Origin: Gilliamella mensalis
GTDB taxonomy: Bacteria > Pseudomonadota > Gammaproteobacteria > Enterobacterales > Orbaceae
Reading direction: 5' to 3'
Length of the DNA: 64,000 nucleotides
Assembly: GCF_900103085.1 (NCBI RefSeq)
Contig: NZ_FMWR01000007.1
Location: forward strand, 62,001-126,000
Notes under the pieces: generated by a model
What the model was told of the DNA's origin: nothing
Databases searched by the model: none
The model's input: the letters and a program-made list of their open reading frames with translations, nothing else
Translations under genes and position numbers: made by a program
Shown here: positions 1 through 64,000 of the stretch, piece after piece
Layout of the letters: each line of letters opens with the position of its first letter
Position numbering within the stretch: the first letter of the stretch is position 1

Positions 1-183
1 AATACCGCTGGTGCCAGTACCGCTGCGGCTTTCTTATCACATTTTATAAAAAACTATCAACAAAAATGGTTACATATTGATTGCTCTGCAACATTCCGTA
101 AAAGTGCGACCGCTTTATGGGCAACAGGCGCAACAGGTATTGGGGTTAGGTCAATTGCTAATTTACTTAGTCAACTAAAATAA
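1..183 (+). CDS. pepB: Peptidase B (leucyl aminopeptidase family M17), C-terminal end only
   Basis: The first 60 codons in frame 1 are open up to a TAA at 181-183 and begin inside the protein. The translation contains [28 protein letters not shown] and [16 protein letters not shown], which matches the extreme C-terminus of enterobacterial PepB, a cytoplasmic metallo-aminopeptidase of the M17 family. The catalytic and metal-binding residues lie upstream of the window. In E. coli pepB sits at the end of the isc operon after iscX; here the isc operon is 6 kb downstream, so that linkage is broken, although iscX could still precede pepB outside the window. A hairpin terminator follows at once. Confidence 0.82.
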
Positions 184-190
184 AACCGAA

Positions 191-222
191 AAAAAACCAC
201 TTGAAAAAGTGGTTTTTTTATT
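191..222 (+). terminator. Rho-independent terminator after pepB
   Basis: An A-rich inverted repeat (AAAACCACT / AGTGGTTTT) with a short loop is followed by a run of T. It lies 8 bases after the pepB stop and between convergent genes, so it could serve ppiA on the other strand as well. Confidence 0.75.
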
Positions 223-242
223 TCTTTGATAGTATCAATTAT

Positions 243-809
243 TTAATTATTTTCAATAACAGTCGCTTTTTTAATGTAAATCGGCTCAACGGGTACATTT
301 TGATGAGGACCTACACGTTTAGTTGGTACATTAACAATCTTGTCAACGACCTCCATGCCTTTAATCACTTTACCAAACACCGCATAGCCGTACTTTGCTG
401 GAGATTGGTAATTAAGAAAACTATTATTAGCTACATTGATAAAAAATTGACTGGTTGCACTATTAACATCGCTGGTTCTTGCCATTGCAATGGTACCGCG
501 ATCATTTTTTAAGCCGTTATCTGCTTCATTTTTAATAGGCGGATTATTATCTTTAAATTCTAGTTGATCATCAGCACCACCACCTTGAATCATAAAGCCT
601 GGAATGACGCGATGAAAGGTCAAATTTTCATAGAATCCACTGTTTACATAATCAAGAAAATTTTTAGTAGTAATTGGAGCATGTTCGCTATCTAGTTCAA
701 TTTCAATATCACCCATGCTGGTTTGTAATAATACTTTAGGGGCAGCTAAAGCGACAGTTGAAAAAATTGTTAACAATAATGTTAAAATTAATAGTTTGAT
801 TTTTTTCAT
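243..809 (-). CDS. ppiA: Periplasmic peptidyl-prolyl cis-trans isomerase (cyclophilin type)
   Basis: 188 residues, close to the 190 of E. coli PpiA. Residues 1-22 form a signal peptide (Lys-rich start, hydrophobic core, cleavage near ALA-AP), so the enzyme should act in the periplasm, where it interconverts cis and trans prolyl bonds during folding. The cyclophilin signature [13 protein letters not shown] is at residues 65-77, with the catalytic Arg at 67. QFFINVANN and [16 protein letters not shown] are further conserved blocks. It stands alone, convergent with pepB. A cytoplasmic PpiB-like enzyme is less likely because of the signal peptide. Confidence 0.93.
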
Positions 810-1063
810 ATAATAAATCCTTTCTCCATTTAGATTGGCTGATTATACCGAATATTAAGTTAATTTAAATAGTAATTCTGAAAAATAGGATAATTTTTTG
901 TGTTGTCGATCGTAGAAATGTTTAATTGTATGCAGCGAGCAGGTTAGTTGGTTTATCGTACAGTTCTTTCTTGGTAAGTAAGAAAGGTAAAAGCCAAAGA
1001 TTTATAAAAAATGGTTTTTTGTGATTGTGGTTTTTATGACTTCGGCTTTTATATTGAAACGTG

Positions 1064-1777
1064 ATGTTACCTGAAACTTTTTTACAAGTAAGTCTATTAA
1101 ATTTTATGCGATGTATTTTATGTGATATGCCTTTATTTTTATCTCATCATGGTATTTGTAGCCAATGTGTTAAAAATCTACCTAAATTTAATAAGGTCTG
1201 TCATCAATGCTGTTTACCACACTCTTTATCGACTGATATCTGTTATCGGTGTCGTGCAAAACAACCGTATTGGGATGAGCTCATTGCTGTTTCAGAGTAC
1301 ATTAATCCGCTAAAAAAGTTGATTCATCAGTTAAAGTTCTATCGTAAAATTGAACTAAATACTGCATTGGCAAGATTGATGTTTTTGGCTTGGTATCAAC
1401 GGCGAGAAGTCGATGCTTTATGTAAACCCGATTTGGTCACTTGTGTGCCATTGCATCATATTCGTTATTGGTCTCGAGGCTTTAATCAAGCAGAGTTATT
1501 AGCAAAACCAATTGCGAGATGGTTAAAGCGTGATTTTTATCCTTATCTATTATCTCGAAAGCCAACTGTGCAAGATCAAAAAAATCTATCGCTTACCGAA
1601 CGAATCGCTAATGTTGAAACGCTTTTTATGTGTCGCCAAGATCTTTCTCATAAATCGGTGATGCTTATTGATGATATCGTCACAACCGGTAATACGATTA
1701 ATGCTATTAGCCAGCAACTAAAAAAGTGTGGTGCAACTAGTGTCCATATTGTTTGTTTGTGTCGTACAGTATTGTAA
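1064..1777 (+). CDS. gntX: ComF/GntX family phosphoribosyltransferase-like protein
   Basis: About 237 residues. The N-terminal part carries several Cys-x2-Cys pairs (CILC, CSQC, CHQC, CYRC) expected to bind zinc. The C-terminal half is a phosphoribosyltransferase fold with the PRPP loop VMLIDDIVTTGNT. The family includes competence protein ComF and E. coli GntX (YhgH), needed for using DNA as a nutrient; the biochemical role is not settled. gntX lies directly upstream of nfuA here as in E. coli, supporting the symbol. Start choice is uncertain: an in-frame GTG at 1061 directly precedes this ATG, and another ATG lies at 1106. None has a strong ribosome site. Confidence 0.85.
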   Translation: MLPETFLQVSLLNFMRCILCDMPLFLSHHGICSQCVKNLPKFNKVCHQCCLPHSLSTDICYRCRAKQPYWDELIAVSEYINPLKKLIHQLKFYRKIELNTALARLMFLAWYQRREVDALCKPDLVTCVPLHHIRYWSRGFNQAELLAKPIARWLKRDFYPYLLSRKPTVQDQKNLSLTERIANVETLFMCRQDLSHKSVMLIDDIVTTGNTINAISQQLKKCGATSVHIVCLCRTVL

Positions 1778-1877
1778 AATACTAAACAATCCCTATAATA
1801 ACCAACAAAGTTAGTCAACTATTATTATCAATGATATTAGGTCTGTTTATTACCTAATTACATTAACGTGAGGAGTT

Positions 1878-2459
1878 ATGTCTATTATCACTATTTCTGA
1901 ATCAGCGCAAAAGCACTTTAAAAAATTGCTTGCTAATCAACCCAATGGTACACAAATTCGGGTATTTGTTATTAAGCCAGGTACACCAAGCGCAGAATGC
2001 GGTGTTTCGTATTGTCCTGCTGATACCGTAGAAGATAGCGACATAGAAGAAAAGTATACTGGTTTTTCAGTTTATATCGATGAAATGAGTGCGCCATTTT
2101 TAGAAGAAACGGTTATTGATTATGTGACTGATGAATTAGGTTCGCAGTTAACATTAAAAGCGCCAAATTCAAAAATGAAGAAAGTGGCTGATGATGCACC
2201 ACTTATTGAACGTATTAATTATGCAATTCAAGTGCAGATTAATCCTCAATTAGCCAGTCATGGCGGGCATGTGAGTTTGGTCGAGTTGACTGAAGATAAT
2301 TACGTTATACTGCAATTTGGCGGTGGATGTAATGGTTGTTCAATGGTCGATTATACTTTGAAAGAAGGTATTGAGAAACAATTAATGGCAGAGTTTCCTG
2401 AACTCGCTGGTGTAAAAGACATTACTGAACATCAAGCAGGTGCTCACTCTTTTTGCTAA
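1878..2459 (+). CDS. nfuA: Fe/S biogenesis protein NfuA
   Basis: 193 residues (191 in E. coli). It has an N-terminal A-type-like domain without the full cysteine set, and a C-terminal Nfu domain with the cluster-binding motif [14 protein letters not shown] (Cys151, Cys154). NfuA carries a [4Fe-4S] cluster at a dimer interface and passes it to apo-proteins, mainly under oxidative or iron-limiting stress. The start is fixed by a good ribosome site (GTGAGGAG) ending 4 bases before the ATG. It is separated from gntX by 100 bases, so it may have its own promoter. It complements the isc operon a few kilobases downstream. Confidence 0.96.
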
Positions 2460-2554
2460 AAATGAATAAAATAATTTTTATTTTAATCTTGCTTATTGCT
2501 GGGATTAAGTCATAATCGGATAATGTTTGCCATTCGACATTCTGATGGGGTTTT

Positions 2555-3472
2555 ATGAATCAAGTGAGTATTATTTCAGATCTTATCGTTTGGATTGAAA
2601 AAAATTTGGAACAACCATTATCTATTGATCATGTTGCACAAAAATCTGGTTATTCAAAGTGGCATTTACAACGTATGTTTAAAGATGTAACCGGTCAAGT
2701 TCTTGGGACTTATATTCGCCATCGTCGTTTAACTTATGCCGCACTTGCTTTACGTATGACAAGTAAACCTATTTTAGATATTGCGATGCAATATCGTTTT
2801 GATTCCCAGCAAACATTTACTCGATCTTTTAAAAAACAATTTAATGAAACCCCTGCCAGTTACCGTCGCGGAGAGTTTTGGGATCCTACAGGATTAACAC
2901 CGGCTATTGAACTTAATAAAAACCGGCTTTCATTGCCCGAGCCAAAGTTTGTGAATATGCCTCAAAAAACTTTTTGGGGTATTACCTTTAAGAATAACTG
3001 CAATTTGAGTCAATTATTGGATGAAGAAAATAAACTAAGATCGCAATTTTTTTATAATTATATATCTCGTTGTGGTCATACATGTGAAACCCTACCAGAC
3101 AAAATTTATGCTTTTAGCCGGATATTAAAAAGCAAAGATAATACCAATGAACAAGAGCTTCTTTATACTATCGCTTTAGATCATAATAATAATCTTGATA
3201 GTATTGAACAGGTTGTGAGTGAAGGGGGCTTGTATCTTTGTTTTAAATATATTGGCTCTCCTGATGAGTTTAGTGATTTTATTTCACAAGTGCATTTAGC
3301 CGCCATGCCAGCATTAAAGATACGTTTGCGTAGCTCTAGTTGTGTAATTGAAATTCATCATAATCACCATGATGGCTCGGTAGAATCGGTTAAGGATATC
3401 ACACGTATGGAGTGTGATTATTGTGTGCCGGTTGTTACTGAAAGTGATGTCAATATCCAATCCAGTTTATAG
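2555..3472 (+). CDS. rob: AraC/XylS-family transcriptional regulator, Rob-like
   Basis: 305 residues. Residues 1-110 hold the two helix-turn-helix units of the AraC family and follow E. coli Rob very closely (GYSKWHLQRMFKDVTG, then DIAMQYRFDSQQTFTRSFKK). The rest is a diverged GyrI/SOUL-like effector domain, as in Rob, and not the single domain of SoxS or MarA. Rob activates stress and efflux genes on binding bile salts or fatty acids. It is transcribed alone after nfuA and converges on trpR. The C-terminal half is much less conserved than the DNA-binding half, so its ligand may differ. Confidence 0.85.
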   Translation: MNQVSIISDLIVWIEKNLEQPLSIDHVAQKSGYSKWHLQRMFKDVTGQVLGTYIRHRRLTYAALALRMTSKPILDIAMQYRFDSQQTFTRSFKKQFNETPASYRRGEFWDPTGLTPAIELNKNRLSLPEPKFVNMPQKTFWGITFKNNCNLSQLLDEENKLRSQFFYNYISRCGHTCETLPDKIYAFSRILKSKDNTNEQELLYTIALDHNNNLDSIEQVVSEGGLYLCFKYIGSPDEFSDFISQVHLAAMPALKIRLRSSSCVIEIHHNHHDGSVESVKDITRMECDYCVPVVTESDVNIQSSL

Positions 3473-3518
3473 TTATTATGTAATATAAAAATCGGTTAAT
3501 AGATATTGACAAATGTGT

Positions 3519-3821
3519 TTAATTGTTTGAATTTAATAAAATATTTTCTAACCATTTTTTGAATTCTGGAGTTACTTCTTTTAGACTGTTCGACCCACGT
3601 GTTACAGTAGCAATGCCTATTCCAAGCTGGTCTTTTAGTTGGCGTTGATTGATTGAACCGTCAAGTAATGAATGTACAATTTTGACGCGAGTAATTAAAG
3701 CGTCGCGCTCATCAGCAGTCATTAATAATTTTAATATATCAAGTGAATAACCATCGTTAAATGCTTGGTGTAATATTTCAACTGTGTGTTGCCATTCGTT
3801 AGTTTTCATTATAATCACCAT
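3519..3821 (-). CDS. trpR: Trp operon repressor
   Basis: 100 residues if translated from the ATG that overlaps the slt stop codon by one base (TAATG). An alternative ATG 12 bases further on (3807-3809) has a modest GGTG ribosome site. The helix-turn-helix segment QRQLKDQLGIGIATVTRGSNSLK matches TrpR, and LLMTADERDALITRVKIV is the conserved core. With L-tryptophan as corepressor it should repress tryptophan biosynthesis and transport genes; none of those lie in the window. The slt-trpR order is the same as in E. coli, and translational coupling to slt is likely. Confidence 0.93.
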   Translation of the reverse strand: MVIIMKTNEWQHTVEILHQAFNDGYSLDILKLLMTADERDALITRVKIVHSLLDGSINQRQLKDQLGIGIATVTRGSNSLKEVTPEFKKWLENILLNSNN

Positions 3822-5761
3822 TAATATTGTTTATTAAATTCATTTGAATTAAGAATATTGACATTTTTTTGTCCTAAGATTTTTTGATAAATATAATCAT
3901 ATACCAATACATTTTTGACATAATTACGCGTTTCAGTAAACGGTATGCTATCAATAAACGCGACAGCATCAAGTTTTCCGTTACTCTTTTTTAGCCATCG
4001 CTTAACATTATTTGGACCAGCATTATAAGCGGCTGAAGATAATATACGATTATTATCATTTTGTAGATAAGCAGTGTTTAGATAAAAAGTGCCTAGCTGT
4101 ATATTGGTTTTAGGATCAAACAATTGTGCCGATGAAGCATAAGATATTGAATTGATTTTTTTAGCGGTTTCTTTGGCTGTCGCTGGCATTAATTGCATAA
4201 GTCCGCGAGCACCGGCAGGGGACTTGGCAGTGGTATCCAGCGCACTTTCTTGACGAGAAATAGCTAAAGCATAGGATAACCTAATTGCTTTATCTTTTAA
4301 TGCGTTGTTATATAAGTCTTTGTACATAATTGGTAAACGTTCTGTCCAGTTATTCCAAAGCTTGCCAATAATGGTGGCTTGAATACTAAGATCACCCCAC
4401 CCTTTTTGTAAGGCATATTGAGCTAATGCTAAATATTCATTTTTATCTGTTTGCTTATTTAACATATATCGCCATTCGTTGCTTGATTCTGATACCATGC
4501 CCAAATAATATAATTCGTTAATCCTTTTTACATAGGGCTGATTATCATATTTAGACTTTAACGTTGATATTTCAGATGGCGTAATCTTTTGGGATTGGTT
4601 ATTAAGTAAATAAGGTTGATTAAGTGTCTGAGCACTTATCATGCCATAAAATCCACGTTTGGCTGTCAGCGTTTGTAAAATATGGTTAGCTTTATTCTTT
4701 TGCTTATTATTGATTAATACTCGAGCTTGCCAATATTGCCACTCTTCTTTTAATTGATCGTCTGGTGGTAATTGCGCTATCCAATAGGCAATATCAGTGA
4801 AGTTATAGTCATCGATAGCAAGGCGGATACGTTTTTCGACTAATGTTGTATCATGATATTTAGCAATATAGTTATCACGCCATTTAATTTGTGCATCAGT
4901 TGCGGAATCTTTAAAGTAGCTGTAAGCCAAACTCTTTTGTAATGCAACTTGCTCAGCTTCACTTAAAGCCTGCTGTTTAACCAGTTTTGGCAATAACGAT
5001 GCAGCTAAGTTGCTATCTGCTTTTACTAAGCGAGGAAATGATGCGAAGACAATTTTTTTAGTCAAAGAGCTAGCTTTAATATTATTTGAAAAATCTTCTA
5101 ATTTTTTAGGATTCTCAAGTACAGCAAGTAAATTACTTTTAAGTGTTTTGTAGTTGTCATCAAGTAAGTTAGCTAGATGTTTGGCTAATTTTAAATTATT
5201 TGCTTCAATAGCCAGTTCAATACGTAATAGTATTAAATTAGCTGTGCGTTTACCTGCCTGAGCCCATGCATCGAGTAAAGGATCGCATGCTGAAGGAAGT
5301 TGTTTGCCAGTCATCCAAATTGATTCAATAGCGTTAAACACCGCCTTATAATTCCCTTGCTGCAGTAATGCATATTGATAGCGACAATTAGAGAGAGTGG
5401 AATTATCTTTGGGGAATGAAACGATTGCATTCCAATCTTGACGATTGCTTAATTCTGTTAGATAAGATTGTATTAATAAAGCTGTTAGCGGAAAGTCACT
5501 GTATTTTTTGACAAAATCACTTACCATTTGCGGTGACACTACTTTAATATTATTCTGAAAAAACTGTATGGCAGCATAAGGGTACAATGGATAATCTTTT
5601 ATGGCAGCGAGCAATGTTTGCTGTTGTTCAAAATTCAGTGATTGATAAGAATTAAGCCATTTTTGATAATGTTCTCGCAGCACCTTTTGAGCATTAGCGG
5701 CGTCAGAGTTACCGGTGAACAGTAATCCTATTATCAAAAAATAACGTAAAACTAATTTCAT
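3821..5761 (-). CDS. slt: Soluble lytic murein transglycosylase
   Basis: 646 residues (645 in E. coli Slt70). A signal peptide covers about residues 1-21, placing the enzyme in the periplasm. The long alpha-helical superhelix domain fills the middle. The C-terminal lysozyme-like domain has SRQESALDTTAKSPAGARG and GLMQLMPATA, with catalytic Glu505 in the first block. It cleaves the MurNAc-GlcNAc bond of peptidoglycan to give 1,6-anhydromuropeptides, in wall turnover and recycling. It is first in a two-gene unit with trpR; a C-rich stretch, read as GGGGG on the coding strand, serves as ribosome site just before the start. Confidence 0.96.
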   Translation of the reverse strand: MKLVLRYFLIIGLLFTGNSDAANAQKVLREHYQKWLNSYQSLNFEQQQTLLAAIKDYPLYPYAAIQFFQNNIKVVSPQMVSDFVKKYSDFPLTALLIQSYLTELSNRQDWNAIVSFPKDNSTLSNCRYQYALLQQGNYKAVFNAIESIWMTGKQLPSACDPLLDAWAQAGKRTANLILLRIELAIEANNLKLAKHLANLLDDNYKTLKSNLLAVLENPKKLEDFSNNIKASSLTKKIVFASFPRLVKADSNLAASLLPKLVKQQALSEAEQVALQKSLAYSYFKDSATDAQIKWRDNYIAKYHDTTLVEKRIRLAIDDYNFTDIAYWIAQLPPDDQLKEEWQYWQARVLINNKQKNKANHILQTLTAKRGFYGMISAQTLNQPYLLNNQSQKITPSEISTLKSKYDNQPYVKRINELYYLGMVSESSNEWRYMLNKQTDKNEYLALAQYALQKGWGDLSIQATIIGKLWNNWTERLPIMYKDLYNNALKDKAIRLSYALAISRQESALDTTAKSPAGARGLMQLMPATAKETAKKINSISYASSAQLFDPKTNIQLGTFYLNTAYLQNDNNRILSSAAYNAGPNNVKRWLKKSNGKLDAVAFIDSIPFTETRNYVKNVLVYDYIYQKILGQKNVNILNSNEFNKQY

Positions 5762-5863
5762 CGTTTAACCCCCCATGAAAATTAAGTTTATTAGATTAGC
5801 ATATTAAGCTATGATTCGTCGATGATGAACTATTGATTAATTCCTACTAAAACACTCAACTAA

Positions 5864-5895
5864 ATACTTGACTAAATCAAGCGGATATATACAAT
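5864..5895 (+). promoter_or_regulatory. iscR promoter with IscR type 1 operator
   Basis: A -35 element TTGACT (5868-5873) and a -10 element TACAAT (5890-5895), 16 bases apart, precede iscR. The -35 lies inside a 25-base segment at 5864-5888 that fits the E. coli IscR type 1 consensus at about 22 of 25 positions by my comparison (ATACTTGACT, then AAAT, then CAAGCGGATAT). This implies that [2Fe-2S]-IscR represses its own operon, as in E. coli. A weaker similar stretch just upstream (around 5850-5862) may be a second site. Confidence 0.8.
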
Positions 5896-5924
5896 AAGTA
5901 TCAATAAATATAGGGGAATAATCA

Positions 5925-6380
5925 ATGAAACTGACATCAAAAGGACGATATGCGGTGACGGCAATGCTTGATGTTGCTCTACACGCTGATTCAGGACCGG
6001 TATCACTTGCTGATATTTCAGAACGTCAAGAAATTTCACTTTCTTATCTGGAACAATTGTTTGCTAGATTACGAAAAAATGGTTTAGTTCAAAGTGTTAG
6101 AGGTCCAGGTGGCGGTTATATACTGAGCCGTTCTATGGATCAAATTGCGATTAGCTCAATTGTTAAAGCTGTCGATGAGACAGTGCATGCGACAAAATGT
6201 CATGGACAAGATGGATGCCAAGGCGGTGTTAGATGTTTAACTCATACACTATGGAATGATTTAAGTGAACGAATTGAGGACTTTTTAACAAGCATTACAT
6301 TGAGTGAACTGGTCAATAATAAAGAAGTTAAAGCCGTAGCTAGCCGACAAAGTAATATACAACACGTTCAAATTAATTAA
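5925..6380 (+). CDS. iscR: Fe-S cluster-sensing transcriptional regulator IscR
   Basis: 151 residues, Rrf2 family. The N-terminal winged helix includes [20 protein letters not shown]. The cluster ligands Cys92, Cys98, Cys104 and His107 are all present ([17 protein letters not shown]) at the same positions as in E. coli. It senses the supply of [2Fe-2S] clusters and represses the isc operon when clusters are plentiful. It is the first gene of the operon, 44 bases before iscS; that gap is where RyhB acts on the E. coli transcript. Confidence 0.98.
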
Positions 6381-6424
6381 TAAAATACAATATATAATAC
6401 AGAATTTGTCATTGGGAGTAATTA

Positions 6425-7639
6425 ATGAAACTACCTATTTATATGGATTATGCAGCAACAGCGCCTGTAGATCCTAGAGTTGCTGAAAAAATGATGCAAT
6501 ATTTAACGCCAGACGGTATATTTGGTAATCCGGCATCTCGTTCCCACAAATTTGGTTGGCAAGCTGAAGAAGCTGTTGATATTGCACGTAATCAAATAGC
6601 TGATCTTATCGGAGCCGATTCGCGCGAAATCGTTTTTACGTCAGGTGCAACTGAAGCGGATAATTTAGCAATCAAAGGTGCTGCTCATTTTAATCAAACA
6701 AAAGGTAAGCACATTATTACTTGTAAAACCGAACATAAGGCTGTACTTGATACTTGTCGCCAACTTGAGCGAGAAGGTTATGAAGTGACTTATTTAGCAC
6801 CAGAATCTAATGGCATAATCAATCTAGATAAACTTGCAGAGGCAATGCGTAGTGATACAACCGTTGTATCAATTATGCACGTCAATAATGAAACAGGTGT
6901 AATACAAGACATCGAAAAAATTGGTGAGATGTGTCGTGAGCGAGGCATTGTTTTTCATGTTGATGCAACACAATCGGTTGGTAAATTACCCATTGATGTG
7001 ACTAACTTAAAAGTTGATTTAATGTCATTTTCGGGTCATAAGATTTATGGTCCAAAAGGTATTGGTGGGCTTTATGTAAGACGCAAACCGCGTGTGCGCA
7101 TTGAAGCACAAATGCATGGTGGTGGTCATGAACGTGGGATGCGCTCAGGCACTTTACCTGTACACCAAATTGTGGGTATGGGAGAAGCATACCGTATCGC
7201 TAAAGAAGAGATGGCAACCGAAATGCCACGCTTATTAACCTTAAAAAATCGTTTATGGAATGGTTTAAAAGATATCGAAGAAGTCTATCTTAATGGATCT
7301 TTAGAGCACAGTGTGCCAAACATTTTAAATGTGAGCTTTGCTTATATTGAAGGTGAATCATTGATGATGGCTTTAAAAGATTTAGCTGTTTCATCTGGCT
7401 CAGCTTGTACATCTGCAAGTTTGGAACCCTCTTATGTACTTAGAGCATTAGGTCTGAATGATGAGCTTGCGCACAGTTCAATTCGTTTTTCTATTGGTCG
7501 TTTCACCAAAGAAGAAGAAATAGATTATGTTATTAAATTAATTAAAGAATCTATTGGTAAGTTAAGAGATTTATCGCCGCTTTGGGAAATGTTTAAAGAT
7601 GGCATTGATTTGACAAAAATTAAATGGTCAGCACATTAA
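6425..7639 (+). CDS. iscS: Cysteine desulfurase IscS
   Basis: 404 residues, the same length as E. coli IscS. A pyridoxal-phosphate class V aminotransferase fold: the PLP lysine is Lys206 in [12 protein letters not shown] and the persulfide-forming cysteine is Cys328 in [14 protein letters not shown]. It takes sulfur from L-cysteine and gives it to IscU, and in relatives also to tRNA thiolation pathways. The ribosome site GGGAG (6414-6418) precedes the ATG by 6 bases and overlaps a short stretch complementary to the RyhB-like RNA at 61.7 kb. Confidence 0.98.
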
Positions 7640-7654
7640 AATTAGGAGTAAATT

Positions 7655-8041
7655 ATGGCATATAGTGAAAAAGTCGTTGATCATTATGAAAATCCACGTA
7701 ATGTTGGTTCATTTGATCAAAATGATCCTAATGTTGGTAGCGGTATGGTTGGCGCGCCAGCGTGTGGGGACGTGATGCGTCTACAAATAAAAGTGAATGA
7801 TAACGGCATTATTGAAGATGCTAAGTTTAAAACTTATGGTTGTGGTAGTGCAATTGCATCAAGTTCTTTGGTTACAGAATGGATAAAAGGTAAATCATTA
7901 GATGAAGCAGAAGCAATCAAAAATACGGATATTGCTAAAGAACTTGCTTTACCTCCAGTTAAAATTCACTGTTCGATTCTAGCGGAAGATGCAATTAAAG
8001 CAGCTATTGAAGACTATAAAACCAAAAAAGGACAACGCTAA
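7655..8041 (+). CDS. iscU: Fe-S cluster assembly scaffold IscU
   Basis: 128 residues. The three cluster-ligand cysteines Cys37 (GAPACGDV), Cys63 (YGCGSA) and Cys106 (HCSILAED) are present, as is the LPPVK motif at 99-103 that the chaperone HscA binds. It is the scaffold on which IscS sulfur and iron are built into [2Fe-2S] and [4Fe-4S] clusters. Its stop codon overlaps the iscA start by one base (TAATG), indicating coupled translation. Confidence 0.98.
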
Positions 8042-8364
8042 TGGCGATCACATTGACTCATAGCGCAGCTGATCGTGTCCAAGCTTTCCTTGCCAATCGT
8101 GGAAAAGGTATTGGATTACGATTAGGGGTTAAAACATCCGGTTGTTCTGGTATGGCGTATGTTTTAGAATTTGCCGATGTGATTAATGATGATGATAACG
8201 TCTTTGAAGACAAACAAGTCAAAGTTATCGTCGATAAAAAGAGCTTAGTGTATATTGATGGTACGGAACTTGATTTTGTTAAAGATGGATTAAACGAAGG
8301 TTTCAAGTTTAATAATCCCAATGTGCAACATGAATGTGGTTGTGGTGAAAGCTTTAATGTGTAA
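8041..8364 (+). CDS. iscA: Iron-sulfur cluster assembly protein IscA
   Basis: 107 residues, A-type carrier. The conserved cysteines Cys35 (TSGCSGMAY), Cys99 and Cys101 (ECGCGESF) are all in place. A-type carriers receive clusters from the IscU scaffold and help form or deliver [4Fe-4S] clusters. It overlaps iscU by one base and is followed after 15 bases by hscB. Confidence 0.97.
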
Positions 8365-8379
8365 TTGGACACAATAATT

Positions 8380-8898
8380 ATGGTTAATTACTTTAAGCTA
8401 TTTAATTTGCCGGTGCAATTACCGGTAAATACTACTGAGCTAACCACTCATTATCAGCAATTGCAAAGGCAATATCACCCAGATAATTTTGCCGTTGCAA
8501 CCGATAGTGATAAAGTGGCAATTGTTCAAAAATCAGCAACCATTAATGATGGTTATCATACGTTAAAAAATCCAATCAAAGCTGCCGAGTATTTTTTATC
8601 TCTACAAGGTTTTGATGTAGCAACTGAACAAAATATTATTCATGATGCCGATTTTTTAATGGAGCAATTCGTTTTACGTGAAAGACTTGATGATATCGAA
8701 AGCAAAGGTAATTTTGAATTATTAGATGATTTTCATGCTGAAATTATTGCGCGTCAAAATACCGTTTATAATGAATTATTACAATTTATTGCTAATCAAG
8801 ATTGGTCAACTGCACTTAACCAGATCTATAAAATCCGCTATCTTGCCAGGTTGATTGAACAAATCGAAAAGTTACAAGAAAAGCAATTTGATTTATAA
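8380..8898 (+). CDS. hscB: Fe-S co-chaperone HscB (Hsc20)
   Basis: 172 residues from the ATG at 8380, which gives the usual HscB N-terminus (MVNYFKLFNLP). The open frame continues upstream to a TTG at 8365 that would add five residues with no family support. The J-domain HPD motif is at 33-35 (QYHPDNF), and the C-terminal three-helix domain that holds IscU follows (FLMEQFVLRERLDDIE). It delivers IscU to HscA and stimulates its ATPase. It sits between iscA and hscA, as in E. coli. Confidence 0.95.
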   Translation: MVNYFKLFNLPVQLPVNTTELTTHYQQLQRQYHPDNFAVATDSDKVAIVQKSATINDGYHTLKNPIKAAEYFLSLQGFDVATEQNIIHDADFLMEQFVLRERLDDIESKGNFELLDDFHAEIIARQNTVYNELLQFIANQDWSTALNQIYKIRYLARLIEQIEKLQEKQFDL

Positions 8899-8934
8899 TT
8901 TAAAATAAGTAACGTATCGATAGAGATAGATTAA

Positions 8935-10794
8935 ATGGTATTATTACAGATCAGTGAACCAGGGCAAACTCCACTACCACATCAGCGTCGTCTTGCGGTA
9001 GGGATTGATCTTGGTACAACAAATTCATTAGTAGCAACAGTTCGAAGCGGACAAGCAGAGGTATTGCCTGATTTAAAAGGTAATTCACTGTTACCATCTG
9101 TTGTACATTATGGTGTTGATCATGATGATAACCCTATTATCACGATCGGTAAAAATGCCAAAGACAACGCCGTTAATGATCCGCAAAATACAGTCAGCTC
9201 TATTAAGCGATTAATGGGGCGAAGTTTATCTGATATAGATTTATCGCATTTTCCTTATACTTTTTCACAAACTGAAAATGGTGTTCCTTTATTAAACTTG
9301 TCTAATGTTCAAGTCAATCCGATACAAGTTTCATCAGAAATTCTCACCGCTTTAGCTGAGCGGGCAAAAGAGAGTTTGCAAGGTGAAATTGATGGGGTAG
9401 TTATTACCGTGCCGGCCTATTTTGATGATGCACAACGGCAAGCAACAAAAGATGCTGCAAAATTAGCTGGCTTGCATGTACTGCGTTTACTCAATGAGCC
9501 TACAGCAGCTGCGATTGCCTATGGTTTAGATTCTGGAAAGGAAGGGGTTATCGCTGTTTATGATTTAGGTGGTGGTACTTTTGATATTTCTATTTTGCGG
9601 TTAAATAAAGGTGTTTTTGAAGTCCTAGCAACCAGTGGTGATTCTGCACTTGGTGGTGATGATTTTGATCGGTTACTGGCTGACTATATAAAGAAGGAAT
9701 TAGGATTAGTTAATAATATTGACCCTTATATTAATCAAAAAATCAGTAACCAAGCGACCGAAATAAAAATTTTACTGAGTCGTCAAGATTCGGCTGTATT
9801 GTCGATTGATAATCAGTCACTAACTATTACCCGCCAGCAATTTCAACAATTAATTGAGCCATTGGTTAAACGTACTTTAGCTGTTTGTCGCCGAGCGTTA
9901 AAAGATGCCGAGATTAGTGTAGATGAAGTGGTTGAAGTTGTTATGGTTGGTGGCTCTACTCGAGTGCCATTAGTAAGAGAATCAGTGGGACATTATTTCA
10001 AAACGAATCCGTTAACCTCTATTGATCCGGATAAAGTAGTTGCCATTGGTGCAGCTATTCAAGCTGATATTTTGGTTGGAAATAAGCCTGACTCAGAGAT
10101 GCTATTACTTGATGTGATCCCATTGTCGTTAGGCATTGAAATCATGGGGGAATTGGTTGAAAAAATCATTCCACGTAATAGCACGATCCCGTGTGCAAGG
10201 GCTCAAGAATTTACCACTTTTAAAGATGGTCAAACAGCAATGATGATTCATGTTTTACAAGGAGAACGTGATAGTGTCGCTGACTGTCGATCTTTGGCTC
10301 GTTTTATACTGCAAGGTATCCCTCCGATGCCGGCGGGTGGAGCGCACATTAGGGTGACTTTTCAAGTTGATGCCGATGGTTTATTAAATGTTACAGCAAT
10401 GGAAAAATCAACAGGTATTGAAGCGACTATCCAAGTAAAACCTTCATATGGATTAACTGATAATGAAATTGCTAATATGATTCAAGATTCAATCAGTTAT
10501 GCAGAGCAAGATAAACAGATTCGAATGCTTGCTGAACAAAAAGTTGAGGCAGCTAGAGTGCTTGAAAGCTTACAAAGCGCCTTAGATAAAGATGCTGACT
10601 TATTAAATGAAAATGAGCTTAGCCAAATTTTAACAGCTAAGCATCAATTACAAGTAGCAAGTGAATCAGATGATAGTTACGCAATTGAAAAACAAATTAA
10701 AATTGTTGATAACGTGACACAAGATTTTGCAGGCAAGCGAATGGATAGGTCAATACGTCATGCTTTAACTGGTCATAGAGTTGATGAGATTTAA
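8935..10794 (+). CDS. hscA: Fe-S protein assembly chaperone HscA (Hsc66)
   Basis: 619 residues, a specialised Hsp70. The ATPase signatures are [13 protein letters not shown] (from residue 23), [14 protein letters not shown] and [15 protein letters not shown]. The substrate-binding domain and the helical lid follow. HscA binds the LPPVK motif of IscU and drives cluster release with HscB. Length and operon position (between hscB and fdx) distinguish it from DnaK. Confidence 0.97.
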
Positions 10795-10808
10795 CTAACG
10801 AGATTATT

Positions 10809-11147
10809 ATGCCAAAAATTACTTTTTTACCGAATGCCGATCTTTGCCCAGATGGAAAAACTGTTGAGGCACAAGAAGGCGAATCTATCTTAGATGTGGC
10901 ATTGCGCAATGATATTGAAATTGAGCATGCATGCGAAATGTCATGTGCTTGTTCTACATGTCACTGCATTGTTCGCAAAGGGTTCGATTCTCTAGACGAA
11001 AGTGATGAGCAAGAAGATGACATGTTAGACAAAGCGTGGGGGGTTGAACCTCATAGCCGTTTAAGTTGTCAAGCTCGCGTCACAAATCAAGATCTAGTTG
11101 TCGAGATTCCAAGATATAGTCTTAATCACGCCAAAGAAGATCATTAA
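10809..11147 (+). CDS. fdx: [2Fe-2S] ferredoxin of the Isc system
   Basis: 112 residues. The four cluster ligands Cys42, Cys48, Cys51 and Cys87 are at the positions of E. coli Fdx (ACEMSCACSTCHC and RLSCQA). Cys46 and Cys53 are extra cysteines near the cluster. It supplies electrons for sulfur reduction during cluster assembly. It is the last gene of the operon here: the following 370 bases hold no iscX-like reading frame. Confidence 0.97.
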   Translation: MPKITFLPNADLCPDGKTVEAQEGESILDVALRNDIEIEHACEMSCACSTCHCIVRKGFDSLDESDEQEDDMLDKAWGVEPHSRLSCQARVTNQDLVVEIPRYSLNHAKEDH

Positions 11148-11294
11148 CTAGCCATCACAATGGCAAATGATTATCCATTATAGTTTGAGCTAAAAATAAT
11201 ATTCAATCTGGTTATTTGATTGAAATTTGATAATTATAAATCAGTAACCAGAAAAATATCCTTATCTTTAAACCCAAATATCTGTATTTATTTC
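11148..11294. other. Intergenic spacer between fdx and the S10 promoter
   Basis: No reading frame is supported here. The only structures seen are a 5-bp hairpin just after fdx (GCCAT/ATGGC) without a T run, and a wider inverted repeat with 8-bp arms TCTGGTTA (11207-11214) and TAACCAGA (11245-11252). A clear intrinsic terminator for the isc operon was not found. Confidence 0.5.
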
Positions 11295-11323
11295 TTGCTG
11301 TTAGTTAACTAACAGAGTATAAT
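11295..11323 (+). promoter_or_regulatory. Probable S10 operon promoter containing a perfect 18-bp palindrome
   Basis: TTGCTG (11295-11300) and TATAAT (11318-11323) are 17 bases apart, giving a likely start of transcription near 11330 and a leader of about 190 bases before rpsJ. The spacer holds the perfect palindrome CTGTTAGTTAACTAACAG (11298-11315), which overlaps the -35 and ends 2 bases before the -10. I know of no E. coli counterpart to this palindrome. Confidence 0.65.
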
Positions 11324-11403
11324 CAGCCCACTTTGTTTATTGCCTTTATATAAGCAAATGAGAAAAAGATATAATCGTTATATAAAAAATAACTAATTAT
11401 ATC

Positions 11404-11833
<430 letters not shown>

Positions 11834-11864
11834 TCCTAAGCTGAATGATTGAGAGGTCGAAACA

Positions 11865-12491
11865 ATGATTGGTTTAATCGGTCGTAAAGTAGGAATGACA
11901 CGTATCTTCACCGAAGAAGGTGTTTCTATTCCTGTCACCGTAGTAGAAGTTCAAAGCAACCGTGTTACTCAAGTTAAAACACTTGAGAATGATGGTTATC
12001 AAGCTATTCAGGTTACTACAGGCAGTAAAAAAGCAAGCCGCGTAAACAAACCTGAAGCAGGTCATTTCGCTAAGGCTGGCGTTGAAGCTGGTCGTGGTCT
12101 ATGGGAATTCCGTTTTGAAGAAGGCGAATTTACTGTAGGTCAAAGTATTAACGTTGATATTTTCACTGACGTTAAAAAAGTTGATGTTACTGGAACATCT
12201 AAAGGTAAAGGTTTTGCTGGCGTAACTAAGCGTTGGAATTTCCGTACTCAAGATGCAACTCATGGTAACTCTTTGGCACACCGTGGTCATGGCTCTATCG
12301 GTCAAAACCAAACTCCGGGTAAAGTGTTTAAAGGTCGTAAAATGGCAGGTCACTTAGGTAATGAACGTGTAACTGTTCAGAACTTAGATATTGTACGTGT
12401 TGATGCAGAACGTAATCTTTTATTAATTAAAGGTGCAGTTCCTGGCGCAATCAATAGTGACGTAATTGTTAAACCGGCAATCAAGGCTTAA
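11865..12491 (+). CDS. rplC: 50S ribosomal protein L3
   Basis: 208 residues (209 in E. coli), with the N-terminal [19 protein letters not shown] and the loop [21 protein letters not shown] that reaches toward the peptidyl-transferase centre. The conserved Gln in that loop is the usual methylation site of PrmB. Ribosome site GAGAGG lies just upstream; 31 bases separate it from rpsJ. Confidence 0.98.
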
Positions 12492-12507
12492 CGTCGAGGA
12501 GATAGAG

Positions 12508-13110
12508 ATGGAATTAGTAGTAAAAGACGCGCAAGCGCTTTCTGTTTCCGAAACTACCTTCGGACGTGAGTTTAATGAAGCGTTAGTTCATCAAGTAGTT
12601 GTTGCTTATGCATCTGCTGCTCGTCAAGGTTCTCGCGCACAAAAAACTCGTGCAGAAATCGCTGGTTCAGGCAAAAAACCATGGCGTCAAAAAGGCACAG
12701 GTCGTGCTCGTGCAGGTTCTGTTAAGAGCCCAATTTGGCGTAGTGGTGGTGTAACATTTGCAGCAAAACCACAAGATCATAGCCAAAAAGTTAACCGTAA
12801 AATGTATCGTGGTGCATTAAAGAGTATTTTCTCTGAATTAGTGCGTCAAGAACGTTTAGTTGTGGTTGAAACATTTACTGTTGAAGCACCTAAGACTAAA
12901 TTATTAACTCAGAAATTAAATGATATGAACCTGAATGATGTTCTTATTATCGCATCTGAAGTTGATGAAAATCTTTTCTTAGCAGCACGTAACTTGCATA
13001 AAGTTGATGTGCGTGATGTGGCAGGTATTGATCCAGTTAGTTTGATTGCATTTGACAAAGTGGTTATCACTGTTGATGCCGTTAAACAAGTAGAGGAGAT
13101 GTTAGCATGA
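12508..13110 (+). CDS. rplD: 50S ribosomal protein L4
   Basis: 200 residues from the ATG at 12508 (201 in E. coli), the first start with a proper ribosome site (GAGGAG). The open frame extends into rplC without support. The basic loop [20 protein letters not shown] lines the exit tunnel. In E. coli L4 is also the repressor of its own S10 operon. The end overlaps rplW by 4 bases (ATGA). Confidence 0.97.
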
Positions 13111-13409
13111 TTCGTGAAGAGCGTCTGCTTAAAGTCCTGCGAGCACCACATGTTTCTGAAAAAGCATCTATTTCAATGGAAAAAACAAATACATTAGTAT
13201 TGAAAGTTGCTAAAGATGCTACTAAGAGAGAGATTAAAGCCGCAGTTGAACAACTATTTGAAGTTAAAGTAGATGACGTTAATACTCTTGTTGTTAAAGG
13301 CAAAGTTAAACGTCGTGGTCAACAAATCGGTCGCCGTAGCGACTGGAAAAAAGCTTACGTTACTTTAGCAGAAGGTCAAAATTTAGACCTTGCTGGCGTC
13401 GCTGAGTAA
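13107..13409 (+). CDS. rplW: 50S ribosomal protein L23
   Basis: 100 residues, the E. coli length. It lies at the exit of the polypeptide tunnel, where trigger factor and SRP dock. Conserved blocks are [16 protein letters not shown] and [15 protein letters not shown]. Its start overlaps the rplD stop by 4 bases, so translation is probably coupled. Confidence 0.98.
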
Positions 13410-14252
<843 letters not shown>

Positions 14253-14256
14253 TTAA

Positions 14257-14550
<294 letters not shown>

Positions 14551-14554
14551 GTAG

Positions 14555-14896
<342 letters not shown>

Positions 14897-14910
14897 GCTG
14901 GAGAATAGCA

Positions 14911-15648
14911 ATGGGTCAAAAAGTAAATCCAAATGGTATCCGTTTAGGCATTGTCAAGCCTTGGACATCTACATGGTATTCGGGTACAAAGACATTCGCT
15001 GATAATTTAGAAAGTGATTTTAGAGTACGTCAATTCTTGAACAAAGAATTAGCGCAAGCGTCAATCTCTAAGATTGTGATCGACCGTTCAGCAGAAACTA
15101 ACGTTCGTATTACTATTCACACTGCTCGTCCAGGTATTGTGATTGGTAAAAAAGGCGAGGACGTTGAAAAATTACGTAATGCCGTAGCTTCTATTGTCAA
15201 TAAATATAAAGACAAAAGAGAAAAACGTGATGTTGCAGTACAAATTAATATTGCTGAAGTTCGTAAACCAGAACTTGATGCTAAATTAGTGGCTGATAGC
15301 ATTACTTCTCAGTTAGAACGCCGTGTTATGTTCCGTCGTGCTATGAAACGTGCGGTTCAAAATGCAATGAAGGCGGGTGCTAAAGGTATCAAAGTTGAAG
15401 TAAGTGGTCGTTTAGGCGGCGCTGAAATTGCTCGTAGTGAATGGTATCGTGAAGGTCGTGTACCTTTACATACATTACGAGCGGACATCGACTATGGTTT
15501 GTCTGAAGCACTAACTACCTATGGTATTATTGGTGTTAAAGTGTGGATCTTCAAAGGTGAGATCCTTGGTGGTATGGCTGCCGTTGAACAAGCAGAAAAA
15601 CAACCTGCTGCTCAACCGAAAAAGCAGCGAAAAGGCCGAAAACAATAA
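14911..15648 (+). CDS. rpsC: 30S ribosomal protein S3 with an insertion in the KH domain
   Basis: 245 residues from the ATG at 14911 ([15 protein letters not shown]), against 233 in E. coli; the open frame continues upstream into rplV without support. The N-terminal KH type 2 domain has the RNA-binding loop [12 protein letters not shown]. Directly after it, where E. coli reads KVVADIAGVPAQIN, this protein reads [18 protein letters not shown] before VAVQIN, a net insertion of about ten charged residues (about 97-107). The rest, including the helicase-related basic C-terminal domain ([20 protein letters not shown]), is conserved. Ribosome site CTGGAG. Confidence 0.97.
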
Positions 15649-16071
<423 letters not shown>

Positions 16072-16263
16072 ATGAAAGCAAAAGAGCTACGCGAAAAAAG
16101 CGTTGAAGAGTTAAATACTGAACTTCTTAATTTATTACGTGAGCAATTTAACTTACGTATGCAATTAGCTGGAGGTCAGTTAACACAGACTCATATGTTA
16201 AAACAAGTGCGTCGTAATATTGCACGTGTTAAAACATTATTAACTGAGAAGGCGGGTGCGTAA
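16072..16263 (+). CDS. rpmC: 50S ribosomal protein L29
   Basis: 63 residues, the E. coli length: [19 protein letters not shown] and a C-terminal [15 protein letters not shown]. It sits near the exit tunnel and contacts L23. It directly abuts rplP and is one base from rpsQ, so translation is coupled along the three genes. Confidence 0.98.
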
Positions 16264-16264
16264 T

Positions 16265-16525
16265 ATGACTACTGAAGTAAAAATTCGTACTCAGCAAGGT
16301 CGTGTTATTAGCGACAAAATGGATAAATCTATTACTGTAGCTATTGAACGTAAAGTGAAGCATCCGTTATATGGTAAGTTCATTAAACGTACGACTAAAT
16401 TGCATGTACATGATGAAAACAACGAGTGTGGTATTGGTGATACTGTAGAAATTAAAGAGTGTCGTCCATTATCAAAAACCAAATCTTGGACTCTTGTTCG
16501 AATCGTTGAAAAAGCAGTTATCTAA
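16265..16525 (+). CDS. rpsQ: 30S ribosomal protein S17
   Basis: 86 residues from the ATG at 16265. An in-frame GTG at 16256 lies inside rpmC and gives a non-family N-terminus. An OB-fold 16S rRNA-binding protein; [19 protein letters not shown] and [19 protein letters not shown] are conserved. Last gene of the S10 operon, followed by a terminator. Confidence 0.97.
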
Positions 16526-16555
16526 TCTTTTTTGATTAAAAACTGTACATAATAT

Positions 16556-16585
16556 AATAAACGGCTCAGCGGCCGTTTATTTTAT
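16556..16585 (+). terminator. Terminator between the S10 and spc operons
   Basis: AAACGGC (16559-16565) and GCCGTTT (16572-16578) pair around TCAGCG and are followed by ATTTTA. It lies 30 bases after rpsQ and just before the spc promoter. Confidence 0.75.
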
Positions 16586-16587
16586 GC

Positions 16588-17092
<505 letters not shown>

Positions 17093-17102
17093 GGAGCGGG
17101 TA

Positions 17103-17417
17103 ATGGCAGCGAAAATCCGTCGAGAAGATGAAGTTATCGTGTTAACCGGTAAAGATAAAGGTAAACGCGGTAAAGTAAAAAGCGTTTTGTCTACAGGCAA
17201 AGTGATTATTGAAGGTATTAATTTGGTGAAAAAACATCAAAAACCAGTACCAGCATTAAATCAAGAAGGTGGAATTGTTGAAAAAGAAGCAGCTATCAAT
17301 GTTTCTAATGTGGCAATTTTCAACCCAGCTACAGGCAAAGCAGATCGTGTAGGCTTTCGTATTGAAGACGGTAAAAAAGTCCGTTTTTATAAGTCTACTA
17401 ATGAATTAATCAATTAA
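17103..17417 (+). CDS. rplX: 50S ribosomal protein L24
   Basis: 104 residues, the E. coli length. The KOW motif is near the N-terminus ([20 protein letters not shown]). It is one of the assembly-initiating proteins of the 50S subunit. Eighteen bases precede the next start. Confidence 0.98.
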
Positions 17418-17434
17418 GTAATTTGGAGTGTACG

Positions 17435-17974
17435 ATGGCGAAACTGCATGATTACTACAAAGCACAGGTAGTAAATAAACTGCAAGAACAGTTTGGCTAC
17501 AAATCTGTCATGCAAGTCCCTCGGATCGAAAAGATCACCTTGAATATGGGTGTGGGTGAAGCAATTACTGATAAGAAATTATTAGATAATGCGGTTGCAG
17601 ATTTAGCTGCAATCAGTGGTCAAAAACCACTTGTCACAAAAGCACGCAAATCAGTTGCTGGTTTTAAAATCCGTCAAGGGTATCCTATTGGTTGTAAAGT
17701 CACTTTACGTGGCGAACGTATGTGGGAATTTTTTGAACGTCTAGTTTATATTGCTCTTCCTCGTACTCGAGATTTTCGTGGTTTAAGCGCAAAATCGTTC
17801 GATGGTCGTGGTAACTATAGCATGGGTGTTCGTGAGCAAATCGTTTTCCCTGAAATCGATTATGACAAAGTTGATCGTGTTCGTGGTTTAGATATTACTA
17901 TTACTACTACTGCACAATCAGATGAAGAAGGCCGAGCTTTATTATCTGCCTTTAACTTCCCATTTCGTAAGTAA
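17435..17974 (+). CDS. rplE: 50S ribosomal protein L5
   Basis: 179 residues from the ATG at 17435 ([13 protein letters not shown]), identical in length to E. coli L5; an in-frame TTG four codons upstream is inside the spacer. Ribosome site TTGGAG. L5 binds 5S rRNA. In E. coli the S8 repressor binds the start of rplE mRNA; I did not see enough to claim the same fold here. Confidence 0.98.
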
Positions 17975-17985
17975 GGTAGGGCATA

Positions 17986-18291
17986 ATGGCTAAACAATCA
18001 ATGATTGAACGCGATAAAAAGCGCGTAAAGCTAGCAGAAAAATATTTTGCAAAGCGTCAAGAATTAAAAGCGATTATCTCTGATCTTAATGCATCAGATG
18101 AAGATCGTTGGAATGCAGTGCTTAAATTGCAAACGCTTCCTCGTGATTCTAGTCCATCACGTCAACGTCGTCGTTGTCGTCAAACTGGTCGTCCTCATGG
18201 CGTCCTTCGTAAGTTTGGTTTAAGCCGTATTAAGGTTCGTGAGTCAGCCATGCGTGGTGAGATTCCTGGTCTTAAAAAGGCAAGTTGGTAA
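17986..18291 (+). CDS. rpsN: 30S ribosomal protein S14
   Basis: 101 residues, the long zinc-free form. The C-terminal block ([20 protein letters not shown], then [10 protein letters not shown]) lacks the paired CxxC zinc knuckles of the short form. It lies between rplE and rpsH, as in E. coli. Confidence 0.98.
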
Positions 18292-18308
18292 TCAGGGGAG
18301 TGTTATAG

Positions 18309-18701
<393 letters not shown>

Positions 18702-18712
18702 GGGAGAAAAAA

Positions 18713-19246
18713 ATGTCTCGTGTTGCAAAAGCACCTGTCGTTGTTCCTGCTGGCGTAGAGGTAAAACTCGATGGTCAGGTAATTACGATTAAAGGTAAAA
18801 ATGGCGAGTTAACTCGCACTATAAATAATGCTGTTGTGATTAATCAAGAAGAGGGTCAAATTAAATTTGCTCCTCGTGATGGTTTTTCAGATGCTTGGGC
18901 TCAAGCTGGTACTGCTCGTGCATTGATTAATGCAATGGTCATTGGTGTTACTGAAGGTTTTGTTAAAAAACTTCAGCTAGTCGGTGTCGGTTATCGTGCA
19001 CAAGTTAAAGGTAATGCAATTGGTTTATCTCTTGGATATTCACATCCAATTGAACATCAATTACCTGCAGGTGTAACAGCTGAATGTCCTTCTCAAACTG
19101 AAATCGTACTAAAAAGTGCTGATAAACAGTTAATTGGACAAGTAGCTGCTGATATCCGTGCTTATCGTCGTCCTGAGCCTTATAAAGGTAAAGGTGTTCG
19201 TTACGCAGATGAAGTTGTGCGTACTAAAGAAGCTAAGAAAAAGTAA
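18713..19246 (+). CDS. rplF: 50S ribosomal protein L6
   Basis: 177 residues, the E. coli length, with two related domains. The C-terminal signature [15 protein letters not shown] is present. L6 lies near the sarcin-ricin loop where elongation factors bind. Spacing to rplR is 9 bases. Confidence 0.98.
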
Positions 19247-19255
19247 GGTAACACT

Positions 19256-19609
19256 ATGGATAAGAAATCAGCTCGTATCCGTCGTGCAACAAAAGCGCGT
19301 CGCAAGATGCATGAACTACTTGCAACTCGCTTGGTGGTTCATCGCACTCCGCGACATATTTATGCGCAGATTATCGCACCAAACGGATCAGAAGTGCTGG
19401 CAGCTGCTTCTACATTAGAAAAAGCTATCAGTGAAAGTTTAAAATACACTGGAAACAAAGATGCAGCTGCAGCGGTTGGTAAAGCAATTGCTGAACGTGC
19501 GTTAGCGAAAGATATCAAAGAAGTTTCATTTGATCGTTCAGGTTTCCAATATCATGGTCGAGTTCAGGCGCTAGCAGATGCTGCTCGCGAAGCTGGCCTA
19601 CAGTTCTAA
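19256..19609 (+). CDS. rplR: 50S ribosomal protein L18
   Basis: 117 residues, the E. coli length. Binds 5S rRNA together with L5 and L25. Basic N-terminus ([18 protein letters not shown]) and C-terminal [20 protein letters not shown] are conserved. Confidence 0.98.
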
Positions 19610-19614
19610 GGTAG

Positions 19615-20124
<510 letters not shown>

Positions 20125-20130
20125 TTAGCC

Positions 20131-20310
20131 ATGGCAAAAACAATTAAAATTACACAAACCCGTAGTTCTATTGGTCGTCTACCGAAGCACAAAGCGACGT
20201 TAGTTGGTCTAGGATTACGTCGTATTGGTCATACTGTTGAACGTGAAGATACACCTGCTATTCGCGGTATGGTAAACCAAGTTTATTACATGGTTAAAGT
20301 TGAGGAGTAA
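20131..20310 (+). CDS. rpmD: 50S ribosomal protein L30
   Basis: 59 residues, the E. coli length. Translation starts [20 protein letters not shown] and ends [12 protein letters not shown]. It is short but in the conserved place between rpsE and rplO, 6 bases after rpsE and 5 bases before rplO. Confidence 0.97.
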
Positions 20311-20315
20311 TAGTA

Positions 20316-20750
20316 ATGCGTTTAAATACTTTATCTCCTGCTGAAGGTTCAAAGCATGCACCAAAACGTCTAGGCCGAGGAATCGGTTCTGGGCTAGGTA
20401 AAACCGGTACTCGTGGTGTTAAAGGTCAAAAATCTCGTTCAGGTGGTGGCGTTCGTCGCGGCTTTGAAGGTGGTCAAATGCCTTTATATCGTCGTTTACC
20501 AAAATTTGGTTTTACCTCACGTAAAGCTCAAGTTACAGCTCAGGTTCGCCTTTCAGATTTAATGAAAGTGGAAGGTGATATTGTTGACTTGAATAGCTTG
20601 AAAGTTGCAAATGTGATTAATTCACATATCGAATATGCAAAAATCATGTTATCTGGTGAAGTAACTAAACCAGTAACGGTTCGTGGTATTCGAGTAACGA
20701 AAGGTGCCAAAGTTGCAATTGAAGCTGCTGGCGGAAAAATTGAGGAATAA
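20316..20750 (+). CDS. rplO: 50S ribosomal protein L15
   Basis: 144 residues, the E. coli length. The glycine- and arginine-rich N-terminal tail ([20 protein letters not shown]) penetrates 23S rRNA. A late-assembly hub protein of the 50S subunit. GAGGAG ribosome site; secY follows after 8 bases. Confidence 0.98.
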
Positions 20751-20758
20751 TTAGAAAG

Positions 20759-22099
20759 ATGGCAAAGCAACCAGGATTAGATTTTCAAAGTGCACGAGGT
20801 GGTAGTGGTGAACTCAAAAGGCGTTTGATGTTTGTGCTTTTAGCGCTTATTGTTTTTCGTCTTGGTTCTTACATTCCTGTTCCTGGTATTGATACTAAAG
20901 CGTTATCGGACTTACTAACACAAGCATCTTCAAATGGTATTGTGGGTATGTTCAATATGTTCTCTGGTGGTGCTTTAAGCCGTGCTTCAATTTTTGCTTT
21001 AGGGATAATGCCGTATATTTCTGCATCAATTATTGTGCAGTTATTAACGGCAATTAGCCCTAAACTTGCAGAATTGAAGAAAGAAGGTGAATCCGGTCGT
21101 AAAAAAATTAGTCAGTACACTCGTTATGGCACATTAGCTTTAGCAATAGTACAGGCTATAGGTATAGCAACCGGTTTACCTAACATTCCTGGTTATGGTC
21201 ATGTTGTGATTAATCCAGGATTTTCTTTCTATTTTATCGCATCGGTTAGCTTAGTTACTGGCACTATGTTTCTTATGTGGTTGGGGGAGCAGATCACTGA
21301 GCGAGGTGTAGGTAATGGTATTTCTATCATTATCTTTGCGGGTATCGTGGCGAGTCTTCCACATGCTATTTATGAAACAATTGAACAAGCTCGTTCTGGT
21401 TCATTGCATCCGATTTTATTATTAGTTGTTGCTGCATTAGTTATTGGTGTTACTTATTTTGTTGTGTTTGTTGAGCGTGGTCAACGAAGAATTGTTGTTA
21501 ATTATGCGCAACGCCAGCAAGGTCGCCGTGTTTATGCTGCGCAAAGTACACATTTACCATTAAAGATTAATATGGCAGGCGTTATTCCGGCAATATTTGC
21601 CTCGACAATTGCTATGTTACCGTCAATGATGGCTTCTTGGTTCCAAGGAGATGGTGAAGGATGGAGATATTTTATTGTGCTTATCGGTCAATATTTTTCT
21701 CATGATCAACCTTTATACATAATCTTTTTTGCGGCAGCGATTATTTTCTTTTGTTTCTTCTATACAGCATTGGTTTTCAATCCTAGAGAAACAGCAGATC
21801 AGCTTAAAAAATCTGGTGCATTTATTCCAGGTATTCGTCCAGGTGAACAAACATCTAAGTATATTGACAAAGTAATGACTCGTTTAACGCTAATTGGCGC
21901 AATCTACATTACTTTTGTATGTTTGGTTCCAATGTTTATGACAAGTGCGATGAAAGTTCCTGTTCAGTTTGGCGGGACATCTTTATTAATTGTCGTTGTT
22001 GTAATCATGGATTTTATGGCACAAGTACAGACTTTAATGATGCCAAATCGTTATGAGTCAGTGTTAAAGAAAGCGAACCTTAAAGGCTACGGCCGATAA
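20759..22099 (+). CDS. secY: Protein translocase subunit SecY
   Basis: 446 residues (443 in E. coli), with ten predicted membrane helices. It starts [15 protein letters not shown] and the first helix begins near residue 22. The plug region ([23 protein letters not shown]) and the cytoplasmic loop [19 protein letters not shown] that contacts ribosome and SecA are conserved. It is the pore of the SecYEG channel in the inner membrane. Encoded within the spc operon between rplO and rpmJ, as usual. Confidence 0.98.
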
Positions 22100-22125
22100 G
22101 TTAGCCAGAAGTTACGGAGAGAAAA

Positions 22126-22239
22126 ATGAAAGTTCGTGCTTCAGTCAAGAAATTATGCAGAAATTGTAAAATCATTAAACGTAATGGCATTGTTCGTGTT
22201 ATTTGCGTTGAAGGTAAGCACAAACAACGTCAAGGTTAA
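22126..22239 (+). CDS. rpmJ: 50S ribosomal protein L36
   Basis: 37 residues: [20 protein letters not shown] and onward to KHKQRQG. The zinc ligands Cys11, Cys14, Cys27 and His32 are all present, so this is the zinc-containing form. GGAGAG ribosome site. It closes the spc operon, 26 bases after secY. Confidence 0.97.
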
Positions 22240-22295
22240 TTTATTTAACCCAAAAGTTGAGCTTCTGCATATTTTACTTGCCAAAGTATAGTAAA

Positions 22296-22314
22296 GCTGG
22301 CTAGAATAGCCAGC
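22296..22314 (+). other. Short perfect hairpin between rpmJ and the alpha operon leader
   Basis: GCTGGCTA and TAGCCAGC form a perfect 8-bp stem around GAA. The bases after it (CTACATTTAG) are not a strong T run, so it may be a weak terminator, a processing site or the first element of the alpha operon leader. Confidence 0.5.
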
Positions 22315-22324
22315 CTACATTTAG

Positions 22325-22412
22325 TTGTGAATTCACTGTTTGAGTATCCTGAAAACGGGCTTTTCAGTATGGTGAATTCATTAGATTATTAATAATAAAG
22401 GAGTGCATAGTG
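22325..22412 (+). promoter_or_regulatory. Alpha operon leader (S4-binding translational control element)
   Basis: The bases before rpsM keep the E. coli alpha leader almost letter for letter, including GAATTCACTGTTTGAGTATC, then CTGAAAACGGGCTTTTCAG, and AGGAGTGCATAGTGGCC at the start codon. In E. coli this region folds into a nested pseudoknot; ribosomal protein S4 binds it and traps the ribosome. Conservation of both the leader and the GTG start strongly suggests the same feedback control here. Confidence 0.88.
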
Positions 22413-22766
22413 GCCCGTATAGCAGGCATTAACATTCCTGATCAACAACATGCTGTAATTGCGTTACAAGCAATTTATGGAATTGGAAGTACTCGCGCTA
22501 AGACAATTTGTGCTGAAGCGGGTATTGCTGAACATGTGAAGATCAGAGAACTATCTGAAGATCAGATTGAAACGTTACGTGAACAAGTCGCTAAATTCAC
22601 AGTTGAAGGTGATTTACGTCGTGAAGTAACTATGAGTATCAAGCGTTTATTAGACCTTGGTTGTTATCGTGGCATGCGTCATCGTCGTGGACTACCAGTC
22701 CGTGGTCAACGCACAAAGACTAACGCTCGTACCCGCAAGGGACCGCGTAAGCCAATCAAGAAATAA
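22410..22766 (+). CDS. rpsM: 30S ribosomal protein S13 (GTG start)
   Basis: 118 residues (E. coli length), reading [20 protein letters not shown] from a GTG start, as in E. coli. The GTG is part of the S4-regulated leader and sits 5 bases after AAGGAG. S13 forms bridges between the subunits and contacts P-site tRNA. First gene of the alpha operon. Confidence 0.98.
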
Positions 22767-22781
22767 TTGAGGTATAATTAA

Positions 22782-23171
<390 letters not shown>

Positions 23172-23194
23172 TTTTTTAAACATTGAATGTTTAG

Positions 23195-23833
<639 letters not shown>

Positions 23834-23858
23834 AGTTTAGCACTTAAGAGAGGACATA

Positions 23859-24848
23859 ATGCAGGGTTCTGTAACAGAGTTTTTAAAACCTCACCTAGTT
23901 GATGTTGTTCAATACAGCCAAACACATGCCAAAGTGACTTTAGAGCCACTTGAGCGTGGTTTTGGTCATACTTTAGGTAATGCACTACGCCGCATTTTAT
24001 TATCATCTATGCCGGGATATGCTGTAACCGAAGTTGAAATTGACGGTGTTCTGCATGAGTACAGTACTAAAGAAGGCGTTCAAGAAGATGTACTTGATAT
24101 TTTGCTTAATTTAAAAAAATTAGCAGTACGTGTACATACAAAAGATGATGTTATGCTGACTTTAAATAAATCAGGCATTGGTGCAGTAACTGCATCTGAT
24201 ATCACTCATGATGGTGATGTTGAAATTGTTAATCCTGATTTAGTAATTTGTCATCTTACTGATGCCAATGCTTCAATTAGTATGCGTATTCGTGTACAAC
24301 GAGGACGTGGTTATGTCCCTGCTTCTGCTCGCGTTAAGTCAGAAGATGAAGAACGACCAATCGGTCGTCTGTTAGTTGACGCATGTTATAGTCCTGTAGA
24401 GCGTATCGCTTATTCTGTTGATGCTGCTCGTGTGGAACAACGTACGGATTTAGATAAACTTGTTATCGATATGGAAACCAATGGGACTATCGATCCTGAG
24501 GAATCTATTCGTCGTGCATCAACTATTTTGGCTGAACAACTTGAAGCTTTTGTTGATTTACGCGATGTACGTCAACCAGAAGTGAAAGAAGATAAACCGG
24601 AATTTGATCCAATTCTCTTACGTCCAGTAGATGATTTGGAATTAACTGTTCGGTCTGCTAATTGCTTAAAAGCAGAAGCAGTTCATTATATTGGTGATTT
24701 AGTACAACGTACCGAAGTTGAGTTACTTAAAACCCCTAATCTTGGTAAGAAATCACTTACTGAAATTAAGGATGTACTCGCATCTCGTGGTTTATCTTTA
24801 GGCATGCGTCTTGAGAACTGGCCACCAGCAAGTATTGTTGAAGACTAA
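23859..24848 (+). CDS. rpoA: DNA-directed RNA polymerase subunit alpha
   Basis: 329 residues, the E. coli length. The N-terminal assembly domain has [20 protein letters not shown]; the C-terminal domain (from about 250) has the helix-hairpin-helix that contacts UP elements and activators ([20 protein letters not shown]). AGAGAGGA precedes the ATG. Confidence 0.98.
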
Positions 24849-24877
24849 AATAAAATTTATATAAGAAGGATAAAGTT

Positions 24878-25267
24878 ATGCGCCATCGTAAAAGTGGTCG
24901 TCAACTGAACCGAAATAGCAGCCATCGTCAAGCAATGTTTCGTAACATGACTAGTTCACTTGTTGAACATGAAATCATCAAAACTACATTGCCTAAAGCA
25001 AAAGAGTTGCGTCGTGTTGTTGAACCGTTAATTACGCTAGCCAAAAGCGATAGCGTAGCTAATCGCCGTCTGGCTTTTGCTCGTATCCGTGATAAAGATA
25101 CAGTTAAGAAATTATTTTCAGATTTAGGTCCACGTTTTGCTACTCGCCCTGGTGGTTATGTACGTATTTTAAAATGTGGTTTCCGTGATGGAGATAATGC
25201 TCCAATGGCTTATATTGAATTAGTTGATCGCCCTGCAGTAGAAGAAGCAGAAGCAGCAGCTGAATAA
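24878..25267 (+). CDS. rplQ: 50S ribosomal protein L17
   Basis: 129 residues (127 in E. coli), starting [20 protein letters not shown]. It lies by the exit tunnel. The tail is rich in Glu and Ala (EEAEAAAE). Last gene of the alpha operon, followed by a strong terminator. Confidence 0.98.
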
Positions 25268-25286
25268 TTATTAAATCATTGTGTAT

Positions 25287-25316
25287 TAAAACCGGCTATA
25301 TGCCGGTTTTTTATTT
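25287..25316 (+). terminator. Terminator at the end of the ribosomal protein cluster
   Basis: AAAACCGGC and GCCGGTTTT pair around a TATAT loop and are followed by TTATTTT, a typical intrinsic terminator 20 bases after rplQ. Confidence 0.9.
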
Positions 25317-25457
25317 TGTAATTTAGATTGATCGTAATTACTTTAATTTACAGCTTATTGAACTTATTATGGATAACTATCTACTAAGTGATATCAAGAT
25401 ATTATTGGTTGGGTAGATAAATTTCCAAACGACAGTTATTTAACTTGATAAGCATAA

Positions 25458-25661
25458 TTAATAATGTGGTGGTGGCGTTTCTTCAGATAAATTAGCAATA
25501 TTTGATGGTTGAGTAGCTTGTAGTTTTTGGGATAATAACGTTAATTGTTCTTTTAATTTACTTATATCTGCTTGAAGGTGTGTCACCATTTGGTTTAATT
25601 CTTCAATGGTAACTTCTTGAAAGGCAACTTTAGTTTCTAGCAATTCTAGTTGTTTATTCAT
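25458..25661 (-). CDS. slyX: SlyX family protein
   Basis: 67 residues (72 in E. coli). Predicted to be almost all coiled coil, with leucine-rich heptads from residue 3 to about 50 ([15 protein letters not shown]). It ends with the family hallmark ETPPPHY. Its function is unknown despite the gene name, which comes from lying next to slyD in E. coli; here it is one gene away from slyD, with radC between. Confidence 0.92.
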
Positions 25662-25721
25662 AAAATAGGTTCATGTATGAGTTAGTAGGTAATAAGCTTA
25701 CATTGTAAGTAAAAATAACGA

Positions 25722-26390
25722 TTAAATCCATCCGCGTTCAGCAAAAGAAACATACTCACCTTTACCGATCACGATATGATCAACGATTCGAATATCAATT
25801 AAGTCACATACTTGTTCTATTTTCTTTGTGAGAATGCGATCTGCTTGGCTTGGTTCTGACATGCCAGAGGGGTGATTGTGAGCTAAAATTAATGCTGCTG
25901 CATTAAGTTGTAGTGCTCGCCTTGCTACTTCTCGAGGATGTACTTCTACACAATTATAAGTACCAATAAACATCTCTTCTGAATAAATAACATGATTTTG
26001 GTTATCTAAAAAAATCACCATAAAGACCTCACGATCTTTATTCACTAATCGACTGGCTAAATAGTGATGTGTTATAGTTGGTGAAGTAAGCGAGTTTTCA
26101 TTGTTCATTTTAACCTTTAGATATCGATGTGAAAGTTCGACAACCGCTTTTAATTGTGTATATTTAGCTGTACCTAATCCTTTTTTTTGGCAAAAATCAT
26201 TATGGCTTGCATTTATTAGATGATAGACAGAACCAAACTCATTTAATAATTTTTGAGATAACTCTAAAACGGGTAAATTATGGGTGCCTGTACGTAAAAA
26301 AAGAGCCAGTAATTCTGCATCACTGAGAGTTTCAACGCCAAATTTCAAAAGCTTCTCACGTGGCATTAATGCAACTGATTGTGAAGGCAT
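25722..26390 (-). CDS. radC: RadC family JAB-domain protein
   Basis: 222 residues. The N-terminal helix-hairpin-helix-like part (REKLLKFGVETLSDAELLAL) is followed by a JAB/MPN metalloprotease-like domain with the metal motif LILAHNHPSG and downstream SQAD. RadC was first linked to DNA repair in E. coli, but that assignment was later withdrawn; the true role is unknown. The gene is transcribed toward slyX and away from slyD's terminator. Confidence 0.93.
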   Translation of the reverse strand: MPSQSVALMPREKLLKFGVETLSDAELLALFLRTGTHNLPVLELSQKLLNEFGSVYHLINASHNDFCQKKGLGTAKYTQLKAVVELSHRYLKVKMNNENSLTSPTITHHYLASRLVNKDREVFMVIFLDNQNHVIYSEEMFIGTYNCVEVHPREVARRALQLNAAALILAHNHPSGMSEPSQADRILTKKIEQVCDLIDIRIVDHIVIGKGEYVSFAERGWI

Positions 26391-26514
26391 AATTGTTAGA
26401 TTCCAATAATTGTAAAACCCAAATTATTAAAGGAAAAATTAATCAGGTAAAATGATAATGTAAAATATTGGGAGTTATTTCACAAATAATTAGGTAATAT
26501 TAAATATATGTTAA

Positions 26515-26546
26515 ATAAAAAGCGCTATGCAGCGCTTTTATAATTT
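26515..26546 (-). terminator. Terminator after slyD
   Basis: AAAAGCGCT and AGCGCTTTT pair around ATGC just downstream of slyD on the minus strand and are followed there by TTTTTATTT. The stem is symmetrical, but only slyD ends nearby. Confidence 0.85.
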
Positions 26547-26567
26547 CATTTTAATGGGGGGGATGGA

Positions 26568-27143
26568 TTAGTGACAACCACATCCTCCATGACCACCGCC
26601 ACAGCAACCCGTGTTTTCATCATCTTCATCTTCATGAGAGTGACCACCACAGCCACAACCACCATGTCCGTGATCATGTCCATGTTCACCATGAATATGA
26701 CCATGAGCAATTTCTTCTTCAGTTGCTTCACGGATAGCTAATACTTCAACATTAAATTTTAGGTCTTGCCCTGCTAGCATGTGGTTGCCGTCAATAGTAA
26801 CGCTATCACCATCGATAGCGGTAATTTCAACAGGTAAAGAACCCTGATCAGTATCTGCAAAAAAGCGCATGCCTACTTCGAGTTCATCAACGCCGACAAA
26901 TACATCACGAGGAACATTTTGCACAAGTGCATCATTAAAATCACCATAGGCATTAATTATTTCAACTTCAAATTTATCACCAACTTGATGACCTTCTAGC
27001 GCGTTTTCAAGATCTTGTAATAGATTACCAGCACCTTGTAGATATTCAAGGGGGGCAGTAGCGGTTGCTTCGTCAACTAAAACGCCATCTGTAGTACGCA
27101 CTTGATATGCCATACTCACTACTGTATTTTTTGCTATTTTCAT
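26568..27143 (-). CDS. slyD: FKBP-type peptidyl-prolyl isomerase and metallochaperone SlyD
   Basis: 191 residues (196 in E. coli). An FKBP domain (residues 1-70 and about 130-148) is split by the insert-in-flap chaperone domain. The tail from about 150 is His-, Cys- and Gly-rich (HGHDHGHGGCGCGGHSHEDE and GCCGGGHGGCGCH) and should bind nickel, as in E. coli where SlyD serves hydrogenase maturation. No hydrogenase genes are in view. It has its own terminator; TGGAGAAAAA is the ribosome site. Confidence 0.96.
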   Translation of the reverse strand: MKIAKNTVVSMAYQVRTTDGVLVDEATATAPLEYLQGAGNLLQDLENALEGHQVGDKFEVEIINAYGDFNDALVQNVPRDVFVGVDELEVGMRFFADTDQGSLPVEITAIDGDSVTIDGNHMLAGQDLKFNVEVLAIREATEEEIAHGHIHGEHGHDHGHGGCGCGGHSHEDEDDENTGCCGGGHGGCGCH

Positions 27144-27292
27144 TTTTTCTCCAACAAACTGTTACCGTGCAAATTGGCATAAATTTTAACGGAAAAAACA
27201 GTATATGTATTCTAAATTTTATGTTTTTGTTCAAAACTTACAAAAAGAATAATATAAGTAAGTAAGATAGTAATTTGATATTAAATATCATT

Positions 27293-27332
27293 AAAAAGGC
27301 GCAACCATGAATGGTTTAGCGCCTTTTTCATA
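27293..27332 (-). terminator. Terminator after fabI
   Basis: AAAAAGGCGC (27293-27302) pairs with GCGCCTTTTT (27319-27328) around a 16-base loop, 18 bases beyond the fabI stop. On the minus strand the stem ends in a T run. Confidence 0.8.
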
Positions 27333-27346
27333 TATGATGAGATTGC

Positions 27347-28135
27347 TTATTTAAGTTCTAACTCATTCATTGCAGCGATGCTAAATCCACCATCGACGTG
27401 AATTACTTCACCAGTAATGCCTGATGCTAAATTAGAACATAAAAATGCTGCTGAATTGCCGACATCTTCAGTAGTCACTGTGCGACGAATTGGGGTTACT
27501 GATTCGCAGTGAGATAACATCTTTTTGAAATCTTTAATGCCTGATGCGGCAAGTGTACGAATTGGACCTGCTGAAATTGCATTAACACGTACACCTTCTG
27601 GTCCCATCGCATTTGCCATATAACGTACATTGGCTTCGAGTGATGCTTTAGCAAGCCCCATCACATTATAGTTAGGGATTGCACGTTCAGCGCCAAGGTA
27701 AGAAAGCGTAACCAGTGCTGAGCCTGGATTTAACATTGACCGGCATGCTTTAGCCATGGCAACAAAGCTGTAAGAGCTGATATCGTGAGCGATTGAAAAC
27801 CCTTCACGAGTTACAGCATTAACATAATCACCATCTAATTGATCACCCGGTGCAAAAGCGATAGCGTGGACAAAACCGTCGAATTTATCCCATGTTTTTG
27901 CAAGTTCAGTAAATAGTTCTGTGATGCTTTCATCATGTGCAACATCGCAAGGTAGAACGATTTTTGAACCAAAATCAGCGGCAAACTCCTCAACACGACC
28001 TTTTAATTTATCGTTTTGGTAAGTAAAAGCAAGTTCAGCACCCTCACGATGCATAGATTGTGCAATACCGTAAGCAATAGAACGGTTACTTGCAACACCC
28101 GTAACAAGTATACGTTTGCCTGTTAAAAATCCCAT
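27347..28135 (-). CDS. fabI: Enoyl-[acyl-carrier-protein] reductase (NADH)
   Basis: 262 residues from the ATG at 28133-28135 ([19 protein letters not shown]), the E. coli length, with GAGGAAC as ribosome site. An in-frame ATG eight codons earlier is not supported. Short-chain dehydrogenase fold; the catalytic Tyr-x6-Lys is in [10 protein letters not shown], and the NADH-binding [13 protein letters not shown] is near the start. It reduces trans-2-enoyl-ACP in the last step of each fatty-acid elongation cycle and is the triclosan target in relatives. Confidence 0.97.
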
Positions 28136-28263
28136 AAATTGTTCCTCTAATGTTTTCACTATATAGTCTAGGATGGTGAAGATTATATGTTGATCAAGCC
28201 AACTTCGCTACAATAAATTTATGTTTCGCTACTTGTTGTTATTTTAACTGGTGTTACTGCGAG

Positions 28264-28299
28264 TTGTTTAGACGCTCAATAATTGACTATAATAGTCAA
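28264..28299 (+). promoter_or_regulatory. Probable tehB promoter with overlapping palindromic operator
   Basis: TTGTTT (28264-28269) and TATAAT (28288-28293) are 18 bases apart. The -10 lies within the near-perfect palindrome TTGACTATAATAGTCAA (28283-28299; 8-bp arms around one A). Such a site would let a dimeric repressor block the promoter; the regulator is unknown. Confidence 0.6.
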
Positions 28300-28329
28300 C
28301 TATTGATTTGTTTTAAGGATGATATTATT

Positions 28330-29190
28330 TTGGAAAATTTATTTAATTATAAAATGTTACCTGTCTGGGATGTTAAAAATTTACCACAAGTGTTTTGCGA
28401 AAAATACCATACCCAAGAAGGTACATGGGCACAGTTACACATTATTGCTGGTTGCTTAGATCTCGAGATATTAACAACGCAAGAGGAGATCAAAAGTCGA
28501 CACCATTATGATATATTGCATCAACCACCACTTATATTACCGTTGCATTGGTATCGTATTGTCAATGTATCGGATGATCTAAAATGTCAGTTAGCATTTT
28601 ATTGTCAACCAGAGGATTATACTCATAAAAAGTACCAAATGACTAAAACACATTCTGAAGTGGTGTCTGCTTGCCAATTTATACCTAAGGGTAGAGCATT
28701 AGATCTTGGTTGTGGATCTGGTCGTAATTCGCTTTATTTGCAATTATTAGGTTTTGATGTCAACGCTGTTGATAAATCGGAACAGAGTATTAATAATTTA
28801 CAACAGATTATCAATGATGAGAATCTAAACCATATTACAGCATCTAACTATGATATTAACCAAGCCAACTTAAAAGGTGAATATGATTTTATTATCTCAA
28901 CAGTTGTGATGATGTTTTTACAACCAGATAAAATCCCAGATATTCTTCATAATATGCAGGCTATCACCAAACGTGGCGGTTATAATCTTATCGTCTGTGC
29001 AATGTCGACGGCTGATTATCCTTGTTCAGTGGGATTTTCATTCACATTTAAAGAACAAGAATTACTCAACTACTATCAAGGTTGGGAAATTTTAAAATAC
29101 AATGAAGATATAGGTCAATTACATAAAACTGATATTCATGGTAATCGTATAAAATTGAGATTTGCAACACTGTTAGCGAGAAAACGATAA
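28330..29190 (+). CDS. tehB: SAM-dependent methyltransferase TehB, Haemophilus type (TTG start)
   Basis: 286 residues when read from the TTG at 28330, which reproduces the Haemophilus TehB N-terminus (ENLFNYKMLPVWDVKNLP); AAGGA lies 10 bases upstream. Downstream ATG at 28354 would cut eight conserved residues. Residues 1-90 form the small cupin-like domain (DUF1971) found in the long TehB form but not in E. coli TehB. The rest is a class I methyltransferase with ALDLGCGSGRNSLYL. In relatives it methylates tellurite or selenite and confers resistance. No tehA is nearby. Confidence 0.9.
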   Translation: MENLFNYKMLPVWDVKNLPQVFCEKYHTQEGTWAQLHIIAGCLDLEILTTQEEIKSRHHYDILHQPPLILPLHWYRIVNVSDDLKCQLAFYCQPEDYTHKKYQMTKTHSEVVSACQFIPKGRALDLGCGSGRNSLYLQLLGFDVNAVDKSEQSINNLQQIINDENLNHITASNYDINQANLKGEYDFIISTVVMMFLQPDKIPDILHNMQAITKRGGYNLIVCAMSTADYPCSVGFSFTFKEQELLNYYQGWEILKYNEDIGQLHKTDIHGNRIKLRFATLLARKR

Positions 29191-29233
29191 ATATTACAGG
29201 ATTAAATATCCTGTAATATTGCAGTTTGGATGC

Positions 29234-30196
29234 TTAATCCATACTGAGCTTTTCGCCAACAACAAACCAAGACTGACGAGAATTTAATAAATCTTGTGCT
29301 GACATTGGTTTTTTACCTGCTGGTTGGAGCTTTGTCATATTTAATGCACCTTCGCTAGTTGCGATGCAAATGCCGTTTTTGTCTGCTTGCAAAATCGTGC
29401 CAGCAGGCTGTTTTGAATCAATTTCAACGATTTGAGCTTGCCATACCTTAACCGGTTCGCCATTAACGATAAAATAGCTAATCGGCCATGGGTTAAAAGC
29501 GCGGACACAACGCTCGAGTTGCTCGGCAGATAAATTCCAATCAAGTTTGGCTTCTTGTTTGGAAAGCTTTTCGGCATAGGTAACTTTCGCTTCATCTTGC
29601 TTTTCTGGTTGGATTTTCCCTTCACTGATTAACGCTAATGTATCAAGCAGACCTTGGGGACCAAGCTTTGCTAGTTTTTCATACAGCGATGCGCTGGTAT
29701 CGGCTGGCTCAATTGGGCAGGTAAGCTTATAAAGCATATCACCTGTATCAAGTCCTGCATCCATCTGCATAATGGTAATGCCCGTTTCTTGATCTCCTGC
29801 CCAGCAAGCACGCTGAATCGGTGCTGCGCCACGCCAGCGTGGTAATAATGAACCATGCACATTTAAACAACCCAGTTTGGGCATATCAAGCACCGCTTGC
29901 GGTAAAATAAGCCCATAAGCAACAACAATCATAATGTCAGCATTAAGTTCAGCGATGATTTTTTGGTTTTCTTCGGATCTAAGCGTTGCGGGTTGATAAA
30001 CAGGCAGACTATTTTCAATCGCTAATTGTTTAACAGGACTTGCGGTTAATTTATTACCACGACCCGCAGGGCGATCGGGCTGCGTAAAAACCGCTATTAC
30101 ATTATGGTTAGTATCAATGAGCGCTTTTAAATGGGTAGCTGCAAAATCAGGGGTTCCAGCAAAAATAATATTTAATGGTTTAGTTGCATGAGGCAT
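29234..30196 (-). CDS. fmt: Methionyl-tRNA formyltransferase
   Basis: 320 residues from the ATG at 30194-30196 ([20 protein letters not shown]); a second in-frame ATG five codons upstream is possible and neither has a clear ribosome site. The formyl-tetrahydrofolate site [17 protein letters not shown] and the DAGLDTGDM block are conserved; the C-terminal OB domain binds tRNA. It formylates initiator Met-tRNA. In E. coli fmt follows def (peptide deformylase); here def is not adjacent, with about 370 non-coding bases upstream. Confidence 0.95.
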
Positions 30197-30211
30197 AAGT
30201 ATTATGTCCAT

Positions 30212-30527
30212 AATCGATAAATTATATGGATTATACCTGAAATTTTAGAGAGAATCTTTAATCAAAAAGATATCACAATTATTATAAATACCTTTTATTT
30301 GTATCAAATTTGAAGGTAATATTTATAAAAGTAGAAGATGATGAACTACCTCTCTTTCATAAAGATTAATAATAGTATTTTTTAAAGATTATTTTGGGTT
30401 AGCTAGGTTTTAGACATTATCACTATTGCTATTTATTGCACTCAATAGACAACGCGCCCGAAGCAAACTATTACCAAATCATGTCCATAAAACCGGCAAA
30501 AGCTATAAAAAATCAGTAAATCTATTT
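30212..30527. other. Intergenic spacer upstream of fmt
   Basis: No credible reading frame, def remnant or RNA gene is seen in this roughly 300-base AT-rich gap. It presumably holds the fmt promoter, which I could not pick out with confidence. Confidence 0.4.
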
Positions 30528-30567
30528 AACTTTTTAATTGTTTTTTAAAGAAAACAATTAAAAAGTT
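30528..30567 (-). terminator. Long perfect AT-rich inverted repeat after the SLC13 transporter gene
   Basis: Two perfect 17-base arms (AACTTTTTAATTGTTTT at 30528-30544 and its complement at 30551-30567) flank a 6-base loop, six bases beyond the transporter stop. The T-rich 3' arm on the minus strand could act as terminator, although the stem is almost pure A/T. Confidence 0.6.
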
Positions 30568-30572
30568 AGTTT

Positions 30573-32480
30573 TTAAAACGGAAAAAATATTGGCACTAAA
30601 GCAATATCCACCGCCATTACCAAAAAAGTTAACGGTACGCCAATTTTAACAAAATCCCCAAAGCTATATCCACCCGGTGCAACCACCATGGTTTTAATTG
30701 GTGATGATACGGGGGTAATAAATGATGCCGATGTGGCAATGGCAACCGTCATGGCAAATGGATAGGGCGAATAATCAAATTTTAGTGCTAAATCAATGGC
30801 GATTGGTGCAATTAAAATGGCGGTTGCAGTATTGGATATAAATAACCCAATGGTTGAACATAATAAAAAAATAAATGTCAGCACCATGTAAGGCCCGAAA
30901 GAACGTAGGTGAACTTCAAGCCAAGCAGATATAAGCGAAATACCGCCTGTTTTATTGAGAGCAAGTGCAAAAGGCATCATACCAATAATTAAAATTAAAG
31001 TTGGCCAGTGTATGGATTTGTAGGCATTAGTCATATCAATACAGCGCGTCGCGCCCATTAATAAACAAGCGATTAAGGCGGCAACCACATTAGGTACAAT
31101 GCCAGTTACCATTAACGTAATCATGATGGCGAGATTAATTAAAGCTGCGGGTGCTTGTGAACTTGCTGGTGCAATATCGTCGATATCAGCCGGAAAGTCT
31201 AAGACCACAAAATCACTGGTTCGCGTTTGTAATTTTTGGATCGATCCCCAATCGCCACAAACTAATAAAGTATCGCTCATTTCTAAACGTTCTTGGAATA
31301 AGTTGTTTGTTTCAACGGGTGCATGATTGCGCCAAATACCAATTACAGTCAGAAAATATTTTCCTCTAAAACCGATTTCATTGAGTGTCTTACCACATAG
31401 TGTAGATTCTGGTAGTAGGGCAACTTCTGCCATACCGACTTGTTTAACTTGCTCTGAAAAGTACTCACCGCGTAAAATTTTTGGTTCAAGGCTATTGGTG
31501 GTTAAAAAGGTGCGATAATCCGCTTCCGAGTGTGACATATCCAGTAGCAAAATATCATTTTCACGAAACTCAGTTGAACCATTAACTGGAATTAATACTT
31601 TGTGGAATTTGCGCCAACGTTCAATACCAATAACATTTACACCATGTTCACTACGCAAATGCAAGCCATCAATTGTGCGCCCAACAAAAGGCGAGCCAGC
31701 TAATATTTGTGCACGGTGGGCACGGCCAATTAATTTATAGTCACGGATTAAATCGGTAATTTTTCGTCTTTGTGGTTGAATATTAGTTGGGGTGATTTGT
31801 TCAGCAGTGAGCAACCAATTGCGTGTTAATATGCAATAAATAACTCCGACAATTAAAACACCGATCCCGATTGGCGTAATCGAGAAAAAACTGAATTCAG
31901 TCAAAGCTGCGCGGTTTAATTCACTGTTAACAACAAGGTTTGGTGCTGTTGCAACTAAAGTCATCATGCCACTTATTAATGCCGCAATACAAAGCGGCAT
32001 CATTAATTTTTTAACATGAATACCCGTGTGATTGGCAATACTAATGGCAACAGGGATGAAAATGGCTACAACCCCTGTTGAACTCATGACTGAGCCAAGC
32101 AAGGCAACACCTAACATAATACAGGTAATAATGCGAATATCATTTTTGCCTGCTATTTTAAGAATATATTCGCTCATTTTGTATGAGACGCCCGTTCTCA
32201 CTAAGCTTTCCCCAATAATAAATAATAGCGCAATTAAGATTATATTGGGATCACTAAAGCCCGCTAATGCCTCCGCTGGTGTTAATACACCACTAATGGT
32301 GATAGCTGTAATTGTGAGTAATGCAATAATGTCCATTCTCAATTTACTAAATGAGAAGAGTAAAATGGCGGTAAATAACAATAAACAGACGATAATAAAA
32401 GGAAAATATTGGTTTAAATAATCAGGCAAAAAAGCAGTAATCGACGACATTAAACTATGCCCAGATGACGATTGTTCCAC
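30573..32480 (-). CDS. SLC13/DASS-family transporter with two TrkA-C (RCK_C) domains
   Basis: 635 residues. Membrane segments occupy about 25-225 and 445-635 and match the ArsB/NhaD-SLC13 (CitMHS-like) superfamily, with repeats such as SSTGVVAIFIPVAISIAN and SNTATAILIAPIAIDLA. Between them lie two cytoplasmic TrkA-C domains (about 250-325 and 345-415), e.g. VIGIERWRKFHKVLIPVNG. The layout equals E. coli YfbS. The family usually moves dicarboxylates, sulfate or similar anions with sodium; the substrate cannot be read from sequence. The TrkA-C domains suggest control by a small ligand. Confidence 0.85.
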   Translation of the reverse strand: MEQSSSGHSLMSSITAFLPDYLNQYFPFIIVCLLLFTAILLFSFSKLRMDIIALLTITAITISGVLTPAEALAGFSDPNIILIALLFIIGESLVRTGVSYKMSEYILKIAGKNDIRIITCIMLGVALLGSVMSSTGVVAIFIPVAISIANHTGIHVKKLMMPLCIAALISGMMTLVATAPNLVVNSELNRAALTEFSFFSITPIGIGVLIVGVIYCILTRNWLLTAEQITPTNIQPQRRKITDLIRDYKLIGRAHRAQILAGSPFVGRTIDGLHLRSEHGVNVIGIERWRKFHKVLIPVNGSTEFRENDILLLDMSHSEADYRTFLTTNSLEPKILRGEYFSEQVKQVGMAEVALLPESTLCGKTLNEIGFRGKYFLTVIGIWRNHAPVETNNLFQERLEMSDTLLVCGDWGSIQKLQTRTSDFVVLDFPADIDDIAPASSQAPAALINLAIMITLMVTGIVPNVVAALIACLLMGATRCIDMTNAYKSIHWPTLILIIGMMPFALALNKTGGISLISAWLEVHLRSFGPYMVLTFIFLLCSTIGLFISNTATAILIAPIAIDLALKFDYSPYPFAMTVAIATSASFITPVSSPIKTMVVAPGGYSFGDFVKIGVPLTFLVMAVDIALVPIFFPF

Positions 32481-32698
32481 GGGATATGACTCTATTATTT
32501 CGATAATATTTTCGACATAATACCTTGATTTATTACAATAGGGAATATATTTTCTTAAACTTTGTTGTGCAATATTATAACAACGGTTGTGTTTTTAGCA
32601 TTTATTGCTATTTATGTTAAATCCTATTCGCGTTATTAAAATGTGGGTGTAATTTATGCAAATAGGTGAATACATTCAAAGACCTTTTAGGAGATTAT

Positions 32699-34420
32699 AT
32701 GTCATCAAAAAAAACAGTTGCACAAATTATCGTTGATATTTTAGCTGAGGTTGGGGTTAAGCATTGCTATGGTATTGTGGGAGATACGTTAAATCAGATT
32801 TCATCAGCTATTAAAAAAAGTGATATTGAGTGGGTTCATGTTCGTCATGAAGAAGTGGGGGCTTTTGCAGCAGCGGCAGAAGCTTATTTAACAGACCAAA
32901 TTACGGCTTGTGCTGGATCTTGTGGACCAGGAAGTTTACATTTTATTAATGGTATTTATGAAGCACAACGTAATCGTGTTCCTGTTATTTTGTTAGCAAG
33001 TCAGCTCAGTACTTCACAACAAGGTACTGACTTTCCACAAGACGTTGATTTTGAGACGCTATATAAAAATTGTTCTGTATTTTGTCGGCAAATCAATGAT
33101 CCAACTCAGGTAAGAGAGATTACTACTGCTGCTATTCAAGCTGCAATTAATCAACGAGGTGTTGCTGTTTTAGTGATACCCTATAATATAAGTTTAGAGA
33201 AAGTTGAAGATAATAGTGGTCATAAAATTTATCATCCTCATCCTGTTATTCGCCCATCAGATAAAGAACTTGCCGAAATTGCCAGCCTTCTAAACGAGAG
33301 TAATAAAGTGACTATTTTTGCCGGACAAGGTGTCATGGAGGCTCATGATGAACTTATTGCCTTAGCAAATAAATTAAAATCACCGATTGTACATACTTCT
33401 AGAGCAAAGGATTTTGTTGAATATGATAATCCTTATAATGTTGGTATGACGGGGATGTTTGGCATGGAGTCAGGAACAACAGCAATAAAAGAGTGTGATG
33501 TGCTTTTAGTGTTAGGGGCTGATTTTGCATGGTCACAATTTTATCCTAATAACGCTAAAATTATCCAAGTTGATATTGATGCAACACATCTTGGTCGACG
33601 ACACCCAGTAGAAATAGGCGTGGTTGGCAGTAGTAAGCCGACTATAGCGGCACTCTTGGCGTTAGTCGATGATAAGCAAGATGCTACTTTTTTAGAGATG
33701 TGCCAAAATTTATATGCTAAAGCAATGCGTAAATTGAATAAAAAAACGGTCTCTTCTCACTCGACTATTCATCCCCAATATTTAACTGAACTTGTTGACC
33801 AATATGCAACAGAAGATGCCGTGCTCTGTGCCGATGTTGGTTCAGCTATGGTTTGGGCATGTAGACACTTTAATACCAATGGAAAAAGGCGAACAATAAT
33901 TAGTTTAAAACATGGCACTATGGCAAATGCAATGCCTCAAGCGTTAGGGGTGCAAAAGGCCTTCCCTAATCGTCAAGTTATTACTTTATCCGGTGATGGT
34001 GGTCTAAGTATGTTAATGGGGGATTTATTAACCACAATCCAAGAAAATTTACCAATAAAAATCATTGTACTGAATAATAGTTCGCTTAACTTTGTTGAAT
34101 TAGAGCAAAAAGTCGAGGGATTAGTGGATCACTATACCAATTTACAAAATCCTAATTTTGCAAAAGTTGCACAAGCAATGGGCCTGTTTTCTATAAGTGT
34201 TGATGATTCACAGATGCTTGAATCGGCGATGCAATCATTTTTAGCTCACCCTGGCGCTGCGTTATTAGATGTTAAAACAAGTGCGAATGAGCTAGTGATG
34301 CCACCTGAGATTCATGCTTCACAAGTCATGGGGATGGCACTTTATGGAGTCAAAGCGTCATTAAATGGAAAGGTAGGCGATGTAGTAAATTTATTGGTCG
34401 ATAATTTTATTAAAAAATAA
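32699..34420 (+). CDS. poxB: Pyruvate dehydrogenase (quinone) / pyruvate oxidase
   Basis: 573 residues from the ATG at 32699, which has TAGGAG at ideal spacing (E. coli PoxB has 572); the frame stays open upstream to 32666 without a ribosome site. Thiamine-diphosphate enzyme: the catalytic Glu is in RHEEVGAFAAAAEA, the central FAD domain follows, and the TPP-binding motif is GDGGLSMLMGDL ending in LNN. It decarboxylates pyruvate to acetate and CO2 and passes electrons to ubiquinone at the membrane through its C-terminal helix. It converges with edd. Similarity to E. coli PoxB is clear but not extreme, so substrate preference could differ. Confidence 0.87.
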   Translation: MSSKKTVAQIIVDILAEVGVKHCYGIVGDTLNQISSAIKKSDIEWVHVRHEEVGAFAAAAEAYLTDQITACAGSCGPGSLHFINGIYEAQRNRVPVILLASQLSTSQQGTDFPQDVDFETLYKNCSVFCRQINDPTQVREITTAAIQAAINQRGVAVLVIPYNISLEKVEDNSGHKIYHPHPVIRPSDKELAEIASLLNESNKVTIFAGQGVMEAHDELIALANKLKSPIVHTSRAKDFVEYDNPYNVGMTGMFGMESGTTAIKECDVLLVLGADFAWSQFYPNNAKIIQVDIDATHLGRRHPVEIGVVGSSKPTIAALLALVDDKQDATFLEMCQNLYAKAMRKLNKKTVSSHSTIHPQYLTELVDQYATEDAVLCADVGSAMVWACRHFNTNGKRRTIISLKHGTMANAMPQALGVQKAFPNRQVITLSGDGGLSMLMGDLLTTIQENLPIKIIVLNNSSLNFVELEQKVEGLVDHYTNLQNPNFAKVAQAMGLFSISVDDSQMLESAMQSFLAHPGAALLDVKTSANELVMPPEIHASQVMGMALYGVKASLNGKVGDVVNLLVDNFIKK

Positions 34421-34487
34421 TCGAGTCACATGTTCGCATTGATAACATAGAAGAATTGGTAAATATTTTTATAACAAGAATGTATTT

Positions 34488-34521
34488 TTTAAAAAGCTTC
34501 TGCCGCATAGGCGGCAGAAGA
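34488..34521 (-). terminator. Terminator after edd
   Basis: CTTCTGCCGC / GCGGCAGAAG is a perfect 10-bp stem around a 4-base loop (34497-34520). On the minus strand, directly after edd, it is followed by TTTTT. Confidence 0.88.
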
Positions 34522-34527
34522 ACAGAA

Positions 34528-36333
34528 TTAGAAGCTAACAGCCCCTTCTTCTGCGGAAGTTAAATTTTTACGAATAACGGTGAACAGTTCACGCCCATAG
34601 CCAAGATGCGAATCGGACAAGTCGAAAGGATAAGGTTGACGTTGAGCCAGCTCTGTTTCCTCAACTAATAATGTTATTTCGCCAGTTTGACCATTAACTC
34701 GAATCATATCACCTTTTTGGACTTTACTTAATAAACCACCATCATAAGCTTCAGGGGTAATATGAATCGCTGCTGGGACTTTACCTGATGCTCCCGATAA
34801 TCGACCGTCAGTTAACAAGGCAACTTTATAGCCTTTATCTTGTAGTACACCCAGCGGCGTTATTAGTTTATGTAACTCTGGCATACCAATTGCTTTTGGT
34901 CCTTGATAACGCACAACAACCACACAGTCTTTGTCTAATTTACCTGCTTTATATTCGGCTTCTAAATCATATTGGCTATTAAAGATCACTGCTGGCGCCT
35001 CAATAATTTGATGTTCAGGTGCTACCGCAGAGGTTTTCATAATAGCACGGCCAAGGTTGCCTGACATCACTTTTAATCCACCATGTGAATTAAACGGTTT
35101 TTTGATTGAGGCAATGACGCTCTCATCTAATGATTTTGTTGGACCTTCGCGGAAAGAGAGTTTGCCATTTTCTAAAATAGGCTCTTGAGTATAACGGCTA
35201 AGCCCACGTCCAACCACAGTTTCAACATCTTCATGTAATAAACCGCCGGCTAATAATTCTCGAACCAATAAAGATGTACCACCAGCGGCTTGGAAGTAGT
35301 TAATATCAGCAGGCCCATTTGGATATATTCGACAAAGTAAAGGCACAACGGTTGATAAGTCTGAAATATCATCCCAATTGATAATAATGCCGGCAGCTTT
35401 CGCCATAGCAACAATATGCATGGTTAAATTTGTTGAACCACCTGTTGCAAGCAGTGCAACTAAACCGTTGACAATGACTTTTTCGTCGACCATTTTACCA
35501 ACAGGCATATAATTTCCTGATTGGTTGGTCAGGCGAGTAATCTGTTTAGCAGCAGCATTAGTTAATTCAAAACGTAATGCGGTTTCAGGATGAACAAAAG
35601 CCGCACCAGGCAAATGTAACCCCATTAATTCAATCACCATCTGGTTACTATTGGCTGTACCATAAAAAGTACACGTCCCGCTGGTGTGGTAAGAGGCTGA
35701 TTCTGACTCTAGTAAATCTTCTCGCGAAGCTTTACCTTCAGAGTAAAGTTGGCGGATACGTACTTTTTCTTTATTGGATAACCCCGATGGCATCGGGCCT
35801 GCTGGCACAAAAATAGCAGGTAAGTGACCAAATGTTAATGCACCAATAAATAATCCGGGTACGATTTTATCGCATATACCAAGATAGAGTGCACCATCAA
35901 ACATATTATGTGAAAGTCCAACGGCAACTGACATCGCAATTACATCGCGGCTCATTAGTGACAGTTCCATCCCAGGCTCGCCTTGTGTCACACCATCGCA
36001 CATGGCAGGTACCCCTCCCGCCATTTGCCCAACGGCGCCAACTTTGTGCAATACTTTGCGAATTTGCTCTGGGTAAAACTCGTAAGGTTTGTGTGCTGAA
36101 AGCATGTCATTGTAAGAACTAATAATACCAATGTTGCTTTTTAATATATTTTTTAGATCTTTTTTGTCATCAATACAACAAGCAGCAAAACCATGCGCTA
36201 AATTACTACATGGTAAACTAGATCGCGTTACTTGTTTACTCATAGCGTGTTCTATTTTTTGTAAATAAGCAGTACGAGAAACCTTAGAACGCTCAATAAT
36301 ACGTTGAGTTACAGCTTGAATAGTCGGATTCAC
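34528..36333 (-). CDS. edd: 6-phosphogluconate dehydratase
   Basis: 601 residues (603 in E. coli). IlvD/Edd family; the cluster-ligand cysteines appear in [30 protein letters not shown] and [13 protein letters not shown], and the C-terminal [17 protein letters not shown] is conserved. It converts 6-phosphogluconate to KDPG in the Entner-Doudoroff pathway. It follows gntK by 39 bases, forming a gluconate-use unit. The partner aldolase gene eda, adjacent to edd in E. coli, is not here. Confidence 0.96.
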
Positions 36334-36372
36334 ATTAACCTCTTGTTATTTCGCTTCTATTTTTTATATTTT

Positions 36373-36900
36373 TTAACAATGACATATTGTGCGTATTACT
36401 TGTTCTGTATCGTGTACAACCGCTTTTAATGGTTGTTCGATATTGATGTTGTAAACATCTTTCTCATCGGCATTGGGTTCTTCAAGGGTATCAAATTGTG
36501 ATTGAAGCATACCGGTTTTTTGGTAGTGTCCTTTACGTTTTGCTAAACGTTCGGCAATGATATCGTAATTTCCTTTTAAATAAATAAAATGTACGTTTTC
36601 ATTTTCACCACGAATAATATCTCGATATTTTCGCTTTAATGCCGAGCAGATAATAATTGAAACATCGTTAACATTACTCATAGCAAAAGCAGCATTACTG
36701 ATTAAGCTAAGCCAAGGCATTCGATCTTCATCGTTTAAGGGGATACCGCTGCGCATTTTTAAAATATTGGCCTTTGGATGTAAAAAATCACCATCTAAGA
36801 AAGCAGCATCGAGATCATAAGCCACTTGTTTAGCAACTGCTGATTTACCACAACCTGATACACCCATTAATACAAAAACTTGTTTATTTTTTTTAGTCAC
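36373..36900 (-). CDS. gntK: Gluconokinase
   Basis: 175 residues, the E. coli GntK length. The P-loop GVSGCGKSAVAKQVA is at 13-27; FLDGDFLHPKANILKMRSGIPL and CSALKRKYRDIIRG are family signatures. It phosphorylates D-gluconate to 6-phosphogluconate, the substrate of the next gene, edd. Divergent from the gat operon. A GntR-like operator lies 24 bases upstream of the start. Confidence 0.95.
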   Translation of the reverse strand: MTKKNKQVFVLMGVSGCGKSAVAKQVAYDLDAAFLDGDFLHPKANILKMRSGIPLNDEDRMPWLSLISNAAFAMSNVNDVSIIICSALKRKYRDIIRGENENVHFIYLKGNYDIIAERLAKRKGHYQKTGMLQSQFDTLEEPNADEKDVYNINIEQPLKAVVHDTEQVIRTICHC

Positions 36901-36924
36901 TGTTGATCCTTAGCACATCCCGTT

Positions 36925-36938
36925 TGTTACGGGTAACA
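36925..36938 (-). promoter_or_regulatory. GntR-like operator upstream of gntK
   Basis: TGTTACGGGTAACA has perfect 6-bp arms (TGTTAC / GTAACA) and on the gntK strand reads ATGTTACCCGTAACA, close to the operator I recall for E. coli GntR, the LacI-family gluconate repressor. Its position fits repression of gntK-edd. The gntR gene itself is not in the window. Confidence 0.7.
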
Positions 36939-36982
36939 TTTTGACATGTTAATCTCTATTTGCAATCTAAAAAAATTTTTTT

Positions 36983-36998
36983 TGTGATCTGGATCAGA
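36983..36998. promoter_or_regulatory. CRP-like binding site between gntK and gatA
   Basis: TGTGATCTGGATCAGA fits the CRP consensus TGTGA-N6-TCACA with a single mismatch, set in T-rich flanks. It lies about 90 bases from the gntK start and 200 from the gatA start. It may serve either divergent operon; catabolite control of both would make sense. A much weaker half-site match (TCACA) is at 37071-37075. Confidence 0.65.
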
Positions 36999-37103
36999 TT
37001 TTATTTTTAATCCTTAAATAGATAATTTGTTATCTGTTTTTGGCTCTTTACAGTGAAAAATAGATTTCGATCACAAAAAAATAAAATCCTATTTGCTTTT
37101 TAA

Positions 37104-37146
37104 TTCGAAAGAAAATAATCTTTCGATATTGTTTTTGTTTTCGAAA
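37104..37146. promoter_or_regulatory. Probable GatR operator region before gatA
   Basis: TCGAAAG (37105-37111) and CTTTCGA (37120-37126) form an inverted repeat with 8 bases between, followed by TTTTCGAAA at 37138-37146. TTTTCGAAA recurs at 40555-40563 before the regulator gene gatR. DeoR-family repressors often bind repeated TTTC-type half-sites, so GatR is the likely ligand. A possible -10, TATAAT (37149-37154), follows directly. Confidence 0.6.
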
Positions 37147-37191
37147 TTTATAATTTAAAAACTTACATAAGAATAATAGTGGAGAACAGCG

Positions 37192-37644
37192 ATGAACAAA
37201 TGTCAACTTCTTTTCGAAGACAATCTTAAATTTGACAATGAGTTAGAGGCATTAACTTATGTTAGTGAACAATTACAACAAAAAGGGATTGTTAAAGAAA
37301 GCCATTTGCAGGCTTTAATTGACAGAGAGGCATTATTTCCAACAGGTATTGCTTTTGATGGATATGCGGTGGCCATTCCTCATTGTGAAGCAACGCATGC
37401 TAATACACCAGCAATTTTTATTGTTCGCACTCAAACACCGGTTGCTTTTCATCGAGCCGATGATGACAGCACCGTTGATGTTTCATTGATTATTTCACTT
37501 GTTGTGACTGCCCCAGAAGATCAAATTGAACTATTAAAAGCACTTTTTTCAAATCTACAAAATGAAGAATTCTATCAGTTTTTATTAAATGCCCCGCAGG
37601 ATGAAATAGCGGTGCATTTTAATAACGAGATATTTAACCAATAA
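37192..37644 (+). CDS. gatA: Galactitol-specific PTS enzyme IIA
   Basis: 150 residues (E. coli GatA has 150). PTS EIIA type 2 domain; the phosphorylated histidine is in VAIPHCEATHANTP, and LIDREALFPTGIAFDG is closely matched to GatA. It receives phosphate from HPr and passes it to GatB. GGAGAAC ribosome site. First gene of the gat cluster, read divergently from gntK across 290 bases of regulatory DNA. Confidence 0.95.
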   Translation: MNKCQLLFEDNLKFDNELEALTYVSEQLQQKGIVKESHLQALIDREALFPTGIAFDGYAVAIPHCEATHANTPAIFIVRTQTPVAFHRADDDSTVDVSLIISLVVTAPEDQIELLKALFSNLQNEEFYQFLLNAPQDEIAVHFNNEIFNQ

Positions 37645-37659
37645 GTTTCAGGAGGCACT

Positions 37660-37944
37660 ATGAAAAAAAAGATTATTGTTGCTTGTGGCGGTGCGGTTGC
37701 AACATCAACTTTAGCTGCAGAAGAGATAAAAGAGTTGTGTAGCGAAAATAATATTCAACTTGACCTGGTTCAATGTCGTATCAATGAAATCAATACTTTT
37801 ATTGATGATGTTGATTTGATTTGTACTACAGCCAGAATGGATCAAAGTTTTGGCGATATTCCAATTGTTCATGGCATGCCTTTTGTATCTGGTGTGGGTA
37901 TCGACCAGTTGAAAGAAAAAATTTTATCTATTTTAAAAGGATAA
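37660..37944 (+). CDS. gatB: Galactitol-specific PTS enzyme IIB
   Basis: 94 residues, the E. coli GatB length, and nearly identical in motifs: the phospho-accepting cysteine is Cys9 in [20 protein letters not shown], and [20 protein letters not shown] is conserved. It transfers phosphate to galactitol during transport by GatC. AGGAGG ribosome site; only four bases separate it from gatC. Confidence 0.97.
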
Positions 37945-37948
37945 ATCT

Positions 37949-39331
37949 ATGTTTACTGAAATTATGCAGTACATTTTGGATCTTGGTCCATCGGTGATGT
38001 TACCCATTGTGATTATCCTATTTTCGTTAGTGCTAAGAATGAAAGTGGGTGATGCACTAAAAGCGGGGATTCATATAGGAATAGGGTTTGTTGGTATCGG
38101 TCTGGTTGTTGGTTTGCTAACCAGTTCGGTTGGGCCGGCAGCTCAAGCGATGGCAGAACGATTTGATATTAGCCTAAATGTTATTGATGTTGGTTGGCCA
38201 GGGGCTGCACCAATGACTTGGGCATCACAAATTGCTTTAGTTGCTATTCCTATCGCAATTGGTGTGAATATTGTTATGTTAGTTTTAAGGTTAACTCGAG
38301 TGGTTAATGTGGACATTTGGAATATATGGCACATGACCTTTACCGGTGCGCTTGTTTATATTGCAACCGGCTCTTACTGGCTTGGTATTGCAGGGGTTAT
38401 TGTTCATGCCATTATTGCTTATAAACTCGGTGATTGGTTTGCCAAAGATACCAAAGATTTTTTTGAGCTTGACGGTATTGCGGTTCCTCATGGTACGTCT
38501 GCATATTGTGGTCCAATTGCTGTTTTTGTTGATGCTGTTATTGAAAAAACGCCGGGCATTAATAAGATTAATTTTAATGCTGTTGATATGCAAAAACGGT
38601 TTGGTGCGTTTGGTGAGCCTGTGACTGTTGGCTTATTCATGGGCATCATATTAGGTTTATTAGCTGGATATGGTGTGAAAGAAACGCTACAACTAGCGAT
38701 TCAAACTGCAGCGGTAATGTTATTAATGCCACGCGTGATTAAGCCTATTATGGATGGATTAACACCGATATCTAAGCAAGCGCGTAAACACTTGCAATCC
38801 AAATTTGGTGGGCAAGATTTTCTTATTGGTTTAGATCCCGCATTGTTGTTAGGGCATTCAACGGTGGTATCGGCGAGTTTAATTTTTATTCCATTAAGTA
38901 TTTTTATCGCCATCATCCTACCTGGTAATGAAGTTTTACCTTTTGGTGATCTGGCAACTATTGGCTTTTTTATCGCAATGGGAGTTGCGGTGCATCAAGG
39001 GAATCTGTTTAGAATCATTGTTTCAGGCTCTATCATTATCGCCATTACACTTTGGATTGCCACCCAAATGATTCCATTGACAACAAAACTAGCCATTAAT
39101 GCAGGCACGATGACTGCAAGTAATGGTGTTTCAGTTGGGGCAATGGATCAAGGTGGGTCACCCATTACTTATCTTATGGTTCAGTTGGTCAACTTAGAAC
39201 AACCTATTGGCTTTGCCTTTATTGGATTGTTTTATCTTTTCTGCTTATTTTTGACCTGGAAACGTGCTCAGAAATACCAATTATTTACGAAAGATCTGCA
39301 GTTAACTCAAGATGATGGAGTAAAAAAATAA
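37949..39331 (+). CDS. gatC: Galactitol permease, PTS enzyme IIC
   Basis: 460 residues (451 in E. coli GatC), a polytopic inner-membrane protein with about ten hydrophobic segments. Begins MFTEIMQYILDLGPSVMLP and keeps GIHIGIGFVGIGLVVGLL and the substrate-loop DGIAVPHGTSAYCGPIAVFVD. It carries galactitol across the inner membrane while GatB phosphorylates it, giving galactitol-1-phosphate. A perfect hairpin follows before gatD. Confidence 0.95.
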   Translation: MFTEIMQYILDLGPSVMLPIVIILFSLVLRMKVGDALKAGIHIGIGFVGIGLVVGLLTSSVGPAAQAMAERFDISLNVIDVGWPGAAPMTWASQIALVAIPIAIGVNIVMLVLRLTRVVNVDIWNIWHMTFTGALVYIATGSYWLGIAGVIVHAIIAYKLGDWFAKDTKDFFELDGIAVPHGTSAYCGPIAVFVDAVIEKTPGINKINFNAVDMQKRFGAFGEPVTVGLFMGIILGLLAGYGVKETLQLAIQTAAVMLLMPRVIKPIMDGLTPISKQARKHLQSKFGGQDFLIGLDPALLLGHSTVVSASLIFIPLSIFIAIILPGNEVLPFGDLATIGFFIAMGVAVHQGNLFRIIVSGSIIIAITLWIATQMIPLTTKLAINAGTMTASNGVSVGAMDQGGSPITYLMVQLVNLEQPIGFAFIGLFYLFCLFLTWKRAQKYQLFTKDLQLTQDDGVKK

Positions 39332-39369
39332 TCCCAAAATAATCAATCACCACCAAAATCAATCAGAGT

Positions 39370-39395
39370 GCTTTCACTCAGTCACTAGTGAAAGC
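39370..39395 (+). other. Perfect hairpin between gatC and gatD
   Basis: GCTTTCACT and AGTGAAAGC form a 9-bp stem around an 8-base loop in the 105-base spacer after gatC. There is no following T run, so it is more likely an mRNA-stability or processing element separating transporter and enzyme genes than a full terminator. Confidence 0.6.
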
Positions 39396-39436
39396 AATAC
39401 ATCAACGTAATTTGTTTACCAATAAAGGAAAATAAC

Positions 39437-40480
39437 ATGAAAGCGGTTGTTGTCAATGAAGGGGGAGCTTTATCTATACAGAATATAGAAATGCCCAAAA
39501 TAACATCTCCAGACCAAATTTTAGTAAAAGTCGCTTATTGTGGATTATGTGGTTCTGATATTCCGCGTATATTTCACCATGGTGCTCATTTTTACCCCAT
39601 TACACTTGGCCATGAATTTAGTGGTACTGTTGTGGATAGAGGATATAGCGTGACAGAGTTTGAGCATGGTGATTTAATCTCTTGCGTACCATTATTGCCA
39701 TGCTTCAAATGTGATGAATGTCAAAAGCATTACTATTCACTCTGTAAAAATTACACTTTTGTTGGTTCAAGAATAGTCGGTGGCTTTGCGGAGTATATCG
39801 TATTAGATAAGAAAAATGCATTTAAATTACCTAAAGGTATCAGTCCACTTGAGGGCGCCTTTTTTGAACCAATGACCGTTGGGATGCATGCATTGCTATT
39901 GGCGGATGGATGTGAGGGTAAAAATGTTGTCATCGTTGGTGGGGGTACAATTGGATTACTTGCAATGCAATGCGCCAAGGCAATGGGAGCCAAATCAGTT
40001 GCGGTGCTTGATATTAACCGGCAGCGCCTCGATCTAGCCAAACAATTAGGCGCTGATGCGGTATATCATTCTCAAGACCTTAGCACCGAAGCGATCTACC
40101 ACGCTTTATCTTCATCTCGCTTTGATCAAATTGTATTAGAAACCGCGGGTTCACCTGTTACAGTCAACTTAGCCATTGAAATTGCAGGCCCTAGAGCGAA
40201 GATAGCTTTGGTTGGGACACTTCATCATGATATTACACTTCCAGAAAAAACATTCGGACTGATTTTACGAAAAGAGTTACAAATTTTAGGCAGTTGGATG
40301 AACTATTCAGCGCCATGGCCAGGTAAAGAGTGGCAACTAGTAAGTCAGTATTTTATGGATGGAAAAATAAAACTTGATGAACTGATTGCTGGCATGGGTG
40401 ACTTTGATTCATTTATTAAACAAGTTACAGCCTTAAATGGTCGCCCTATGAATGGCAAAATTTTATTAAATTGCATGTAA
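39437..40480 (+). CDS. gatD: Galactitol-1-phosphate 5-dehydrogenase
   Basis: 347 residues (346 in E. coli). Zinc-dependent medium-chain dehydrogenase: catalytic zinc region YCGLCGSDIPRI and GHEFSG, structural-zinc cysteines in PCFKCDECQKHYYSLC, and the Rossmann motif VGGGTIGLLAMQC. It oxidises galactitol-1-phosphate to D-tagatose-6-phosphate with NAD. Close similarity to E. coli GatD throughout, including GSWMNYSAPWPGKEW. Confidence 0.96.
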   Translation: MKAVVVNEGGALSIQNIEMPKITSPDQILVKVAYCGLCGSDIPRIFHHGAHFYPITLGHEFSGTVVDRGYSVTEFEHGDLISCVPLLPCFKCDECQKHYYSLCKNYTFVGSRIVGGFAEYIVLDKKNAFKLPKGISPLEGAFFEPMTVGMHALLLADGCEGKNVVIVGGGTIGLLAMQCAKAMGAKSVAVLDINRQRLDLAKQLGADAVYHSQDLSTEAIYHALSSSRFDQIVLETAGSPVTVNLAIEIAGPRAKIALVGTLHHDITLPEKTFGLILRKELQILGSWMNYSAPWPGKEWQLVSQYFMDGKIKLDELIAGMGDFDSFIKQVTALNGRPMNGKILLNCM

Positions 40481-40554
40481 TTATTTTGATTTAAGTCAGC
40501 CATTGAAAATGAAACCTTATCTTTTGATTCTGTTTGTTATACACTGCTAAAAAA

Positions 40555-40564
40555 TTTTCGAAAA
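40555..40564 (+). promoter_or_regulatory. TTTTCGAAAA palindrome upstream of gatR
   Basis: This perfect 10-base palindrome ends 10 bases before the gatR ATG and shares TTTTCGAAA with the site at 37138-37146 before gatA. It overlaps the likely ribosome site region (AAAAAGGAAA), so binding could give autoregulation. Confidence 0.5.
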
Positions 40565-40574
40565 AGGAAATAGT

Positions 40575-41348
40575 ATGAATGCAAGTGAAAGACGCCAACA
40601 GATAGTAGAACTTCTTAATATGAAAGGGACGGTATTAGTTTCTGATTTGTCGGAACAGTTTAATGTTTCGGAGGTCACAACCAGAACCGATCTGAGATTG
40701 CTAGAAAAACAAGGAGTGCTAACACGATTTCATGGCGGAGCAACCAAAATCATGAATAACGGTGACTTAAAATCATTTAAAGAGCTGCAATTAGAAGAAC
40801 GTTATCAGCGATTTATAGAAGCTAAAAAACGTATTGCAATTGAAGCGGTTAAACATGTTAAAGAAGATGACACTATTATTTTAGATAGTGGTAGTACCAC
40901 CATGTTGATAGCTGAAGAGCTTGTAAAATTGAAGCATATTACCGTAATTACCAATAGTCTTACTTCTGCATTTATATTATCAGACAATAGTGACATTATG
41001 CTATTTATGTGTGGTGGTACACTTAGACATAAAACCCGTTCTTTTCATGGAAAAATTGCTGAGCAATCGTTAACTGGCATCTCTGCTGATATTTTGTTTG
41101 TTGGTGCAGATGGAATTGATGCAAAGAGAGGAATAACAACGTTTAACGAAGGTTACACTATCAGCAGTGTTATGGCTAATGTCGCCAAAAATGTGATTGC
41201 CGTGCTCGATTCATCAAAATTTGGGCGTAATGGGATTAATGTTGTGTTACCACTTAGCCAACTAGATACCATTATTACCGATACTGATGTTGACAGTAGC
41301 TGTAAACAAGAATTTGTGGCGAAAGGTATTAGTCTAATAGCCGTTTAA
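40575..41348 (+). CDS. gatR: Galactitol utilisation operon repressor, DeoR family
   Basis: 257 residues, the E. coli GatR length. The N-terminal DeoR helix-turn-helix (RRQQIVELLNMKGTVLVSDL and RFHGGATKIM) is followed by the sugar-phosphate-binding domain with ILDSGSTTMLIAEEL and GADGIDAKRGITTFNEGYT. It should repress the gat genes until galactitol or its phosphate appears. In many E. coli laboratory strains gatR is disrupted; here the frame is intact. It sits in the middle of the cluster and not at the end. Confidence 0.93.
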   Translation: MNASERRQQIVELLNMKGTVLVSDLSEQFNVSEVTTRTDLRLLEKQGVLTRFHGGATKIMNNGDLKSFKELQLEERYQRFIEAKKRIAIEAVKHVKEDDTIILDSGSTTMLIAEELVKLKHITVITNSLTSAFILSDNSDIMLFMCGGTLRHKTRSFHGKIAEQSLTGISADILFVGADGIDAKRGITTFNEGYTISSVMANVAKNVIAVLDSSKFGRNGINVVLPLSQLDTIITDTDVDSSCKQEFVAKGISLIAV

Positions 41349-41537
41349 TATTTGCGCTTACAATGGTGTGCCTTTTTTAAAATATCTTTAACCAGTGATA
41401 AATATTAAGAACCATTGCTTGTTTAGGTTGGATACCGTGAATGATAAAAGCGCTTGTTCCTAATTAAAGTCTATTTAATGATATTGATCATTTAAACCTG
41501 TTATTTCTCCCAACGATATTAATGCGTAGGTGAGAAT

Positions 41538-42482
41538 ATGATATTAACAATTACGATGAACCCTTCGGTGGATATATCGTATCCATTAAATAAATTGGTT
41601 ATTAATGATATTAATCGAGTCTCAAAGGTAAAAAAAACTGCCGGAGGTAAAGGGCTTAATGTAACTCGAGGCATTAAATATTCAGGTATTCCCGTTCTTG
41701 CATCAGGCATTATTGGTGGAACAACGGGCGAGTATATTCAAAAACAATTAGATAACGATAATATTAATTACAACTTTTATATCACCCAACATGAATCAAG
41801 AAACTGTATTGCCATTTTACATGAGGGAAACCAAACTGAAATCCTCGAGTCAGGGCCTGTATTAGATAATCATGATGTTAATGTTTTTCTGGAACACTAC
41901 CAGAATTTGCTTAGCCAAGCGCAGGTTATTGCTATTTCAGGGTCATTGCCACAAGGATTTCCAGTTGATTTTTATACTCAATTAATTGAAAAGGCAAATA
42001 AGTATCAGATCCCAGTATTGCTAGACTCATCGGGTAAAATGTTATTAGAAACACTCGTGTCTAAAAATAAACCTTTTTTAATCAAACCCAATAAAGATGA
42101 ACTACAGCAGATTATTCAAATGGATATCGATCCAAATGATGTAGCTTCATTAGTTAAAGCCGTCAATCATCCTTTACTGAATGATATTGCTTTTATCATC
42201 ATCTCATTAGGTAAAAATGGCGCTTTTGCTCGTTGTCATCACAACTATTACCAAGTATCAATTCCTAAAATTAACGTGGTTAATCCTGTTGGATCGGGTG
42301 ATGTTACGTTAGCTGGGCTTGCTGTTAGCATTCATGAAAATGAAGCTATAGAGGTAATGCTTAAACGTGCGATGACCATGGGAATGCTAAATGCAATGGA
42401 ATCGCAAACCGGTTTTGTCAATATGGATAATTATGACAAGTATTATCAACACGTTAAAGTGACAAAAATCATTGCAAAATAA
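41538..42482 (+). CDS. lacC: Tagatose-6-phosphate kinase, LacC type (PfkB family)
   Basis: 314 residues. Strongly resembles Gram-positive LacC (MILTITMNPSVDISYPLNKL; TAGGKGLNVTRGIKYSG; RNCIAILHEGNQTEILESGP), with the PfkB catalytic block NPVGSGDVTLAG near the C-terminus. It should phosphorylate D-tagatose-6-phosphate made by GatD to the 1,6-bisphosphate used by GatY. E. coli has no such gene in its gat operon and relies on phosphofructokinase. A 1-phosphofructokinase role is less likely given context and motif match. It starts 189 bases after gatR, so an internal promoter is possible. Confidence 0.9.
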   Translation: MILTITMNPSVDISYPLNKLVINDINRVSKVKKTAGGKGLNVTRGIKYSGIPVLASGIIGGTTGEYIQKQLDNDNINYNFYITQHESRNCIAILHEGNQTEILESGPVLDNHDVNVFLEHYQNLLSQAQVIAISGSLPQGFPVDFYTQLIEKANKYQIPVLLDSSGKMLLETLVSKNKPFLIKPNKDELQQIIQMDIDPNDVASLVKAVNHPLLNDIAFIIISLGKNGAFARCHHNYYQVSIPKINVVNPVGSGDVTLAGLAVSIHENEAIEVMLKRAMTMGMLNAMESQTGFVNMDNYDKYYQHVKVTKIIAK

Positions 42483-42503
42483 CAGATTAATGAGGATTAA
42501 ATT

Positions 42504-43358
42504 ATGTATCTTATTTCTAGCCAAGAGATGTTAAAAAAAGCTCAACGTGAATGTTATGCCGTGCCTGCATTTAATATACACAACCTTGAAACTATCCAAG
42601 TTGTTATTGATACTGCTAAACAGATGCAATCCCCCGTGATACTTGCAGCAACACCAGCAACTTATAGTTACGCAGGAATACAGTATTTAATCAGTATTTG
42701 TAAAACAGCAGCAAGCATTCACCATTTTCCTTTTGCGTTACATTTGGATCATCATGAAAATATCAGTGATATTCAAACAAAAATAGAGGCAGGAATTCGC
42801 TCGATTATGATTGATGCTTCGCATTATCCCTTTGAAGAAAACATCGATATAGTTAGCAAAATGGTTGCTTTTAGTCATAAATATAATGCTAGTGTTGAAG
42901 CAGAACTAGGTCGCTTAGGTGGGCAAGAAGATGATCTTATTGTCGATGATAAAGACAGCGCTTTTACCGATCCCGATGCAGCTAAAGAATATGTTGAACG
43001 AACTCGGATTGACTCTTTAGCGGTGGCAATCGGTTCAGCACATGGCCTATATAAAGGTGAGCCAAAACTGGATTTTGATCGTTTAGCAAAAATCCGCAAT
43101 AAAGTTGATATTCCGTTAGTCTTACATGGCGCATCGGGTATTCCCGAACAAATGGTTAAGCAATCAATTCGTTTGGGCATTTGTAAAGTGAATGTGGCAA
43201 CCGAATTAAAAATTGCTTTTTCAGATGCTTTAAAACAAGATTTTAAACTCCATCCTGACGCCAACGATCCTAGGCACTATATGCAGCCAGCAAAAGCCGC
43301 CATGAAAAAAATTGTTGAAGATAAAATTCGCATTTGCGGTAGTGCAGGTAAATTATAA
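42504..43358 (+). CDS. gatY: D-tagatose-1,6-bisphosphate aldolase, GatY
   Basis: 284 residues, the E. coli GatY length. Class II aldolase: zinc and catalytic residues in [37 protein letters not shown] and [10 protein letters not shown]. It splits tagatose-1,6-bisphosphate into glyceraldehyde-3-phosphate and dihydroxyacetone phosphate. In E. coli GatY needs GatZ for full activity and stability; no gatZ is present in this cluster. A degenerate partial copy of this gene lies about 0.9 kb downstream. Confidence 0.94.
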
Positions 43359-43411
43359 TATGAAAGATTAAGGCGTTGTTTTGAGTTAGCTGGAACGTTA
43401 ATCAATTCATT

Positions 43412-43434
43412 ACCAGCAGTTGATCACTGCTGGT
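43412..43434 (+). terminator. Probable end-of-operon hairpin after gatY
   Basis: ACCAGCAGT and ACTGCTGGT form a perfect 9-bp stem around TGATC, 54 bases after the gatY stop. Only a weak T/A tail (TAAAAT) follows, so termination may be incomplete. Confidence 0.6.
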
Positions 43435-43762
43435 TAAAATGCGTTAAGTGACAGCAAGTTAATTATTTGTAGGAATGACTCGCGTTGTTTACCGTAATTT
43501 AAAAAAAGATTGTAATGATAGACATAACCCAGTATCCCAAACAGGTGATACGACGCCTATATCATAAAGAAAAACCACCGTCACCGATTTGGCTAACCGC
43601 TTTATGATTAGTTTCCCTGCCATTTATTGCACCAAAAGTCCTCATTAAACATTAAATAACCTGCCCTTATTGAATATAAAACATGGAAACAGATAGCGTC
43701 ATTTTCTAGATGAGTTGTGTGCACACTATCGGGCATTTACCTGTCTGTTTGCTTTTTAGACT

Positions 43763-43881
43763 CTATTTTTTGTAAAAAATATTCAGGATTCTATACCGTT
43801 TCGTGATGAATTTAGACTTCTCTGTCTCCCATTTATTAAAATATGTGATAGTCATCGTATCAATCAAACATTCACAAAATC
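43763..43881. repeat. Direct repeat, copy 1
   Basis: Shares with copy 2 (43958-44080) a nearly identical first 45 bases (GTAAAAAATATTCAGGAT, CTATACCGTTTCGTGAT) and a later block (TATTAAAAT, GTGATAG, CATCGTATCAATCAA), with looser similarity between. The period is about 195 bases. Not part of any gene I can recognise. Confidence 0.7.
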
Positions 43882-43900
43882 TGCTTGCCAACAAACGGCT

Positions 43901-43930
43901 ATTAAAGTCGCAAGAGATAGCGACTTTAAT
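43901..43930. other. Perfect 11-bp hairpin between the two direct repeats
   Basis: ATTAAAGTCGC (43901-43911) and GCGACTTTAAT (43920-43930) flank an 8-base loop. It lies in the spacer separating the direct repeats. Confidence 0.6.
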
Positions 43931-43957
43931 AGCGATTTTGATGTTCACTTTTAGGCG

Positions 43958-44080
43958 CTATTTTTGTAAAAAATATTCAGGATCCTATACCGTTTCGTGA
44001 TAAATTGAGGATTCTTTGGATCTGATTTATTAAAATGAGTGATAGCTATCGTATCAATCAAGCAAGCATTGACAAAACCT
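43958..44080. repeat. Direct repeat, copy 2
   Basis: Second copy of the repeat starting at 43763; ends GTATCAATCAAGCAAGCA and GACAAAACCTG where copy 1 has GTATCAATCAAACA and CACAAAATCTG. It has small insertions and many substitutions relative to copy 1. Confidence 0.7.
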
Positions 44081-44288
44081 GTCAGCCCTTAAACGAATGG
44101 ATACATCGAAAGCGTAATACGTTCGTTAATGGAGAGGTCGCACAATCGGCAAATAATGAGCGATTCAAAAGATAAAAAACTAAAAGTTTAAGCGAGTTTT
44201 GACAAAACGCCGTATCATTTTTGAGGATTTCTTTCATCATGAAGTGTAAACAACTCGGCGTTTACTTATCAATTATGATTTATATTTA

Positions 44289-44445
44289 ACGAACTCAGAT
44301 TGATTTTTTAGCGGTGGCAATCGGTTTACTCATAGTTTATATAAAGGCGAACTAAAGCTAGATTTTAACTGTTTAGCAAAAATCGGTGATAAATGTGATA
44401 TTCCTTTAGTCTTACATGGCGTATTGGATATTTTCGAATAAATTC
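44289..44445 (+). pseudogene. Degenerate partial duplicate of gatY
   Basis: About 155 bases align with gatY 43004-43161. Shared stretches include AACGAACTC, TTTAGCGGTGGCAATCGGTT, TATATAAAGG, GTTTAGCAAAAATC and TTAGTCTTACATGGCG. A one-base deletion in the segment matching GSAHGL, several in-frame stops and loss of both ends show that it is not functional. Nothing like the rest of gatY is seen on either side. It points to an earlier tandem duplication or recombination between two gat clusters. Confidence 0.88.
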
Positions 44446-44554
44446 TACATCAAATAGCTACTTACAATACGTTACATGACTTGGATTATTAACTCATCAA
44501 CGTATTGTTTTTCAAGATACCATTGCCGCGATTTGGCATGAATGATTTTATTGT

Positions 44555-45814
44555 TTATTTAATGATATCTCCCATCACCTGTTTAAACGTTGAAAAAGAA
44601 CAGAACCCCTTCACATTAGTTGGGCAGTTTGTCATGGTTAACGTAACTTTTTGTGGTGGATTATGACGATTTAATGGTGATAAATTGCGAATTTGTTCAG
44701 TGGATTGGTAAAAGTATTCTATTTTCATTAAATTCTCACCACTACGATTGTCGCGCCATTTTTGAAATACGACTTTACCTCCGATCGGTGTGGTTTCAAA
44801 TTGATTAGGCAAGTTATAGGATTGAATTTGCATAGCGGAAAATAATGAAGCAACATTGGAATCGTGCCCCACTAAAAGAGTGAATTTAGCTGTCTCTCCA
44901 TTGTCAGTAAAAGCGTGATTAATATAATTCACTAAATTTGCAGAAACATGTTTTGCCACGGTAGGTGAGCCAAATAGTACGGTATTATAATGCTCTTTAA
45001 TAGCAACAAGTTGTTTTAACTGTTGCGCATCTTTTATTTTACCCCAAGCAATCTTTTTTAAAGGTGTTCCTTCATAATATTGTAAAATGAAGGCGTCAGC
45101 AATTGATGTGCCGGTACGCAGTGGTCCAGTAATGCCGGGTTCTTTTCCTTTTTCTATTATTAACTCTGTTGGTAAATCAATAAAGTCGCACTGTTTGTCA
45201 GTGATGCAATTAGTTGATTTTTGATAATCAATTATCTTAGCCATATTTTGATATGCGTTGTTAAGTTTTTTATTTAAACCTGTAATACCATTTACATCCG
45301 CATTTTTGTTAATTGAAGCAATAGCAGCCTGCTTAAATTCAACACTATCATCTCTAATTACAGGGAAAAATAAGGGATCCATCTGACCAAGTTTTTCTTT
45401 ATGAACGATCGGTAAAATACATCCGGGGTAGGCACCAACAATAAAAAATTGCCCTGTTGCAATCGTTCGTTGAAGACTATTAGTATAAATATAGACATCT
45501 TTTTCGTTTGGACAATTATCGGCAGTTAATAATTTATTATCGGCTAACCACTGACTAAAATAGTGGCCAAAATAGCTTTCTAACGCTCCTCCTCGCGTTG
45601 TTAAATAACTGGCTGGCGTATCCGACTGTGGCCATTGATAGGGTGTGATTTTACCTAGAGTGCTTGTTGGACTAGCTAACGGGGCCCGTAAACCATGGCG
45701 ACTAAAAACCACAACTTGCTCTAAAGTGTAATCATCATGGTTATCTGCTGCATATGTTGAAAATGATACAATACATGCCAAACCTAACATCCCTTTGAAT
45801 ACTATTTTTTTCAT
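44555..45814 (-). CDS. agp: Periplasmic glucose-1-phosphatase (histidine acid phosphatase family)
   Basis: 419 residues (413 in E. coli Agp). A signal peptide ends near residue 22 (STYAA-DN). The catalytic RHGxRxP motif is VVFSRHGLRAPLASP and the HD proton donor is in LLVGHDSNVASLFSA. Other close matches to Agp are NSLQRTIATGQFFIVGAYPG and TPIGGKVVFQKWRD. It releases glucose from glucose-1-phosphate in the periplasm; phytase activity is known for some relatives. E. coli Agp has Asn in place of the Gly of RHG; here the usual Gly is present. Stand-alone gene. Confidence 0.9.
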   Translation of the reverse strand: MKKIVFKGMLGLACIVSFSTYAADNHDDYTLEQVVVFSRHGLRAPLASPTSTLGKITPYQWPQSDTPASYLTTRGGALESYFGHYFSQWLADNKLLTADNCPNEKDVYIYTNSLQRTIATGQFFIVGAYPGCILPIVHKEKLGQMDPLFFPVIRDDSVEFKQAAIASINKNADVNGITGLNKKLNNAYQNMAKIIDYQKSTNCITDKQCDFIDLPTELIIEKGKEPGITGPLRTGTSIADAFILQYYEGTPLKKIAWGKIKDAQQLKQLVAIKEHYNTVLFGSPTVAKHVSANLVNYINHAFTDNGETAKFTLLVGHDSNVASLFSAMQIQSYNLPNQFETTPIGGKVVFQKWRDNRSGENLMKIEYFYQSTEQIRNLSPLNRHNPPQKVTLTMTNCPTNVKGFCSFSTFKQVMGDIIK

Positions 45815-46174
45815 ATGTTTTCCTCTGAATTATATAGATGATGATTTCATTGATGCAATGCTTAATTTTTTTATGGTAATTGTTGTCTGCACAATGTTTT
45901 TATAAGAATAAAAACTGATTCTCGGTATTTGAGTTTTAATTGGATTATCCAATAACGGCTTTCTTTATTTTTTGTAAAAAGATAATCCTTGATAAGAATA
46001 AAAGAAATGAAATTTTATGCTATAAGTGATGGTGCTCACAAATTTTCCCCTTTATGAGCAAGATAGTTGAAATTTACAGTCGTTTAGAATAGAAACATAA
46101 TAGGTTTTGTGCTTAATTAAGTATGATGAGTAAATTAGGCTTTTTTTAATATAGATAATTTTATCGATTATTTT
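45815..46174. other. Intergenic region upstream of agp
   Basis: About 360 AT-rich bases with no supported gene. They presumably hold the agp promoter on the minus strand. The only pattern seen is a wide inverted repeat GGATTATC (45942-45949) / GATAATCC (45981-45988). Confidence 0.4.
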
Positions 46175-46224
46175 GTTTCGAGCGAGGCATTGTTATTTTT
46201 AATAATGCTTAAAACGCTCGAAAC
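46175..46224. repeat. Nested inverted repeat downstream of the ABC-2 permease gene
   Basis: Perfect 10-bp arms GTTTCGAGCG (46175-46184) and CGCTCGAAAC (46215-46224) enclose a second pair, GCATT (46187-46191) / AATGC (46204-46208). It starts 16 bases beyond the permease stop on the minus strand. It may be a terminator, but no T run follows the stem on either strand; a cruciform or protein-binding element is the alternative. Confidence 0.6.
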
Positions 46225-46239
46225 TAAAACCACCAATAA

Positions 46240-47400
46240 TTATGATGCATTAGCTGTCTTTTTGACTCGCTCAACAAACATCATTACCACAAAAGCAATA
46301 ACCGTTAAATAGATGATGTAAGCCCCATAAGTTGCTAACATATCAATCAGTGAACGCCCTCGCATGGCAAAATCGCGGAAAAATCGAAATAACCAAACTA
46401 ATGGAAATGCGTGGCTAATGTAGTATGTCCAAATTGGCATAATACCCACTGCCATTGTTGATCCCCCCATAATAAACCCCGGCGGAACCAAGAAGATCAT
46501 TCGGCTTGCACCTTCGCCCGGATTATTTGTTGTCCAAGAAAGTAAAAAGGCTAACCAACCAAAAGCAAGCCCTGTCATAAATACACTTGGTACAAAAGCA
46601 AAATAGTTACCTTCAAAACGCAGTTGTCCAAATATTACCAGTATAGCGGTAATAAGGGTTAATGCGGTTGTGTAAAATAGTGCATAAGGAATTGTTCTTG
46701 CTAATAAAGATAAGAAGCCTCTTTCTATGGCCATTTGCCACATGCCGGTTACTTTTAATCGACCAATAATCATTAATGAGGTTAACCCGTAAGTTAATGA
46801 TGAAAAAAAGTAAACAAAATAAATAATTGTTGAAATTGTCGATGAACTCGCTGGATTAAACAGGTAGCGTGTTTTAAGTTGCATGGGTGATAAGGTCGCT
46901 TCAATGCCTTCTTTACCAAGCCCTAATGCGGCGATTTTACCAACACTCAGTTCGGCGCCTAATTCAGGAATATATTCATTAAGACTTTGTAGTACTTTGG
47001 CATTTTGTGCATCATTGGTGTCATCAGCAAAATAACCTAGGCGAACGGTTTGCTCGCCTTTTTTTAAGCTTTTTTCTAAGCCTTTAGGAATATATAAAAC
47101 ACCTAAATTACGATCGTGTGAAACTAAGGTTATGGGGTTTACTGGCGATCTTATGACCTCGGTTACTTCAATGTAAGGTGATGTATTGACTTTACTAATT
47201 AATTCCGTCGAATAATTTGAGCCGTCAAGGTCAATCACTGCAATTTTACCTTCAAATACGGCTCCGTGACTTAATACAATAGAAAACACCAGCGAAACAA
47301 TGGCCGCTAAGCCAAGCGAAACTTTATAATAAGGGATAAAGTGACCTGACAACATGGCGTCAAGTTCTTCAAGCATAGATTTAATGATGTTTTGCATCAT
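46240..47400 (-). CDS. ABC-2 type permease (export, YhhJ/YbhR-like)
   Basis: 386 residues. One N-terminal membrane helix (about 28-45), a large periplasmic domain to about 175, then five to six helices, the layout of ABC2_membrane_3 permeases. MIFLVPPGFIMGGSTMAVGIMP and HAFPLVWLFRFFRDFAMRG are family-like. It overlaps hlyD by 4 bases (ATGA). Such permeases normally need a cytoplasmic ATPase, but none is encoded beside it. Substrate unknown; the neighbouring HlyD and MarR suggest efflux of a toxic compound. Confidence 0.82.
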   Translation of the reverse strand: MMQNIIKSMLEELDAMLSGHFIPYYKVSLGLAAIVSLVFSIVLSHGAVFEGKIAVIDLDGSNYSTELISKVNTSPYIEVTEVIRSPVNPITLVSHDRNLGVLYIPKGLEKSLKKGEQTVRLGYFADDTNDAQNAKVLQSLNEYIPELGAELSVGKIAALGLGKEGIEATLSPMQLKTRYLFNPASSSTISTIIYFVYFFSSLTYGLTSLMIIGRLKVTGMWQMAIERGFLSLLARTIPYALFYTTALTLITAILVIFGQLRFEGNYFAFVPSVFMTGLAFGWLAFLLSWTTNNPGEGASRMIFLVPPGFIMGGSTMAVGIMPIWTYYISHAFPLVWLFRFFRDFAMRGRSLIDMLATYGAYIIYLTVIAFVVMMFVERVKKTANAS

Positions 47401-48527
47401 TGATCCACCTCAAGTGTCATTCCGGTTAATAGTTTTGGAATCGATTCTATGTAAATTCTAACTTGATAAGAGGTTAGATCGGCTTGACCACGTTCTCGTG
47501 TCATACGTAAATCGGCAAATGATGGCGCAGCGGTGGCAAAGCGGACTTTACCTTTTACTTCTTTATTTAGCGCAATCACATTAGCGGTGATAGTTGTGTC
47601 AGGTTGATAATCATTCACCATTTTTTCATTCACATAAATGTCGATATATTTGCGGTTAGTCTCTAACAATACTGCTGGCGCACCGTTGGGTACCATTTCG
47701 CCATCTTCAAACATTAGTTTTAATATTTTTCCATCTTCAGGTGCTGTTAACGTTAGTCGTTCATAATTGAGTTGTAACTGTTTTAATTCAGCTTCACCTT
47801 GCGCAAGTTGTGCCTTAAGCTGTGCTAATTGATTTTGGCGATTTTGGAGCTTTTGCCGTGCAATTAAGATGGACTTTAATGTCATACCGGTTGCATTTTG
47901 TGTTTGTTCAAATTGGCTAATTTGTTCTGGTGTTGCACCAATCATTAAAGTCGATAATTGGCTTTCAATTTGCACAACTTGCATTTTGGCATTAATAAAT
48001 GCATTACGTGCATTATCAAGTTGTGACTGTGAGTTGCCACCTGTTTTTCGTAATTGGGTTTGGCGATCAAATTCAGTCGTCGCTAAATTGCGAGCAGATT
48101 TTGCTGCTTCTAAATTGGCTTGTACTTCTTCAATTTTGCGCCAATTTGTTAATTCTGAAAGGTTAGTTTCATTTTGCGTAATTTCAATAGCGGCTTGTTC
48201 TTGATTGACTGCTGCTTTTTGGCTATCAACTAAAGCTTGTAAGCGATCGATAGCCAGCTTGGTATCTATGTCTTCTAATTGCATTAACCGATCACCTTTT
48301 TTTACCATTTGTGACTCTTGCACAAATCGCTGGGTGACTTTTCCGCCGACATTTTGAAAGGCAATATTAATTTCGTCAGCTGTTAATACGCCAGATTTAA
48401 TGCTTTTGGCAACAGATACCGCATCATTTCTTGAACCTACAAAGATTAAAAATGAGCCAAAAATGAGTAGAAGTAAAAAGATAACAGGAATTTTGACATT
48501 TTTTTTCATATATAGCTTATTTTCCAT
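47397..48527 (-). CDS. HlyD-family membrane fusion protein
   Basis: 376 residues. One membrane anchor (about 13-30), a first lipoyl half (IAFQNVGGKVTQRFVQESQM), a long coiled-coil hairpin (about 80-255) and a second lipoyl half followed by a beta barrel (LTAPEDGKILKLMFEDGEMV). It should bridge the inner-membrane permease and an outer-membrane TolC-like channel. An alternative start is the Met at residue 7; neither start has a good ribosome site. A MarR-type operator lies 5 bases before the first ATG. Confidence 0.88.
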   Translation of the reverse strand: MENKLYMKKNVKIPVIFLLLLIFGSFLIFVGSRNDAVSVAKSIKSGVLTADEINIAFQNVGGKVTQRFVQESQMVKKGDRLMQLEDIDTKLAIDRLQALVDSQKAAVNQEQAAIEITQNETNLSELTNWRKIEEVQANLEAAKSARNLATTEFDRQTQLRKTGGNSQSQLDNARNAFINAKMQVVQIESQLSTLMIGATPEQISQFEQTQNATGMTLKSILIARQKLQNRQNQLAQLKAQLAQGEAELKQLQLNYERLTLTAPEDGKILKLMFEDGEMVPNGAPAVLLETNRKYIDIYVNEKMVNDYQPDTTITANVIALNKEVKGKVRFATAAPSFADLRMTRERGQADLTSYQVRIYIESIPKLLTGMTLEVDQ

Positions 48528-48531
48528 TTAT

Positions 48532-48543
48532 TTAGTCAGCTAA
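48532..48543. promoter_or_regulatory. MarR-type operator before hlyD
   Basis: TTAGTCAGCTAA lies in a 22-base block (48526-48547) that matches the block at 49095-49116 before marR at 20 positions. Its half-sites TTAG/CTAA make it palindromic. Position just before hlyD implies repression of the export genes. Confidence 0.75.
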
Positions 48544-48583
48544 CTATTTAAGTAAAAAGAATGACTTTAATGATTAAAGTCCG

Positions 48584-49081
48584 TTATTTTCGTAATAATT
48601 TGCGCAACATCGCGATTAAAGACTCTTGTTCTTGCGAGTTTAGCACCTGCGCAAAAGCGCGAATTGATTTAAGGTGGTTAGGCAATGCCTCTTGAATCAG
48701 CCTTTCACCTGCATCTGTTAAGGTGATTAGGCGAGAACGACCATCCTCACCACTTTTTGTCATCGAGATTAAAGGCGCTGGAGATGCCAGCATGCGTTTA
48801 ACCATGACAGATACCGTCGCCGGTGTTACGCCAATGCGCAAAGCAAGATCGCTGGCACAGGTTTCACCTTCTGAATACAGTGACATCAGTAGGGCAAATT
48901 TACCCTCAGAAACGCCGTAATCTTTATCTAATTGTGCATAGATATTTGCGCGAATGAGATCGGCGGTTGTGATTAAACTTAAAACCAGATCAACACCAGA
49001 AACTTCAACAATGTCATTATTAAATCTTTGTGCACGCGCTAAGGTTTCACGTGAAGGAAGCTTTCTAGAATTGTAATTCAA
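48584..49081 (-). CDS. MarR-family transcriptional regulator
   Basis: 165 residues. Winged helix with ASDLALRIGVTPATVSVMVK as recognition region and SGEDGRSRLITLTDAGERLI as wing, typical of MarR. It probably represses itself and the hlyD-permease pair through the two matching operators, with release by a small toxic ligand. 56 bases separate it from hlyD. Confidence 0.92.
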   Translation of the reverse strand: MNYNSRKLPSRETLARAQRFNNDIVEVSGVDLVLSLITTADLIRANIYAQLDKDYGVSEGKFALLMSLYSEGETCASDLALRIGVTPATVSVMVKRMLASPAPLISMTKSGEDGRSRLITLTDAGERLIQEALPNHLKSIRAFAQVLNSQEQESLIAMLRKLLRK

Positions 49082-49100
49082 TTATCATTACTCAATTTAT

Positions 49101-49112
49101 TTAGTCGGCTAA
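49101..49112. promoter_or_regulatory. MarR-type operator before marR
   Basis: TTAGTCGGCTAA, 19 bases upstream of the marR start, is the partner of the site before hlyD. The shared surroundings (ATTTATTTAGTC before, GCTAA and TAT after) extend beyond what chance would suggest. Confidence 0.75.
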
Positions 49113-49200
49113 TTATAAACATTTAATTATGGTTGGCAACTTTTTTAGCTGTTTTTATTGATTTGCTGGGTAATTAAGTCGGGTATTTTGATAGGTATTT

Positions 49201-49214
49201 TTGATTTTTATCTA
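49201..49214 (+). promoter_or_regulatory. Candidate FNR site upstream of nirB
   Basis: TTGATTTTTATCTA matches the FNR consensus TTGAT-N4-ATCAA at nine of ten positions, 157 bases before the nirB start. E. coli nirB depends on FNR and NarL/NarP. In this T-rich DNA a chance match is possible. A TATAAT at 49293-49298 is the best -10 seen but is not at the usual distance from this site. Confidence 0.4.
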
Positions 49215-49370
49215 TTTTTAAACAAGCCTTAACTTCAAATTATGACTTCAACAATCACTTTTACTACTAAAGTGGTAATCCTTGAGGGTAGTTATAATCT
49301 GTACAAAGTTTCATACAATGTTATCAAAATAAAATTAAATCATTAAATTAAAATAAAATTGGAGTTTTGT

Positions 49371-51893
49371 ATGAGTAAAACCAATCTCGTTATTATTGGT
49401 AATGGGATGGTTGGGCATCGTTTTGTTGAAGAATTAATCGATAAAATGCAGTCCAATCAATTCAATATTACTATTTTCTGTGAAGAGCCACGTCTTGCCT
49501 ATGATCGGGTGCATCTTTCTTCTTATTTTTCTGGTCATACTGCCGAAGCGCTTTCTTTGGTTCGCGAAGGATTATACGAAGAGAATAATATTAAGGTTTT
49601 ACTTAATGAACGGGTTATTTTAATCAATCGTCAGCGTAAGGAGGTGCATTCTCAACAAGGGCGAATTGTTGCTTATGATAAATTGATTATTGCGACCGGA
49701 TCTTATCCTTGGGTGCCGCCGATTAAAGGTGCTGATGGTTCGGATTGTTTTGTTTACCGTACGATAGAAGATCTTGATGCCATTCGGGAATGTGCAAAGC
49801 GTTGTAAAAAAGGCGCTGTTGTGGGCGGTGGCTTGTTAGGGCTTGAAGCTGCGGGTGCTTTGAAAAACTTAGGTATGCAAACGCATGTGGTTGAGTTTGC
49901 CCCAGTGCTAATGGCTGAACAGCTTGATGTGCAAGGCGGAGAACAATTACGTCGTAAAATTGAGGAGATGGGAGTCGGGGTTCACACCAGTAAAAATACC
50001 CAAGAAATTATTCACACACCTGAAGGTAAAATCATGCAATTTGCAGATGGTTCTGTACTTGAAGTCGATTTTGTTGTTTTTTCAACTGGTATTAGAGCAA
50101 ACGATAAATTAGCTCAAGAGTGTGAGTTAGAAATCGGTCCACGCGGTGGGATTGTGATTAATGATTATTGTCAAACATCGGATTCTGATATTTATGCTAT
50201 TGGCGAATGTGCTTGTTGGCAAAGCAAGGTTTTTGGTTTGGTTGCACCCGGCTATAAAATGGCTCAGATTGCCTTAGCCCATTTAATGGGGCAAGCTGAT
50301 AAATTTGAAGGCGCCGATATGAGTGCCAAGCTAAAACTAATGGGGGTCGATGTTGGTAGTATTGGTGATGCTAAAGCGAAAACTGTGGGCAGTCGTAGTT
50401 ATGTTTACTTAGATGAGACAACGCCCGTTTATAAAAAATTAGTTGTTTCGGGTGATAATAAAAAACTCTTGGGTGCGGTATTGGTCGGCGATACGTCGGA
50501 TTATAGTAATTTATTACAATTAATGCTTAATGATATGGATCTGCCCGAACACCCTGATACGTTGATACTACCAGCACATGCAGGTGCAAAGCCGGCTATG
50601 GGGGTTGATGCGCTTCCCGATTCAGCACAAATTTGTTCGTGTTTTGATGTGACTAAAGAAAAAATTATCCATGCGATTAATGCAGGTTGTCATACAGTTG
50701 CAGCCATTAAGGCAGCAACTAAAGCGGGCACTGGATGTGGTGGCTGTATTCCATTAGTTACGCAAATTCTTAATTTGGAATTAGCTAAACAAGGGATCGA
50801 GGTTAGCGATGCTTTATGTGAACATTTTAAATACTCGCGCCAACAGTTATATCATTTAATTCGTGTTGAGGGCTTAAAGTCATTTGATGAAGTGATTAAA
50901 AAACATGGTAATGGCTACGGTTGTGAAGTTTGTAAACCTACAGTTGGATCGTTATTAGCCTCATGTTGGAATGATTATATTCTTAAAGATAATTTAATTC
51001 CTTTGCAAGATAGTAATGATATTTTCTTAGGTAATATTCAAAAAAATGGTACTTATTCTGTTATTCCCCGCAGTGCAGGTGGCGAAATTACACCAGAAGG
51101 ATTAATTGCCATTGGTCAAATCGCTAAAAAATATCAACTCTATTCTAAAATTACCGGCTCACAGCGTATTGGTCTATTTGGTGCACAAAAAGATGATCTG
51201 CCTGCTATTTGGAAAGATCTAATAGAAGCAGGGTTTGAAAGTGGTTATGCTTATGCCAAAGCGTTAAGAATGGCGAAAACCTGTGTGGGTAGTACTTGGT
51301 GTCGATTTGGTGTAGGTGATAGTGTGGGATTAGGGGTAGAACTTGAAAACCGCTATAAAGGTATTCGTGCACCGCATAAATTTAAATTGGGTGTATCTGG
51401 TTGTACGCGTGAATGTGCCGAAGCGCAAGGTAAAGATATTGGGGTGATTGCCACTGAAAAGGGGTGGAATCTGTATGTGTGTGGTAATGGGGGAATGAAG
51501 CCTCGTCACGCCGATTTACTTGCTGCGGATCTCGATAAAAATACACTAATTCAATATATCGATCGTTTTTTGATGTTTTATATTCGCACTGCAGATAAAT
51601 TACAGCGAACGTCAGTTTGGCTTGAAAATCTAGAAGGCGGTATTGATTATTTACGGAGCGTTATTATGGACGATAAGTTAGGTGTTAATGCAGAGCTAGA
51701 AAGTGAGATGACACACTTACGTAAATTAATGGTATGCGAATGGAAAGAAACGGTTGAAAATAATGCAAACCAAATTCGATTTGCGCATTTTATTAACAGC
51801 AGCAAACGGGATGAGAATGTGCAAATTGTACCTGAACGCGATCAGCATCGACCAGCTACAGCAGAAGAACGTAAAGTAATGTTAGGGGAATAA
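49371..51893 (+). CDS. nirB: NADH-dependent nitrite reductase, large subunit
   Basis: 840 residues from the ATG at 49371 (MSKTNLVIIGNGMVGHRF), with GGAG 6 bases upstream; E. coli NirB has 847. Domains in order: FAD/NADH reductase (1-400), BFD-like [2Fe-2S] domain (QICSCFDVTKEKIIHAINAG, GTGCGGCIPL), and the siroheme-[4Fe-4S] domain with ligand cysteines in TCVGSTWCRFG and SGCTRECAEAQG. It reduces nitrite to ammonium in the cytoplasm. Heads nirBDC-cysG. Confidence 0.97.
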   Translation: MSKTNLVIIGNGMVGHRFVEELIDKMQSNQFNITIFCEEPRLAYDRVHLSSYFSGHTAEALSLVREGLYEENNIKVLLNERVILINRQRKEVHSQQGRIVAYDKLIIATGSYPWVPPIKGADGSDCFVYRTIEDLDAIRECAKRCKKGAVVGGGLLGLEAAGALKNLGMQTHVVEFAPVLMAEQLDVQGGEQLRRKIEEMGVGVHTSKNTQEIIHTPEGKIMQFADGSVLEVDFVVFSTGIRANDKLAQECELEIGPRGGIVINDYCQTSDSDIYAIGECACWQSKVFGLVAPGYKMAQIALAHLMGQADKFEGADMSAKLKLMGVDVGSIGDAKAKTVGSRSYVYLDETTPVYKKLVVSGDNKKLLGAVLVGDTSDYSNLLQLMLNDMDLPEHPDTLILPAHAGAKPAMGVDALPDSAQICSCFDVTKEKIIHAINAGCHTVAAIKAATKAGTGCGGCIPLVTQILNLELAKQGIEVSDALCEHFKYSRQQLYHLIRVEGLKSFDEVIKKHGNGYGCEVCKPTVGSLLASCWNDYILKDNLIPLQDSNDIFLGNIQKNGTYSVIPRSAGGEITPEGLIAIGQIAKKYQLYSKITGSQRIGLFGAQKDDLPAIWKDLIEAGFESGYAYAKALRMAKTCVGSTWCRFGVGDSVGLGVELENRYKGIRAPHKFKLGVSGCTRECAEAQGKDIGVIATEKGWNLYVCGNGGMKPRHADLLAADLDKNTLIQYIDRFLMFYIRTADKLQRTSVWLENLEGGIDYLRSVIMDDKLGVNAELESEMTHLRKLMVCEWKETVENNANQIRFAHFINSSKRDENVQIVPERDQHRPATAEERKVMLGE

Positions 51894-51894
51894 T

Positions 51895-52227
51895 ATGAGT
51901 CAATGGATAACTATTTGTAAACTTGAGGATATTTTACCAGGCACGGGTGTTTGTGCTCTTGTCGGTAATGATCATGTTGCTATCTTCCGTCCTTATGATA
52001 ATGCTGAGCTTTATGCGATTAGTAATATTGATCCTTTTGCTAAGGCCAGTGTTTTATCTCGAGGTATTATTGCTGAACATGAAAATCAGTTATGGGTGGC
52101 AAGCCCACTAAAAAAACAACGGTTTCGTTTAAAAGATGGCTATTGTTTTGAAGATGAACAATACTCGATCGCTCATTATGACGTAACCGTTAATGACGAT
52201 GGGATAGTACAAGTAAAGTCGCACTAA
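51895..52227 (+). CDS. nirD: Nitrite reductase, small subunit
   Basis: 110 residues (108 in E. coli). A Rieske-like fold that lacks the cluster-binding Cys-His pairs, as normal for NirD. Conserved stretches are ALVGNDHVAIFRPYDN and ISNIDPFAKASVLSRG. It starts one base after the nirB stop, so it is translationally coupled; it partners NirB in the soluble enzyme. Confidence 0.96.
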   Translation: MSQWITICKLEDILPGTGVCALVGNDHVAIFRPYDNAELYAISNIDPFAKASVLSRGIIAEHENQLWVASPLKKQRFRLKDGYCFEDEQYSIAHYDVTVNDDGIVQVKSH

Positions 52228-52254
52228 ACCTATTTTTAAAAGGACAAAGTTGTT

Positions 52255-53025
52255 ATGTATACAGAAACAATTAATAAATGTGCAGCCAATGCTGCGCGCA
52301 TTGTTCGTTTGGCAAAAACAAATCCATTTGGTTTTTGGATAAGTTCTGCTATGGCTGGGGCTTATGTAGGGCTTGGTATTATTTTAATTTTTACTTTAGG
52401 AAATCTCGTTGATCCGGCAATCAGACCGTTAGTTATGGGAGCAACGTTTGGTATTGCATTAACGTTGGTTGTTATAGCGGGATCGGAATTATTTACTGGG
52501 CATACCATGTTTTTAACGCTTGGTGTTAAATGCAAAAAAATTACCCATGGTCAAATGTGGTTGGTATTACCGCAAACATGGTTAGGTAATTTATTAGGAT
52601 CAATTTTTGTAGCTGCATTGTATTGTTATGCGGCAACGCCTTTATTATCCACAGATACCAGCTTGGTTCATACCGCAGCATTAGCCAAAACATCGGCTAC
52701 GGCGTCTGCATTATTTTTTAGAGGCGTGTTATGTAACTGGCTAGTTTGTTTAGCGATTTGGATGGCTAATCGAGTTGAAGGCTCGGCAAAATTTATTGCT
52801 ATCTGGTGGTGTTTATTAGCATTTATTGCTTGTGGTTATGAACACTCGGTTGCAAATATGACCTTATTTGCACTTTCGTGGTTTGGTCATCATAGTGATG
52901 CTTACACATTAGCTGGAGTTGGTTATAATTTGTTATGGGTCTCATTAGGAAATCTTGTCTCTGGCGCATTATTTATGGGGCTAGGATACTGGTATTCAAC
53001 GCCGAAAGCAGAGCGCCCAGCATAA
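52255..53025 (+). CDS. nirC: Nitrite transporter NirC
   Basis: 256 residues (268 in E. coli). Formate/nitrite transporter family, six membrane helices. The start MYTETINKCAANAARIVRLA and the pore-related GSELFTGHTMFLTLG and FFRGVLCNWLVCLAIWMAN are typical. It moves nitrite across the inner membrane to supply NirBD and avoid toxic build-up. A likely terminator or attenuator follows before cysG. Confidence 0.95.
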   Translation: MYTETINKCAANAARIVRLAKTNPFGFWISSAMAGAYVGLGIILIFTLGNLVDPAIRPLVMGATFGIALTLVVIAGSELFTGHTMFLTLGVKCKKITHGQMWLVLPQTWLGNLLGSIFVAALYCYAATPLLSTDTSLVHTAALAKTSATASALFFRGVLCNWLVCLAIWMANRVEGSAKFIAIWWCLLAFIACGYEHSVANMTLFALSWFGHHSDAYTLAGVGYNLLWVSLGNLVSGALFMGLGYWYSTPKAERPA

Positions 53026-53066
53026 CCACTTAATTAACGAGATGTTATTACCATAATCAACCTAGG

Positions 53067-53100
53067 AGGGGAATGTATAGTGAATAATTCCCCTTCTTTC
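53067..53100 (+). terminator. Possible terminator after nirC
   Basis: AGGGGAAT (53067-53074) and ATTCCCCT (53087-53094) form a perfect 8-bp stem with a 12-base loop, followed by TCTTTC. It may lower read-through into cysG, which begins 158 bases further on. Confidence 0.6.
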
Positions 53101-53257
53101 AAAAAGTACTAAATTGTTTAGTCTTCTATTTTGTGTTAATTGCTATTAATGATACAAAATAGCGGGGTGATTAAAAGTAGGCTAATTAATAAAGTTCTAT
53201 TATTAGAGGCTAGGTGTTGGTGAGTTTTAAACAGAGAATGTTCTATTTTGAGGTGTT

Positions 53258-54631
53258 ATGGATTATTTCCCCCTATTTTGTAAGTTAGAAAACCGTGATT
53301 GTTTATTAGTCGGTGGTGGTGAAGTCGCTGAACGTAAGGCGCGATTATTGCTTGAAGCGGGTGCTCGTATCACAGTGAATGCGCAAACATTTAATGAACA
53401 ATTTATGTGTTGGCATGAGCAAAAGCAACTTACCCTAGCTCAAGGGGAATTTGATGCTGAATTACTTGATAATAAGTGGCTAGTCATTGCTGCGACAGAT
53501 TGCCAACAGACTAATCAAAAAGTGAGTATTGAGGCTGAAAAACGATGTATTTTTTGTAATGTTGTTGATGCTCCTAAAGCGGCAAGTTTTATTATGCCTT
53601 CAATTATTGATCGTTCTCCTATTATGGTTGCTGTCTCTTCAGAAGGACATGCCCCTGTTTTGGCCAGATTATTGCGCGAAAAACTAGAGTCTATATTACC
53701 CCAACATTTAGGTAAATTAGCAAAATATGCTGGTTATTTACGCGATAAAGTTAAACTAACCTACCAAACAATGACGGAACGACGACATTTTTGGGAAAGA
53801 CTCTTTTCGCATGATAGATTAGCGCAAGCACTTGCTAATAGTGATTCTGATGATGTTGAAAAACTCACGAATGAGTTATTTAATACATCGCTTGATGCCC
53901 GTGGCGAAGTGGTTTTAGTTGGCGCAGGGCCTGGTGATGCGGGATTATTGACGTTAAAGGGATTACAACAGATCCAACAAGCGGATATTATTGTCTATGA
54001 TCGATTGGTCTCAGATGACATTATGAATCTTGCTCGTCGAGATGCTAAGCGTGTATTTGTTGGTAAACGAGCAGGATTTCATTGTGTTCCTCAAGATCAA
54101 ATAAACCAGATTCTTTTACAGCAAGCGCAAAAAGGTAAACGTGTTGTACGCCTAAAAGGCGGCGATCCCTTTATTTTTGGTCGTGGCGGTGAAGAGCTTG
54201 AAACATTATTTAACGCTGATATTCCTTTTTCTGTCGTACCTGGAATTACAGCCGCTTCAGGTTGCTCTGCCTATAGCGGCATCCCATTAACGCATCGAGA
54301 TTATGCCCATAGTGTGCGTTTAATCACTGGTCATTTAAAAGACGGTAGTCACCTTGATTGGCAAAGCCTAGCGGCTGAAAAACAGACGTTAGTGTTTTAC
54401 ATGGGATTGTCGCAAGCTGAAAGTATTGAAAAACAATTAATTAAGCATGGTATGAATGCAAATACGCCGGTAGCCATTGTTGAAGAAGGCACTACGACAA
54501 AACAAAAAGTAGTATCGGGATTATTATGTGATTTAACACAATTATCTTTGCAAGCTTGTAGCCCAAGTTTAATTATTATTGGACCTGTTGTGGCATTACG
54601 TGAAAAGCTCAGTTGGTTTTCTGAACATTAA
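53258..54631 (+). CDS. cysG: Siroheme synthase CysG (trifunctional)
   Basis: 457 residues, the E. coli length. The N-terminal part (1-~210) is the precorrin-2 dehydrogenase/ferrochelatase with the NAD motif [20 protein letters not shown]. The C-terminal part is uroporphyrinogen-III methyltransferase ([36 protein letters not shown]). Together they make siroheme, the cofactor of NirB. It lies behind nirBDC as in E. coli. Confidence 0.97.
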
Positions 54632-54714
54632 GCGGAATAGATATGTTAGTTTTAGTTGTGCACAATTCTACGATTGTATTTTTTCGCCACTTATAAAAGG
54701 TTCAGTTATTTACT

Positions 54715-54750
54715 TTAAAAAATGGCTAATGAAATGAATCATTAGCCAAT
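54715..54750 (-). terminator. Terminator after the DUF4272 gene
   Basis: TGGCTAATGA (54723-54732) and TCATTAGCCA (54739-54748) form a perfect 10-bp stem. On the minus strand it is followed by TTTTTT, so it ends transcription from the DUF4272 gene; on the plus strand after cysG there is no T run. Confidence 0.85.
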
Positions 54751-54811
54751 GGGTAAAGTATCTATCAATTTAATATGGGCATGATGCTAGCCAAATGATG
54801 AGATAAAAATA

Positions 54812-55843
54812 TCAGGTTGGGGTATCAACATCATCCCAATCCGCATTTTCAAAGCAAGTTAACCAATTTAGTGCATAATGGCGTTCTTGAATAACATCAC
54901 TTATAATCGATGCCGGTGGTTGCTTATCTTTCATTCGAAAATCTCTGGTTATCCAATGTAAGCGGTAGTGCAAATCTAAAGCATCTAACAATTCACTAAC
55001 GGGTCTTAAGGTTACCGTAGAAATATCTTGCTCACTATGTTGCATTCCTTCGTCAACTAGCGATGAAACATTACAAATAGTATCAGCAAAAGGGAGCTCA
55101 GATTGCCAATTGATTGCCCATTGTAAAGGTAATAATGCTTCGTATTTCCAAGACATATCGATCACATCTTGCTCTGTTGGCTGTCCGCTATAAATAAAGT
55201 CACGTTCATTATTTGATAAAGCCGCAAATCCTATTGGGCAACGTTCTTTAAATTCCATTGGATTAATCGAATCATTCTCGCGAAAACTTTCGGCTTGAAT
55301 ACCTGTTAACATTATCGCTAAAGCACGTTTAGCTACCTCATCAGGCGTTCTAAGAATTACTTCGGATTCGGCAATAACCGGTGGTAAATGTGCAGGCGTA
55401 TACAATCCCAATTTGGCTAAATACTGCTCCGTTTTCGTTTTGCGCTTTAATGCTTCTGGTGGGTAAGGGATAACTGCATCTAAATCAATATCACCATCAG
55501 TATATTGCAATACTTCTCCATCAGGATTACGAATAGTTCCATCCGGCATCAATATAATGGCATTTGCCTGCCAGCCCCAAGTGGTAAACTCACTGAAATT
55601 ATCTTCTTCAATCTCAAAGGCAAATTGATGTTTAACTCGTTGGATATGGCGATACAAAGCATAACGATGTGAATTCATCTCCCCATCTCCTGCTTGCATG
55701 ACATAACCGATAAAACCATCAAGGTGTTTCATCAATTCAGAATCATCTAATCCTCGATGATATAAACGTTCACAAGGGAAATCAATGGCTGGTGGATGCG
55801 TTACTGTAGAATAAGCATTGATCAATATTGGCATTTCAAACAT
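54812..55843 (-). CDS. DUF4272 domain-containing protein of unknown function
   Basis: 343 residues, no signal peptide and no membrane segment. Residues about 165-343 resemble DUF4272: RTPDEVAKRALAIMLTG, MSWKYEALLPLQWAIN, LDLHYRLHWITRDFRM and ERHYALNWLTCF...WDDVDT. The N-terminal half, with a segment on an average-sized acidic domain (GFIGYVMQAGDGEMNSHRYA), is also known from relatives but has no function assigned. It is a single gene with its own terminator, between cysG and narL. I do not infer a role in nitrite metabolism from that alone. Family assignment is from memory of its motifs. Confidence 0.72.
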   Translation of the reverse strand: MFEMPILINAYSTVTHPPAIDFPCERLYHRGLDDSELMKHLDGFIGYVMQAGDGEMNSHRYALYRHIQRVKHQFAFEIEEDNFSEFTTWGWQANAIILMPDGTIRNPDGEVLQYTDGDIDLDAVIPYPPEALKRKTKTEQYLAKLGLYTPAHLPPVIAESEVILRTPDEVAKRALAIMLTGIQAESFRENDSINPMEFKERCPIGFAALSNNERDFIYSGQPTEQDVIDMSWKYEALLPLQWAINWQSELPFADTICNVSSLVDEGMQHSEQDISTVTLRPVSELLDALDLHYRLHWITRDFRMKDKQPPASIISDVIQERHYALNWLTCFENADWDDVDTPT

Positions 55844-55931
55844 TCCTATTTTAGATTTTGTGTGTTTTATAATTATCTTATTAAGGATAAAGCATGAAGA
55901 TTTATCTATTTTTATTTTTCAATGGATAATT

Positions 55932-56585
55932 TTATTCCTTACTTTGTAAATACCATACGGTCATTTCCATTCGGGATTTAAAATTAAGTTTTTTGAATAT
56001 ACTTTTGATGTGTACTTTCACGGTACTTTCTACGATACCAAGTTCTTTCGCAATCAGTTTATTTGATAATCCTTGGACTAGTAAATTAAAAATTTCATTT
56101 TCTCTTGGTGTTAACAAGCTGACATCATGTATTTGCTTTGTGATTGGTTCTTTGTTATAACGCATATAATTGAGGATAATATGCGAAATAGCATTATCCA
56201 TAATGAGCTTGCCTATCGAAATATCCTGTAGCGATTTTAGAAAATCTTCAGGTTCCATATCCTTTAACAAATAACCATCTGCACCGTTTTTTAGTGCTGT
56301 GATAATATCTTCTTTCGCATCTGATACTGTAAATATAATAATACGGCTAGAGATATTTTTCTCTCTCAAGTAGCGTAATATTTCTAACCCATTAACATCT
56401 TGCATATTGATATCAAGCAAAATAATATCGGGGTCGAGTTTTTCTGCTAGTTTAATGCCTTCTATACCAGAGCCTGTTTCGCCTACAACTTCAAAATGGT
56501 TTACTGTGTTAATTAACTGTTTCACACCATTTCTTAACATTGGGTGATCATCAATAAGCAGTATTGAACTATTTATTTGTTCCAT
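55932..56585 (-). CDS. narL: Nitrate/nitrite response regulator NarL
   Basis: 217 residues (216 in E. coli NarL). Receiver domain with phospho-acceptor Asp58 (IILLDINMQDVNG), acidic pair IDDHPMLRNGVKQL, and GADGYLLKDMEPEDFLKSL nearly as in NarL. The C-terminal LuxR-type helix-turn-helix is LTPRENEIFNLLVQGLSNKL followed by ESTVKVHIKSIFKKL. When phosphorylated by NarX it controls nitrate and nitrite respiration genes, plausibly the nir operon 5 kb away. Its start overlaps narX by 13 bases. Confidence 0.92.
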   Translation of the reverse strand: MEQINSSILLIDDHPMLRNGVKQLINTVNHFEVVGETGSGIEGIKLAEKLDPDIILLDINMQDVNGLEILRYLREKNISSRIIIFTVSDAKEDIITALKNGADGYLLKDMEPEDFLKSLQDISIGKLIMDNAISHIILNYMRYNKEPITKQIHDVSLLTPRENEIFNLLVQGLSNKLIAKELGIVESTVKVHIKSIFKKLNFKSRMEMTVWYLQSKE

Positions 56586-58390
56586 TTTTTACTCATCTGT
56601 AATGGAATGGTTTTGTTCGCTTTGAATGTTACCACAATTTGTGTTCCTTGATTGGGGTTACTATCTATTGCTAAATTACCATTTAGTATTTCGACTCTAT
56701 CACGCATAATAATTAGACCATAATGATTATCTTTTTTTAAGTCATTTTGTAAACCAATACCGTCATCTTTTATGCAAATAGAGATGATTTGATTATCATC
56801 TATTTTTAAACTCACTTTGACATGTGAAGCTTTAGCATGTTTGTATATATTATTAAGCCCTTCCCGAATTACTTGTAATAAATGAAAGGCATATTTACTA
56901 TTGATAATATTAAGTGGCAAGTGGTATTCAAACTGAATATTGAATTGTAATTTTTGATTAAATTCTTCAATTAATTCTACTAAGCTTGCATAAAAGCCAG
57001 TTTGATTAAGGCGTAAGTGGAAAGAGGTAATTAGTTCTCGTAATTGAGAGTAGGTAATATTGATCTCTTTGCGCATGGTTGCTAATAAATCAATACTGTT
57101 TTGAGATGTTAAATCTGACTGCATTTGTAAGCAGCTAAGATGTATTTTTAAACAAGATAGTGATTGCGCTATCGAATCATGTAGCTCTCTAGCCATGGCT
57201 GAGCGCTCTTTCATTAATAAATATTGTTTTTGTTGTTCTACTTTTCTTTCTAGCTTCATTGCGGTGGTCATTTGTTCAATTAGTCCCATAATTAAGCTTT
57301 CTTGTTCATTAGTTAATATTACTTCTGTTGGTTGTAACGCAAATAATATCCCATATTTTTCCCCATTTTCTTGAAGATACCAATAACGCTGAAAACTATT
57401 TTGTTGATAAGACGTTGTTGCGGTTAAACAAGCACTACATTTGGAGTTCTGGCAGTAAGGTAGTTTGTGTTGATTATCGTAACTGATTTGTTGATAGTGC
57501 TTTGGATCATCTGATTCATAAAAACGAATTTGAAATTGAGTTAATGGGACTAATTCTTCCAATTCACGTAACACTTTTAAAAAACGTTCACACAATGGTT
57601 CTGAAGTATGTAATTGTTTGGTTGCTTGATATTGAAACGAAACGATTTTATTGGTTTGTTGTAATTTGGCTGTTTTTTCGATAACTTGTTTTTCTAGCAA
57701 TAAATATTGTGATTCGATCTGCGCTGACATTTTATTGAAAACTAATCCTAATAGATTAAATTCATCTTTTTTCGTTCCAATACTAAAACGTTGACTAAAA
57801 TCGTGATTAGAAATGGCGTCAGCCATCTTAATCAGTGTTTTCCATGGAGCTAAAAGGTGGTGACGTAAGTAATAAATTTGAATAATTAAAAAACAGATGA
57901 TGATAATGATAAATAATTGTTGTATTTGTGAAATATAATAAATTTTGTTTTCAGTCTTTTGATCAATTTTATGTACCAAATGATTAATGCGATTAACATA
58001 GTTTTCGATATCAGTTTTTATATCATCAATTTTTTGTGCTTGCTTTATTTTAGTAGTAAGTTGTGTTTTCCAGTCAATTTCTAATTGATTAAATTCATTA
58101 ATTAAGTTGTAGCGTTTTAAAATCATTAAATGTTGTTGTGATGAAGAAATATCCATAAAAATATTTAAACGACCATACTCTCTTTCATTGAGTGGAATCA
58201 TGGTCAGTAGTTGGTAGTTTTTCATTCTCAGTAACCCCAATTGATTGACCATATATGCCCCACCTTTTGTATCATTGGCTACTTGAATTGAAAACGATAA
58301 CGCGACTAAAGCAATAGCACCTAAAAAAAACATTAATAGCGTTAAACGATTAATAATTGAGGTAGTGTAGCGAAATTTTTTTTTCGGCAT
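56573..58390 (-). CDS. narX: Nitrate/nitrite sensor histidine kinase NarX
   Basis: 605 residues from the ATG at 58388-58390 (MPKKKFRYTTSIINRL), chosen over an ATG five codons upstream because GAG lies at better spacing. One helix near 14-36, then a periplasmic sensor with the P-box (YMVNQLGLLRMKNYQLL) that binds nitrate in NarX, a second helix (LFIIIIICFLIIQIYYL), HAMP, a Cys-bearing linker (CQNSKCSACL) and an HPK7 kinase with the phosphorylated His in ARELHDSIAQSLSCLK. A NarQ identity is possible, but the cysteine-containing central module and pairing with a NarL-like regulator favour NarX. Confidence 0.85.
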   Translation of the reverse strand: MPKKKFRYTTSIINRLTLLMFFLGAIALVALSFSIQVANDTKGGAYMVNQLGLLRMKNYQLLTMIPLNEREYGRLNIFMDISSSQQHLMILKRYNLINEFNQLEIDWKTQLTTKIKQAQKIDDIKTDIENYVNRINHLVHKIDQKTENKIYYISQIQQLFIIIIICFLIIQIYYLRHHLLAPWKTLIKMADAISNHDFSQRFSIGTKKDEFNLLGLVFNKMSAQIESQYLLLEKQVIEKTAKLQQTNKIVSFQYQATKQLHTSEPLCERFLKVLRELEELVPLTQFQIRFYESDDPKHYQQISYDNQHKLPYCQNSKCSACLTATTSYQQNSFQRYWYLQENGEKYGILFALQPTEVILTNEQESLIMGLIEQMTTAMKLERKVEQQKQYLLMKERSAMARELHDSIAQSLSCLKIHLSCLQMQSDLTSQNSIDLLATMRKEINITYSQLRELITSFHLRLNQTGFYASLVELIEEFNQKLQFNIQFEYHLPLNIINSKYAFHLLQVIREGLNNIYKHAKASHVKVSLKIDDNQIISICIKDDGIGLQNDLKKDNHYGLIIMRDRVEILNGNLAIDSNPNQGTQIVVTFKANKTIPLQMSKKWNK

Positions 58391-58521
58391 ATGAACACTC
58401 AACATTATTTTATAATTTTATTTTGAAGATAAATTGTAATTTATGATTGTGATTGTAGCTTGAAAAAAAGTATATCGCTGATCTTTTTTATCACTTTTTG
58501 CGATCTTTTGGTAAACAGCGC

Positions 58522-58550
58522 TTGCAACAAGAATAAATTTTGCGTAAAAT
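58522..58550 (+). promoter_or_regulatory. rplU promoter
   Basis: TTGCAA (58522-58527) and TAAAAT (58545-58550) are 17 bases apart, a good sigma-70 promoter. Transcription should begin near 58557, leaving a leader of about 70 bases. Confidence 0.75.
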
Positions 58551-58571
58551 TCACGCCCTATAAGATTAATC

Positions 58572-58614
58572 ACGCAGACATATATGTTTAATCAAGTCAT
58601 CGTCTGCTTTTTAT
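58572..58614 (+). promoter_or_regulatory. Hairpin with T run in the rplU leader (possible attenuator)
   Basis: GCAGAC (58574-58579) pairs with GTCTGC (58602-58607), followed by TTTTTATT and then the rplU ribosome site GCGGAG. It lies wholly in the leader and could act as a regulated terminator or fold controlling the L21-L27 operon. Inferred from sequence only. Confidence 0.5.
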
Positions 58615-58627
58615 TGCGGAGTTAAGT

Positions 58628-58936
58628 ATGTACGCAGTTTTCCAAAGTGGTGGTAAACAACACCGAGTTAGCGAAGGACAAGTCGTTCGCTTGGAAAAAA
58701 TTGAAGTCGAAACAGGTGCAGAAGTTGTTTTCGATAAAGTTTTAATGGTAGCAAATGGTGAAGACATCAAAGTTGGTGCTCCGTTTGTTGAAGGTGCAAC
58801 AATTAAAGCAGAAATTGTTGAGCACGGTCGTGGCGATAAAGTGAAAATTGTTAAATTTCGTCGTCGTAAACACTATCGTAAACAACAAGGTCACCGTCAG
58901 TGGTTCACTGATGTGAAGATCACTGCAATCGCTTAA
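58628..58936 (+). CDS. rplU: 50S ribosomal protein L21
   Basis: 102 residues (103 in E. coli), [20 protein letters not shown] to the basic C-terminal [19 protein letters not shown]. Binds 23S rRNA with L20. First gene of rplU-rpmA, with its own promoter and structured leader. Confidence 0.98.
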
Positions 58937-58951
58937 TAGGAGTATCGAACA

Positions 58952-59212
58952 ATGGCACATAAGAAGGCTGGTGGTTCATCACGTAATGGTCGTGATTCCC
59001 AAAGTAAACGTTTAGGTGTTAAACGTTATGGTAGTCAAGAAGTTCTTGCTGGTAACATTTTAGTTCGTCAACGTGGAACTCAATTCCACCCAGGTACTAA
59101 TGTAGGTTGTGGTCGTGATCATACTCTATTTGCCTTAATCGATGGACAAGTAAAGTTTGAAGTTAAAGGACCGAAAAACCGTCGTTATGTTAGTGTAGTT
59201 GCTAATAGCTAA
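58952..59212 (+). CDS. rpmA: 50S ribosomal protein L27
   Basis: 86 residues (85 in E. coli). The N-terminus [20 protein letters not shown], which reaches the peptidyl-transferase centre, has no cleavable extension of the Firmicutes type. TAGGAG ribosome site; strong terminator 25 bases downstream. Confidence 0.98.
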
Positions 59213-59234
59213 TTTAAAAACGGTTCAAAAGTTA

Positions 59235-59268
59235 TGAAAGCCCCACACTTATTGTGGGGCTTTTTTCA
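59235..59268 (+). terminator. Terminator after rpmA
   Basis: AAAGCCCCACA and TGTGGGGCTTT form a strong stem around a short loop and are followed by TTT. It should end or attenuate transcription before yhbE-obgE. Confidence 0.9.
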
Positions 59269-59300
59269 TTTCTTGAAATTTATATAAAATTGATGGCGAT

Positions 59301-61432
<2,132 letters not shown>

Positions 61433-61495
61433 TCAGTATTACGGTCTTTTATCTGGATTTAGCTATTGTGTAAAATCGTTTTATAAAAGCAATAA

Positions 61496-61529
61496 AAGCA
61501 GAAAGAAAATTTCTGCTTATTTTTTATCG
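61496..61529 (+). terminator. Terminator after obgE
   Basis: AAGCAGAAA (61496-61504) and TTTCTGCTT (61510-61518) pair around GAAAA and are followed by ATTTTTT. It lies 63 bases after the obgE stop. Confidence 0.85.
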
Positions 61530-61609
61530 AGTTGAATATAAAACCAGTTTTATCAGATAAGTGAGTCAGGTATTTATTTTCATTTAATTTAGGAAAGTCT
61601 AAAAAATGC

Positions 61610-61643
61610 TTGCTTTTAGTAATGAGAATCATTATCATTATTG
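61610..61643 (+). promoter_or_regulatory. Fur box and promoter of the RyhB-like RNA
   Basis: AGTAATGAGAATCATTATC (61618-61636) agrees with the Fur consensus (GATAATGATAATCATTATC) at 16 of 19 positions, and ATCATTATT follows. It overlaps a promoter with -35 TTGCTT (61610-61615) and -10 TATCAT (61633-61638), 17 bases apart, so Fur with iron would block transcription. Predicted start about 61645. Confidence 0.85.
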
Positions 61644-61644
61644 A

Positions 61645-61732
61645 GTGCTTTGTTAGAGCCTAAACAGCTTCTAACAAAGTATGACATTGCTCACATTGCT
61701 TCCAATATTTGCCAGCTAAGCTGGCTTTTTTA
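61645..61732 (+). ncRNA. ryhB: RyhB-like iron-responsive small regulatory RNA
   Basis: The predicted 88-base transcript has three parts, as in E. coli RyhB (90 bases): a 5' hairpin (CTTTGTTAGA 61648-61657 / TCTAACAAAG 61670-61679), a single-stranded core, and a terminator (GCCAGC-TAA-GCTGGC, then TTTTTT, 61711-61731). The core at 61683-61703 contains ACATTGCTCACATTGCTTCC, which agrees with the seed region of E. coli RyhB as I recall it, followed by AATATT where E. coli has AGTATT. The 5' hairpin sequence is unlike E. coli. RyhB acts with Hfq to shut down iron-using mRNAs when iron is scarce. Convergent with smrB. Confidence 0.9.
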
Positions 61733-61769
61733 TTTTTGTGTCACTTACAACTATTTTAATCTTCAAGTA

Positions 61770-62312
61770 CTAGCTATTTGGTAATTCATTGTCGATGTCA
61801 AATAAAATAAGTAGGGCAGCGTTGCCTCCAAATTCTTTGGGTGCTTGATGGAAGCAGATAACATGAGGATGCTGAGCTAGCCACATGGGTGTTTGTGTTT
61901 TTAATATATTTTTTCCATGCCCATACATGATGCATGCGCAATGCGCTCTCTCTTTTAAACATGCAGCGATAAGGGCAGCAATCTCTTTTTTAGCTTCTTG
62001 CTGAGTGAGTCCATGTAAGTCCAAAAAAAATTCTGGCTCATAAAATCCACGGCGTAATTTTTTTACTTCATAGGGGTCGGCATTTTCTCGACTATAGCGG
62101 ATAGGATCTTGTTGTAATAGCGGTTGATAATTATCAGAAAAATAAAACTCAGCATGAATTTTTTCATGTTGTAGTTTTTGTGTTTCCATTATTTTTTGGG
62201 AGCGTTTTATCGGTTTATGAACAACGGTATCTTGTTTTAGCTTTTTGGTATTACCAATACTATTTTTAAACAAGTTTATGTCATCTTGGTCTAAGTTAAA
62301 TTTATTTGGCAT
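61770..62312 (-). CDS. smrB: Ribosome rescue endonuclease SmrB
   Basis: 180 residues (183 in E. coli SmrB/YfcN). The N-terminal helix (DLFK-like, here DQDDINLFKNSIGNTKKLKQ) is followed by the Smr domain with FFLDLHGLTQQEAKKEIAAL and CIMYGHGKNILKTQTPMWLA; the LDLHG and GHGK motifs are catalytic or binding elements. In E. coli SmrB cuts mRNA between collided ribosomes. It follows nth after 6 bases in one unit. Confidence 0.95.
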   Translation of the reverse strand: MPNKFNLDQDDINLFKNSIGNTKKLKQDTVVHKPIKRSQKIMETQKLQHEKIHAEFYFSDNYQPLLQQDPIRYSRENADPYEVKKLRRGFYEPEFFLDLHGLTQQEAKKEIAALIAACLKERAHCACIMYGHGKNILKTQTPMWLAQHPHVICFHQAPKEFGGNAALLILFDIDNELPNS

Positions 62313-62318
62313 TAATTT

Positions 62319-62957
62319 TCACTCTGGGTAAACTTTTTGTTTAAATTCGCACAAATCTTCTATAACACAGGCACCACATCTAGGTTTTCTGGCAATACAG
62401 GTATAACGCCCATGTAAAATTAGCCAGTGGTGGCAATTTATTTTATATTCTTTGGGTACGACCTTCAGCAATTTTTCTTCAACTGCTTCAACAGTTTTAC
62501 CGGGTGCAAAACCTGTACGGTTACTTACCCTAAATATATGTGTATCGACGGCAATGGTTGGCCAACCAAAAGCGGTGTTTAGCACAACATTGGCTGTTTT
62601 ACGACCAACGCCAGGTAATTCAATTAGCGCATCAAAATTTTCAGGCACTTCACCTTGATATTTATCTACCAATATTTGACAGGTTTTAATAATGTTCTGT
62701 GCTTTACTATTATAAAGCCCAATGGTGCGGATATAGCTTTTTAGTTTATCAACGCCAAGAGCCAAAATTTGATCAGCAGTATTTGCAACAGCAAACAAGG
62801 GTTGGGTGGCTTTATTTACACTCACATCAGTTGCTTGTGCTGAAAGTACTACTGCAATTAGCAGTTCAAAAGGTGTCTGATAAATAAGTTCTGTTGTTGG
62901 ATCTTTAATATGATCCTTTAATCTTTCTAAAATTTGGATTCGGGTTGATTGTTTCAC
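62319..62957 (-). CDS. nth: Endonuclease III
   Basis: 212 residues (211 in E. coli). The helix-hairpin-helix LPGVGRKTANVVLNTAFG contains catalytic Lys120; catalytic Asp138 is in AVDTHIFRV; the [4Fe-4S] ligands are Cys187, Cys194, Cys197 and Cys203 with exact spacing. It removes oxidised pyrimidines and cuts the abasic site in base-excision repair. In E. coli nth follows the rsx/rnf genes; here it is upstream of smrB and divergent from putP. Confidence 0.97.
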   Translation of the reverse strand: MKQSTRIQILERLKDHIKDPTTELIYQTPFELLIAVVLSAQATDVSVNKATQPLFAVANTADQILALGVDKLKSYIRTIGLYNSKAQNIIKTCQILVDKYQGEVPENFDALIELPGVGRKTANVVLNTAFGWPTIAVDTHIFRVSNRTGFAPGKTVEAVEEKLLKVVPKEYKINCHHWLILHGRYTCIARKPRCGACVIEDLCEFKQKVYPE

Positions 62958-63224
62958 AAAATAATTATATTAAAAATAGTGAGGCATATATTATATACTT
63001 TTATTTACAGTTTATCTGTAGGTTGCATTTAGTTTTTATATAGATCAGATTAATAAAAAGCATCAAGTACTATTACCAATTACAAAATATATTTATTACA
63101 CACGTTGTGTACATTTTAGTTATTTGAGCATTCACATTCATAATCACTGACTTTTTAGCATGGTGATTTTATGATAAGCTAACCAACTATTTTTTTAATT
63201 TATCAAATAAGGTTTTTTAAAGAT
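62958..63224. promoter_or_regulatory. Divergent control region between nth and putP
   Basis: 267 AT-rich bases. The only distinct motif is the inverted repeat TACACA-CGT-TGTGTA (63097-63111), about 115 bases before putP. It is a possible operator, but the regulator is unknown; I see no clear PutA-type GTTGCA site. Confidence 0.35.
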
Positions 63225-64000
63225 ATGTCCTTACCAATGATTGTCACCTTTGCTGTATACATTTTAGGCATGATTGCAATAGGTTTTTTTGCATTTCGAT
63301 CGACGCAGAATTTTGGTGATTATATTTTAGGTGGGCGTCGTATCGGTAGTGTTGTCACAGCACTTTCAGCTGGCGCATCAGATATGAGCGGTTGGTTATT
63401 AATGGGATTACCTGGTGCAGTTTTTTTGTTTGGTATTTCTCAAAGTTGGATTGCAATTGGGTTGATTATTGGTGCTTATTTGAATTGGTTACTCATTGCT
63501 GGGAGATTACGTGTCTTTACGGAAATCAACCATAATTCATTAACTTTACCCGATTATTTTGCTCGTCGATTTGATGATAAAAGCTCATTGCTGCGTATTA
63601 TTTCAGCCGTTATTATTTTAATCTTTTTTACTGTTTATTGTGCTTCTGGTGTAGTTGCGGGTGCAAAATTATTCGAAAGTACATTTGGTATGAGCTATGG
63701 TTGGGCAATGCTTGCAGGTGCTGGTGCAACCATTGCCTATACGTTTATTGGTGGTTTTTTAGCTGTCAGTTGGACTGATACTATTCAAGCGAGTTTAATG
63801 ATGTTTGCACTTATTCTAACGCCGATTATGGTTATGGTAAATGCAGGTGGGCTTACTGATGCATTGACATATATTCAATCGCTTAATCCTGATTACACCA
63901 ATTTATTTGCTCACATGGATTTTATCGCTATTATTTCATTATTAGGCTGGGGTCTTGGCTATTTTGGGCAACCTCATATTTTAGCCAGATTTATGGCGGC
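63225..64000 (+). CDS. putP: Sodium/proline symporter PutP (truncated by window end)
   Basis: The first 258 codons are present, starting MSLPMIVTFAVYILGMIAIG, and the frame runs off the window. E. coli PutP has 502 residues. Matching blocks are LSAGASDMSGWLLMGLPGAV, FFTVYCASGVVAGAKLFEST, FIGGFLAVSWTDTIQASLMM and GWGLGYFGQPHILARFMAA. An inner-membrane sodium-solute symporter (SSS family) taking up proline. No putA is seen on the other side of the divergent region. Confidence 0.95.
   Translation, partial: MSLPMIVTFAVYILGMIAIGFFAFRSTQNFGDYILGGRRIGSVVTALSAGASDMSGWLLMGLPGAVFLFGISQSWIAIGLIIGAYLNWLLIAGRLRVFTEINHNSLTLPDYFARRFDDKSSLLRIISAVIILIFFTVYCASGVVAGAKLFESTFGMSYGWAMLAGAGATIAYTFIGGFLAVSWTDTIQASLMMFALILTPIMVMVNAGGLTDALTYIQSLNPDYTNLFAHMDFIAIISLLGWGLGYFGQPHILARFMA

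Follow-up and report, generated by a model that had tools for sequence, protein, structure and literature searches.

The seven genes gatA-gatB-gatC-gatD-gatR-lacC-gatY of Gilliamella mensalis very probably form an operon for galactitol catabolism whose tail has been replaced, with LacC and GatY in the place of GatZ. In the window (the whole stretch of 64,000 nucleotides that was analyzed), all seven open reading frames were recovered on the forward strand at the coordinates given in Table 1. The genes are separated by gaps of 15, 4, 105, 94, 189, and 21 nt, counted from gatA to gatY, each with a Shine-Dalgarno-like sequence. As the gene order is kept in 19 of 35 Gilliamella genomes, chance and assembly artefact could both be ruled out as its origin. 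The original prediction of such an operon, without gatZ and with gatR in its middle, was borne out by the reading frames and their family matches, including a DeoR-type gene directly ahead of lacC-gatY. In the literature searched, no description of the operon in Gilliamella was found, and galactitol phosphotransferase system (PTS) genes are merely listed as present in most Gilliamella (PMC11325843).

Judged from the sequence, GatABC would take up and phosphorylate galactitol to galactitol-1-phosphate, which GatD would oxidize to D-tagatose-6-phosphate (Tag6P). LacC would then phosphorylate Tag6P with ATP to tagatose-1,6-bisphosphate, and GatY, acting without GatZ, would cleave this product into dihydroxyacetone phosphate and glyceraldehyde-3-phosphate. 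All steps of the self-contained route from galactitol to triose phosphates that had been proposed are thus encoded in the operon, at the level of predicted activities. Its proposed independence of phosphofructokinase holds for the route, but not for the cell, since pfkA is present in the genome.

Table 1. Genes and predicted control elements of the gat operon region, with positions in the window.
Feature	Position	Strand	Prediction	Evidence
CRP-like site TGTGATCTGGATCAGA	36983..36998	+	upstream of gatA	one mismatch against TGTGATCNNGATCACA
Inverted repeat TTCGAAAG-N8-CTTTCGA	37104..37126	.	putative GatR operator	
gatA	37192..37644	+	galactitol PTS IIA, 150 aa	NF007236, 167 bits (cut-off 139)
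gatB	37660..37944	+	galactitol PTS IIB, 94 aa	NF007643, 181 bits (cut-off 95)
gatC	37949..39331	+	galactitol PTS IIC, 460 aa	TIGR00827, 609 bits (cut-off 542)
gatD	39437..40480	+	galactitol-1-phosphate 5-dehydrogenase, 347 aa	NF007642, 532.5 bits (cut-off 550)
gatR	40575..41348	+	DeoR-family repressor within the operon, 257 aa	PF08220 and PF00455
Hairpin at lacC start	41499..41543	+	pairs the lacC Shine-Dalgarno sequence and start codon	conserved
lacC	41538..42482	+	tagatose-6-phosphate kinase, PfkB family, 314 aa	TIGR01231, 408.9 bits (cut-off 409.55)
gatY-like	42504..43358	+	class II tagatose-1,6-bisphosphate aldolase, 284 aa	TIGR01858, 465 bits (cut-off 443.6)
Decayed second gatY copy, fragment	44281..44453	+		tblastn match in two pieces to residues 163-220 of GatY (63-73%)

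The three PTS components all scored above the curated cut-offs for the galactitol type. GatD fell just below its cut-off, with a full-length match and the zinc motifs present, and the next family reached only 176 bits. The window GatR belongs to the DeoR family, and none of the GatR-specific models matched it at cut-off; the protein is 50-72% identical to both fragments of the E. coli gatR, which is split by an insertion sequence, and the same gene is the last of the gat operon in other Orbaceae. A close match of these proteins to those of E. coli, as originally claimed, was overstated: besides GatB (71% identity) and GatC (61-74%), identities were only 40% for GatA, 54% for GatD, and 55% for GatY.

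Questions concerning the whole genome were answered by family searches. GatZ or KbaZ (PF08013) was not found in the 99.99% complete genome of G. mensalis, while the E. coli control was positive, so that the claimed absence of gatZ extends from the operon to the genome, and the operon is classed as a variant gat operon. Across the 35 Gilliamella genomes, the same model gave one weak match, a protein of 423 aa, which was ruled out as a hidden GatZ by its score of 49 bits on TIGR02810 (cut-off 569). In a 2002 paper on enteric Z subunits, GatZ and KbaZ were reportedly described as a chaperone or subunit of the aldolase. The original statement that gatZ is needed for full GatY function follows this older reading; in 2025, E. 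coli GatZ and KbaZ were reported to be C4-epimerases for fructose-6-phosphate (Fru6P) and Tag6P (PMC11907403).

Among relatives, the gatABCD-gatR core is stable, while the module for disposal of Tag6P varies. This module consists of gatY and gatZ in enterics, of gatZ alone in one Orbaceae genus, and of lacC and lacD in another (g3), where the 2 genes are adjacent as in Enterococcus (LacD 67-69% identical). Most Gilliamella carry lacC and gatY, and two lineages carry lacC alone. lacC was detected in 24 of 27 Orbaceae genomes with the gat core and in 1 of the 17 without it (44 Orbaceae genomes), counts that are drawn from related genomes and represent few independent events. The three exceptions with a gat core were G042, with gatZ behind the core and neither gatY nor lacC, G029, in which both lacC and gatY are decayed, and G030, an assembly that is 67% complete and has contig ends. 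Outside the Orbaceae, gatZ was present and lacC absent in all gat operons considered (7 fetched, and that of E. coli). GatZ and LacC never occurred together in any gat operon examined. Taken with the 2025 report, this exclusion suggests that a kinase plus an aldolase stand in for an epimerase, rather than that a needed subunit was lost. In the genome G028, the lacC-gatY pair is placed after lacR-lacA-lacB, a second setting that also leads to Tag6P. In the LacC tree and in the GatY tree alike, G028 branches as sister to the remaining Gilliamella, which indicates that lacC-gatY travels as a pair.

LacC scored less than 1 bit below the cut-off of its family, and orthologs in two other Gilliamella reach this cut-off. 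Its closest match in the PDB is 2JGV, annotated as a tagatose-6-phosphate kinase (E 7e-102). The original prediction had raised the possibility that lacC was acquired from Firmicutes. In a phylogenetic tree, LacC of Gilliamella and of its sister genus g3 formed one clade (98/98) that was nested within LacC of the Bacillota (96/96), and among 394 Enterobacterales genomes, lacC was found only in Orbaceae. Together, the nesting and the distribution make a horizontal origin of Orbaceae lacC well supported. The donor would have been a member of the Bacillota, of Lactobacillales type, and the acquired LacC would have assumed the Tag6P-disposal step that is carried out elsewhere by GatZ.

The aldolase contains the metal-binding and catalytic motifs HLDHH80, HGLY180, and LHGASG207, and its closest PDB match is the tagatose-bisphosphate aldolase AgaY (1GVF, E 1e-103). 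It is not the ortholog of the E. coli protein: E. coli GatY groups with a paralog from the tagatose operon (97/96), and the window GatY lies outside this clade, nearer to the aldolases of enteric gatZABCD-gatY operons and those of the aga type. The E. coli GatY-like aldolase of the G. mensalis genome is encoded in a probable tagatose operon on another contig (C23). As two lineages retain lacC without an adjacent gatY, the window-type GatY is not essential, and another aldolase may serve in its place. GatY of B. licheniformis cleaves tagatose-1,6-bisphosphate without GatZ, and the activity of E. coli GatY and KbaY is low when the Z partner is missing (PMC10101011); given the latter, a Z-less GatY of this family could be weak.

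Several known systems resemble the operon in part. Like the gatYZABCD-gatR operon of E. coli and other enterics, and its gatZABCD-gatY variants, it combines a gatA-gatB-gatC-gatD core and a DeoR-type gatR with a GatY-family aldolase, a CRP-like site, and a similar operator motif upstream. It differs in lacking gatZ, in the additional lacC, in the position of gatR ahead of the last two genes, and in a GatY from another branch of the family. The succession of LacC and a tagatose-1,6-bisphosphate aldolase recalls the Gram-positive lacABCD genes; however, the aldolase is of class II rather than the class I LacD, and none of lacA, lacB, or class I lacD is among the seven genes of the operon. Genus g3, in contrast, carries a full lacC-lacD pair on its gat operon. 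A 2004 paper on the genes of Klebsiella oxytoca for galactitol and tagatose also bears on this comparison. D-tagatose PTS operons of B. licheniformis and Klebsiella likewise pair a PfkB-type kinase with a stand-alone GatY via tagatose-1,6-bisphosphate, but their kinase acts on tagatose-1-phosphate (PMC10101011). The operon on contig C23 resembles this type.

Transcription would be controlled by GatR, and probably also by CRP, from upstream of gatA. Matches to the CRP pattern with up to 3 mismatches are expected by chance in the window, and the main support for the site is its conservation in the aligned Gilliamella regions upstream of gatA. The inverted repeat is likely the GatR operator: it is matched exactly nowhere else in the window, where chance would give 0.08 matches at up to 2 mismatches, and it is conserved upstream of gatA in Gilliamella, and related TTTGATTTCGAA motifs lie upstream of gat genes in other Orbaceae. 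The hairpin at the start of lacC has a fold z of -3.0, and across 17 distinct leaders, 95% of its cells are paired; as its covariation was weak compared with controls, we do not claim it as a regulator. A scan for intrinsic terminators between the operon genes yielded no more than shuffled sequences did, and an Rfam search of the operon region returned nothing.

PfkB-family kinases are promiscuous, and LacC could be present in the operon by chance, as a 1-phosphofructokinase of general function or a minor 6-phosphofructokinase. Its 287 bits on the 1-phosphofructokinase family (TIGR03168, cut-off 216) and its marginal shortfall on the LacC model would fit this reading, which we nevertheless regard as very unlikely: LacC models far outscore the FruK model (409 versus 249 bits), the protein groups with Bacillota LacC, lacC tracks either the gat core or lacAB, each of which yields Tag6P, and the genome already has pfkA and a dedicated fruB-fruK-fruA operon. 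Fructose-1-phosphate in particular is unlikely to be the true substrate because of this operon, and because lacC-gatY in G028 follows lacAB, whose product is Tag6P. It is similarly improbable that the Gat-type PTS imports another substrate, such as galactose or tagatose. The pneumococcal Gat-type PTS does carry galactose, without growth on galactitol (PMC3302838), but here GatC exceeds a galactitol-specific cut-off, GatB is close to its E. coli counterpart, GatD, an alditol-phosphate dehydrogenase, always accompanies GatB and GatC, and a probable tagatose operon is present separately on C23. Least credible is a GatZ-like epimerase or chaperone that PF08013 misses. FbaA-type aldolases can act as C4-epimerases in vitro (cited in PMC11907403), and the genome encodes a class II FbaA; however, PF08013 does recognize the true GatZ proteins of other Orbaceae (624-630 bits), and in tagatose production by E. 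coli, gatZ was not substituted by expression of fbaA, gatY, or kbaY (PMC11907403).

The aga (N-acetylgalactosamine) and galactitol pathways both yield Tag6P, and GatY may also serve the former, making lacC-gatY a Tag6P sink common to both. We consider this possible, if doubtful. The aga operon of Orbaceae genome G043 ends in an aldolase 74% identical to GatY, and Gilliamella Pas-s25 and wkB171 each have, convergent to the gat operon, an aga operon that lacks an aldolase of its own. Yet gatY is intact in the window with no aga operon beside gat, and GatY of G043 and of Gilliamella are joined only weakly in the tree (81-82% bootstrap). A shared sink would extend the main explanation, a galactitol operon with an exchanged tail, and is compatible with it.

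The gene set is best understood as the known galactitol operon in a modular variant: in these bee-gut symbionts, an enteric-type operon captured a kinase of Gram-positive ancestry. We lean slightly toward a broader reading, in which the Tag6P-exit module is exchangeable, LacC displaced the GatZ epimerase in Orbaceae by means of a different reaction, and lacC-gatY is a portable sink following uptake of galactitol, of galactose-6-phosphate (via lacAB), and perhaps of N-acetylgalactosamine. The role of GatZ and KbaZ is unsettled between the 2002 and 2025 accounts. With gatZ without gatY or lacC (G042), lacC with lacD, lacC with gatY, and lacC alone, all combined with one and the same core, Orbaceae genomes provide a natural experiment on this role. 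Since the genotypes to be expected, and the growth once a gene is removed, differ between the chaperone and epimerase readings, the question is directly testable. If the module is indeed exchangeable, its distribution would provide comparative evidence that the main role of GatZ in the use of galactitol is Tag6P epimerization, rather than support of the aldolase.

The gat-lacC operon (gatA-gatB-gatC-gatD-gatR-lacC-gatY, 37192-43358, + strand) is real and conserved, and represents a variant, assembled by horizontal transfer, of an operon type already known. The original note recognized the operon correctly: the seven ORFs are at the positions it gave. They share a strand, are separated by short gaps, and have ribosome-binding sites. 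Profile searches identified GatA, GatB, GatC, GatD, a DeoR-type regulator, LacC, and a GatY-family class II aldolase; the matches of LacC and GatD were full-length and slightly under the strict equivalog cut-offs (408.9 versus 409.55 and 532.5 versus 550, respectively). The closest solved structures to LacC, 2JGV/2JG1, are annotated as tagatose-6-phosphate kinase. On one side, the operon is flanked by genes that, judged by sequence, we take to be gntK-like and edd-like, and on the other by a histidine-type acid phosphatase gene. The 1.2-kb gene-free stretch between gatY and the latter contains a decayed piece of a second gatY copy (44281-44453), and a similar remnant was found at locus L017. 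Among named relatives, the genome (2.28 Mb, 44 contigs, 99.99% complete) is closest to Gilliamella sp. Pas-s25, whose operon proteins are 96-99% identical, and to G. bombi.

Candidate regulatory features of the gat-lacC operon
Feature	Position	Location	Conservation
CRP-like site	36983-36998	upstream of gatA	conserved
Inverted repeat TTCGAAAG-N8-CTTTCGA	37104-37126	upstream of gatA	conserved across Gilliamella
RNA hairpin predicted to pair the lacC Shine-Dalgarno and start codon	41499-41543	in the 189-nt gap after gatR	conserved

The inverted repeat has its sole exact match in the window here (0.08 expected with at most 2 mismatches) and, together with the CRP-like site, appears consistent with control by GatR and CRP. 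The hairpin, whose covariation is weak, possibly exerts translational control of lacC.

The same gene order was found in 19 Gilliamella genomes, in many of which a PRK11587-like sugar phosphatase gene, absent from the window's lineage, lies immediately 3' of gatY (L021:9823-10470, L235:8931, and others). Strains wkB108 and wkB171 and a MAG near wkB171, which form two separate lineages in the LacC tree, carry lacC without gatY at the gat locus, while genome G029 retains gatABCD-gatR with decayed lacC and gatY. Further orders within Orbaceae are lacC-lacD-gatABC-gatD-gatR (genomes G037 and G038) and gatZ-gatABC-gatD-gatR with neither gatY nor lacC adjoining (G042). Outside the family, the arrangement in enteric genomes is gatY-Z-A-B-C-D-R or, where gatR is divergent, gatZ-A-B-C-D-Y; G397 has lacD-gatZ-gatABC-gatD-gatR, and G069 has a rearranged operon still containing gatZ and gatY. 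In none of the gat operons examined did lacC and gatZ occur together. Among 44 Orbaceae genomes, lacC was present in 24 of the 27 with a gat core versus 1 of the 17 without (p = 4e-8, which overstates independence because the genomes are related). Genome G028 lacks a gat operon of this kind, and its lacC-gatY pair follows lacR-lacA-lacB; this cluster corresponds to a tagatose-6-phosphate pathway of the Gram-positive kind in which a class II aldolase stands in for lacD. It adjoins a divergent Gat-type PTS (L105:4672-10905).

Among 394 sampled Enterobacterales genomes, close LacC homologs were confined to Orbaceae; outside this family, a scan of named genomes found relatives mainly in Bacillota (Streptococcus, Enterococcus, Staphylococcus, and kin; 44-53%). 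A 60-protein maximum-likelihood tree placed LacC of Gilliamella and of another Orbaceae genus, g3, in a single clade (98/98) nested within Bacillota LacC (96/96); these values are rough, since the proteins were gathered with the window LacC as query and the bootstrap was not yet fully stable. In g3, lacD lies directly 3' of lacC as in Enterococcus, and its product is 67-69% identical to enterococcal LacD.

The original prediction of a route from galactitol to triose phosphates was mostly right; its views of GatZ, as needed for full GatY function, and of GatY, as a close match to the E. coli protein, need correction. Going by family membership, GatABC would take up and phosphorylate galactitol, GatD would oxidize it to tagatose-6-phosphate, LacC would phosphorylate this, and GatY would cleave the product. 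The genome also has a separate fruB-fruK-fruA operon, pfkA, and fbaA, so handling fructose-1-phosphate or fructose-6-phosphate does not require LacC.

The aldolase exceeded the cut-off set for tagatose-bisphosphate aldolases, and the metal and catalytic motifs to be expected are present. In the GatY tree it stood apart from E. coli GatY and grouped with GatY of G028 (99/91); less strongly supported neighbors were the GatY proteins of enteric gatZABCD-gatY operons and the product of the final aga-operon gene of genome G043. The E. coli branch instead contained a second aldolase of the window's genome, encoded on contig C23 (L106:10181-16039) with a TagK-like kinase, a DeoR regulator, PfkB, and fructose-type PTS IIBC and IIA, in what is probably a tagatose operon, likewise without GatZ. 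Two genomes of lineages without gatY beside lacC (G005 and G011) keep this paralogue, which could cleave the bisphosphate there. At two loci (L014:10947-16763, L027:11387-16861), the gat-lacC operon is convergent with an operon for N-acetylgalactosamine (aga) that lacks an aldolase gene of its own; in G043 (L243), the last aga gene encodes a 74% homolog of the window's GatY, and genes for GatZ and an acid phosphatase lie close by.

A PF08013 search of the window's genome for GatZ gave zero matches, with a positive E. coli control. Across 35 Gilliamella genomes there was one match, a distant paralogue far under the GatZ cut-off (genome G014). This GatZ/KbaZ-like protein of 423 aa (L104:1432-2703), adjoining a PTS IIC-like gene, is possibly another sugar-phosphate epimerase. 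True GatZ was detected at 624-630 bits in G042 and G043 (genera g4 and g5), showing that the search is effective within Orbaceae.

E. coli GatZ and KbaZ are reported to interconvert fructose-6-phosphate and tagatose-6-phosphate, and gatY, kbaY, and fbaA to be unable to substitute for them (PMC11907403). E. coli GatY and KbaY are reported to be weak without the Z protein, while B. licheniformis GatY is active alone (PMC10101011). Should GatZ act chiefly as an epimerase, tagatose-6-phosphate would be routed to fructose-6-phosphate in G042, with gatZ alone, and to tagatose-1,6-bisphosphate in the LacC operons; the two proteins would then provide different ways out of tagatose-6-phosphate, which would explain why they exclude each other. 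If GatZ chiefly assisted an aldolase, it would be strange for a gat operon to carry gatZ but lack an aldolase gene; since G042 carries a GatY paralogue elsewhere (L193), this argument is suggestive rather than conclusive. While nothing here is categorically new, the Orbaceae family provides a comparative test of GatZ function.

Follow-up and report, generated by a model that had tools for sequence, protein, structure and literature searches.

A conserved marR-hlyD-permease operon of Gilliamella mensalis with an ABC-2 permease and no ABC ATPase gene

The closest published system to the operon described here is HP1489-HP1488-HP1487-HP1486 of H. pylori, a set of an adaptor and ABC-2 permeases encoded at a locus without an ATPase gene (PMC9570263, here and below as far as its available text goes). 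Its authors looked for the ATPase without finding a clear one, presume that the ATPase for HP1486/HP1487 is encoded elsewhere, and later name HP0853 as an orphan candidate (PMC9570263, same portion). In H. anseris an ATPase gene lies inside the operon of this type, according to the same part of that source, and an ATPase may therefore serve some sets of this general type. A paper settling the ATPase of the H. pylori set after this work was not found in the open-licence literature, and neither was a paper on the marR-hlyD-permease family, the latter judged by titles and the beginnings of abstracts. Compared by description, the H. pylori set differs from ours in that it comprises a second permease and an outer-membrane factor of its own, and a MarR protein is not mentioned in the available text. 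Since the Gilliamella operon has one permease and no outer-membrane factor of its own, it is not of the HP1489-HP1486 type.

The operon lies in a 64-kb stretch of the genome (C16:62001-126000, hereafter the window; all positions are counted within it), and the host is a bee-gut bacterium. All three genes are on the minus strand. A MarR-family regulator of 165 residues with a TTG start (48584..49081; PF01047, 28.4 bits, cut-off 24.6) is followed by a HlyD-type periplasmic adaptor of 376 residues (47397..48527; HlyD_3 PF13437, 29.3 bits, cut-off 22.2) and, as the final gene, by an ABC-2 permease of the type V fold with 386 residues (46240..47400). The permease matched ABC2_membrane_3 (PF12698) with 94.8 bits (cut-off 31.6) and no other Pfam family at E <= 0.001. 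An earlier note on this DNA, whose locus ended at 49116, 35 bases upstream of the marR start codon, had described a tight unit with a 4-base overlap of the last two genes and a permease of the kind that pairs with an ATPase; the coordinates (overlap at 47397-47400), the PF12698 score and the fold agree with this. The neighbours are a histidine phosphatase downstream (44555-45814) and a divergently oriented gene upstream, at 49359. The note's further statement that no ATPase is encoded on either side also holds, as none of the 55 matches of the genome to PF00005, the ABC ATPase family, (E <= 0.001) falls inside the window. The operon genes are under purifying selection, with dN/dS of 0.02-0.07 for the permease in five of five pairs and of 0.05-0.07 for hlyD in three of three, at dS values of 0.58-5.8 that place synonymous sites near or past saturation in several pairs.

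Is the missing ATPase a peculiarity of this strain? The permease is found in 32 of 35 Gilliamella-like genomes at >= 86% identity (it is missing in G004, G005 and G011), and beyond the genus in Frischella, Yersinia, Serratia, Sutterellaceae and Succinivibrio. In all of the 30 genus loci read, hlyD directly upstream of the permease and a piece of marR before it were recognized by sequence, and no ATPase was present within about 1.5 kb on each side. Among 44 orthologous loci on genome contigs from Orbaceae, Yersinia, Serratia, Entomohabitans, Sutterellaceae and Succinivibrio relatives, many of whose Gilliamella members also belong to the set of 30, hlyD was always directly upstream of the permease and no operon contained an ATPase gene, the stretches spanning at most 6 kb per side and several being shortened by contig ends. 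Five of nine further loci (L232, L234, L236, L238 and L240) are not independent of this set, as their contigs are equal in length to contigs within it. Simple loss in one strain, which an ATPase gene in orthologous clusters would have indicated according to the earlier note, is rejected because the permease occurs in most genomes of the genus and the 30 loci read there carry hlyD and a marR fragment without an ATPase. Three of the 44 stretches have an ATPase near but outside the operon: in L093 it belongs to another cassette, located upstream of marR at a distance of more than 1 kb, in L099 it is encoded on the other strand, some 2 kb off, and in L126 it is part of a divergent HlyD-ATPase-permease set. 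Among the 30 genus loci a single Walker A frame was seen, of 187 residues in L056, and its length rules it out as an ABC protein.

The putative regulatory sites are also conserved. Operator-like palindromes (strand not assigned) are present upstream of hlyD (TTAGTCAGCTAA, 48532..48543) and upstream of marR (TTAGTCGGCTAA, 49101..49112), and corresponding palindromes precede marR in 36 of 36 loci and hlyD in 34 of 35, extending to Sutterellaceae; in the four Succinivibrio-type loci inspected none was found upstream of hlyD. A wider MarR regulon was considered and rejected, as the only other TTAGTCNGCTAA sites of the genome, two in number, fall at or beyond gene ends.

By its predicted fold the permease is related to the membrane domains of ABC-2 (type V) transporters. 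An AF2 model of medium quality (pLDDT 70.3, pTM 0.61) matched ABCA1 (7tc0_A) with Z 18.3 and an rmsd of 3.5 over 241 residues and ABCH (8yzp_A) with Z 17.4 and an rmsd of 9.8 over 342 residues, and the 50 matches listed, with Z 15.6-18.3, were all chains of type V ABC proteins. The permease falls outside the RbbA family (NF033858; 31.2 bits, cut-off 1050). Each of three groups, ATPase-linked, tandem and marR-hlyD-permease, constitutes one side of a branch in the tree built from 86 permeases, and a single change suffices to account for the presence or absence of an ATPase. Profile scores were 366 between the ATPase-linked and tandem groups vs 190 and 259 between the marR-hlyD-permease family and either of them, so that the scores do not establish an ATPase-less clan common to the last two.

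How does the permease differ from relatives that work with an ATPase? Residues 213-235 (46696..46764, minus strand) lie between TM2 and TM3 in what we take, from the alignment and from known structures rather than from a model of an ATPase complex, to be the coupling-helix position, and they do not contain the RE.E.GT...P signature of ATPase-linked relatives; G213, R214 and R235 are invariant in the marR-hlyD-permease family. In a non-random sample 38 of 42 ATPase-linked permeases have the coupling motif [RK]E.[ED].G[TSN], vs none of 18 members of the marR-hlyD-permease family, and none of 26 permeases from 13 tandem ATPase-less sets has it, 12 of these sets having been drawn from matches to the Gilliamella permease. 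RE.E.GT between TM2 and TM3 serves here as a mark of the ATPase-linked rows and does not follow a published definition. Most ATPase-linked rows were taken from among the matches listed when 60 genomes were searched with PF12698, and the count includes two added E. coli rows. Of RbbA proteins only the last 400 residues were used. L080 and L093 were excluded as near-copies, and so were frames in L147 and L148 that were over-long and overlapping, L148 therefore contributing no row; L074 was scored ATPase-linked by distance and relabelled on inspection. Seven of 35 regions (L161, L164, L165, L167, L168, L170 and L171) yielded no permease by the phmmer threshold, each having an ATPase. A second difference concerns the connecting-helix position before TM1 (residues 11-19; 47344..47370, minus strand), where ATPase-linked relatives have KE.....RD vs EE.....SG in the Gilliamella permease, the Asp being present in 40 of 42 ATPase-linked permeases and Gly in 18 of 18 of the family. 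As judged from the alignment, the permease lacks both ATPase-docking signatures. Since the strict motif is also missing in four of 42 ATPase-linked permeases, its absence alone is no proof of independence.

The absence of the docking signatures from all 18 members argues against an ordinary split-gene ABC exporter in which the permease borrows an ATPase encoded elsewhere, such as RbbA, a YadG-like protein or another. An orphan ATPase of the YbhF/RbbA type, for which the earlier note had suggested searching, was not found in the Gilliamella genome; the ATPases of this class are RbbA, itself a permease fusion, and a YadG-like protein, each already paired with its own permease. Some ABC ATPases, like those of the MsmK type, serve several permeases, which counts in favour of borrowing. 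Moreover, RbbA exceeds its cut-off in G039 and in 29 of the 32 genus genomes that carry the permease, the three negative carriers (G019, G025 and G032) being 59-86% complete, and the permease-less G004 and G011 are also without RbbA; G005 and G035 have RbbA and no permease. Within the genus this co-occurrence leans, if anything, towards borrowing and keeps it under consideration; it is informative only outside the genus. There, RbbA does not exceed its cut-off in the carriers from Yersinia (two), Serratia (one) and Sutterellaceae, though YbhF-like matches are present. In four Succinivibrio/Succinatimonas genomes the same permease is the only PF12698 protein, no protein matches the RbbA model (E<=1e-60), and the best scores on the DrrA model (TIGR01188), 175-183 bits, are at the level of LptB only (Gilliamella LptB 172.6, YadG-like 241.1, RbbA 363.1), the gene in question being LptB-like in the three genomes inspected. 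We therefore consider a borrowed ATPase, one of two options left by the earlier note, unlikely. The other option, a permease subgroup that works differently, is favoured by the docking-motif loss and the Succinivibrio-type genomes.

The adaptor carries a match to the RxxxLxxxxxxS motif for TolC docking (definition: PMC3391258, from its available portion) at residues 155-166 (RQTQLRKTGGNS, from translation; 48030..48065, minus strand), and this RLS tip, with S or T at its end, is found in 41 of 42 HlyDs. A TolC-like gene, an OEP-family frame of 454 residues, is present in the genome (G000:C42:90547-91746), and the OEP matches sit on contigs other than that of the operon. Motif and gene together point to a TolC-dependent tripartite exporter. 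An Emr-like origin of the adaptor is not supported, as its score is 55.9 bits against YbhG but 21.4 against EmrA. On the EmrA model it reaches 71.6 bits (cut-off 390.8). Pip/YhgE and EsaA are ABC-2-like, ATPase-less proteins with structural or receptor functions, and by analogy the permease could employ its ABC-2 fold and periplasmic domain in a structural, sensory or assembly role without transporting anything. The influence of the H. pylori set on flagellum stability (PMC9570263, available text) fits with this; the close linkage of the permease gene to that of a TolC-type adaptor, which so widely keeps its docking motif, does not, and we regard such a role as very improbable.

How, then, might the system work? 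As a local repressor, MarR would bind two TTAGYYGRCTAA-like sites, before marR and before hlyD, and be released by an inducing compound. The permease, presumably a dimer, would form the gate in the inner membrane, and HlyD would join it via the RLS tip to the housekeeping TolC, through which the compound would leave the cell. As the family lacks an ATPase as well as ATPase contact sites across many bacteria, the permease probably draws on another energy source and would work in the cell without an ABC ATPase. An ion gradient appears the most likely source, in which case the permease would act like a secondary transporter on an ABC fold. There is a precedent on another ABC fold, since ethidium-proton symport was reported for LmrA reduced to its membrane domain, with the ATPase domain removed (PMC6155054, available part). 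Counting against this reading, a buried acidic residue suited to proton coupling is not evident among the invariant acidic residues of the Gilliamella permease; D343 is the only one of these in a helix of the C-terminal membrane part, and its depth is unsure. Together with the ATPase-free operon, this would suit a regulated gate or channel through which the substrate passes HlyD and TolC down its own gradient. The MarR-linked palindromes kept in distant bacteria fit better, albeit not exclusively, with an active detoxification pump, and passive exit seems quite improbable. An exporter controlled by MarR, dependent on TolC, operating without an ABC ATPase and probably driven by an ion gradient is the reading we prefer, with a probability of roughly 60%.

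It could be imagined that ABC-2 permeases have more generally given rise to ATPase-free, ion-gradient-driven tripartite exporters with HlyD and TolC, secondary transporters of ABC type V fold in single and tandem forms, and that the missing ATPase of H. pylori does not exist; this broader proposal is tentative and may well be wrong. Annotation routinely takes PF12698 permeases for components of ATP-driven ABC transporters, and much of it is wrong on energy if entire groups of these permeases do without an ATPase. The puzzle of the flagellum-linked efflux set of H. pylori becomes directly testable, and the single-gene permease with its own adaptor and candidate operators provides a compact test system. 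If the preferred reading is true, the operon is a natural counterpart of what was reported for the cut-down LmrA, namely secondary transport by the membrane domain of an ABC protein.

Three further systems invite comparison. The tandem HlyD-permease-permease sets of Gammaproteobacteria (in Gilliamella on C15 and C34) resemble the operon in their PF12698 permeases, in hlyD directly upstream and in lacking both an ATPase and, as noted, the coupling motif; they differ in having two permeases, which occupy a separate branch of the tree. Five of 13 tandem sets have a frame of 456-510 residues, the size of TolC, just before hlyD, and no frame matching the MarR of the Gilliamella operon was found in the 12 inspected. 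Exporters of the YbhGFSR/RbbA type share the combination of a HlyD-type adaptor and a PF12698 permease but have an ATPase gene or fusion of their own as well as the coupling motif. The layout of regulator of the MarR type, adaptor and membrane protein recurs in EmrRAB (MprA-EmrA-EmrB; order checked in E. coli). EmrB is an MFS protein, whereas the Gilliamella operon has in its place an ABC-2 permease (only PF12698 matched) and not an MFS pump.

The operon comprises three genes on the minus strand, marR (48584-49081), hlyD (47397-48527) and the gene for a 386-residue ABC-2 permease (46240-47400), and their coordinates bear out the tight unit described in the earlier note, with the last two genes sharing 4 bases. 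The whole 64-kb window contains no ABC ATPase match, so that the statement that none is encoded on either side also stands. On the 3' side of the permease lies a gene for a secreted histidine acid phosphatase (PF00328, branch 2; 44555-45814); a similar gene is found there in locus L040 and different genes in most of the 30 loci read in the genus, suggesting that the operon probably ends after the permease.

Is the ATPase missing only here? The permease occurs in 32 of 35 genomes of the same genus at 86-100% identity and in one genome from outside the family (G039) at 72%, and in all 30 genus loci read hlyD lies directly 5' of the permease with a marR fragment before it. A contig scan yielded 44 loci with identities down to 42% in Gilliamella, Frischella, Candidatus Schmidhempelia, Yersinia, Serratia, Entomohabitans, Sutterella, Mesosutterella, Dakarella, Succinivibrio and relatives, many Gilliamella contigs being common to this set and the 30 genus loci. 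hlyD is immediately 5' of the permease in all 44 (L121 and L131 included), marR lies upstream in 36, and in none of the 44 is an ATPase a member of the operon; the ATPases found in three of the stretches belong to other gene sets. Nine further loci likewise have no ATPase in the operon, five of them on contigs already among the 44 and one (L237) with a permease that runs past the contig end. The missing ATPase is thus no local loss. Within the order the family (E<=1e-40) is found in 35 of 394 genomes and 6 of 114 genera. Short permease-like pieces with stop codons (G022:C35:136663-136803 and G014:C34:3039-3290) are possibly remnants of second copies, and in a Sutterella metagenome assembly (L122:4870-6017) hlyD is broken into two frames, with open frames for marR and the permease.

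Palindromes recur at two positions of these operons. A permissive search pattern, T[TA]AGNNNNCT[AT]A, picked them out, and almost all read TTAGYYGRCTAA; one starts 21-37 bases before marR in all 36 marR-bearing loci, as a weaker variant in two Sutterellaceae loci, and a second lies either between marR and hlyD or within the first 60 bases of hlyD as called, in 34 of 35 loci, both positions spanning Enterobacterales and Sutterellaceae. In the window TTAGYYRRCTAA has four matches versus 0.13 expected, two of them within the operon; the other two (167-178 and 11301-11312) have no evident link to it. The palindromes before marR and hlyD support local control by MarR, which would bind two operators.

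The adaptors point to TolC. The tip motif RxxxLxxxxxxS, which binds TolC (PMC3391258), is found in 41 of 42 HlyD adaptors, the sole exception having a broken frame, and the source genome contains a TolC-like gene away from the operon. The HlyD of the operon scores best with the adaptor of a sister set on contig C15 (66.0 bits) and is closer to YbhG (55.9 bits) than to EmrA (21.4 bits, weak). This sister set (L069:7361-10730) and another on C34 (L070:6747-10112) are likewise HlyD-linked and ATPase-less, each with two tandem PF12698 permeases; the genome also encodes RbbA with its fused ATPase (set L071) and a YadG/YadH-like pair (L072). Tandem sets of this kind occur in other Gammaproteobacteria too, bringing the total among the loci compared to 13, and in five of these a TolC-sized frame (456-510 residues, sized by length alone) directly precedes HlyD.

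An AlphaFold2 model of the permease (26 rows) is of medium quality (pLDDT 70.3, pTM 0.61). Foldseek matched it to ABCH at E 1.3e-5 to 7.8e-5 (five matches under 0.001), followed by ABCG, ABCA, NosFY and KpsMT at E 0.008 and weaker, and VIA-align on the Foldseek matches gave Z 15.6-18.3 among the 50 matches listed (ABCA1 7tc0_A, Z 18.3, rmsd 3.5 over 241 residues; ABCH 8yzp_A, Z 17.4, rmsd 9.8 over 342). By predicted fold the permease is therefore a type V ABC membrane domain.

PF12698 permeases that are linked to an ATPase bear in their TM2-TM3 loop the signature RE.E.GT...P, which can be aligned with part of the solved ABCH transporter; we take this loop to be the coupling helix that touches the ATPase in type V transporters. 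Coupling and connecting helices are described in general terms in PMC8277102. Of 42 ATPase-linked permeases, 38 have the motif [RK]E.[ED].G[TSN], and none of the 18 single or 26 tandem ATPase-less ones does; these counts are not independent events, since the rows share ancestry. The four exceptions are L162, L166, L169 and the permease of a divergent HlyD-ATPase-permease set (L126:1-3997), which stands back to back with an ATPase-less pair and likewise lacks the strict motif. In the helix before TM1, ATPase-linked rows have Arg (36/42) and Asp (40/42), and the single ATPase-less permeases have Ser (17/18) and Gly (18/18) at these positions, the Arg-Asp pair being absent. In a tree of 86 permeases a single branch separates each of the ATPase-linked, single and tandem groups from the rest (SH-aLRT 94, 100 and 72, respectively), and one change of the with/without-ATPase label suffices, albeit on an unrooted tree from a quick search, with some long branches and the coupling-loop columns kept in. 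The tandem profile is nearer to the ATPase-linked permeases (366) than to the single family (259; single versus ATPase-linked, 190), so a single common loss of the ATPase is not established.

Alternatively, an ATPase encoded elsewhere could be borrowed. In the source genome the 55 PF00005 matches account for 41 reading frames, not counting seven weak matches (19.8-26.2 bits), three of which fall in one 974-residue frame (47.8 bits together). Adjacent genes were assessed with a rough hydropathy count, and family searches named nine ATPase frames. Frames with no evident adjoining membrane permease are LptB, ModF and four ABC-F proteins (EttA, Uup and two that are presumably YbiT-like and YheS-like); a LolD/MacB-like frame has a neighbour with four helices. 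The orphan of YbhF/RbbA type envisaged in the earlier note was not found among these frames. Among 60 relatives, RbbA itself exceeds the cut-off of its curated family model in 34; within the genus it does so in 29 of the 32 genomes that carry the permease, and two genomes (G004, G011) have neither protein; since RbbA is so common in the genus, its occurrence there cannot speak against it as partner. Among 17 permease-bearing genomes outside the genus, three have RbbA over the cut-off, ten only lower-scoring (YbhF-like) matches, and four, all Succinivibrio or Succinatimonas (two isolates, L123 and L124, and two metagenome bins), have no match to the RbbA model at E<=1e-60. In these four the permease is the sole PF12698 protein. 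Their top scores with the DrrA model (TIGR01188) are 175-183 bits, in three of them for a 241-residue gene beside an RpoN-sized gene, which from its neighbours we assume to be LptB-like; with another program the source genome gave 172.6 for LptB, 241.1 for YadG-like and 363.1 for RbbA, a comparison that says nothing on other ATPase classes, those of KpsT or Wzt type.

The best reading is that the exporter has probably left the ABC ATPase behind. As uphill export needs some drive and a precedent exists in the membrane domain of LmrA, for which ethidium-proton symport without the ATPase domain is reported (PMC6155054), an ion gradient would most likely be the energy source, although LmrA differs from the permease in its ABC fold. 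Against such a drive counts that none of the invariant acidic residues of the permease (E12, E50, D57, D59, D96, D126, D343) is evidently suited to proton coupling. Of these, D343 alone is placed within a helix of the permease's C-terminal membrane portion; the invariant R342-D343 pair is the first candidate for a coupling site. The Na+(Li+)/H+ activity claimed for YbhFSR (PMC7190983) is at most suggestive here.

As far as literature searches show, the following is new: a single-permease MarR-linked family, its retention across distant Proteobacteria, its lack of both an ATPase and the docking signatures, and carrier genomes in which no ATPase of a fitting class was found. A related arrangement, likewise lacking an ATPase at the locus, is HP1489-HP1486 of H. 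pylori, where, according to PMC9570263, the missing ATPase had already been noted, with no clear candidate, and presumed to be encoded elsewhere; the orphan HP0853 was later named as candidate because H. anseris has its orthologue in the operon (PMC9570263).
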